Positions 1 through 35,227 of a stretch of DNA of 35,227 nucleotides are shown here, one piece after another; positions within the stretch are counted from its first letter, which is position 1; each line of letters opens with the position of its first letter. Position numbers and translations under genes: made by a program. The stretch is from a virus. The notes beneath the pieces are model-generated. The model was not told the origin of the DNA, did not search any database, and was given only the letters and a program-made list of their open reading frames with translations. The DNA lies in IMG/VR virus record IMGVR_UViG_3300045141_000031, positions 1 to 35,227 of that record, one strand, 5' to 3'.

Positions 1-38
1 TGGCGCGTGTCGTGTTCGTAAGGGTGCGCGAGCCGTGA
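1..38 (+). CDS. 3' end of an upstream gene (product unknown)
   Basis: An open frame enters from the left edge (codons from position 3) and ends at a TGA at 36-38. It encodes only eleven visible residues, rich in Arg and Val, ending in REP. The stop overlaps the GTG start of the next gene as GTGA, the coupling style used throughout this operon, which supports it being a real gene end. By position just before the portal module it could be the large terminase subunit, but nothing visible proves that. Confidence 0.45.
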   Translation, partial: ARVVFVRVREP

Positions 39-247
39 TTGTTGCTGTAACTAGAGGCGAATGGATCTTCGTCGGCGTCGTTGCGTTCTTCGCCGTCCTC
101 TTGGTTCTCACGCTGTGGAGAGTTTCCATTCAGCCAAAGACTCGCGGCTGGCGCCTCGGACTGTATTTCGAGCGGGACATCAACGAAGAAGATCCCGCTG
201 ACGCAGAAACTGCAATCTGGCCTAGTCAGGAGAAGCCAAATGAATGA
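35..247 (+). CDS. Small single-pass membrane protein
   Basis: A 70-residue protein starting at a GTG that overlaps the previous stop. Residues about 10-29 form one hydrophobic segment (WIFVGVVAFFAVLLVLTLW) followed by a basic stretch (KTRGWR) and an acidic tail rich in Asp and Glu, so a membrane anchor with a cytoplasmic C-terminus is likely. It overlaps the next small membrane gene by eight bases, and the pair sits just before the portal. The family is not recognised. A role in lysis or head assembly at the membrane is possible but unproven. Confidence 0.65.
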   Translation: MIVAVTRGEWIFVGVVAFFAVLLVLTLWRVSIQPKTRGWRLGLYFERDINEEDPADAETAIWPSQEKPNE

Positions 248-428
248 GAAAATTGCCTATGTCGCGAAGGCTGTCACCGGTGCGATAGTTGCCGCTTTGA
301 CTGCAGCTTCGGTCGGCGCTGATGACGGTCACTTCAGCTGGGCGGACGGGATCGCGACGGCCATCGCGTTCTTTGTCGGGTTCGGTGCAGTGTTCTCAGT
401 CCCCAATGGCGAGAAGCCGACTCCGTAA
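240..428 (+). CDS. Holin-like two-TM membrane protein
   Basis: A 62-residue protein whose ATG at 240 lies inside the end of the previous gene. The frame stays open further upstream, but this start gives a normal membrane-protein N-terminus (MNEKIAYVAK). Two hydrophobic segments (about residues 8-27 and 35-55) are separated by a short acidic turn (GADDGHFSWADG), and the end is hydrophilic (PNGEKP). Small proteins of this layout ending in a VPN-type tail are often annotated as holins in actinobacteriophages. That label is inferred from topology and size only. No endolysin gene is adjacent, so a non-lytic role is possible. Confidence 0.6.
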   Translation: MNEKIAYVAKAVTGAIVAALTAASVGADDGHFSWADGIATAIAFFVGFGAVFSVPNGEKPTP

Positions 429-1850
429 ATGGCACCGCCAATCGTCAAGACGAATACCGGGTCACGCCCGCCGACGACTGAGCTCGGAGCGGTACAACAA
501 GGTGGCGTCGCACTCCCCGGTCTGCCGCCTTGGCGTAACTGGGTTGACACCGAGGAGTATGTCCCCGAGCTTGTGTGGCCAAACTCTGTCCGCACGTACG
601 AGCGCATGCGGTCAGACTCGCAGGTCTCGGCTCTGTTCCACGCAACCTCGATGGCTATTCGCCGCTTCAACTGGTACATCGATCCGAACGGCGCAGATGA
701 GGCGATGGTCACGAAGCTCTCCAAGGACTACAACCTGCCGATCCTCGGTGAGAAGGTGAACGAGCGTCTCCGCTCCAAGCGGCGGTTTGCGTTCGATCAG
801 CACCTGCGGAAGGCGATGATGGCCGGCATCTATGGCCACTACTACTTCGAGCAGGTGGGGGTCATTCAGCCGGATCGCATGTGGCACTTGACGAAGCTCG
901 CCGAGCGGCCTCCCCGGACCATCATGGACTTCCGTGTCGCAGATGACGGTGGCCTGATCTCAATCATCCAGAACGTGTCGAACGGGACACTGGGCATGGG
1001 CCTGCTACCGGAGATCCCGATTGACAGGCTGGTCGGCTATGTCTGGGAGCAGGAAGGCGCGAACTGGGCCGGTCGGTCGTGGCTGCGAGACATCTACAAG
1101 AACTGGGTCGTCAAGGATCGCCTGATCCGCATCGACGCCGTGAACCATGAACGGGCAGGCGGCGTCCCGTACATCGAGGCGCATCCAGGCGCGACCTACG
1201 ACGAGATCAAGCAGTTGAACGAAATGGCCAAGGGATTCCGGATCGGAGACACCAGCGGTGGCGCCGTTCCCTCGGGCGCGAAACTCAGCGTTGCCAAGGG
1301 TACGAACAGCAGCGTCGTGGATTCAATCAAGTATCACGACGAGGCGATGGCGCGTCGGTTCATGCTGATGGTTATGCAGCTTGGCTCGACGAACACCGGA
1401 TCTCGCGCCCTGGGCTCGACATTCATTGACTTTTGGGCGCACGGCCTCGCGGCTATCGCTCAGTGGTTCGCAGATACCTTCAATGAGCATGTCATTGAGG
1501 ATGATGTTGATTGGAACTTCGGCGAAGATGTCGATCAAGTTCCGATCTTGGGATACGAGTACGATCCTGAGTTCGTCGCCACCGACCTCGCCAACATGGT
1601 GAAGTCACAGGCACTCGTCATGGACGACGAACTGGAGGCGTACGTTCGCAAGGAGATGGGGCTGCCTGACAAGGATCCTGCCACGGCGAGGCCACTTGTG
1701 GTCGCTCAGCCTGGCGAAGGCGGCTCATCAGGTCCCGGTTCTGTGTCCGGCGATGGCGACACTACCGGGGTCAAGGCGTCGGCGGGGGATGCCAGGGTGC
1801 TCCCTCCAGCTGAACCCGCCGACGTACCTACAACGATGGAGGAGGGCTAA
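429..1850 (+). CDS. Portal protein
   Basis: A 473-residue protein beginning directly after the preceding stop. Its size, its place ahead of protease, decoration and capsid genes, and its text fit a phage portal of the Mu gp29 / DUF935-like group. Recognisable segments are an N-terminal part with RMRSDSQVSALFHATSMAI (typical of portals: a step in which the residue after repeated sampling is followed by I.R..W), a central region with ERPPRTIMDF and AGRSWLRDIYKNWVVKD, and a C-terminal low-complexity tail rich in Gly, Ser and Pro. The portal forms the dodecameric ring at the DNA-packaging vertex. The gene ends in a TAATG overlap with the next start. Confidence 0.85.
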   Translation: MAPPIVKTNTGSRPPTTELGAVQQGGVALPGLPPWRNWVDTEEYVPELVWPNSVRTYERMRSDSQVSALFHATSMAIRRFNWYIDPNGADEAMVTKLSKDYNLPILGEKVNERLRSKRRFAFDQHLRKAMMAGIYGHYYFEQVGVIQPDRMWHLTKLAERPPRTIMDFRVADDGGLISIIQNVSNGTLGMGLLPEIPIDRLVGYVWEQEGANWAGRSWLRDIYKNWVVKDRLIRIDAVNHERAGGVPYIEAHPGATYDEIKQLNEMAKGFRIGDTSGGAVPSGAKLSVAKGTNSSVVDSIKYHDEAMARRFMLMVMQLGSTNTGSRALGSTFIDFWAHGLAAIAQWFADTFNEHVIEDDVDWNFGEDVDQVPILGYEYDPEFVATDLANMVKSQALVMDDELEAYVRKEMGLPDKDPATARPLVVAQPGEGGSSGPGSVSGDGDTTGVKASAGDARVLPPAEPADVPTTMEEG

Positions 1851-2314
1851 TGGCCCGCAGCAACAGTTCGATCAGAGGGGCGGGTGGCGTTCCAGCCGGT
1901 ATGGTGGACGTTCTCAGTCCTGCTCTGTCTGGCAGTCCTGACGTCATTGCGCAGCGGGCTGCGACGCTCGCCGCCCCTGGCATGTTCGCTGATCAGGCGA
2001 AGAAGGACGGCCTGGTTCCTGACAAGAACGTTGATCGCACGTCGCTCAGTCCGAGCTTCGTTGCGTCACCGAACTCCGGCGTCCATCCGCTCACCGTCCA
2101 GTTCACTGGCGCGACGACCGGGCACAATGTGGACACCTGGGATTGGGACTTCGGCGATGGTTCCGCTCATGGGACCACGCAGAACCCGTCGCATGTCTAC
2201 GCGAATGCCGGATCGTACACTGTCAAGCTCACCGTCGGACGTACCGGCACGCTTGGCGGAGTCACGCAGGATCTGGAGTCGGTAACCGTTCCTGGAGCGG
2301 TTGTCGCAACGTAG
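1850..2314 (+). CDS. PKD-domain protein, probable head-associated
   Basis: A 154-residue protein whose ATG overlaps the portal stop and is preceded by a strong Shine-Dalgarno (GGAGGAGGG). Residues about 65-150 form a PKD/Ig-like beta-sandwich: the core motif WDWDFGDGS and the later HVYANAGSYTVKLTV are diagnostic of that family. The N-terminal 60 residues are Ala, Gly and Ser rich with no signal peptide. PKD domains mediate surface protein-protein or glycan contacts, and Ig-like modules often decorate phage heads. Location between portal and protease suggests a capsid ornament or vertex protein, which is inference. Confidence 0.7.
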   Translation: MARSNSSIRGAGGVPAGMVDVLSPALSGSPDVIAQRAATLAAPGMFADQAKKDGLVPDKNVDRTSLSPSFVASPNSGVHPLTVQFTGATTGHNVDTWDWDFGDGSAHGTTQNPSHVYANAGSYTVKLTVGRTGTLGGVTQDLESVTVPGAVVAT

Positions 2315-2316
2315 TC

Positions 2317-3849
2317 ATGGGCAAAATCCTGGCAGCCGCTACGACCGACCCCTACCAAGATGGGGACGGTGTGTGGCGGGTCGATGGGGTTGAGATCTGC
2401 TCGACGGGGATCGAGTACAAGTTGGCGACTGGTCCGAAGACCTTCACGGCTGACATGCTAGCCGATGCAGTGAAGGCCGCGAATGACGACGTAGCCGTCA
2501 ACTCTCCTCGCATCAAGCTCGGGCACGGATCGAAATACAACGAAGTCCTCATCGGAGACGCGGAGCAGGCATTTGGTCGTGTCGAGAACCTACGACTGTC
2601 TACGAACAAGCAGACGATCTTGGGTGACTATGTCGGCACGCCCGAGTGGCTGGCCAAGGTTCTGCCGGTGGCCTATCCGTCGCGCTCGATTGAGGGTCAA
2701 ACTGACGTCGAGACCGTGACCGGCAAGCAGTACGAACTCGTCATCACCGCTGTGTCGCTGCTCGGCGTGACATGGCCAGGCGTTTCCGTTCTGGAAGACC
2801 TACCAATGTGGTACGGGTCGGAAGTTCCTGACGGAGTTGAAATCGACATGGCGGATGAGATCGCCGCTGGAGGAGGGATGAACTTCAAAAGCAAGAAGGA
2901 GTTTGAGGCGGCGGTCGATGTCTCGTTGATCCGCCGGCAGTTCTACAACGCCGGACCAGGCGCTGAGAACTGGCAGTATTGGATCCGTGGTGAGCGGTTC
3001 GATAGCTCCGAGGGATTCAACATCATCGTTGACACCGGTGATGGTTCTTTGTCGCGCTATCCGGTCGAAGTGGATGGAAGCGATGTCACTTTCGGGGATC
3101 CGGTCATCGTGACGGAGGAGTACCCCGACAAGGCGATGGCGGCTACGGCCGTGCTCGCCGGGATGGCCATTGTCGATTCGGAGATGGTCGTCTATGCATC
3201 CAGGGCAGAGAGCCCTGATCAACCGACCAGGGAGGAGCCACAGATGGACGAGGCAACTCGTCTCGCGTTGGCCGCCAAGCTAGGTCTGCCCGAGGATGCC
3301 ACCGAGGGCCAGATCAACGCGAAGATGGCCGAGCAGGTCATGGCCTCCGAACCCGCTCCCAACGAGGGAGAGGGTGAGGGCGAAGGCGAAGGTGAAGGCG
3401 AAGGTGAAGGCAACGGCGAGGGTGAAGGCGAAGGCAATGGCGCTGAAGGCGTCGAGGCCGGAACCACCGTCACGCTCGACCGTGCGACCTTTGATCGGAT
3501 CAAGGCCGGCAGCGATGCCGCCCTGGAGCACGAGAAGGATCGCAAGAAGACACGCATCGCGGATGCCGTGAACGCGGCGGTGGATGACGGTCGCATCCCG
3601 CCCGCTCGCCGCGAGCACTGGACGAAGCTGCTGGCTGCAGACTTCGACGGTGCCAAGGTCACGCTGGACGGTCTGGAGCCGGGACTTGTTCCCGTCTCGG
3701 AGCGCGGATCGGCTGGCGGAGACAATGAGGGAATCCAGGGCGGTGAGGGCGCTTCTGTTGGTCTGCCCGAGGCCTGGTTCCCCGAGATCCCTGCGATCAG
3801 AGCGCAAGCTGCTCCTGGTCGCTTGGTGACACAGGCAAAGGAGGGCTAA
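2317..3849 (+). CDS. Head maturation protease/scaffold-like protein
   Basis: A 510-residue protein starting at the ATG at 2317, two bases after the previous stop; the open frame extends upstream but overlaps the PKD gene. The N-terminal about 180 residues resemble the Mu I-type head protease of portal-linked modules (PRIKLGHGS, AFGRVENLRL, ILGDYVGTPEWLAKVLP, YPSRSIEG). A middle section (about 190-300) is unassigned. Then comes a hexanucleotide-encoded Glu-Gly repeat, a charged helical stretch and a C-terminal tail, which fits a protease fused to scaffold as in Mu I/Z. Catalytic residues could not be assigned with certainty. Confidence 0.65.
   Translation: MGKILAAATTDPYQDGDGVWRVDGVEICSTGIEYKLATGPKTFTADMLADAVKAANDDVAVNSPRIKLGHGSKYNEVLIGDAEQAFGRVENLRLSTNKQTILGDYVGTPEWLAKVLPVAYPSRSIEGQTDVETVTGKQYELVITAVSLLGVTWPGVSVLEDLPMWYGSEVPDGVEIDMADEIAAGGGMNFKSKKEFEAAVDVSLIRRQFYNAGPGAENWQYWIRGERFDSSEGFNIIVDTGDGSLSRYPVEVDGSDVTFGDPVIVTEEYPDKAMAATAVLAGMAIVDSEMVVYASRAESPDQPTREEPQMDEATRLALAAKLGLPEDATEGQINAKMAEQVMASEPAPNEGEGEGEGEGEGEGEGNGEGEGEGNGAEGVEAGTTVTLDRATFDRIKAGSDAALEHEKDRKKTRIADAVNAAVDDGRIPPARREHWTKLLAADFDGAKVTLDGLEPGLVPVSERGSAGGDNEGIQGGEGASVGLPEAWFPEIPAIRAQAAPGRLVTQAKEG
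3364..3450 (+). repeat. Hexanucleotide GGYGAR tandem repeat encoding Glu-Gly
   Basis: About a dozen imperfect copies of GGYGAR run in frame within the protease/scaffold gene and encode alternating Gly and Glu with occasional Asn. Such a tract forms a flexible, highly acidic linker between the protease-like and scaffold-like halves. Simple repeats of this kind can change copy number by replication slippage in multiples of two codons without breaking the frame. Confidence 0.85.
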
Positions 3850-3852
3850 GGG

Positions 3853-4281
3853 ATGGCAAACGATCTCATCCCGTACAAGCGGCCAGGTGAAGACGTCACT
3901 GGGATCGCACAGGCTGCGATCACTGGCAAGCGGTGCGTTCAGATCTCGGCTGCGAAGGACAACCCGACAGAGGGGCTCGACGCCGATGCCGGCGGTAACC
4001 TCTACAAGGTTGGCCACCCGAACGTGGGCGGCAGGGCGCTGGGCGCAGGCAAGCGCGTCTTTGGCGTCGCCAAGTACGACGCTGTGAGTGGGGCAAAGGT
4101 CGGCATCGTTCGCGCCGGCATTGTGCCGATCACCACGAGCGGCGCGATCAATGCCGGTGTTGAGGTTCAGGTCGCGGCGGATGGCACCGTCGTCACCCTC
4201 ACCGCCGGTACCCCGATCGGTCTCTGCTGCAACGATGCCCTCTTGGGTGCCGATGCCGAGATCGCCCTGTACGAGAACTAG
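3853..4281 (+). CDS. Capsid decoration protein, DUF2190-like
   Basis: A 142-residue protein just before the major capsid gene. Its text matches small head-decoration proteins of the DUF2190 type: KRPGEDVTGIAQAAITGKRCV at the N-terminus, repeated short beta strands with Gly turns, KVGIVRAGIVPITTSGAI in the middle and GTPIGLCCNDA near the end. These proteins bind the outside of the assembled shell and stabilise it. No signal peptide or membrane segment is visible. The stop codon is embedded in the Shine-Dalgarno of the capsid gene. Confidence 0.7.
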   Translation: MANDLIPYKRPGEDVTGIAQAAITGKRCVQISAAKDNPTEGLDADAGGNLYKVGHPNVGGRALGAGKRVFGVAKYDAVSGAKVGIVRAGIVPITTSGAINAGVEVQVAADGTVVTLTAGTPIGLCCNDALLGADAEIALYEN

Positions 4282-4290
4282 GGAGGAGGA
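4281..4290 (+). promoter_or_regulatory. Strong ribosome binding site of the major capsid gene
   Basis: GGGAGGAGGA, directly after the decoration-gene stop, lies two bases upstream of the capsid ATG. It contains the anti-Shine-Dalgarno complement AGGAGG with optimal spacing and is the purest such site seen in the late operon, as expected for the most abundant virion protein. Confidence 0.8.
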
Positions 4291-4292
4291 AC

Positions 4293-5267
4293 ATGAAGGT
4301 CAAGTCCGACATCGTTTGGATTCCTGGCCAGCCTGGGATCCTCCGCGCGGGTGGGGCGATTGAAGCTCAGTACTCCAACCCGGTTGCTCATCCGCTCGGT
4401 CCGCCGACCGTCAGTGGAACGCTCATCACTGTCGATACGGCCCTCAACTCCCCCACACGTGTCACGCGTACGCTGATGGACCTCACGCTCCAGAGGTTCT
4501 TCGCCGACCGCGTGTTCTCAAGTGGTGGAGGGGTCACCGGTGGAGCGGTCATCTACGACGAGCTTCTCGCCAACGATCTGTACTCTGATCGTGACATCGA
4601 GAAGGTCGGTCCTGGTGACGAGTTCCCGCTCATCACTTCTAGCCGCCGCGCACCGAAGGTCGCGGAAGTGGAGAAGTGGGGCGGCAAGTTCTTCGTCACC
4701 GTGGAAGCCCGTGACCGCAACGATGTGTCCGTGTTCGTCCGTAACACCCGGATGCTCGCGAACACCATCGTCCGCAAGATCAACCAGAAGGCCGTCGCGA
4801 CTCTGGAGGCCGCAGTTCAGGCTTCTCCGAACCGCGTCGTGACCGGGAACAACTGGAGCACGGTCGTCACTGCCGGCTCCGGCGCCAGCAACTCCAACGT
4901 GTGGCCTGGGTACGACATGGCCCGCGCGCAGACCATCGCGGAGACGGAGGAACTGGGCATCGTGTACGATCTGTGGATCATGGCCCCGCAGGAGTACCTG
5001 CAGCTGGCCCGGATCTACGGCAACTTCCTCAACGACCTGCTCGCGTCGATGGGGCTCAGTGTGTTCGTGTCGAACCGCGTTACGCCTGGCACGGCATACG
5101 TCGTTCAGGAGGGGCAGGTCGGCCAGATGCGGGTCGAGCAGCCGCTCGCAACCGAGCAGTGGTATGAGCAGGAGACGCAGCGCTACTGGACACAGTCCAG
5201 CGTCCGTCCGCTCATGTTCTGCGACAACCGCTTCGCCGTCCTGAAGTTCATCGGACTCGCGGGCTAG
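4293..5267 (+). CDS. Major capsid protein
   Basis: A 324-residue protein behind the strongest ribosome binding site in the operon. It has the length and layout of HK97-fold major capsid proteins in Mu/DUF2190-type modules: an N-terminal arm, a beta-rich E-loop region (VGPGDEFPLITSS), a long spine helix (about residues 145-175, VFVRNTRMLANTIVRKINQKA), and a C-terminal P-domain/A-domain segment ending in VRPLMFCDNRFAVLKF. The following small genes are connector-like, fitting the capsid position. The specific fold is inferred from context and pattern rather than from a search. Confidence 0.85.
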   Translation: MKVKSDIVWIPGQPGILRAGGAIEAQYSNPVAHPLGPPTVSGTLITVDTALNSPTRVTRTLMDLTLQRFFADRVFSSGGGVTGGAVIYDELLANDLYSDRDIEKVGPGDEFPLITSSRRAPKVAEVEKWGGKFFVTVEARDRNDVSVFVRNTRMLANTIVRKINQKAVATLEAAVQASPNRVVTGNNWSTVVTAGSGASNSNVWPGYDMARAQTIAETEELGIVYDLWIMAPQEYLQLARIYGNFLNDLLASMGLSVFVSNRVTPGTAYVVQEGQVGQMRVEQPLATEQWYEQETQRYWTQSSVRPLMFCDNRFAVLKFIGLAG

Positions 5268-5277
5268 GAGGAGGGAC

Positions 5278-5811
5278 ATGTCTGAACAGAGTCTCTATGG
5301 CCAGCCTGCAGTGGCTGCAACGCTGGACGAGTACGAAGCCCCCGATGAGTACAGTGGGCAGGGAGACAGTCGCATCGTTCGCGATCTCCTGTTCTCGTAC
5401 ATGTCGGAGGTCAAGGACCCATCCGGTAACTCCGTTCTGGAGCCCGTCAACGTGCCTCGCGGTACGGAGTTGACGCTGGCCCAGATGGGCCTCATGGCCC
5501 AGGAGAAGGGGGAGCGCAATCATTCGTTCTACACGGACGATGAGCGCGAGGTCCTGGAAAGCGGTGGCAACCCTGAGGCCACGCCCACTGGTAGCGAAGG
5601 TGGCGTGTCCGAGATGGGCGAGTACGAGCTTGCCGAGTACATCGGGGGATCGAACCCCACCGGCAAGCCTCTCAACGTTGACGACACAATCGCGCTCGCA
5701 GGAGATGACAAGGATCTTGCTCATCGGATCCTGCAGGCCGAGAACGTCGCCACCGATGGCGACCCCCGCAAGGGTGTCGAGGTCGGGCTCACCGCCATCA
5801 TCGAGGGGTAG
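5278..5811 (+). CDS. Hypothetical head-region protein
   Basis: A 177-residue acidic protein preceded by a good ribosome binding site (GAGGAGGG). No family was recognised. It is soluble, with alternating acidic and Gly-rich stretches, several Asp/Glu-rich helices (EMGEYELAEYIGGSNP) and no membrane segment. The second half (about residues 110-160) could be a small helical domain resembling SAP/HeH-like folds (MGEYELAEYIGG...LNVDDTIALAG), which is tentative. Its place between capsid and connector genes suggests a virion or assembly role. Confidence 0.6.
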   Translation: MSEQSLYGQPAVAATLDEYEAPDEYSGQGDSRIVRDLLFSYMSEVKDPSGNSVLEPVNVPRGTELTLAQMGLMAQEKGERNHSFYTDDEREVLESGGNPEATPTGSEGGVSEMGEYELAEYIGGSNPTGKPLNVDDTIALAGDDKDLAHRILQAENVATDGDPRKGVEVGLTAIIEG

Positions 5812-5829
5812 GAAGGGGGCTGCTGAACG

Positions 5830-6300
5830 ATGCCAGTTGAAGACTACACTCCAACCGTCTCTGACGTCGGAGCAATCGACATTGCTCGTACTGTGGACGA
5901 TGTAGGTACGGAGACTGGCACGTTCAGCGATCCCGATACTCAAGGCAAGGGTGCGACTCGTCCGACGCAGACGCAATGCGAGATCCTGATCCAGAGGTCT
6001 CTGCAGGATGTAGCGCCGTTCTTGGGGACTGACATCCCCGAGGGCATGTTTGACGATGCGTCCAATCTTGTAGCTCTGCGAACAGCGATGTGGGTCGAGT
6101 TGACTTACTACGCGGCCGAGGTCGCGCAGAACCGTTCACCGTATCCCGAGTACAAAGCTCTCTTTGAGCAGCAACTCAAATCACTGTCCGGACAGATCGC
6201 CTCCGAGGAGGCAGGAGAAGATCCCGCCAACCAGCTTGGATACAACGGCCCTCAGTTCTCGTTCCCGCCCGCTGATGCCATGATGACGAGGCCGTTCTAG
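5830..6300 (+). CDS. Head-tail connector/adaptor protein
   Basis: A 156-residue, mostly alpha-helical protein in the position where head-completion adaptors (gp6/gp15-like) follow the capsid gene. The core runs TQTQCEILIQRSLQDVAPFLG, then LVALRTAMWVELTYYAAEVA, then YPEYKALFEQQLKSLSGQI, a helix-turn-helix-like bundle typical of adaptor proteins that bind below the portal. The C-terminus is Pro and Phe rich and probably extended. The TAG stop overlaps the GTG start of the next gene. Assignment is from context and secondary-structure pattern. Confidence 0.6.
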   Translation: MPVEDYTPTVSDVGAIDIARTVDDVGTETGTFSDPDTQGKGATRPTQTQCEILIQRSLQDVAPFLGTDIPEGMFDDASNLVALRTAMWVELTYYAAEVAQNRSPYPEYKALFEQQLKSLSGQIASEEAGEDPANQLGYNGPQFSFPPADAMMTRPF

Positions 6301-6785
6301 TGCCAGGCACGTACGCGCCCGGAACCGTCAGGGTTGTCGTCTTCGGAGAGACGCAGGTAGCCATGAGTCTTCGGCGCGGAGTATCCGCACTTGGAGATAT
6401 GAGTCCTGCGCTCAATACAGTAGCCGACGACATGATGTACGTCATTGAGAAGACGTTCACCGGTCAAGGTCGGCGCTATGGTGGCAGCTGGGCCGCGCTC
6501 GACGAGCAGACGATCAAGCGCAAGGCCGCGAAGGGACAGGATCCTCGGATCAATATTGCGACTGGCGCGATGATGCGCGCGTTCTCCCTTCGCGATAGCG
6601 AACACCAAATCTTGCATGTGTTGCCGCATAGCATCACTCTCGACTCCGATCTGGACTACCCTGGGTACATCCAGGACGGAACAGACAGGATGCCTGCACG
6701 TCCGTTCATCGAGTTCTATCCTCAAGACCGCAAGCTATGGGCAAAGATCTGTGCTGAGTATATCGCGGAGGCGATGAACCTCTGA
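6300..6785 (+). CDS. Virion morphogenesis protein, Mu gpG-like
   Basis: A 161-residue protein starting at GTG within the previous stop codon. It resembles the phage virion morphogenesis (tail completion) family: a helix with LNTVADDMMYVIEKTF, then the hallmark GGSWAALDEQTIKRKA, followed by TGAMMRAFSL, a beta hairpin, YPGYIQDGTDRMPARPFI and a C-terminal helix. The W..L...T...K and PARPF motifs are the recognisable family signature. Proteins of this group act at the head-tail junction. It ends in an ATGA-type overlap (TGATG) with the next gene. Confidence 0.75.
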   Translation: MPGTYAPGTVRVVVFGETQVAMSLRRGVSALGDMSPALNTVADDMMYVIEKTFTGQGRRYGGSWAALDEQTIKRKAAKGQDPRINIATGAMMRAFSLRDSEHQILHVLPHSITLDSDLDYPGYIQDGTDRMPARPFIEFYPQDRKLWAKICAEYIAEAMNL

Positions 6786-7426
6786 TGTCCATGCTCACTG
6801 ACGACATCTTCCGGCCGATCTTCGATGCGAGCGTCCTTGAGGAGGCAGTCATCGAGACTCTGCGTGCCTGGTACCCGACCTACATTCAGGAGATGGAACT
6901 TCAGCGCGGATGGGAGCGCGGCCGAATCCAATCTCCGAGAACGTACGGAACGCGCAACGAGTTCAATACGTTCCAGGACGAAGCTATGCCGGTAGTCATC
7001 GTTGTCTCGCCCGGTCTTGCGGATCCTGCGCGGGCGGACGGTGAGGGGAGGTACGTCGGTTGGTGGGCGCTTGGAGTCGGGATCGTCGCGAGGGCAAGCG
7101 ACGAGGAGAATACAAACAGAATCGCAAAAGTCTACGCGGCTGCAGCCCGAGCTATTCTCCTGCACAAGCAGGGTTTGGATGGCTCGTGGGCTTTCGGCGG
7201 CGTCGAGTGGGTTGACGAGAACTTCGCAGACATACCGACTGCCGAGCGCGAGAAGACGATCAAGAGCGCGCAGGTCATCTTTCGGGTCTGGGTCGATGAA
7301 CTCGTCACCAAGAATGCCGGGCCTGCTTACCCGGTAGCACCGGATCCGGATGTTCAACCGGGTACGGATTGGCCGGAAGTTGAGACGGCCGATGTCACCG
7401 TCAACGTTGTGGAGGAGGTCAGATGA
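6785..7426 (+). CDS. Tail terminator/completion-like protein
   Basis: A 213-residue protein whose ATG overlaps the preceding stop. Its N-terminal helices (VLEEAVIETLRAWYPTYIQE), the central beta strands (AMPVVIVVSP; YVGWWALGVGIVARA) and the helix IAKVYAAAARAILLHKQ, followed by further strands, fit the alpha/beta fold of tail-terminator proteins that cap the tube. The C-terminus has a Pro/Asp-rich linker and a VEEV tail. Position just before the sheath gene supports the call. No sequence signature is decisive. Confidence 0.55.
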   Translation: MSMLTDDIFRPIFDASVLEEAVIETLRAWYPTYIQEMELQRGWERGRIQSPRTYGTRNEFNTFQDEAMPVVIVVSPGLADPARADGEGRYVGWWALGVGIVARASDEENTNRIAKVYAAAARAILLHKQGLDGSWAFGGVEWVDENFADIPTAEREKTIKSAQVIFRVWVDELVTKNAGPAYPVAPDPDVQPGTDWPEVETADVTVNVVEEVR

Positions 7427-7629
7427 CCGAGTTCCGCTATGTCGGCGACCGAGCCGATGTGCTCGCGAACGGCCGTCCGGTTGAGCCCGGCGAGTTCGTG
7501 AAGCTGTCGGATGAGGACGAGTCCGACAATCAGGAGTTGATCGACACAGGGAAGCTCCTGAAGATCGAAGGCAAAGCTGCCGGCAGGCGTTCGCGCAAGC
7601 CTGGCAGCGAGGATACAGGAGAGGAGTAA
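7423..7629 (+). CDS. Small acidic protein before the tail sheath
   Basis: A 68-residue protein whose ATG forms an ATGA overlap with the previous stop. The first 45 residues form a compact beta-rich unit (FRYVGDRADVLANGRPVEPGEFVKL) of the kind seen in small phage head-tail proteins, followed by an acidic helix and a Lys/Arg-rich tail. It is directly upstream of the sheath gene. No function can be assigned. Confidence 0.6.
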   Translation: MTEFRYVGDRADVLANGRPVEPGEFVKLSDEDESDNQELIDTGKLLKIEGKAAGRRSRKPGSEDTGEE

Positions 7630-7632
7630 CGG

Positions 7633-9081
7633 ATGTCAGCCGTACGTCCGGGTGTAAACATCATCCAGCGCTCCACTCCGCCAGTCCGCTCGGCACCTAC
7701 TGACACCGGCGTTTGGTTCGTCGTCGGTCTGACGGATGCCGGGCCGACATCTCCGACACTCATTCGGAGCATGGCGGACTATGAGCGCATCTTCGGACAG
7801 CGCGTCTCGTACAGTGTCTTGTACGACGCTCTGGACGTGTACTTCCGCGAGGGAGGCAATCGCGCGTACGTCAGTAGGGTCGTTGGCCCTTCGGCGGTCG
7901 TTGCCTCGCATAACCTCATGGACGGCAGCGCGGCAATCGCGCTGACCGCAAAGGCGCAGGGGCCAGGGGCGAGCGGTAACGCTCTCAAGGTCGGCGTTCG
8001 TGCCGGCTCGGCTGGCGGTACCTTCGTCATCTTCATCCAGGATGGAACTGGTACCGAAGTTGAGACCAGTCCCGATCTGGCAGACAATCCTTCGGCCGTC
8101 GTGTGGTCGCAGGGAAGCTCGTACATCACCCTCACGCTCGGGGTGAGCGCGAACGATCCGGCGGTTGCGGCAGCTGCTGCTCTCACCGGCGGCTCCGATG
8201 ACCGCACGAACATCACCGATGCCGATTGGCTGAAGGGATTGACCAATACGTCGGTCGATCTCGGCATTGGCCAGATCTCGGCTCCGGGGCGGACGAGCGA
8301 CATCGGTCACCAGCAGTTGCTGTCTCACGCAGACGACAATCGGCGTATCGCGATCCTCGATGCTCCTGACACCGGCATCCAGGGAACGTTGACAGCGGCG
8401 GCTGCTTCTGCGCGTACCGGAGATCAGAGGTTCGGCGGGATGTTCTGGCCTTGGCTGATCGTCCCTGGTGTCGTAGCTGGCACCAATCGTACGGTGCCTC
8501 CGTCCGCTCTCGTGGCCGGCAAGCTCTCGGCGAACGATTCGGCAGGGCTCGGTGCCAACTCTCCGGCTGCAGGCGTGAACGGCATCTCAGCGTACGCGGT
8601 CGGACTCACGCAGGATCCGAACCTGCTCGACCGCGAGACGCTGAATGAAGGCGGCGTGGACGTCATCCGGCAGTTGTATGGAACGATCCGCGTCTATGGT
8701 TGGCGTACGCTTGTTGACGCCAACGCCGATCCGAACTGGGTCGATCTCGGCAACTCGCGCCTCTACATGGCGATTGCCGGTGAAGGTGCCGCGATTGGAG
8801 AACAGTTCCTGTTCAGCAAGATCGACGGGACTGGAGCCACCATCGGCGCGTTCAACGGGGCGCTCGCAGCTATGCTGGCGAGGTACTACCAGAACGGCGA
8901 CCTCTATGGCGACTCGGCCACGGATGCGTTCTTCGTGGACACCGGCGACTCCGTCAATACTCCGGAGACGATGGCGGCCAACGAACTGCACGCCGTCCTG
9001 AATGTCCGCATGAGCCCGTTTGCGGAGTTCGTTGAAATCGAAATCTACAAGCACGCGATCATTGAGGGGGTGAATGCATAA
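7633..9081 (+). CDS. Contractile tail sheath protein
   Basis: A 482-residue protein with the features of the phage tail sheath family. The N-terminus VRPGVNIIQRSTPPV is the extended arm that links subunits, followed by TDTGVWFVVGLTDAGP and the segment YERIFGQR with YFREGGNRAYVSRV, all highly typical of sheath proteins. The C-terminal part carries GTIRVYGWRTL, NSRLYMAIAGEGAAIGEQF and MSPFAEFVEIEIYKHAI, matching the conserved C-terminal domain. The sheath contracts to drive the tube through the envelope. This gene establishes a myovirus tail. It ends in TAATG overlap with the tube gene. Confidence 0.92.
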   Translation: MSAVRPGVNIIQRSTPPVRSAPTDTGVWFVVGLTDAGPTSPTLIRSMADYERIFGQRVSYSVLYDALDVYFREGGNRAYVSRVVGPSAVVASHNLMDGSAAIALTAKAQGPGASGNALKVGVRAGSAGGTFVIFIQDGTGTEVETSPDLADNPSAVVWSQGSSYITLTLGVSANDPAVAAAAALTGGSDDRTNITDADWLKGLTNTSVDLGIGQISAPGRTSDIGHQQLLSHADDNRRIAILDAPDTGIQGTLTAAAASARTGDQRFGGMFWPWLIVPGVVAGTNRTVPPSALVAGKLSANDSAGLGANSPAAGVNGISAYAVGLTQDPNLLDRETLNEGGVDVIRQLYGTIRVYGWRTLVDANADPNWVDLGNSRLYMAIAGEGAAIGEQFLFSKIDGTGATIGAFNGALAAMLARYYQNGDLYGDSATDAFFVDTGDSVNTPETMAANELHAVLNVRMSPFAEFVEIEIYKHAIIEGVNA

Positions 9082-9542
9082 TGGCAACTTCGCTCGTTCC
9101 CGGCCCGACTCGCGCGGACACCTGGAGGATCAATCTTCGGGTCGAGCATCCGCACAACCCCGGCAGCATGATCGACTACACCGTCTGGGACAAGAAGACG
9201 GGTGGCGGGGTTGACTCCGAGGAGCGCATCTACTACCCCGGAGGCATGGTGGCGCCGATCTCTCTTGGTGGTCGCAAGACGGTCGCGAACGTCACGCTGC
9301 AGAGGCTCTATCGTCTGCAGAGGGATCACGACAAGATCCAGCAGTTGATCGATGCTGTCGGCGTCTCGGCGGTCGAGATCGCTCAGCACCCCATGGACAT
9401 TCATGGGAACGTATACGGAAGTCCTATCGTCTACAACGGAACGCTGAAGACGGTGAACCTTCCGGACCACGACTCAGAAGGCAACGATCCAGCGATGATC
9501 GAGATCGTTTGCTCAATCGCCGCCCCGCCGACGAGCACGTAG
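9081..9542 (+). CDS. Tail tube protein
   Basis: A 153-residue protein starting in the sheath stop codon. Directly following the sheath, with the expected length for gp19/XkdM-like tube proteins, it shows alternating strands (TWRINLRVEH; IDYTVWDKKTGGGVDSEE; YYPGGMVAPISLGGRKTVANVTLQR), then the charged helix YRLQRDHDKIQQLIDAVG, then GSPIVYNGTLKTVNLP. The GG..K...N.TL.R pattern is typical of tube subunits. It polymerises into the inner tube inside the sheath. Confidence 0.85.
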   Translation: MATSLVPGPTRADTWRINLRVEHPHNPGSMIDYTVWDKKTGGGVDSEERIYYPGGMVAPISLGGRKTVANVTLQRLYRLQRDHDKIQQLIDAVGVSAVEIAQHPMDIHGNVYGSPIVYNGTLKTVNLPDHDSEGNDPAMIEIVCSIAAPPTST

Positions 9543-9555
9543 GGAGGGCGGCACA

Positions 9556-10107
9556 ATGGAGGGAGCAACCATGACTGACGACACTCAACCGCTCGTTCAT
9601 GAAGTAATGAGCGGTGAGGCGCAAGGCCCGCAGAGCCTAGCTGAGTCTCTGCGGGCCAAGCGCCAAGAGATCGCGGAAACTCGCGATACTCTGATCCCGA
9701 TCATCGGCTACACCGATCCTGTTCTCTTGGCGAAGCATCGCCTCATGGACCGGCCGGAGATCGAGATCATCGGCAAGAAGGTGTCGAGGGAGACCAAGGA
9801 TCGCTCCGAACGGAACATGCGTCTCCTCGCCGATCAGATCATCTCCTCGACCGTTGGGTTCTACTTCCAGCGGTCGTTTGATCCCGAGCCCCAGATGCTG
9901 GAGGATGAGGACGGGACTCCGATCACGCAATGGGACCAGTTGGCGAACTACCTCGGCTGGCAGCCCGGTGGGACGGCTCGTGGAGCGTTGTACTTCGTCT
10001 TTGGCGACAACGAGTTCGCCATCGGCCAGTTCGGGATCCTACTCAACCGCTGGATGGGCAACACTGCCTTTGAGGTGGATCAGGAGTTCTTGGGGGAAGG
10101 GGTGTAA
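9556..10107 (+). CDS. Tail assembly chaperone, zero-frame product
   Basis: A 183-residue protein between tube and tape-measure genes, the standard place of tail assembly chaperones. The ATG at 9556 (MEGATMTDD) and an internal ATG at 9571 are both possible. It is mostly helical, with RAKRQEIAETRDTLIPIIGY, charged segments and a C-terminal FGILLNRWMGNTAFEVDQEFLGEGV. Just before its stop is a G-run, GGGGGAA at 10092-10098, from which a -1 shift would join it to a second frame ending at 10310, as in lambda gpG-gpGT. Chaperones load onto the tape measure and recruit tube subunits. Confidence 0.8.
   Translation: MEGATMTDDTQPLVHEVMSGEAQGPQSLAESLRAKRQEIAETRDTLIPIIGYTDPVLLAKHRLMDRPEIEIIGKKVSRETKDRSERNMRLLADQIISSTVGFYFQRSFDPEPQMLEDEDGTPITQWDQLANYLGWQPGGTARGALYFVFGDNEFAIGQFGILLNRWMGNTAFEVDQEFLGEGV
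10092..10098 (+). promoter_or_regulatory. Candidate -1 programmed frameshift site (GGGGGAA)
   Basis: In the zero frame the codons read TTG GGG GAA GGG GTG TAA. The P-site tRNA on GGG can re-pair perfectly with GGG one base back; the A-site tRNA on GAA would face GGA, so the heptamer is not a canonical double-slip site. The slip would bypass the stop at 10105-10107 and enter an open frame to 10310. Position and geometry match the chaperone frameshift conserved in many tailed phages. Confidence 0.6.
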
Positions 10108-10310
10108 TTCCGCTAGATGAGGTTGAGAGCGCCGTATTTGTTGCCCTCTCCGGGCAGGATCCACTCGCCTTCCTTCGCACGAAGGATCCGGCGGAACGAG
10201 CACTCATGCTCAGGATCGCGGCTCGTGCACAGGAAGTGCGTGCCGAGGAGCGCCAAGACCTCGCTGTGCGGACAATCAATCGGCTCGCGGAGTCGATGAA
10301 GAGCAAATGA
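10095..10310 (+). CDS. Frameshift extension of the tail assembly chaperone
   Basis: In the -1 frame relative to the chaperone, codons from 10095 run open for 71 residues to a TGA at 10308-10310, ending just before the tape-measure GTG. The peptide continues IPLDEVESAVFVALSGQDP, then LAFLRTKDPAERALMLRIAA and a charged helical end MKSK. It has no start codon near its beginning (first in-frame ATG at 10206), so it is best read as the T-like domain added by frameshifting, giving a product of about 251 residues. Without the shift this stretch would be an unexplained 200-base gap. Confidence 0.65.
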   Translation, partial: GRGVIPLDEVESAVFVALSGQDPLAFLRTKDPAERALMLRIAARAQEVRAEERQDLAVRTINRLAESMKSK

Positions 10311-10318
10311 GGTAGAGG

Positions 10319-12493
10319 GTGGCTTCTGAAAGCTCCGTCATACGTCTCCAATTGATCGGCGCTCGCGCGGCGCAGATCGGTCTTGGTGAGACGGCGGCTG
10401 CCATTGAAGGAGTAGGCAGAGCGGAGCAGAAGCAAGGCATCTTCGCAAGGCAAGCATCCGAGCGGACGTGGCTCCACAATCAGGCACTATTCACTCTGCG
10501 CCGGTACGCTTACATGGGTACCCTCGCTCTCACCGCTTTGATTGGGGAGTCACTCCGCTGGGGCTATCAGTTCAATCAGACGATGGCCTCCTCGCGGGCC
10601 GCGCTCGGGCCGGTGTTCAACGATACGAAGGCCCTGAACGAGGAACTCGTCTCCCTCTACAACTTCACGAAGCGGACGCCGTTCCAGTTCAAGGATATGA
10701 CGACTGCGTTCCGGCAGATGTATGGAGCCTTCCATCCGCTCGGGATCGATGTCGAGACGACCAACAAGACTCTCTACTCTCTCGTCAATGCTCTGTCATT
10801 TGCAGGACGGACGACGCCTGGTGCGCTCAACCGCGTAGCGGTAGCCCTGCAGCATATGGCGTTCATGGGACATCTAACCGGGCAGACGGTCATTCAACTG
10901 GCTCGGGACGGTCTGCCGATCTTCCCAGTATTGCAGAAGGAGCTTGGCCTCACAGCCGATCAGTTGCATCGTGTCGGGGCACTCGGAATCCCGACCATCG
11001 ACGTTCTCAACGCTCTCAACAAGTACATCAGCGAGACACCGGGCTACATGAATGCCGCCGCGAGACAGGCGCAGACATTTGGCGGATCTCTGACAACCTT
11101 GAAGGACAACATCGCTCAGTTGACTGGCGGTCTGATCTTCGGAGCGTACAGTCGAGGCCCGAGCTTTATCCAGAATGTCAACAAGACGTTCGATCTAATC
11201 GGAGAGCAAATCAAGAAGAACGCTGCGGCCGGGAGAGGGCAGTCGATCTCTTGGGATCAAGCAACCAAGATATTCGAGACTCGCTATCCAGTCCTCGTGA
11301 ACTTCTTCAGAATCTTGGATTTGATCTTCAGCGCGGTAAAATCACTAGGCGGGATCATCTTCAATTCCTTGATTCCCGCTCTCCGAGTATCTGCGTACGC
11401 TCTCGCTCCGGTTCTGGTTTTGTTCGTGCTCGTCGATAAGGTTCTGCAATTCCTTGCTCAACATGGATGGATCCTGGCGACCGTTCTTACCGTCTTCATA
11501 ACGCGCTGGATCATCTTGAAACAGATCATGTTCCTCAACTGGCTTATGTTCCTGCGTATGAATCTCGCGCTCGATTGGTTCGCTTTCAAAATGACGGTCT
11601 CGACGGCATGGACCGAGAGATTCACAGCGGCTGAGATTCAGTCGATGATCGCTTCTGGCTACATGAGTAAGGCGCTTGGCGCACAGGTCTTCATGATAGG
11701 AAGATTGTCTGCCGCGCTCGAATTTGCGACGGGACTTTGGGAAGCTCTCACGATAGGTTCGGTCAGAGGGGCCAATGGTCAATTCCGAGCTATGACCAGT
11801 CTGGAGAAGATCGCGCGGTCAGTACGCATAGCATTCATCGATGCCGGCGGCGGGATCATGGGCTTTGCTGCTGCTCTTCGCGTCGCAGGGGCGGCGTTCC
11901 TGACGTTCCTCGCTGAGGTTCCTATTGTCGGCTGGATTGCGTTGGCCATCATTGGACTGACGCTCCTCTACTTCAAGTGGAACTGGTTCAGAACCTTCGT
12001 GAATGCGTTCGCAACCGAGTTCGCGCATCGGATCATGATGGTAGTGAGATCGTTTGCTCCTTTGATCACGGTTCTGAAGGATGTCTACAACTGGATGGGG
12101 AAGATCATCGGCCGGTTCAAGCCTCTGACGGATGCGGCTCATAAGGTCGGCGGATTCTTCAGCGGGATCCTCGGGCATCTCGGGATCGGCGGGATCAGTC
12201 CGAGTAAGGCAGGCAAGTTCGGAGCGGATGCCTTCTTCAACTATCTGTTCCCGGTAGCCGGTCTCGCGCAGCTAGCTGGCAAGGCGGCAGGCGGGCCAAT
12301 CACTTCGTCTGGCAGTTACTTGGTTGGCGAGCGCGGGCCGGAGGTCGTATCTCTCCCTGGCGGCTCATATGTGACTCCGAATAACGCGCTGAGTATGCCG
12401 ATGATCAATGTTACGATCCCTGTCAAGATTGACGGAAAGAAGCTCGGTGAAGCTAATGCCAAGATCAGACTAGACGCGGCGGCGAGAGCATGA
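10319..12493 (+). CDS. Tape measure protein
   Basis: A 724-residue protein starting at GTG after a purine-rich ribosome site. Residues about 80-290 carry the tape-measure N-terminal domain typical of this family (MASSRAALGPVFNDTKALNEE, YNFTKRTPFQFKDMTTAFRQM, GALNRVAVALQHMAFMG, IQLARDGLPIFPVLQKELG). Strongly hydrophobic stretches lie near residues 358-420 and 517-555. The end has the usual LVGERGPEVVSLPGGSYV. The protein fixes tail length and probably enters the cell membrane during ejection. By the rule of about 1.5 angstrom per residue the tail would be roughly 110 nm. Confidence 0.9.
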   Translation: MASESSVIRLQLIGARAAQIGLGETAAAIEGVGRAEQKQGIFARQASERTWLHNQALFTLRRYAYMGTLALTALIGESLRWGYQFNQTMASSRAALGPVFNDTKALNEELVSLYNFTKRTPFQFKDMTTAFRQMYGAFHPLGIDVETTNKTLYSLVNALSFAGRTTPGALNRVAVALQHMAFMGHLTGQTVIQLARDGLPIFPVLQKELGLTADQLHRVGALGIPTIDVLNALNKYISETPGYMNAAARQAQTFGGSLTTLKDNIAQLTGGLIFGAYSRGPSFIQNVNKTFDLIGEQIKKNAAAGRGQSISWDQATKIFETRYPVLVNFFRILDLIFSAVKSLGGIIFNSLIPALRVSAYALAPVLVLFVLVDKVLQFLAQHGWILATVLTVFITRWIILKQIMFLNWLMFLRMNLALDWFAFKMTVSTAWTERFTAAEIQSMIASGYMSKALGAQVFMIGRLSAALEFATGLWEALTIGSVRGANGQFRAMTSLEKIARSVRIAFIDAGGGIMGFAAALRVAGAAFLTFLAEVPIVGWIALAIIGLTLLYFKWNWFRTFVNAFATEFAHRIMMVVRSFAPLITVLKDVYNWMGKIIGRFKPLTDAAHKVGGFFSGILGHLGIGGISPSKAGKFGADAFFNYLFPVAGLAQLAGKAAGGPITSSGSYLVGERGPEVVSLPGGSYVTPNNALSMPMINVTIPVKIDGKKLGEANAKIRLDAAARA

Positions 12494-13122
12494 CGATACC
12501 AGCCAAATACTTCTACACGTTCCGCGCGAGTAACGGGATCCAAGTCAAGGTGCTGCGAGGAGACGGAATCCCAAAGCCGACTGACGGTGTCGGCGGTTGG
12601 ACCATCGTACAGCGTCCGCGCCGGACGGCTATCACTCAGTGGGACGGGCGCAACCCCTACGCGATGGATGTCCCGGTTCTGTTCGATGCGATCAACTCCG
12701 GAGCCTCTGTCGAGAACGACGTTTCAAAGTTGTTCCAGATGGGAGTAGGTTCTGACTTCGATCCGCCGCCGACAATTCAGATTGACGGCGGGTTGCCCAT
12801 CAAGGGCGCGACCTGGGTCATCAATGCAATCCAGTGGGGCGACGACGTGATCTGGGTTCAAGAAGGCAAGAGCCCGCCCTATCGCCAGAGGCAGGATGCG
12901 GTTGTCTCTCTCGTCCAGTATCGGCCCGACGCCCGCGTCAAGATCCTCGCGACCAAGACGCTGCCGAACCTCTACATCGTTCATCGCAAGGGCGAGACTC
13001 TGCGCTCCATCGCGAAGGCGATGTATGGAGACGGATCGAAATGGACTAGGATCAAGAACGCGAACCCCAGCGTACGTGATCCTAATCATCTGAAGGTCAA
13101 TACGAAGTTGAGGATCCCGTGA
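12490..13122 (+). CDS. LysM-domain baseplate/tail protein
   Basis: A 210-residue protein with an ATGA overlap to the tape measure. The first 150 residues are beta-rich (GWTIVQRPRRTAITQWDGR, PVLFDAINSG, VQEGKSPPYRQRQDAVVSL). The last about 55 residues are a LysM domain: LYIVHRKGETLRSIAKAMYG, then WTRIKNANPSVRDPN and LKVNTKLRIP. This matches the XkdP / gp53-type protein found right after tape measures in contractile systems, which links hub to tube and may bind peptidoglycan-like sugars. It is followed by the GTGA-coupled hub gene. Confidence 0.85.
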   Translation: MTIPAKYFYTFRASNGIQVKVLRGDGIPKPTDGVGGWTIVQRPRRTAITQWDGRNPYAMDVPVLFDAINSGASVENDVSKLFQMGVGSDFDPPPTIQIDGGLPIKGATWVINAIQWGDDVIWVQEGKSPPYRQRQDAVVSLVQYRPDARVKILATKTLPNLYIVHRKGETLRSIAKAMYGDGSKWTRIKNANPSVRDPNHLKVNTKLRIP

Positions 13123-15236
13123 CGGTCAAGAAGTCAGCTGTCACCGCTGTCCGCAAGCTGGAACGGTCGCAACTCGATCCGAAGACCGTTCAGCAGGAGT
13201 TGATGGGAGACGACCTCGATCTGGAGTCGATGGTCGTCTATCTGCGGTCCAAGATCAAGTTCGACGCGGCCGAGTCCGTCCTGGATGTTCAGATCTCAAG
13301 AACGATTGACGGCGCATCGACCGCAGTGTTCACGATTGACGATGATCAGAACTCGCTCCTGAACAGCGGAACCTTGAGCAGCGCCCTCGACGTTCAACTG
13401 AACGGTCTCTGGTTCCGTCTCGTGAAGGTTGAGCGGGTAGCGGGAGAGCGGACGCTGACGCTCACCTTTGAGGATCGCGAGATTGCCATCCTGCGGAGCT
13501 ACCCAAAGTCGAACGCTCCTCATCATGGTGTCAAGTTTGCGAACCGCTCGAAGACGACACGCGCAGAGTTCATACTCAATCTGATCCGAGAGGTCAAAGA
13601 GTTCCATATCCCGGTAGTGATTCCCGAGCTTCATAAGGTCCAGCCGATCCAGAAGGCGACGGATATGCCTGGCTACGCCGGTTTGCCAGGAGGGGTGACG
13701 GCAACGCCGGGGATCCCGACCTCGATCCCTCAACACCAGTACAACCCGAACGACAACCTCAACCCTCGCACCACCACTCCGGGATCTCCCACCTACGTTC
13801 TCCCTGTCAAGGGAGTCGGCGCGACCTCTGAGCAGATCAAGAACGCGAACGCGATTATCGACACAGGTCATTCGATGGGCGCTCGACGGAAGGTGATCGT
13901 CTGCGCGATCATGACGGCGATTACCGAATCGACGCTCCACAACTATGCCGGCGGCGATCTCGACTCGGTGGGATTGTTCCAGCAGCGAGCTAGCTGGGGC
14001 AGTTACCAGGATCGTCATGATCCGGCTACGTCCGCCAAGCTGTTCTTCATTCAGGCTATGAAGCTCGACGCGGCCGAGCCCAACTACGATTACTGGGCCC
14101 TGTGTGCCGATGTACAGCGTCCGCGCGAGGATCTCCGGACGCGCTATGGCTTGTACAGGCAAGAGGCCGAGAAGTTCGTCACGACGTATGGCATCGCAGG
14201 CGGGGACATGGAGGGGTCGATCACCGGCGTCAACAATATCGCTGGCAATGCATTCCAGGATACGTCCAGTGACTTCTTCTTCTATCGTGGCATTCCCCAG
14301 CAGAGCGGAAAGGTCTGGAAGCGTGAAGACAACTGGACATGCATCCAGCGGCTCGCGGGCGATGTCCAATGGAGGGCATTCTTCGTCTCTGGCGTCTTCT
14401 ACTTGATCAGCGAGGAGGATCTGTTCAAGACGCAGCCGATCATGATCATTGACGAGACCAGTCCTGGAATCGACGGGATCGGCTTCGACTACGACACCGG
14501 CAAGAAGTCTGCCACCTGCGACATTCCCATGCAGGTCGGCACCTGGATCGCCCCGCCGGGGGCAGTAGTCGCCATCCAGCATATGGGGCCAGTCTCGGGT
14601 CGCTGGATCGTGACTGACTTCTCACGTTCGATCTTCAATCCGCAGGCCGATGTAAGCCTCGCAAAGCCGCAGCCGGTACTCCCGGAGCCTCTGACCGATC
14701 CGGAAGGCGTGACATCTCTGCCGACTTGGGCGCAGGGCTCCGGTACTCATCTGCCTGGCGATCCTCCTGCTGGTGCTCAGTTTGGCGGCATTGAAGGAGC
14801 TACCGGAGATCGTGGAGCGATCATCACCGTCTTGGATGCCGCGCTCGCGGAGCAGGCGAGACAGCGCTACATGTACCTGCAGAGCCGTCCGATGCCGGCC
14901 AGTCTGTTCTCGGCTCAAGCTCACGCGGGGATAGACTGTTCGACGTTCGCCACTTTGGTCTACAAGGAAGCGAACTTGCCTGATCCGAATGACGAGAACT
15001 ACAACGGGGCCGGAAACACCGGGACTCTGATCAATCATAACCGGAGAGTGGTTGTGCCCAGTCCTGGCGACTTTGTGTTCTATGGCGGTACCGTCGCCTA
15101 CCCAGGTCACGTTATGATCTACTACGGGAACAACCAGGTCGTGGGGATCGGATCCGACACCGGAATCAACAAGGTGCCGATGAACTACCGCTCTGATCTG
15201 ATCGGTTATGCGTCGGCCTTCCCGCCAGGTGTCTGA
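13119..15236 (+). CDS. Baseplate hub with lysozyme-like and NlpC/P60 domains
   Basis: A 705-residue protein starting at GTG. Residues about 30-210 and 360-540 resemble gp27/XkdQ-type hub protein (SRTIDGASTAVFTIDDDQNSLL; TCIQRLAGDVQWRAFFV; VVAIQHMGPVSGRWIVTDF). Inserted between them (about 225-357) is a lysozyme/transglycosylase-like segment with a candidate catalytic Glu270 in ITESTL and GLFQQRASWG. After a Pro/Gly linker, about 555-705 is an NlpC/P60 peptidase with Cys607 in GIDCSTFA and His664 in PGHVMIYYG. It probably digests host wall at injection. Confidence 0.88.
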   Translation: MTVKKSAVTAVRKLERSQLDPKTVQQELMGDDLDLESMVVYLRSKIKFDAAESVLDVQISRTIDGASTAVFTIDDDQNSLLNSGTLSSALDVQLNGLWFRLVKVERVAGERTLTLTFEDREIAILRSYPKSNAPHHGVKFANRSKTTRAEFILNLIREVKEFHIPVVIPELHKVQPIQKATDMPGYAGLPGGVTATPGIPTSIPQHQYNPNDNLNPRTTTPGSPTYVLPVKGVGATSEQIKNANAIIDTGHSMGARRKVIVCAIMTAITESTLHNYAGGDLDSVGLFQQRASWGSYQDRHDPATSAKLFFIQAMKLDAAEPNYDYWALCADVQRPREDLRTRYGLYRQEAEKFVTTYGIAGGDMEGSITGVNNIAGNAFQDTSSDFFFYRGIPQQSGKVWKREDNWTCIQRLAGDVQWRAFFVSGVFYLISEEDLFKTQPIMIIDETSPGIDGIGFDYDTGKKSATCDIPMQVGTWIAPPGAVVAIQHMGPVSGRWIVTDFSRSIFNPQADVSLAKPQPVLPEPLTDPEGVTSLPTWAQGSGTHLPGDPPAGAQFGGIEGATGDRGAIITVLDAALAEQARQRYMYLQSRPMPASLFSAQAHAGIDCSTFATLVYKEANLPDPNDENYNGAGNTGTLINHNRRVVVPSPGDFVFYGGTVAYPGHVMIYYGNNQVVGIGSDTGINKVPMNYRSDLIGYASAFPPGV

Positions 15237-15505
15237 TGAGTCAACTGTTCCATGACCTACCTCCTGCTCCCCCTCTCTCGTATACATGGAGAGGGGTCAT
15301 CTCGTCGCCTCCGGTAGACTTCGCGGATCGGGTCAGCATTCGGATACCGGAGATGAATGACAATCTCGTGTTTGACGACATACGCTGGATGAGTCGAGAC
15401 AGTACGATGCTACCGCAGGCAGGCGATACGTGTCTAGTGATCTTCGACAACGACCGTGAGCCATGGGTAGTCGCCTGGTGGCCATTCGACAACCTCGGAG
15501 AGTGA
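15236..15505 (+). CDS. Baseplate spike-like OB protein
   Basis: An 89-residue protein whose ATG overlaps the hub stop. The sequence YTWRGVISSPPVDFADRVSIRIPE, then DDIRWMSRDS, PQAGDTCLVIFDNDREPWVVAWWP, is a compact beta-barrel pattern typical of the OB-fold spike/gpV-like or XkdR-like proteins that sit under the hub. It is short, so a separate spike tip may be absent or supplied by another gene. The next ATG is two bases after the stop. Confidence 0.6.
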   Translation: MSQLFHDLPPAPPLSYTWRGVISSPPVDFADRVSIRIPEMNDNLVFDDIRWMSRDSTMLPQAGDTCLVIFDNDREPWVVAWWPFDNLGE

Positions 15506-15506
15506 T

Positions 15507-15833
15507 ATGAGTACAACTGTGACACCGCACTTCGATCTACCGCTCAAGATCGGGCCGCTCGGCGCGAACGTCGTGGAACAGGACTCGATTGACGACGTTG
15601 CGAACTGCGTGGTCATGATTGTCTCTGTTCCGCAGGGTTGGCGCGATGAGGCGCCACAGTTCGGCATCGATGATCCGACTCTGAGGCGTCAGCCTCTTGG
15701 AGCCGACGCGATCATGGGTGTCATTGGGGCGCAGGATCCTCGCGCCGTCCTGATCATCGATGAGCACCCGGACATGTCCGACGAACTGATCGACGTCATC
15801 AACATCGGCGTCGGGACGGTGAAGCCCTCATGA
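15507..15833 (+). CDS. gp25-like baseplate wedge protein
   Basis: A 108-residue protein of the T4 gp25 / Mu gpW-like family. The sequence FDLPLKIGPLGANVVEQDSIDDVANCVVMIVSVPQGWRDEAPQFGID shows the usual two layers: an N-terminal beta part, a helix with DDVANCV and R.E.P.FGI, then ILIIDEHPDMSDELIDVIN. The lysozyme-like fold in the family is not catalytic. It connects wedge and sheath at the baseplate. It ends in ATGA overlap with baseplate J. Confidence 0.8.
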   Translation: MSTTVTPHFDLPLKIGPLGANVVEQDSIDDVANCVVMIVSVPQGWRDEAPQFGIDDPTLRRQPLGADAIMGVIGAQDPRAVLIIDEHPDMSDELIDVINIGVGTVKPS

Positions 15834-17014
15834 GCACCTACTCCTACATCAGCTACCCGATTGAGACCAGCCCGCAGGATCTCCTGGACGAGATGGTTGC
15901 GTACATCAAGTCGAAGGCTCCGTCTTGGGTAGAGAACGATGCCAACCTCGACGTATGGATCATGCAGATCGTTGCGTCGCAGGCGGGAGACCTCCGCACG
16001 CTCGCCTCGGATGTCCCTGACTCAATCTTCCGCTACTTCGGGAGCACGCTGCTCGGACTCGCGCCGATTGATGACATCGCCGCCGCGACCGAATCAACTT
16101 GGACGATGAAGGACAACGCAGGGTACACCGTACCGGCCGGGACATTCGTGACGATCCGCGACACGTCCGGGATCGACTATGCATTCCAGACCGAAGTGGA
16201 CACCGTCATCTTTGCCGGTAGCACCGTCGCCGACAACGTCCGTCTGATAGCTGTTCAACCAGGATCGTCTGGATCAGGGCTCGGCACCGTCGGCGGAACT
16301 GTCAACCTGCTCGACACGCTCGACTTCGTAGCGTCTATCACACAAGATGCGATAACGTCAGGCGGCTCGGACGCGGAGACCGCGAGCGACTACAACGACC
16401 GGCTCGCGCGTCACCTGCGTCGCCTCTCGACTCGCCCGATCCTGCCAGTTGACTTTGAGCTTCTGGCGCTCGATATCCCCGGCGTCTACCGGGCCATCGC
16501 GATTGACCTCTACAACCCGGCTGATCATACGACTAACAACCCTCGTATGCTGACCCTCTCCTGCATTGATGAACTGGGTAACAACCTCGACGGAACCACC
16601 AAGGCTCTGATCGACTCGACGGTGCAGGCGAACCGCGAGGTCAACTTCATCTGCAACATCATGGATCCGAACCGTTCGATCATCGATGTCACGTACACCG
16701 CTCTGAAGGTCACGAGCTACGATGCTGCTACGGTACAGGCAAACATCAATGCCGCCATCGCGGACTACCTCAGCCCGGCGAACTGGGGCCGAGATCCTCA
16801 GTACACCGACGCTTCAGCGGCGCAGACGTGGGTTCAGGTTGACAAGGTCTACTACTTTGAGATGGCGCAGTTGATCTCCAACGTCGAAGGTGTGCAGCGG
16901 CTCGTCACTCTCACGATGGGCATCCACGGTGGCTCGCTCGCTTCGGCCGATGTCACTCTCACGACGCCGGCAACTTTGACGTCGGCAGGAACGATTACGG
17001 GAACGGTGACCTAA
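15830..17014 (+). CDS. Baseplate J-like protein
   Basis: A 394-residue protein with the baseplate J layout. The N-terminus has SPQDLLDEMVAYIKSKAP and DANLDVWIMQIVASQAGDL, the middle has the signature YTVPAGTFVTIRDTSG and VRLIAVQPGSSGSGLGTVGG, then TSGGSDAETASDYNDRLARHL and the segment LDIPGVYRAIAIDLYNP. The C-terminal part contains VDVTYTALK-like strands. J proteins form the outer wedge of contractile baseplates and recruit tail protein I and fibres, which are the following genes. It ends in TAATG overlap. Confidence 0.92.
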   Translation: MSTYSYISYPIETSPQDLLDEMVAYIKSKAPSWVENDANLDVWIMQIVASQAGDLRTLASDVPDSIFRYFGSTLLGLAPIDDIAAATESTWTMKDNAGYTVPAGTFVTIRDTSGIDYAFQTEVDTVIFAGSTVADNVRLIAVQPGSSGSGLGTVGGTVNLLDTLDFVASITQDAITSGGSDAETASDYNDRLARHLRRLSTRPILPVDFELLALDIPGVYRAIAIDLYNPADHTTNNPRMLTLSCIDELGNNLDGTTKALIDSTVQANREVNFICNIMDPNRSIIDVTYTALKVTSYDAATVQANINAAIADYLSPANWGRDPQYTDASAAQTWVQVDKVYYFEMAQLISNVEGVQRLVTLTMGIHGGSLASADVTLTTPATLTSAGTITGTVT

Positions 17015-17646
17015 TGCCGTTGCCCTACACGCCCGATACCGTTGCTGCGCGCTTGTACGACGCCCTGGAACCGATCCAGGGGTCCGATCCCGCTACCGGC
17101 TACCATCTCCTCGCTTACACCAGCGGACTGGCTCTCCCGATGGAGGAGGTTTCCGACCTCGCGGAGACCGGGCCAAACGGGGAAGTGGGTTGGTCTTCCA
17201 TCGTTGATATCACTCGCTGCCCTGACAAGGCGCTCGGGTGGCTGGCTCAGTTCATCGGTGTTCAACTGAATCCGGATCTCGACCCTGCCGATCAACGCGC
17301 TCGGATCCAGAGCACGGACGGATGGAACCGAGGGACGCCCTCCGCGATTGCCGGCGCTGCGGCGCAGTACCTGACCGGCGCTAAGCAGGTAGTCATGCGC
17401 GAGCGGTACAACCCCGGCGTCGGAGCGGATCCCTACCATCTCCAAATTTGGACGATTGCTTCGCAGACGCCGAATCCTACTCAGGTACAGAATGCGATCT
17501 TGGCGCAGAAGCCCGCCGGTCTGATCCTGCACTACTCGACTATGGCCGGTCAGGACTTCCAGAAACTCTACACCGACCAGGCTCACTTCCAGCAGGTGTA
17601 CACGACCTACCCGACAATGCAAGACGTTTACCTCGATACGGCTTAG
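17014..17646 (+). CDS. Tail protein I-like baseplate protein
   Basis: A 210-residue protein after baseplate J, the usual order in P2-type and related tails. The text SIVDITRCPDKALGWLAQFIGVQL, RARIQSTDGWNRGTPSAIAGAA and YHLQIWTIASQTPNP with ILAQKPAGLILHYSTM matches the tail protein I family, including the CP...L.WLA...GV and R..I......RGT motifs. It bridges wedge and fibre. A seven-base gap with GGAGGATC separates it from the fibre gene. Confidence 0.85.
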   Translation: MPLPYTPDTVAARLYDALEPIQGSDPATGYHLLAYTSGLALPMEEVSDLAETGPNGEVGWSSIVDITRCPDKALGWLAQFIGVQLNPDLDPADQRARIQSTDGWNRGTPSAIAGAAAQYLTGAKQVVMRERYNPGVGADPYHLQIWTIASQTPNPTQVQNAILAQKPAGLILHYSTMAGQDFQKLYTDQAHFQQVYTTYPTMQDVYLDTA

Positions 17647-17653
17647 GAGGATC

Positions 17654-18925
17654 ATGTCAGACACGACTGTACGCTTTGGCATCGTGGAGCCGTCTGCGGA
17701 TCGCTCCGATCCAGCCGACGTTCCGCTCTACATCCGCAACGCCGTCGGCGCTCTGGAAGCGATGGGAGCGATCTACGGCCAAGGGACGCATGCCGCACGG
17801 CCGATCTCGACCAGCGGCGTTCCTGGCAAGCAGGGACGCCTCTACTACGAGACGGACACCCAACTCCTGTTTTGGGACTACGGCACCGGCTGGGCGCAGA
17901 TCACTTCGACGTATGGTGGCCCTGGAGCCGGAACAATCGGGACGACTGAGCTCGCGGACAACGCTGTCACGAATCCCAAGATGGCGGACAACTCGGTCGG
18001 GAGTGCAGAGATCATCGATGGGACGGTCGGCGCTGCCGAGATCGCCGACGCACTCAAGCCATCGGCCGGTGCGGGGGCAGGAACCGAGTCATTGCGTTCG
18101 CTCGGGACGACAGCGGGGCAGGCAGCAGCCGGCCAGCATACTGCTCAGCATTCACGCACCGGCGCGGATCCGCTCGTGATTGCTACGTTCATCGGTAGCG
18201 GTCTGCTCTCCGCTCGACCGTCAACAGGGCTCGTGCCGGGAATGGTCTACACCGCGACAGACGTGAACGGCGGAACGTCCTCCATGTACAACGGCTCGGC
18301 CTGGGTACCGATGGCCGGGGCGGTATCCGCTACTGGCCTGGCAACTGTCGCTACGTCAGTCGCTGGTCTCGGCACTGGTGTGGCGGGTGCGCAAGGTCTC
18401 CTGCGGCTCGGATCCTCACCATTCAGCTACATTCCTCTCGTTTACGATGCGACGCTCTCGAAATGGGTATCGGAGGAACGGCACTTCCATAACGGTGGTA
18501 CTAACCCGAACAACGACTACTCTCGCGTCGCGCAGCAAATCAATGCAGGGACAGCTGTCTTGCTTGGCCCGGTTATCCCATGGACGAACTACGCGGGAGC
18601 CGGTCTCAAGCTACAGATGCGCTGGATCGTTCTGGTTCAGAACGAGAACGGTTCCAACGGTTACGTTCAGCCATCAATTCAGGCGCTTGCTCAGAATGCG
18701 AGTGCTGGGGCTCGGACGAACGTAGGTGCCGTCATCAACTTCTCCGGCAACTCCATTCAAGTCAAGGGCGATATGGACCCGACGACCTGGCGTGATGTTC
18801 CCGGATCTATCGTGACTACTGACTTCTTGCTTCCGTCCATCGACTTCTCCACGAACGTCTCGCCGGGCAATACGACCTCGGACATACGCGGTTGGACGCT
18901 GATCTACCGCTGGGTGAGCATCTAA
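17654..18925 (+). CDS. Tail fibre/adhesin-like protein
   Basis: A 423-residue protein after tail protein I, the expected site of the receptor-binding fibre. The N-terminal part has [21 protein letters not shown], a phage-fibre collar motif. Residues about 95-135 hold a repeat of type [20 protein letters not shown] and [15 protein letters not shown], typical of elongated fibre shafts, then [12 protein letters not shown]. The C-terminus ([15 protein letters not shown]) is beta-rich and probably the tip. It is preceded by AGGAGGATC and the ATG. Confidence 0.7.
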
Positions 18926-18929
18926 ACCG

Positions 18930-20522
18930 ATGGTAGTCGTAGTTGATCGTCATGTGGTAATCACTCCGGGAACGATCACCCGCGTAGGCTCGGGTGTTCC
19001 TGACAACACTCTTGGAGATGATGACGATCTCTACGTCGATCACACGTCTGGAATAACCTACTGGCGTCATCTTGGATCCTACGCTGCTTTGCCAGGCGGG
19101 GCTAGTGGCGGCACCGGAGTCTGGCGCAATGGCAACGGTCCTCCGTCCGACACGCTCGGATCGAACGGTGACATGTACCTGGACAACATCACCGGTGACA
19201 TCTACACGAAGTCCGGTGGGCACTACTCCGTTACAGCCAACATCAAGGGACCAGTCGGTGCTACTGGTGCTACTGGACCAACAGGAGCTACGGGATCGCC
19301 GGGCGCGACCGGAGCTACAGGACCTGCAGGTGCAAAGGGTGACAAGGGTGATACCGGAACGCCAGGCGCTACCGGCGCGACCGGCGCTCAAGGTCCAACA
19401 GGTCCAACAGGTCCAGCCTCGACCGTTCCGGGCCCAACAGGTCCAGCGGGGCCGACTGGTCCTCAAGGAACCATTGGTCCGTCCGGCGCAACTGGTCCTA
19501 CGGGCGCAACGGGACCAGCAGGTCCGACCGGCCCAGCTGGCGCAGACTCAACGGTTCCCGGCCCGACCGGGCCTACAGGCGCGACTGGGCCGCAAGGTGT
19601 CAAGGGCGATAAGGGCGACACCGGCACCACTGGCTCGACCGGGCCTGCAGGTCCAACAGGGCCAACCGGTGCAACCGGCTCGCCTGGTGCGACAGGAGCA
19701 ACTGGACCTACTGGCCCGACTGGCCCAGCGGGGCCGGGTGGCGCGAACTCCGCTGGCACATCAATCGCAAGTGCGAATACCGACCTCACCTATCCGGGTG
19801 GCGGCATCGCGATCTACTACTTCCAAGTTTACCCGAATGGCGGTGGAGCGCTGCGCAGCGTCACGCCACCTTCGCAGGGCGGCGCGGCCTTCACCATCGC
19901 GAACTTTGCTAGCAATGGACTGCCCGTCACAATCAACCATTTGCTTGCTGGCGGGGCAGGAGCGCCACTCTGTCTGCTCGATGGTGCTGATCGCGTCCTG
20001 CATGTCAACGAGTCGGTCAGCTTCCAATGGGACGGACAGTTCTGGCGCGAGATTGCGAAGATCACGGCGAGCGCCGCGACCGATCTGCGCTATGACGGAG
20101 CGTACGCCGCAGGATCGTACACCGACGGAGACATTGTTGTTCAGAACGGTGTCGCCTACCTCTGCGTGCGACCGACGACTGCCGCGCCAACTCCCTGGCC
20201 TGCTGTCCAAGTTCAACCTATTGTCAATCAGCAGGTCGGAACGGCATACACCCTGGCGCTTAGCGATATGGACAATATCGTTGAGCTCAACAATGCTGCG
20301 GCGATTGTCCTGACGATTCCGCCGAACTCGACGATGCCATACGTTATCACTCACTCATCTATGATTCTACAGACAGGGGTGGGGCAGGTAACGATTGCGG
20401 CGGGAGCCGGTGTGACGCTCAACGGGACGCCAGGTTTGAAGATTGCTTCGCAATGGGGAGCGGTTACACTCCTCAAGCGTGCGACCGATACCTGGCTCGC
20501 AGTCGGGAACCTGACTCCATGA
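18930..20522 (+). CDS. Collagen-like tail fibre with a CBM-like tip region
   Basis: A 530-residue protein. The N-terminal 105 residues contain two similar display-type units ([42 protein letters not shown]). Residues about 107-271 are Gly-X-Y collagen-like repeats with two STVPGPTGP interruptions. The C-terminal part has a short Y..G.Y..GD.V..NG..Y.C section resembling carbohydrate-binding modules of family 5/12 (about 387-425) and a final segment common in phage head or tail fibres ([29 protein letters not shown]). It probably forms a trimeric adhesin. Which receptor it binds cannot be told. Confidence 0.8.
19248..19745 (+). repeat. Collagen-like Gly-X-Y repeat region
   Basis: About fifty Gly-X-Y triplets dominated by GPT, GAT and GPA occupy this stretch. 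Two interruptions (STVPGPTGP) and two copies of KGDKGDTGT break the monotony. At the DNA level many copies share GGTCCAACA- or GGCGCGACC-like triplet blocks. The repeat forms a triple helix in phage fibres and can vary in length by recombination. Confidence 0.9.
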
Positions 20523-20986
20523 TTCCTACCGCCGTTGCTAGCGGAGTGACTGCGTCCGCCTATCCGAAACTGATTGCGGCTAACACGCAGTGGAACACGT
20601 TCAACGTCAACCCGTCTGGTCGTCGCACTTACAACACGAACACGACCTTCGCCTCTCCTTCGTTCACCGACTCGCCTGGTTGGACATGGCCGGCTGGCGG
20701 ACCTCTTGTCTGCCCAGGTTACCAGTTGCAAATGTCTCTTCAAACTGACCGGATCGAAGACGTGATCGCGAACCAGCATGACCATCAGTACGCGCTCGTG
20801 ATCGGCGCGAGCGGTCAGCTATTGACGAACGTCTCGCAGGCCGCAGGGACGAACGTGCAGGGACCTATGACAAACGAGTCTGCTGCTCTCAGCGGCGCGG
20901 TGACATTCCGCGACTTCACTGGCCACTCGGGCGGTACTGCCTTCGTCGGCAACTGTACGCTCCGCTACCAATATGTGAGGAGTTAG
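20519..20986 (+). CDS. Hypothetical fibre-cluster protein
   Basis: A 155-residue protein starting at an ATG that overlaps the previous stop (ATGA); the frame is open further upstream but this start is coupled. It is beta-strand rich with Asn, Thr and Gly ([29 protein letters not shown]-like text near the end) and lacks Cys except two. No family was recognised. Its position between two fibre-like genes suggests an adhesin or fibre accessory. Confidence 0.6.
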
Positions 20987-22156
20987 ATGAGCGTCCCAGC
21001 ACCTGGAGTTACTGATTGGGTTCCCGTCTGGAACTTGGGAGCTCAACCTCCTCCCGTTCAGGGAGCGATGCAGGTGATCCAGGATCAGATCTTGGGAGCG
21101 GCAGCTTCGCCGATCACGTTCCAGAACATCCCGCAGAACTTTGTCGCGCTGCGGCTCGTGCTCTCGCTGCGCGACACGGCGGCGGGCACCGTGCAGGCAC
21201 CGTACATTCGCTTCAATAACGACAGCGGCAACAACTACTCGCAGCAGGCATTCTCCGCGACCGGCAGCGGTTCGGGCGGCGCAGGTCTGGTGCCGGTGAT
21301 TGCGGAGGGTGTTTCAGGATCGCGGATCGGACGAGCCCCAGCGGCAAGTGCTGTCGCCAACTCGTTCTCGCAGATCGTGATAGACATCTACGACTACACG
21401 AGTGCTCTCAAGCTCAAGACTTTCACCGCGCAATGCGGGTCGAAGGAAGCGGCAAGCGCCGGTATGAACAACGAGACAGACATCGGCGTCTGGTCGTCAG
21501 TCGCGGCGATCAACCGGCTCGACGTGTTCGCCAACGCGACCTTCGCTGCCGGATCACGCGCGACGCTGTTCGGTATCGCCGCTACCAACTTTGTCGTTCC
21601 GGCTGGGCAACCATCTAGCCCTACCATTTTGTTCGATACTGTATTGGCTTCCCCTGCAGCGGTCTTCAATATCGACGGGATCCCGAGCGGCTACCGCTCT
21701 CTCAAGATCCATGCGACCCTGATTCCGGGCGGCACAGACAGGACGTACATCGATGTCGGCTTCCACTGGCATCCGGTCGGTCCAGGCGGCGGTATCTACT
21801 TCTACAACGCGGTCGGCTCGTCACGTATGAGCGGCGCTGTAGGCGGCGGGAATCAGAACGGGACACAGATCCCGATTGGCACCGTTCTAAAATGGGCCGC
21901 TGACGGTATCTTCCCTTGGATGTTCGTGAACATGGATGTCCTAGAGGGATACGATGCAGCGACGCGCCATGGTTGCATATATGACGCGATCTCGCATCAG
22001 GACGTGAACGGAAACACGACCGACATCTCGCTGGTGCGTGGTGGCGCCTACTGGCGGACGAGCGGAACACAGCAGGCAATCACCGGATTTGATTTCACGG
22101 CCAGCACGCAGACGTTCGATACCGGCTCGCGGATTGTCGTAGTAGGAAATCCGTGA
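20987..22156 (+). CDS. Two-domain duplicated fibre-like protein
   Basis: A 389-residue protein with two related halves. The first (about 30-205) begins ILGAAASPITFQNIPQNFVALRLVLSLRD and ends ANATFAAGSRATLFGI. The second (about 212-389) begins VLASPAAVFNIDGIPSGYRSLKIHATL and ends [19 protein letters not shown]. Shared pattern: a strand, F..IP..(F/Y).(A/S)L(R/K), loop, then a closing F..GSR. Such tandem beta-domains occur in phage receptor-binding and decoration proteins. The gene ends in a GTGA overlap with the next start. Confidence 0.65.
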   Translation: MSVPAPGVTDWVPVWNLGAQPPPVQGAMQVIQDQILGAAASPITFQNIPQNFVALRLVLSLRDTAAGTVQAPYIRFNNDSGNNYSQQAFSATGSGSGGAGLVPVIAEGVSGSRIGRAPAASAVANSFSQIVIDIYDYTSALKLKTFTAQCGSKEAASAGMNNETDIGVWSSVAAINRLDVFANATFAAGSRATLFGIAATNFVVPAGQPSSPTILFDTVLASPAAVFNIDGIPSGYRSLKIHATLIPGGTDRTYIDVGFHWHPVGPGGGIYFYNAVGSSRMSGAVGGGNQNGTQIPIGTVLKWAADGIFPWMFVNMDVLEGYDAATRHGCIYDAISHQDVNGNTTDISLVRGGAYWRTSGTQQAITGFDFTASTQTFDTGSRIVVVGNP

Positions 22157-22350
22157 ACACTGACGCAACCCTCCTCGGCGTAGCGGCTTTGGTATCTGCG
22201 TGTGGAGGGATTGTCTCTACCGTTGTCGGCGTCCGGCAGGGCAAGAAGGCCGGTATGGAGGAATGTCAAGAGAAGCTGCGGAAGGTCGAGCGCGAGGCAG
22301 AGGAGCTATCGGATCAACTGCATGAACAGAAGATGAGGAGAATCAAGTGA
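22153..22350 (+). CDS. Small membrane protein with coiled coil
   Basis: A 65-residue protein starting at GTG in a GTGA overlap. Residues about 5-26 are hydrophobic ([21 protein letters not shown]), followed by a basic turn and a highly charged helical tail ([19 protein letters not shown]), probably a coiled coil. The layout is like small phage holins or spanin-like membrane proteins of late cassettes, but the family cannot be named. It is coupled to the next membrane gene by GTGA. Confidence 0.6.
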
Positions 22351-22730
22351 GACTACCGCCGAGCTACGCAGTCATCATATCCGCCGGGATGGTCCTGGTC
22401 GGAACGTCAGGGTTCTTTGCATCGAAGGCTCTGACCGCCGGTACCGATCCGCCCGCGCGGACGGTCACCGTTGAAGTAGGAACAGGTGAGCAAGGACCAC
22501 CTGGGCCGACGGGCTCCACCGGCGCCCAAGGCCCAAAGGGAGACACCGGCTCGACTGGGCCCGCCTCGACAGTCCCAGGTCCGCAAGGCCCGGTAGGACC
22601 AACTGGTCCACCGGGGCCGGCAGGATCAATCTCTTGTCCGACCGGCTATGAACCGGGCTACCTGGAGATCAAGGCGAAGACGAACACCGAGACGATCTAC
22701 ACCTGCATCCAGTCTGCCGTCCATGGCTGA
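22347..22730 (+). CDS. Membrane-anchored collagen-like protein
   Basis: A 127-residue protein starting at GTG in a GTGA overlap. An N-terminal hydrophobic segment ([20 protein letters not shown]) is a likely membrane anchor or signal, followed by about 45 residues of Gly-X-Y repeat ([19 protein letters not shown], then [17 protein letters not shown]) and a Cys-containing end ([20 protein letters not shown]). The STVPGP module is shared with the fibre gene at 18930-20522. If the hydrophobic segment is an uncleaved anchor the collagen part projects outside the cell. Function unknown. Confidence 0.65.
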
Positions 22731-23040
22731 TCTGCCCGATGAACTCCGTCAGCGGACGGCGGCGAACATCGAGGACATGCGCTCCGATGAGGAGTCGGAC
22801 TGGATGCGCAGGATGCTAACTGTCATGGCCAGGAAGTTCCCGGCTGGAACGCTCTCACCTGCGGAGAAGGATGTCCTTCAGATGATCGCGTTCGGTCTAG
22901 AGATACCGCACATAGCCGAGCTACTGCAGAAGCAACCGATGACAGTCAAGCAGCAACTCAAGAACGCGCAGCTAAAGCTGATGGCGAAGAACCGTGCCCA
23001 TGCTATCGCGATAGCTCTGCGGAACGATCTCATTGTCTGA
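22723..23040 (+). CDS. LuxR-type helix-turn-helix protein
   Basis: A 105-residue protein; the ATG at 22723 is inside the end of the previous gene, and the longer upstream frame is rejected as it reads Arg-rich noise. Residues about 43-105 match the LuxR/GerE DNA-binding domain: [57 protein letters not shown]. No receiver or ligand domain is present; the N-terminal 40 residues are acidic and helical. It is probably a transcription factor acting on phage or host promoters, at the end of the late operon. Confidence 0.85.
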
Positions 23041-23146
23041 CGGCGAGATCGTCCTCTGGGGAGTTCTGATCGGCATCGTGGTCTTCATCATCGTCGCCGC
23101 CGTTCTCTTTGGGCTCAGTCCCGCAGAGCATAGCTTACCCAACTGA
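23033..23146 (+). CDS. Possible 37-residue membrane peptide (TTG start)
   Basis: A short open frame overlapping the LuxR-type gene stop. From a TTG at 23033 it reads [18 protein letters not shown] and then IIVAAVLFGL, ending SPAEHSLPN, a single membrane-spanning helix with polar ends. Coding is supported by the clean hydrophobic block that starts right at the previous stop and by stop/start overlap as in neighbouring genes. Against it are the weak TTG start and poor ribosome site. Its 3' end overlaps the end of the convergent minus-strand gene by about 32 bases. Confidence 0.45.
   Translation: MSDGEIVLWGVLIGIVVFIIVAAVLFGLSPAEHSLPN
23115..23146. other. Convergent end of the two operons
   Basis: The rightward late operon ends at 23040 or, if the small membrane peptide is real, 23146. 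The leftward replication operon ends at 23115. There is no obvious strong stem-loop with a T-run in this stretch. Either termination occurs by other means or the two transcripts overlap here. Confidence 0.5.
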
Positions 23147-23633
23147 TCTCGTTCTCCAGTCGAGACAGCGCCGACTTGCCCCAGCGGAGATCGTCCGCCT
23201 TGAACGCATAGGTCGCGACGAACCTCATCCTGTTGTGAACGGTCGTCGTATGGGCGGGGCCGAACGCCTCCCAGTTCAGATGTATGGCGGCGATCCTGAC
23301 ATCCTCATCGTTCCTGATCTTCGGCTCGGTCGTCCGCCAACCACGGCTCGCTTGAATGAGAGCATGACCTACCCGCCGCGCTCGACGCTTATCGAGCGCC
23401 AACTCATCTCTACTCGCTTCATGACCAAGACGGCGAGGGATACTATTGATCAAGGCGACGATGGCAAAGGCCCGTCCGATCCGTTCCACCTCATAGTCCG
23501 TGATCTCGCGCCGATCCGTCGATTCTGGGAGAACAAGCCCCGAATCGTAGAACCGCTCTAGCGCGGCCCCGCCCCGGCCTGTGAGGGAGCTTGTAAGCTG
23601 TTGTATACGGGCTTCGGGGGTCTCGGGTGGCAC
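23115..23633 (-). CDS. Hypothetical protein at the end of the minus operon
   Basis: A 172-residue protein read leftward from a GTG at 23633, one base after the HNH-gene stop, with a G-rich ribosome site overlapping that stop. It is rich in Arg, Glu and Ala and mostly helical (RIGRAFAIVALINSIPRRLG; DELALDKRRARRVGHALIQ), ending in SALSRLENEISWVSYAL. No family was recognised. Choosing the minus frame over a 150-residue plus frame at the same place is explained under rejected items. It is the last gene before the operons converge. Confidence 0.65.
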   Translation of the reverse strand: MPPETPEARIQQLTSSLTGRGGAALERFYDSGLVLPESTDRREITDYEVERIGRAFAIVALINSIPRRLGHEASRDELALDKRRARRVGHALIQASRGWRTTEPKIRNDEDVRIAAIHLNWEAFGPAHTTTVHNRMRFVATYAFKADDLRWGKSALSRLENEISWVSYALRD

Positions 23634-23634
23634 T

Positions 23635-23952
23635 TTACCTACCCCCGACCCTATTCCAAGCTCTTACAACACCGTACACGCTCGCTTCGGCTTCCCGGAC
23701 TAGCGCCCGGATCCGGTCGTGCCAGACCGTATGACACCCTTTGTGACAGCTATCCAGGTTTGAAGGACGATCATCGAGAGAGTCTTCGTTGATGTGATGA
23801 ACATTTAGCACTTCGGCACCCGTCTTCTCTCTACTCCAAATCTCGTCTCCGCATACAAAACAGGTCCAAGGAGGATCGTCTCCCCAGACGGAGAAGAAGA
23901 CCAACCTAGCTTGGTTAGTGTTCATTCCCCCTCTTCTGATCATATGTCTCAT
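23635..23952 (-). CDS. HNH endonuclease
   Basis: A 105-residue protein starting at an ATG that overlaps the previous stop (ATGA); MNTNQ at residue 10 is an alternative start. It holds the HNH layout: a zinc-binding CFVC (Cys31, Cys34), the beta-beta-alpha core VHHINED (His52, His53), Asn65 in PSNLDSC, and CHKGCH (Cys69, Cys73, His74). HNH nucleases in phages serve as packaging partners, homing enzymes or host-DNA nucleases. Here it sits away from the terminase position, in the replication operon. Catalytic residues look intact. Confidence 0.85.
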   Translation of the reverse strand: MRHMIRRGGMNTNQARLVFFSVWGDDPPWTCFVCGDEIWSREKTGAEVLNVHHINEDSLDDRPSNLDSCHKGCHTVWHDRIRALVREAEASVYGVVRAWNRVGGR

Positions 23953-24158
23953 ACGGCATGCAGTCCCTTCGGACGCCTTGCTGCCAGTTCCCGGCGGATC
24001 CGCTCGCGGTTTGCCGAGAAATCAACCGGGATCTCTCTCAAGAGCAAACCTTCGGCCGTACAGCCGGGGCAGTACTCACCGATGAACGAGATCACCCGGC
24101 AAGTCGGCGTCTCGCACATGAATAGCTTGTGGTGTTCAGCCTTATCACTGAGTGCCAT
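23949..24158 (-). CDS. Small zinc-ribbon-like protein
   Basis: A 69-residue protein. The ATG at 24158 is chosen over an upstream ATG because it lies right after a strong ribosome site (AGAGAGGGAGCT). It carries two Cys pairs, CETPTC and CPGC, separated by about 14 residues, which is a zinc-ribbon pattern, followed by a basic helix (ANRERIRRELAARRPKG). It could bind nucleic acid or a protein partner. No family is named. It is coupled to the HNH gene by ATGA. Confidence 0.65.
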   Translation of the reverse strand: MALSDKAEHHKLFMCETPTCRVISFIGEYCPGCTAEGLLLREIPVDFSANRERIRRELAARRPKGLHAV

Positions 24159-24348
24159 AGCTCCCTCTCTGTCTAGACATACGTTCCTCATGTAGCCGTC
24201 TAGAGCTACCTTTGGCTACGGTACGCAGGAGTGCCTCGGTATCTTTGTACACGAACCAGTAGTCGAGGACATACCCCTGCGCCCGCAGCCTCTCTCTGAC
24301 GATGCGGTTCCGCTCCTTGCGCAACCACTCTCGAACACTACGTGTCAT
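24145..24348 (-). CDS. Small basic protein after ThyX
   Basis: A 67-residue protein starting at an ATG within the ThyX stop (ATGA). The longer frame begins inside ThyX and is unlikely. It is strongly basic (RKERNRIVRERLRAQGYVLD; SSRRLHEERMSRQRG) with a short hydrophobic patch VLDYWFVY. A nucleic-acid-binding role is plausible from charge, but the family is unknown. It overlaps the next gene by 14 bases. Confidence 0.6.
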   Translation of the reverse strand: MTRSVREWLRKERNRIVRERLRAQGYVLDYWFVYKDTEALLRTVAKGSSRRLHEERMSRQRGSYGTQ

Positions 24349-25289
24349 TTCTCGATTCTGTGGTGTTTGGATCTGAACTGCCGATTGCTCTCCCGAGCCC
24401 AGGGGAACGGGCATTGCCCCTCGACTGATTCCCAGCCCTGGAAGGTGCAAGTGTGGGAATGTTCTCCGTCCGGATCTTGCGGGTCATTCTGCTCCCCTAC
24501 CGTGAGATCCAAAGAGCCGTGAGTCTTCTCGCAAGATATCTTGATGTAGGGCTCCAGCCAGGCGTACTGGGCGACAAGGATCTGCCGCGCCGCTCTCATG
24601 ACCGAGACGATCTCCCACTGGAACATCGCGCAGCCCCGGTAGGCGTAGACCGCGATGAACTCCCGCAGCGGGTACTCAAGCATGATGTAGTTCGTCGTGC
24701 CTTCGGGCAGGATGTAGCGGGCGTCTTGGTAACTAACGTCCGCGTCGCACGCCATCTCGTACGCCTTGTGGCATGCCATCATCGCGTCTACCCATGCCTT
24801 CCTGACGTCGTCCGGCGCACGCCAGATCGACTCCGGGATCCGAGCTTCTGGCTGGTTGCCGTAGAAGCTTGCTCGCATCGACTGCTGGTGGAATGCTGCT
24901 CGACGCGAGCGGACCAGCTGATGTGTACAAGCTCGCGATACCCCGGATACTTCAAAGACGACAACCTGACTTTCAAGCGCAGTTTGAAGACCACCTTGTA
25001 GCATCTCCTCCCAGTCGCGGTTGTCGGTATCGGGCATGGTCAGGTCGATGCCGATAGTCGCCCGTTGTGCCTTCGACAAGACCTCCTGGAACTCTGGGTT
25101 GAGTCCCTGAACGAGCTTCACCGAGATCCCGTCGTCGCCGATCATCATCATGCCGTTGTCGTACGGAGAGACGTGCTTCCCATCCTGCATCGAGTGACGG
25201 TTGAATGCCACATCGCGGAGGAGTGGGGTCTCGTCCTGGTCCGTCCAGTTCCGAGACCCCACATACGGCGTTGTATCCCTCCGCTTCAT
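24345..25289 (-). CDS. thyX: Flavin-dependent thymidylate synthase ThyX
   Basis: A 314-residue protein starting at ATG one base after the HU-like stop. It has the ThyX layout: the flavin and dUMP site RSRRAAFHQQSMRAS (residues 127-141, matching RHRxxSxxxxSxRY with Arg127, Arg129, Ser137, Arg139 kept but the usual His changed to Ser128 and the Tyr to Ala140), and DARYILPEGTTNYIM (about 192-206). ThyX methylates dUMP to dTMP with FAD, NADPH and methylene-tetrahydrofolate. The C-terminal about 60 residues (HSHTCTFQGWESVEGQCPF) are an unusual extension. Phages carry it to raise dTTP. Confidence 0.92.
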   Translation of the reverse strand: MKRRDTTPYVGSRNWTDQDETPLLRDVAFNRHSMQDGKHVSPYDNGMMMIGDDGISVKLVQGLNPEFQEVLSKAQRATIGIDLTMPDTDNRDWEEMLQGGLQTALESQVVVFEVSGVSRACTHQLVRSRRAAFHQQSMRASFYGNQPEARIPESIWRAPDDVRKAWVDAMMACHKAYEMACDADVSYQDARYILPEGTTNYIMLEYPLREFIAVYAYRGCAMFQWEIVSVMRAARQILVAQYAWLEPYIKISCEKTHGSLDLTVGEQNDPQDPDGEHSHTCTFQGWESVEGQCPFPWARESNRQFRSKHHRIEK

Positions 25290-25290
25290 G

Positions 25291-25692
25291 CTAGCGAGCT
25301 TTCCTGGAGATGACGTTCTTGCCGGCCTTGCTCTTCAGGAACGATGCCTGCTCCTTCGTGCCGACGCGGTTCTTGCCGACCTTCCCCATCAGGGTAGGCC
25401 GGAGCTTGACCGCAGCCTTCTGAGCAGGCGAGTCCGTATCCTTGGTGTTGGTGATGCCACCGAAGCCGACGACCTCGTCACCCTTCTTCCACCGCTCGCC
25501 CTTGGCCTTCGGTGCGCGGTAGGACCAACCGATCTTGCAGATACCCGGCACGACGAAATCCTCACCTGCGCCGGTCTCCTCCATGGCTAGGTCCGCCAAG
25601 GCATCGAGGACGTTGCTAATCTGCCTTCTACCCCCAAGACCGCGCTCGGCCAGTTCCGCCGCGATCTCATTCTTGCTCATGTAGTCAGGCAC
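25291..25692 (-). CDS. HU/IHF-like DNA-binding protein
   Basis: A 133-residue protein starting at GTG after a strong ribosome site. The N-terminal half matches the HU/IHF pattern: NEIAAELAERGLGGRRQISNVLDALADL, then EDFVVPGICKIGW, the counterpart of the HU strand ending in P(G)FGKF. The usual DNA-binding arm is changed (SYRAPKAKGERWKKGDEVVGFGG). The C-terminus is a Lys-rich tail (GKVGKNRVG, FLKSKAGKNVISRKAR) as in actinobacterial HU. It probably bends or packs phage DNA, or helps replication. Confidence 0.75.
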   Translation of the reverse strand: MPDYMSKNEIAAELAERGLGGRRQISNVLDALADLAMEETGAGEDFVVPGICKIGWSYRAPKAKGERWKKGDEVVGFGGITNTKDTDSPAQKAAVKLRPTLMGKVGKNRVGTKEQASFLKSKAGKNVISRKAR

Positions 25693-25698
25693 TTGTAT

Positions 25699-25712
25699 GC
25701 TCCCTCTCTAGA
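25699..25712 (-). promoter_or_regulatory. Recurrent TCTAGAGAGGGAGC translation-initiation motif
   Basis: TCTAGAGAGGGAGC precedes the HU-like GTG and contains the TAG stop of the lysin gene. Close relatives lie before the zinc-ribbon gene (24159-24178, TCTAGACAGAGAGGGAGCT) and after the polymerase gene (26301-26318, TCTAGAGAGGAGACAGT). The purine core GAGAGGGAG is a ribosome binding site. The shared TCTAGA prefix suggests copied leader modules. Confidence 0.5.
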
Positions 25713-26226
25713 GTAGCCCGCACATGCGGGCGGTATTCGGCCAAGGCCCGTAGCCCCGGCCGCTGTCTCGCGCTCGGATGGCCGCCTGTATCTGCGCCCA
25801 CACGGGCCAGTTGTTGGCAGTTCCCCATCGCGCCATGAACTCGGAGCCGTAGGTCCTCATGAAGCCGTAGTCCATTTGCAGGCCTCCGTAGTACCCGTTG
25901 CCGGTGTTCGAGTTCCATGCTCCTTCGTAGCGGTGTATGCATTCCCACGCACCGCTGTCGGACGACGCCACAACCCGTGGGTGCAGCACCGCCTCCGTCT
26001 GTCGGTACTCTCGCTTCAGCCATCTGACTGCTGCGCAGTTCCATCGCTTCGTTTGGTGACGTCCGTAGTGGCAGACGTACCGGGCGTGCTTCAGGTTCTG
26101 TAGCTGGCGCTGGTGTATGCAAGACACATCGTGCTTGCACTCCTTGTGCACCATCAATTTGGCGTTCGCGGTCTCCGCCATGCTGAGGGCAGTGACTACA
26201 AACAGGGTGAGGAACGTCGCCTTCAT
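25708..26226 (-). CDS. Secreted transglycosylase/Rpf-like lysin
   Basis: A 172-residue protein with a clear Sec signal peptide (residues 1-22, MKATFLTLFVVTALSMAETANA, likely cut after ANA). The C-terminal 75 residues are a lysozyme/transglycosylase-like domain: WECIHRYEGAW with candidate catalytic Glu101, NTGNGYYGGLQMDYGF, then FMARWGTANNWPVWAQIQ and PWPNTARMCGLL. The N-terminal Cys residues (30, 36, 52, 64) plus Cys96 and Cys169 may form disulfides outside the cell. It is likely exported to the wall, either as the phage endolysin or as a remodelling enzyme, yet it lies in the replication operon. Confidence 0.8.
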   Translation of the reverse strand: MKATFLTLFVVTALSMAETANAKLMVHKECKHDVSCIHQRQLQNLKHARYVCHYGRHQTKRWNCAAVRWLKREYRQTEAVLHPRVVASSDSGAWECIHRYEGAWNSNTGNGYYGGLQMDYGFMRTYGSEFMARWGTANNWPVWAQIQAAIRARDSGRGYGPWPNTARMCGLL

Positions 26227-26312
26227 AGTTCCTTTCGTGGATGACAGACCTCGCGTGATATCCGGCGCACGCGGTCACGCCGACCGTCGGCTTACGACAT
26301 ACTGTCTCCTCT
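26227..26312 (-). other. Short intergenic stretch with an interrupted mini-ORF
   Basis: Between the polymerase stop and the lysin start lie 86 bases. On the minus strand a good ribosome site (AGAGAGGAGACAGT) leads to ATG TCG TAA at 26300-26292. After that TAA the same frame is open for 22 codons to a TGA that overlaps the lysin ATG as ATGA. The segment includes a small palindrome, GCCGACCGTCGGC on the plus strand at 26279-26291. It may be the remnant of a small gene or a leader. Confidence 0.4.
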
Positions 26313-29300
26313 CTAGACCTCGGCATCGAGCACCGTGATCTTCTTGACCTTGATCTCTCGGGCTGCTCTCCAGCCCTTCTTGACACCCTCGACGAGGATG
26401 ACATCTTTGTTGAGGTCGATCTTCCAGAGCTTGTCCTTCATGCGCGGGTAGAGCCAGCGGTCTACGCGGAGCGACAAGATGTCAGTGCCGTCGTAGCCCG
26501 CCAGGAGCATCCACTCGTTCAACTCCGGATCCTTGACCTCACTCCGGTCTAGCTCCTCGCCGGTACGGGCGCGGTTGACCTCAAATATGTCGCGGAGGTT
26601 CTTGTGGACAGCTACGCCTAGCCAGACGATGGGTTCGTCCGGGCCACGCTCGTATGGAACCTCAATCGCGGTATGCGTAGGGATCGGCAGGTTCAGACGC
26701 GGCAGTTCGGCTCTGACCGCTGCGATCATATTGTCAAGTTTCTTGATCCCAAACGGATCTTCCATCGTCGCGTTCTCGACTATGTTGATGATCGTCTTCG
26801 GTCCGATGCCGGGGATCTCGATGAGTGAGTCCCAGGTGATCTTTCGTCCGTTGACTCCATCGCGCCAGTCAGTGATCTTCTTGGCTACCTTCGGGCCGAT
26901 GCCTTCGATCTGGTCGAAGCCTGGACGCAACTCGCGCTCGCCGTCACGCTTCCAAGTCTCATCGGAGCGGAGGAGATCGTATGGCAGAATCTTGAAGCCA
27001 TGGTGGATAGCGTCACGCAGCATAATGACGTGTCCGTCGATCTTCGCCTTGGTTGTCACCGTCGCCTTGGTGTTCGCCGCGCGACCGCTCTTGCCCTTCC
27101 GGTCGGCGCGAGGTAGCATCGCCGCGTAGAAGATGTCGGGGTGGTGTCTCTTGAACCACATCGTCCACCAGGCAATGTAGCCGTAGGAGCAGGAGTGCGC
27201 GAAGTTGAAGGCGTAGGATCCTGAGGTGATCAGATCGCCCCAGATCGACTTGGCCATCTCCTCGTCGATTGCCTCCACGTCCTGCCGCTCATGAACGGTC
27301 AGGGCTCCGTCGCGGAACCGTTCCCACTGACGATTGAACTCCTGGTCGCCGAGCTTACGGCTGATGATCTTACGGATGTAGGCGGCGTGTGTCCAGTCAA
27401 AGTTCCCGATCTCGCGGACGATGCGGAGGATCTGTTCTTGGTAGACGATCTGGAACTGAGTGAACTCGGTGATAGCTGCGAGCGCCGGATGCTTGATCGT
27501 CGGTTCCTTGACGCCGCGCTTGATGTCAACGTAGTCCGCCACCGCTCCGTTATGTAGAGGACCAGGCCGCGCGAGCGCAGTAACGTGACAGACCTCGGCA
27601 AAGTCGTCCGGCCGGACGGAGCCGTTCACCATTCGCATCGCGCGGCCTTCGTACTGGAAGATGCCGACAACATCGTTCTCCTTGAAGCCCTCGACTACTA
27701 CGTCGTCCACGATGGGTATGTCGTACATGAACTTCGCCTTCTCCCCTAGCATCCGGCACATCGCTACGAGAGCGTCAATCGCGGAGAGTCCGAGCAGGTC
27801 GATTTTGAGAATACCTAGATGCTCCGAGTCGTACTTGTCAATAGCGATCACCTGGAGCATCCTGCCCTTCACTTCGCGTTCGATGATCGAAGTGACCTCG
27901 GTGATCGGCTGGTTGGAGACTGCGACGCCGGCAGCGTGGATCCCGAAGCCTCGGACGTTGCCCTCCAACTGCGTCGCCTTCATGATGTTCGGGTGACGAT
28001 CAACTACTCCTTGCGCTTGCTCAAATTGCTCAATCGTATCTTCGATTGTGGCGGACGCTCTAAGATCACCGGAGGATCGCTCAAGTAGTACGTCCTTGAT
28101 CTGATCAACCTCAAACTTCGGGATACGATAGACCCGAGCAACGTCATCAAGTGCGATCTTGCTCTTGTAGGTTGAAAAGGTTCCAATGTTGGAGACACGT
28201 TCTCGTCCGTACTTTGTAACCATATAATCCACGATCTCTCCGCGCCTGGTGGATTCAAAGTCAAGATCGATGTCCGGTAGATCCTCACGGGTGATGTCGA
28301 TGAATCGCTCGAAAACGAGATGCGGGAATAGCATCGGGTTGACTTCCGTAATCCGTAGTAGGAAACAGACCAAGCTTGCCGCCGCACTCCCGCGTGCCGG
28401 ACCAACTCCAATGTCCGCATCCTTGGCGAACTTGACCAGGTCCGAAACGATAAGGAAGTAATCGGCATAGTCCTTCTCCTTGATGATTGACATCTCGTGA
28501 CGTAGGCGAGCTTTGTAAGCTCGGGACTCGCGCGGAGTGAGCTGGTCGAAGCCCCGATACTTCCAGCCGTCATTGATCCAACGCTCCATCAGCTGCCAGA
28601 TGTCGTCGTACCCCGGTGGGAGCGGGTAGCGCACCATCGGCAAATGCGGAATATGGACATTGCAGTCCTCGGCGATCTCTGCCGTCAGATTGATCGCTCT
28701 GATTGCTTGGTCGCGCGGGATCCCGGTCTCGCAGAGTAGCCTGAGCAAATGGCGGTCGTTCATGGGTGGGCAGAGCTCAGCCGAGTAACCCCAAGACCGA
28801 GCCTGCTCCTCAGGCGTCTGCTTACCGCCGCCCCGAATCGAGTGCAGGACTTGCTGCATCTCCTTCTCAGTCGGCATCGTGTAGTGACAGTCGAGAGTGG
28901 CTACCATCGGGATGCCTAGCTCGCGAGAGATGCGAGCGATCATCGGGTTGGCCTTCCGCGTTAGGTCGAGCGCCGGAAATGCTTGCACCTCAAGCACGTA
29001 GGCGCTGCCAAGGGCACGCTGGAAGCGAGCCGCAACCCCCAACCCACGTCGGTAGGAAGCACTTTCTGCGGGAATGTGTTTGCCGCCAACCAGCGAAGTG
29101 AAGAGCAGGCTGCCCTGGCATCCGCTGAGAACAACAAGTCCGGATCCATGCCGCCCGAGCATAGATCCAGAGACAGTTGGTTCATAGTAGAAACCCTCCT
29201 TGTAGCTGTCGGATACGAGTTGCAGAATGTTCTGGTACCCCTCCTGGTTCTTGGCGAGGACGGTGAGATGGTTCTTCAGCTGGCCTCTCCGCTCGGGGTC

Positions 29301-29690
29301 GATCTCGCCGCAGTAAAGCTCGATGCCGAAGATCGGCTTGACCCCGATCTTCTGCGCGGCCTGCTCGAACTTGACGTGGGACATCACGTTACCGTGCTCG
29401 GTCATCGCGAGCGCTGATCCGTTCAGTTCGGAGATCCGCCGGCAATGCGCCTCGGGCAGGGCGTAGCCGTCCAGGAATGAGTAGGTCGAGTGGTGATGGA
29501 GCGACACGAACCGCATCGGCTTCGTGATGCGCGGGTTACGGCGCGTGCGGGGCTCGATGCGAACGAGCGCCGGGTCATCGTGCTTGTGTCCGTACGCGCC
29601 GAGCTTCGCGTGATCGGGAGACTCGCCGCGCTGGATGCGCCCGCTTGAGGTTAGCTTTGCGTGCCCAGGACTCTCACCGCGTTGAATCAA
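26313..29690 (-). CDS. dnaE: DNA polymerase III alpha subunit (DnaE-like)
   Basis: A 1125-residue replicative polymerase of the bacterial C family. An N-terminal PHP domain starts near residue 59 (RFVSLHHHSTYSFLDGY, MTEHGNV, GIELYCGEID) with metal ligands apparently intact, so it may proofread. The palm has PARGSAAASLVCF, the catalytic PDIDLDF (Asp473, Asp475, Asp477) and Asp631 in ILKIDLLGL. A tandem helix-hairpin-helix lies near 925-978 (IEGIGPKVAKKITDWRDG; IEIPGIGPKTIINIV). The TTG start at 29690 overlaps the stop of the upstream microprotein; a Met at residue 59 is the alternative start. Confidence 0.95.
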   Translation of the reverse strand: MIQRGESPGHAKLTSSGRIQRGESPDHAKLGAYGHKHDDPALVRIEPRTRRNPRITKPMRFVSLHHHSTYSFLDGYALPEAHCRRISELNGSALAMTEHGNVMSHVKFEQAAQKIGVKPIFGIELYCGEIDPERRGQLKNHLTVLAKNQEGYQNILQLVSDSYKEGFYYEPTVSGSMLGRHGSGLVVLSGCQGSLLFTSLVGGKHIPAESASYRRGLGVAARFQRALGSAYVLEVQAFPALDLTRKANPMIARISRELGIPMVATLDCHYTMPTEKEMQQVLHSIRGGGKQTPEEQARSWGYSAELCPPMNDRHLLRLLCETGIPRDQAIRAINLTAEIAEDCNVHIPHLPMVRYPLPPGYDDIWQLMERWINDGWKYRGFDQLTPRESRAYKARLRHEMSIIKEKDYADYFLIVSDLVKFAKDADIGVGPARGSAAASLVCFLLRITEVNPMLFPHLVFERFIDITREDLPDIDLDFESTRRGEIVDYMVTKYGRERVSNIGTFSTYKSKIALDDVARVYRIPKFEVDQIKDVLLERSSGDLRASATIEDTIEQFEQAQGVVDRHPNIMKATQLEGNVRGFGIHAAGVAVSNQPITEVTSIIEREVKGRMLQVIAIDKYDSEHLGILKIDLLGLSAIDALVAMCRMLGEKAKFMYDIPIVDDVVVEGFKENDVVGIFQYEGRAMRMVNGSVRPDDFAEVCHVTALARPGPLHNGAVADYVDIKRGVKEPTIKHPALAAITEFTQFQIVYQEQILRIVREIGNFDWTHAAYIRKIISRKLGDQEFNRQWERFRDGALTVHERQDVEAIDEEMAKSIWGDLITSGSYAFNFAHSCSYGYIAWWTMWFKRHHPDIFYAAMLPRADRKGKSGRAANTKATVTTKAKIDGHVIMLRDAIHHGFKILPYDLLRSDETWKRDGERELRPGFDQIEGIGPKVAKKITDWRDGVNGRKITWDSLIEIPGIGPKTIINIVENATMEDPFGIKKLDNMIAAVRAELPRLNLPIPTHTAIEVPYERGPDEPIVWLGVAVHKNLRDIFEVNRARTGEELDRSEVKDPELNEWMLLAGYDGTDILSLRVDRWLYPRMKDKLWKIDLNKDVILVEGVKKGWRAAREIKVKKITVLDAEV
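29588..29690 (-). repeat. Tandem IQRGESP-HAKL repeat at the polymerase N-terminus
   Basis: The first about 33 residues of the polymerase frame contain two copies of IQRGESPxHAKL (IQRGESPGHAKLT and IQRGESPDHAKLG). The DNA copies differ mostly at third codon positions (for example CAACGCGGTGAGAGT versus CAGCGCGGCGAGTCT), which suggests selection on protein. The motif resembles short GE.....AKLT signatures found in NUMOD/HNH-linked proteins. It precedes the PHP domain and is not a normal part of DnaE. Confidence 0.6.
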
Positions 29691-29761
29691 AGCGTACGCC
29701 TCACAAAGTAGAAAATGATCACGATGATGAGAACGATGATCAGTATGTACAAGAGACTCAT
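29687..29761 (-). CDS. 24-residue single-pass membrane microprotein
   Basis: Right after the DUF1599-like stop (TAACATG, with GGGGG as ribosome site) an ATG at 29761 opens a 24-residue frame, MSLLYILIIVLIIVIIF followed by YFVRRTL. It is almost entirely hydrophobic with a basic end, a clear one-helix membrane peptide in N-out or N-in anchor form. Its TGA (29687-29689) overlaps the TTG start of the polymerase, so the two are probably translationally coupled. Too short for standard gene finders. Function unknown. Confidence 0.7.
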   Translation of the reverse strand: MSLLYILIIVLIIVIIFYFVRRTL

Positions 29762-29762
29762 G

Positions 29763-30074
29763 TTACCCCCTATGTCCTCGTCTTAGTTGCTTGAGGAAGA
29801 AGTTGGCGTAGTTGAGCAGGTCGAGGGTGTCTTCTTCCAGGACTCGCTTGATCTCATGGTACGGATCCTCAGGGCCAAATGCGGTGTCTTCAAAGCGGAT
29901 CTCCTGGTAGCCGTGCTCCAAGCGCGTGAGCCGCTCGCGGATCTCGCGCAGTTTGTCGGACGGCGGGAACTCCATCCACATCTGGCCCCGTACCTCTGAC
30001 CGCTTCCGGTAGATGTTCGTCGCCTCGTTGAAGACCGATTCGTGCTCGGCCTGGTAGTCGTTATTCATTACCAT
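29763..30074 (-). CDS. DUF1599-like nucleotide-modification associated protein
   Basis: A 103-residue helical protein starting at ATG (30074) seven bases after GGAGGGAG. The pattern FNEATNIYRKRSEVRGQMW, then PPSDKLREIRERLTRLEHG and LEEDTLDLLNYANFFLKQL resembles the DUF1599 family (nucleotide modification associated domain 1): an acidic/Lys N-helix, R.E..RI..L, and a final D.LLDLLNYA. It overlaps the HAD gene end by 14 bases. The family is linked by context to modified-nucleotide phages, but the match here is by eye. Confidence 0.5.
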   Translation of the reverse strand: MVMNNDYQAEHESVFNEATNIYRKRSEVRGQMWMEFPPSDKLREIRERLTRLEHGYQEIRFEDTAFGPEDPYHEIKRVLEEDTLDLLNYANFFLKQLRRGHRG

Positions 30075-30729
30075 CGTTCTGCTCCCTCCACATCCGGATC
30101 TTGCCGAGAGCGATATCTGCGGCAGCGTCCAGAGTCGATGACACGGTGTAACGATCTCCGTAGTTGAACGGTGTCGCTACCTGAACGGCTACCCCGTTGA
30201 ACAGTTCAGAGGCTGCCTCACACATCTCGCGGAGATCGTCCAGGATCAGAACGACGCGCCGCTTGTCTACACGATCCGCCAGTTGCTTGTACTTCTCCTC
30301 GTCAAACAACATCCCGTCGTAGTCGATCATATGACGCCGAAGCCACTCGACGGTATCGGGCACGATGTTGTCCAGCGAGAGGTAGGGCCGAGTCGTAGTG
30401 ATCCATAGCTCGGCACCAGCATCCTTGATCGACCAGGCGAGTGCCTGGGCTCCGGTATTGATGGGCATCGTTCTCTTCATCCCGCCTTGCCGGTAGGCGA
30501 GCTTGATATCTCGGTAGGTCGCCAGGTCGATTCTGAACAGGTCGCAGCAGAACATGCTGAAGTCCACCGAGCCGTCGTACCCTTCATACCAGTTCGGATC
30601 GGGAACGGCGTCCCACCCTATCCAGTCAACGGCGAAGTCGAGGAAGTGACTGTGGTAGTCGCCCAAGGTGCCGTCGATGTCGAGCGCGACGACCGGCTGG
30701 ATAAGCTCGTGGCAGCTACTGCAGAGCAT
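30061..30729 (-). CDS. HAD-superfamily phosphatase/nucleotidase
   Basis: A 222-residue protein. The ATG at 30729 is favoured because GAGG lies six bases upstream, while the ATG at 30750 has no ribosome site. The HAD motif I is ALDIDGTLGDY (Asp17, Asp19), motif II is in LWITTTRPYLS (Thr), and motif IV is near VVLILDDLREM, spaced as in small HAD phosphatases. A CSSC pair lies at the very start. Likely a deoxynucleotidase or phosphatase in nucleotide metabolism. It sits between the flavoprotein-like and DUF1599-like genes. Confidence 0.8.
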   Translation of the reverse strand: MLCSSCHELIQPVVALDIDGTLGDYHSHFLDFAVDWIGWDAVPDPNWYEGYDGSVDFSMFCCDLFRIDLATYRDIKLAYRQGGMKRTMPINTGAQALAWSIKDAGAELWITTTRPYLSLDNIVPDTVEWLRRHMIDYDGMLFDEEKYKQLADRVDKRRVVLILDDLREMCEAASELFNGVAVQVATPFNYGDRYTVSSTLDAAADIALGKIRMWREQNDGNE

Positions 30730-31480
30730 CGAAGACCTCGTTGTAGACATGGTGGGTGAGGACCTGCTTCTTCCAGGCTCCGAACCGTCCGACCTTCATG
30801 ATCTGCGGCCAGCAGTCGCAGTTGGTGAAGAGCGGTTTGTAGCCTTCGACAACATCGCCACTCTCAACCGGGATCGAATACTCCCAAGATCGGAAACCCT
30901 GGATCTGACTGTACCTGTACCACTTCGGCCCGACTTGTCCATACTTCCCGTCGGCGGTCCAGCCGTTGTAGTGCATCACGTTCCGATCCGTTACGCCTTC
31001 CATCCTCTTGATCCAGATCTTCTGTGAGTCGAAGGAATGTCGATCCGGTTGAGCGCAGATCGTCGTCGCCGGTATGGACGAGATCACCTTGTCGTGTCCG
31101 TCGCAGATCGAAGCGAGGACGGTCAGTGTTATGTTCGCAGGGATGATCCGGCCCTGCCACTTCCACCAGAGCTTGTCGTATGTCTTCCGGAGATCCCAGG
31201 CCGGGAATGGCCCAACCTCGAATTTGTCCCAAGAGACGGGATACTGAGGATCGCCATAGACGTTCTCCGCATATCCCTCACGGACTCCGCTCTTGTATAT
31301 CTCGATCTCAAACTCGGGCGATAGTCCTGACACGCCGGGAATCGACGTATGCATGAACATCGCGCCGCTGATCACGCTCTTCTGGTTCATTGAGTAGACG
31401 ACCACGTTGTGTCCTAGCTCGTTCGCAGCGTGCGCCGCGAGAAGCCCGGATGGTCCGCATCCAAGGACAGCGATGTTCAC
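30716..31480 (-). CDS. NAD(P)/FAD-binding Rossmann oxidoreductase-like protein
   Basis: A 254-residue protein starting at GTG in a GTGA overlap with the primase gene. The N-terminus IAVLGCGPSGLLAAHAANELGHNVVVYS is a dinucleotide-binding fold with GxGxxG (Gly7, Gly9, Gly12), but the usual acidic residue after the second strand is replaced by VYS. Later parts include VISSIPATTIC and an end FGAWKKQVLTHHV, like the GR.g.W ending of UDP-galactopyranose mutase or amine-oxidase-type flavoproteins. It is shorter than typical FAD enzymes. Substrate unknown. Confidence 0.7.
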   Translation of the reverse strand: MNIAVLGCGPSGLLAAHAANELGHNVVVYSMNQKSVISGAMFMHTSIPGVSGLSPEFEIEIYKSGVREGYAENVYGDPQYPVSWDKFEVGPFPAWDLRKTYDKLWWKWQGRIIPANITLTVLASICDGHDKVISSIPATTICAQPDRHSFDSQKIWIKRMEGVTDRNVMHYNGWTADGKYGQVGPKWYRYSQIQGFRSWEYSIPVESGDVVEGYKPLFTNCDCWPQIMKVGRFGAWKKQVLTHHVYNEVFDALQ

Positions 31481-34263
31481 CAGTGGACCTCCCTCAAGAT
31501 CCGATGTAGCGTTGGTTGTACCACGTTATCAGCCCCCTCTTTAGCGATCATACGAGTGTTCCAAAGTTGGTTGATGATCGCGTTGGCCATCTCTCGGTCT
31601 GCGTTCATAACCTCCTCTACATCTTGACGACGGAAGCGGCCGTTGGTCCGCAGTAGCTTGGCCAGGCCGCGTCGCTCCAACAGGAAGCGCCGGATCTCCT
31701 CGGAATGGTCCTCTGCCTCCTCAATCTCAAGTAGCCGCTCGCGCGACCGCTCCTCATATCCGAACGCCGGCATCCCGTAGAGGAGAGTCATGAACGCTAC
31801 TGCGTCCTCAACGTGAGCTTTCGTCACGACGACCTTCTCGTGAGAGGCGTCGGTGCTGAACAACCTCGCCGCGAGCGCGACCGCGAGGCGAGCGATCTTG
31901 ATGCGGATGTTCGCGGCCTGGACCAGCGGCGGATCCTCTATGTAGTTCTCGCCCATGACGAGCGCGTGTTTGTAGACGGCATCCTCGGCTCCGCGAGCCC
32001 AGACGATCTGCTCGGCCTGCCGAGTCCAGACCCACATCAGAAGAGTGTGGCACGCCTCCGACGTGAAGCGCAGATTGCCGGCTGGCTCGGACGGGCGGTT
32101 GATGACCTCAGCCGCTACGTCGCCCATCGTCACCGCCATCGCGAGATCGAAGCGGGCGATGTCCTCGGGGTTCCCGATCAGCGGCCGTAAGGCATCGACG
32201 CCGTACGTGTACTGCGACATACCGCCGTGTCTCGGGTTCCCCATCCAGAGAAGCCGCGTCCGAGCGAACGTGACATCTTGTTCGATCTTCGTCAACTTGG
32301 CGACTCCGGATCCTCGGATGTCGGACATCCTGGCGATGTCTTCTGGGTGGAGTCCGCTGATCTCGTCAATGACGACGAGTCGCCGGTCGTTGATCGGGAT
32401 AACGCCCCAGGTGATGACCCACTCCTTGCCGCCAACCTGCTGGAGACCGCCGACGAGACCCGCAATCGTAGCCGCCTCACCGCCGACGACCTCCCCGGCC
32501 CCAAAGTGCCGAACAAAGCGTTCAGCCGCTTCGGATTTTCCAGTTCGTGTATCGCCTGCGATGATCGTTTCAAGCCATCCCCGATGTTCAATTTTGCCCC
32601 CAAACTTGAACGAGAGTACGGAATGGAATGTCAGATCCATTACTGCATGCATCTCCGGACGGCCGAGGATCCGGGTAACGTGCTCCGCCAACTGGCGGTT
32701 GATCTCTCCGAGCTTCTTGAGTGGTCTCTGCCCGCGTCGGACCTGGAACCGTTGCATCAGCTTGATCGACTCGGGTGTGATCTCAAAGCGGTCTACGCTT
32801 GTTTCCTGCTTCTCGACCTCCCAGGCTAGGAACTCGTTATGCTGATCCTTCGGGTTGGGATACAGCGCCCCGGTAGCTACGACGGTCATGTTAGAGGAAG
32901 TGTCATGACGGCCTACGCTCGTTAGCTTGATGTTCTTATACTCGCGGGCCTTCGTCCCGTCCGAATGATCGATGCTTGGACGGCCATAGAGGACCTCGAC
33001 AGCTTGGTGTTCCGTGACCTCGATATCGAGCTTGTTGCACTTGATGGCGCCGTACTCGTCGCGTATCAGATCAGCTACCTGTCCTGCCGTCGCGTCGAGC
33101 AGCTTGAGGATCGTAGGACTCGCTGCGCTGATCTCCAACTCGGCCGATCCTTCCGCCGCGTACAGCGGGCAGATAGGACACTTCGTCGGGCCGGCATCGC
33201 GCGTACAGGTAAGTCTTGACTTGAGGGGAATTGAGTAACCGGGCTCCTTGCGTCCCTTGATCGTTACCTGGACCTTGACCGGCTCGCCGACCTTCTTCGC
33301 ATCGAACGTCTCCAGCACGGTGATGATCTCCGGCTCACGACGCTCAGCTACCTTCTGCCTCCACGGACGGGCATCCGCGAGGAGAGATTCAAAATCGGCC
33401 CGGTCGTGCTCCAGCCAGAAGTCGGTCAGATCCTTTCCATGCTTCGTCTCTACCGGATATGGGAGATCGACTAGGCGGACATCCGCTACGCGCGTCAACG
33501 CTCGGGCGATCTTGGTCGTGCCCTTCTGTCCCTCGGTGTCGCGGTCGAGCGCGACATAGACGAGCTTGTCCTTGAACATAGCCGTCCATTTCGAGTGCCA
33601 GTTGTTCGCTGCGCCAGCGGTGCGAGTGACCGCCGGGAAGCCCATCTGGATCGTCAGAAGCGTGTCCCATTCTCCTTCGCCGATCACGATGCGATCCGCG
33701 TCAGCGAGGATCGAGACCGGGTAAAGCTCGGTTGGTCTCATGCCGGCCACGTTCCAGATTTTGGTGTCGGCATACGGGTTCGGGTTGTAGCGGCGCAGGT
33801 TCCAGATCTCGCCGTCCGCTCCACGAATGGGGATCGTGTAGACGTTCCGGTCTAGGTCCCATCCGATGTCGTACTCCATGAGCGTCTTGGTATGGATCCC
33901 GCGCTCGGTGACGAGGTAGTCGAGCGCATAGTCACTCGACAGGAGCGCCGACGACCAACCCTTGATCATGCCCTCGGTGATAACCTCGGTCGGTCTCGCG
34001 CTGGAGCGCCGGGAATGGCCATTCGTGCTGGCCACCCCCGGCTCGACCCAACGCGACCGTGCCCGTATCAGGTCCAAGACTCCTCCGCCACCGCAACCCG
34101 CGAAGCAGTACCAGGTTCCGGTCTTGACGTTGAGCGAGGCAGACCGCTTGTTCTTATCCTCGTGGAGAGGGCAGAACATATCCCATTCACCGTTCTCCTT
34201 CGGCGTGTCGCCGACGAGGTACGGCTTCAGAGCCTTGATGTGTCTATCCGATACCTTGGGCAC
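31477..34263 (-). CDS. Primase fused to an MCM-like AAA+ helicase
   Basis: A 928-residue replication protein. Residues 31-57 are a CHC2-type primase zinc finger (Cys31, His34, Cys53, Cys57). A TOPRIM domain follows at about 188-275 (IVIGEGEWDTLL; VYVALDRDTEG). The middle (about 340-450) has a Cys-containing fold (CPICPLY) like an OB/zinc region. The C-terminal helicase has Walker A GDTRTGKS (570-577) and Walker B VVIDEIS (Asp633, Glu634), then GSGVAKLTKIEQDVTFARTRLLWMGNP, the MCM-style hairpin and sensor. GTG start at 34263 with weak ribosome site. Confidence 0.88.
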   Translation of the reverse strand: MPKVSDRHIKALKPYLVGDTPKENGEWDMFCPLHEDKNKRSASLNVKTGTWYCFAGCGGGGVLDLIRARSRWVEPGVASTNGHSRRSSARPTEVITEGMIKGWSSALLSSDYALDYLVTERGIHTKTLMEYDIGWDLDRNVYTIPIRGADGEIWNLRRYNPNPYADTKIWNVAGMRPTELYPVSILADADRIVIGEGEWDTLLTIQMGFPAVTRTAGAANNWHSKWTAMFKDKLVYVALDRDTEGQKGTTKIARALTRVADVRLVDLPYPVETKHGKDLTDFWLEHDRADFESLLADARPWRQKVAERREPEIITVLETFDAKKVGEPVKVQVTIKGRKEPGYSIPLKSRLTCTRDAGPTKCPICPLYAAEGSAELEISAASPTILKLLDATAGQVADLIRDEYGAIKCNKLDIEVTEHQAVEVLYGRPSIDHSDGTKAREYKNIKLTSVGRHDTSSNMTVVATGALYPNPKDQHNEFLAWEVEKQETSVDRFEITPESIKLMQRFQVRRGQRPLKKLGEINRQLAEHVTRILGRPEMHAVMDLTFHSVLSFKFGGKIEHRGWLETIIAGDTRTGKSEAAERFVRHFGAGEVVGGEAATIAGLVGGLQQVGGKEWVITWGVIPINDRRLVVIDEISGLHPEDIARMSDIRGSGVAKLTKIEQDVTFARTRLLWMGNPRHGGMSQYTYGVDALRPLIGNPEDIARFDLAMAVTMGDVAAEVINRPSEPAGNLRFTSEACHTLLMWVWTRQAEQIVWARGAEDAVYKHALVMGENYIEDPPLVQAANIRIKIARLAVALAARLFSTDASHEKVVVTKAHVEDAVAFMTLLYGMPAFGYEERSRERLLEIEEAEDHSEEIRRFLLERRGLAKLLRTNGRFRRQDVEEVMNADREMANAIINQLWNTRMIAKEGADNVVQPTLHRILREVHW

Positions 34264-34275
34264 GTCAGGCGACTA

Positions 34276-35227
34276 CTAGAACGGTTCGCCGGACGAGTCA
34301 TCGGCCCGGAGAGCAGCAATCATCTTCTCCTTGGTCTTGCGGCCGGTGATCTTCAGTTCAGCACCCTGCTCGATACGAGTGTTGACCTCGTCGAGCAGTT
34401 CCTTGTCGGGCCACTCGTCATAGTCGTCCTCGGGCGCGGACGCGCCGCCCTCACCGCCGCCGCCTTCGACCTGCTCGGCGAACTCAACAATGTGAGCGAC
34501 CATCTTCGCGCGAGTCTTGCGGCCGGAGAGGTTGCCGGAGATCCCGAGATCGTCCATGAACTGCTTGACCTCATCGTCCGACCACTCTTCATAGTCGGCC
34601 TCGTCGGTGCTGAGGTCGGGCAGAAGCTCGGGGTCAACCTCGATGGTCGAGGTACCCTCGTCATCGTCCTCGGTCTCCTCCTCCTCAGCCTCAGCCTCTC
34701 CCTGATCCTCCAAGATCAACGCGACGGCCTTGGCGGTCGAGAAGCGACCGGCGAGCTTGATCCCGCGCTCCTGCAACTCCTCCTTGAGTTCCTCGGCCGA
34801 GAACTCGTTGAGCTCATCCTCGGTGAGCATCGTCTCCTCGTGGTCGCCTTCCGAGCCGTTGTCGTCGGTCTCGCCCGGAGCCTCGCCCGGCAAGAACAGG
34901 TTCTTGACCTTGCCCCGGTAGTTGCCGTCGAGATCGGTGTCGGCCGAGACCTTGACGGTCACCGGCTTGCCCTTGAGCTTCGTCGGGTCGATGGAGCCCT
35001 TCGGAGGCAGACCCATCGCGTCCGTGAACTCGCGCAGCTTCCAGCGGGTAGCCGGATTGTCAAGCTGGATGTACGTCCAGAGACGGGCGAACTCCTCGCC
35101 TACGTCAACGACGACCTCGATGTCGTTGCACGCCTCTCCGCGAGCGTTCTTCGTCCGGTGGGTCGCAGACGCGATCTTGCCCTTGTAGAGGGCAGGTTGC
35201 GGCTGTTCTGCGCCGCCGCCGGACTCT
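34276..35227 (-). CDS. ssDNA-binding protein with SAP-like motifs (5' end missing)
   Basis: The minus frame is open to the right edge (codons from 35226), so the gene is incomplete at its 5' end; 316 residues are visible. The first part, ALYKGKIASATHRTKNARG, then LWTYIQLDNPATRWKLREF, fits phage DUF669-like ssDNA-binding proteins. The C-terminal two thirds carry three SAP/HeH-like units separated by acidic linkers. The last residues DDSSGEPF resemble the acidic Pro-Phe tip of SSB that binds partner proteins. It precedes the primase-helicase, fitting a replisome role. Confidence 0.75.
   Translation of the reverse strand, partial: ESGGGAEQPQPALYKGKIASATHRTKNARGEACNDIEVVVDVGEEFARLWTYIQLDNPATRWKLREFTDAMGLPPKGSIDPTKLKGKPVTVKVSADTDLDGNYRGKVKNLFLPGEAPGETDDNGSEGDHEETMLTEDELNEFSAEELKEELQERGIKLAGRFSTAKAVALILEDQGEAEAEEEETEDDDEGTSTIEVDPELLPDLSTDEADYEEWSDDEVKQFMDDLGISGNLSGRKTRAKMVAHIVEFAEQVEGGGGEGGASAPEDDYDEWPDKELLDEVNTRIEQGAELKITGRKTKEKMIAALRADDSSGEPF
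34303..34830 (-). repeat. Three SAP/HeH-like motifs in the ssDNA-binding protein
   Basis: On the minus strand three copies of a short helix-extended-loop-helix motif are visible, at 34830-34705 (FSAEELKEELQERGIKLAG then STAKAVALIL), 34593-34477 (WSDDEVKQFMDDLGISGNLSG then TRAKMVAHIV) and 34422-34303 (WPDKELLDEVNTRIEQG then KTKEKMIAAL). Each has a W/F-S/P-acidic start, a hydrophobic helix, a Gly turn and R(K)T(R/K).K(M). Such motifs bind DNA or guide assembly. Confidence 0.7.

Follow-up and report, generated by a model that had tools for sequence, protein, structure and literature searches.

A predicted DUF669-type phage single-stranded DNA-binding protein with a tail of tandem SAP-like modules

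The soil phage studied here, whose lineage is related to phages that infect Actinobacteria, encodes a protein in which a DUF669-like OB core is joined to three tandem SAP/HeH modules and an acidic tip ending in Pro-Phe. The best explanation of this architecture, to which we assign a probability of about 0.72, is that the protein is a DUF669/Sak4-associated phage single-stranded DNA-binding protein (SSB) with a SAP-module tail, binding of ssDNA being suggested by its homology and predicted fold. The core, the tip and the genomic setting are of known kinds; it is the tandem SAP tail that is the new element, and no description of SAP modules on a phage SSB, or in association with Sak4, was found in the open-licence literature. 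The window analysed here is the entire virus record IMGVR_UViG_3300045141_000031 (35,227 bp), in which the SSB-like gene occupies 34276..35226 on the minus strand (316 amino acids plus stop); the reading frame runs uninterrupted from the stop at 34276 to the record edge, where its 5' end is cut off.

Recovery of the missing 5' end from the flanking contig had been proposed when the sequence alone was read, but since the record is the whole contig and ends inside the gene, this end is irrecoverable from it. Two full-length environmental orthologs (L002 and L003), which are 67-69% identical to the window protein over its whole length, start about 12 residues earlier, with M-x-x-IKYDVSDV. Judged from these sequences, the missing N-terminal part belongs to the same domain and amounts to about 12 residues; because the orthologs add no more than this, no other fold is concealed upstream, and an extra domain in the missing part is excluded. 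At the extreme end of the record ARAGORN calls a tRNA-Tyr (35153-35226, plus strand) that overlaps the 5' part of the gene in antisense; five relatives gave no tRNA call, and this one is probably a false positive.

It is clear that the OB-type, DUF669-like core suspected in the sequence-only reading is present. It comprises residues 1-115 (34882..35226, minus strand). AlphaFold2, given the window protein together with eight relatives, predicts five strands (residues 12-26, 32-41, 49-54, 88-97 and 103-111) and a helix (58-70), with pLDDT mostly 80-88 over residues 12-111 and lower values around residues 51-80; a complete ortholog modelled in the same program has the same five-strand-plus-helix core. 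The best PDB match to the core in Foldseek is PrgE, an OB-fold DNA-binding protein (8S4S, E=1.2e-5), followed by much weaker matches to RPA, PriB and SsbA, and against viral models (BFVD) many of the named matches are DUF669 proteins. The OB-type fold that characterises the DUF669 family is therefore found in the window protein by both methods. Pfam DUF669 (PF05037, gathering cut-off 21 bits) makes no call on the window protein itself and scores above cut-off on two relatives, L012 (24.7 bits) and L005 (24.3 bits), which share 42% and 38% identity with it over the full alignment; both are matched as well by PHROG 378 ('single strand DNA binding protein'). Similarity to the canonical tetrameric bacterial Ssb family is structural only, there being no match to that family in Pfam or NCBIfam, and no NCBIfam model names the protein (its single weak match there is meaningless). 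Between orthologs the core has a dN/dS of about 0.1.

The tail beyond the core carries the three SAP/HeH-like motifs that had been proposed, all on the minus strand: module 1 (residues 136-175, 34702..34821), module 2 (residues 209-254, 34465..34602) and module 3 (residues 268-312, 34291..34425). A repeat HMM built from relatives, with the window protein left out, finds exactly three matches, at residues 136-179, 209-248 and 266-314 (i-E 5e-20, 8e-11 and 5e-10). It matched none of 300 shuffled versions of the window tail, which rules out an artefact of acidic low complexity. The repeats are homologous to one another (hhalign probability 98% for each pair, and at most 6% against the OB core). 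Structure prediction, which the earlier reading had called for, returned both the OB core and three helix-extended loop-helix motifs of the SAP type, with helix pairs at 144-154/164-175, 217-227/239-254 and 274-286/299-312 and pLDDT mostly 80-90. With Pfam SAP (PF02037) module 1 alone passes in context (24.9 against a cut-off of 23.9 bits), and each module falls below cut-off when cut out singly; on the relatives L005, L014 and L012 the scores are 47, 43.7 and 36.4 bits (E 1.8e-12 to 3.9e-9). The family profile reaches solved SAP/HeH chains: Mu-like gp35 and MKL1 and, with a weaker match, Tho1; the MKL1 and Tho1 matches count as evidence for module 3. Modules 2 and 3 are SAP-like by their homology to SAP proteins and to module 1.

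Each of the modules has a net acidic charge (-6, -10 and -4 for modules 1, 2 and 3), with only +1 to +2 in the loop plus second helix. A basic loop, GRKT[RK]xK, is conserved in module 2 (GRKTRAK) and module 3 (GRKTKEK); module 1 has GRFSTAK and no strong basic loop. Module 3 is the most conserved, being present in all nine family members, and its dN/dS between orthologs (0.08-0.11) matches that of the OB core. Modules 1 and 2 have intermediate values, from 0.2 to about 1, module 1 reaching about 1 in one pair.

The modules are set apart by linkers for which model confidence is low: acidic linker 1 (residues 116-135, 34822..34881, net -7), acidic linker 2 (residues 176-208, 34603..34701, of which residues 176-198 are net -13) and a Gly/Ala-rich linker 3 (residues 255-267, 34426..34464), all on the minus strand. 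Linker 1, with pLDDT below 50 over most of its length, evolves fast, its dN/dS between orthologs being near neutral. The protein ends in DDSSGEPF (34279..34302, minus strand), an acidic C terminus closing on a hydrophobic PF, as had been noted by comparison with bacterial SSB. PF lies within the last 8 residues in 9/9 family members and also in the homologues from phages Krampus, TinyMiny and Wollypog; in the window it is terminal (GEPF) and in L005 it is followed by four residues, EGDE. As regards docking by such a tip, the partner best backed by precedent is Sak4, not replication proteins generally.

Downstream of the SSB-like gene and on the same strand lies a gene for a primase-helicase (CHC2-like, Toprim, MCM/AAA-like; 31477..34263, minus strand), and beyond it are encoded a DnaE-type Pol III alpha (26313-29690, minus strand) and ThyX. 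The polymerase is a single ORF in the window; the annotations of Krampus, Wollypog and MacGully split it into two genes. Among the relatives, L002-L007 and L012 show the arrangement (exonuclease), Sak4-like gene, SSB-like gene, primase-helicase, no exonuclease being found on the L012 contig; L014 has the exonuclease and Sak4, with no primase on the stretch examined. The gene directly upstream in relatives is Sak4-like (PHROG 124, phrog_124), and sak4 adjoins the SSB-like gene in L002-L007, L012, L014, Krampus and Wollypog, a setting that is usual, not universal, for DUF669 SSBs. In the window the sak4 gene is out of view because the record ends inside the SSB-like gene. The DUF669 similarity and the synteny with Sak4 together support an SSB role.

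The family consists of the window protein and eight further environmental members with two or three modules each. A search for phage proteins of the same layout, also recommended earlier, found three modules in L002-L005 and L012 as well as in the window; in L006, L007 and L014 only module 3 is clear, accompanied by one weak module. BLAST searches of cultured phages with the window protein, L012 or L014 gave no match, and the cultured relatives were identified instead by way of the adjacent primase and Sak4. These are a protein annotated 'hypothetical' in the same slot of the Microbacterium phages Krampus and TinyMiny and the Arthrobacter phage Wollypog, on which the repeat model scores 6.8, 16.7 and 10.6 bits (best shuffles 2.2, 4.2 and 2.9). 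The view that SAP motifs on an SSB are a non-standard layout is therefore right in that the layout is unusual, but it is not unique, given the eight environmental members and the related forms in Krampusvirus and Wollypogvirus. PHROG 3724 also seems to have a similar core-plus-module layout. Related SSBs in the same slot of BSTP5, P1201, MacGully and Turuncu have no recognisable SAP modules, and the basic function can therefore do without them. A scan of genome contigs found no relative and, at that sensitivity, no bacterial or prophage copies.

Two side observations concern these relatives. L006 and L007 lie on one contig (IMGVR_UViG_3300046533_000294, 129,757 bases) as diverged copies of the replication module with about 83% DNA identity, spaced about 64.9 kb apart, close to half of the contig, an arrangement that reflects either an assembly chimera or the joined genomes of two related phages. 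Directly after Sak4 in Corynebacterium phage P1201 (gp69; L019 3746-4369) and in Stickynote (gp53; L021 3724-4344) stands a gene annotated 'methyltransferase' (PHROG 9460). The former scores 19.9 bits with DUF669, just below cut-off, and the latter has only weak SSB-family similarity; both look like DUF669-type SSBs and the label is probably a misannotation.

The closest functional precedent is the SSB of phage HK620 (HkaK), a DUF669 protein encoded beside sak4 that has been purified and shown to be an SSB; its C-terminal NDYPPF is needed to stimulate Sak4, and removal lowers recombineering tenfold (PMC5928155). The window protein shares with it the DUF669-type core, the sak4-adjacent gene and the acidic tail with a PF tip. 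The HK620 protein is not known to carry SAP modules, and the tip function measured there would be carried over to the window protein by homology. Krampus gp46, TinyMiny gp50 and Wollypog gp49 share the slot between Sak4-like and primase-helicase genes, the acidic linkers, one or more SAP/Rho_N-like modules and a ...TPF, LPF or PPF end; they differ in having one clear module and a possible second of another subtype, and are too diverged for a BLAST match. PrgE of plasmid pCF10 (PDB 8S4S/8S4T), the solved structure that best matches the OB core, is about 145 amino acids long, lacks SAP modules, and binds ssDNA and dsDNA about equally (PMC11137577). The top viral structural match is gp45 of Serratia phage Serbin (L023 28821-29792, minus strand), with a DUF669-like core, two tandem acidic SAP/Rho_N-like repeats of about 57 residues each and the shared order exonuclease, Sak4-like gene, gp45. 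It differs in having an additional C-terminal segment in place of a PF tip, and its repeats barely exceed shuffles with the repeat model (6.4 against 5.8 bits). The SAP domains of SDE2, RAD18, Tho1 and MKL1 have the same helix-extended-helix form, although these are eukaryotic and sit on unrelated proteins; SDE2 and RAD18 act at replication forks, and their SAP domains prefer ssDNA, with an affinity of about 1 uM, via the loop-helix junction (PMC9399289).

From the anatomy, homology, gene order and selection, which are observed directly, we infer every binding activity in the following scheme. By homology, the OB core most probably coats ssDNA during copying and recombination. The GEPF tip, by homology with the NDYPPF reported for HK620, most probably recruits Sak4; the primase-helicase and the DnaE-type polymerase are possible further partners. 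Less certainly, the SAP modules could add weak nucleic-acid contacts through the basic loop of modules 2 and 3, and might hold ssDNA or a ss/ds junction beside the coated strand and so help retention, bridging or annealing; before ssDNA binds, the acidic linkers might hold the tail away from the OB groove. The SSB of phage Enc34 is kept from binding dsDNA by its acidic tail (PMC5686142), which would fit the acidic linkers of the window protein.

What the modules bind is the less certain part of this scheme. As they are net acidic, weak contact with ssDNA or a junction appears likeliest, and protein docking is its main and serious rival. Against a nucleic-acid role stand this charge, which is weak for a DNA-binding module, the want of a strong basic loop in module 1 and the lower constraint on modules 1 and 2 than on module 3. 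According to the docking reading, the protein is the same SSB and the modules are adaptors, successive acidic helix pairs that bind no DNA but tether, with the PF tip, Sak4, the primase-helicase or the polymerase. The acidity of the modules would suit such a role, as would the fact that module 3 and the tip are the most conserved part of the tail, and in other SSBs the acidic tail, on which the modules lie here, is reported to be the protein-docking part (PMC5928155, PMC5686142). This is possible but the less probable reading, as the SAP domains of the nuclear proteins MKL1 and Tho1 are among the closest solved profile matches, the basic loop recurs in two modules and Rho_N-like modules occupy the same slot in cultured homologues.

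Alternatively, the modules may bind duplex DNA, so that the protein bridges coated ssDNA to adjacent duplex at forks or annealing junctions. SAP domains are classically regarded as duplex-DNA binders, and PrgE binds dsDNA as well as ssDNA (PMC11137577); we nevertheless consider this unlikely, as all the modules are net negative and the acidic tail of Enc34 suppresses dsDNA binding (PMC5686142). Far less probable still is that the protein is no SSB at all but an OB-fold nucleic-acid-binding protein with another role, for example in transcription or packaging of virion DNA. OB folds are functionally diverse, the core of the window protein has no Pfam DUF669 match and the SAP region resembles Mu-like gp35, but such a role is hard to reconcile with the conserved exonuclease-Sak4-(SSB-like gene)-primase neighbourhood, the matches of relatives to DUF669 and SSB families and the SSB-type tip.

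An SSB tail is usually viewed as an acidic, disordered arm that bears a docking tip. In the SAP-tailed SSB proposed here the tail has modules predicted to be folded, of which one is under conservation as strong as that of the DNA-binding core, and SAP-tail modules are found again in a phage lineage in which the homologues have no annotation beyond 'hypothetical'; a function is thereby suggested for the corresponding gene of Wollypog and of at least 36 Microbacterium phages. Tentatively, these proteins may belong to a class of phage SSBs whose tandem SAP tail actively handles ssDNA or a ss/ds junction and catalyses annealing with Sak4, a class that would extend over actinophages and perhaps to phages of enterobacteria, with module number and type varying. 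If the modules do bind DNA, a small protein together with its cognate Sak4 would make it possible to test whether an SSB tail aids annealing directly.
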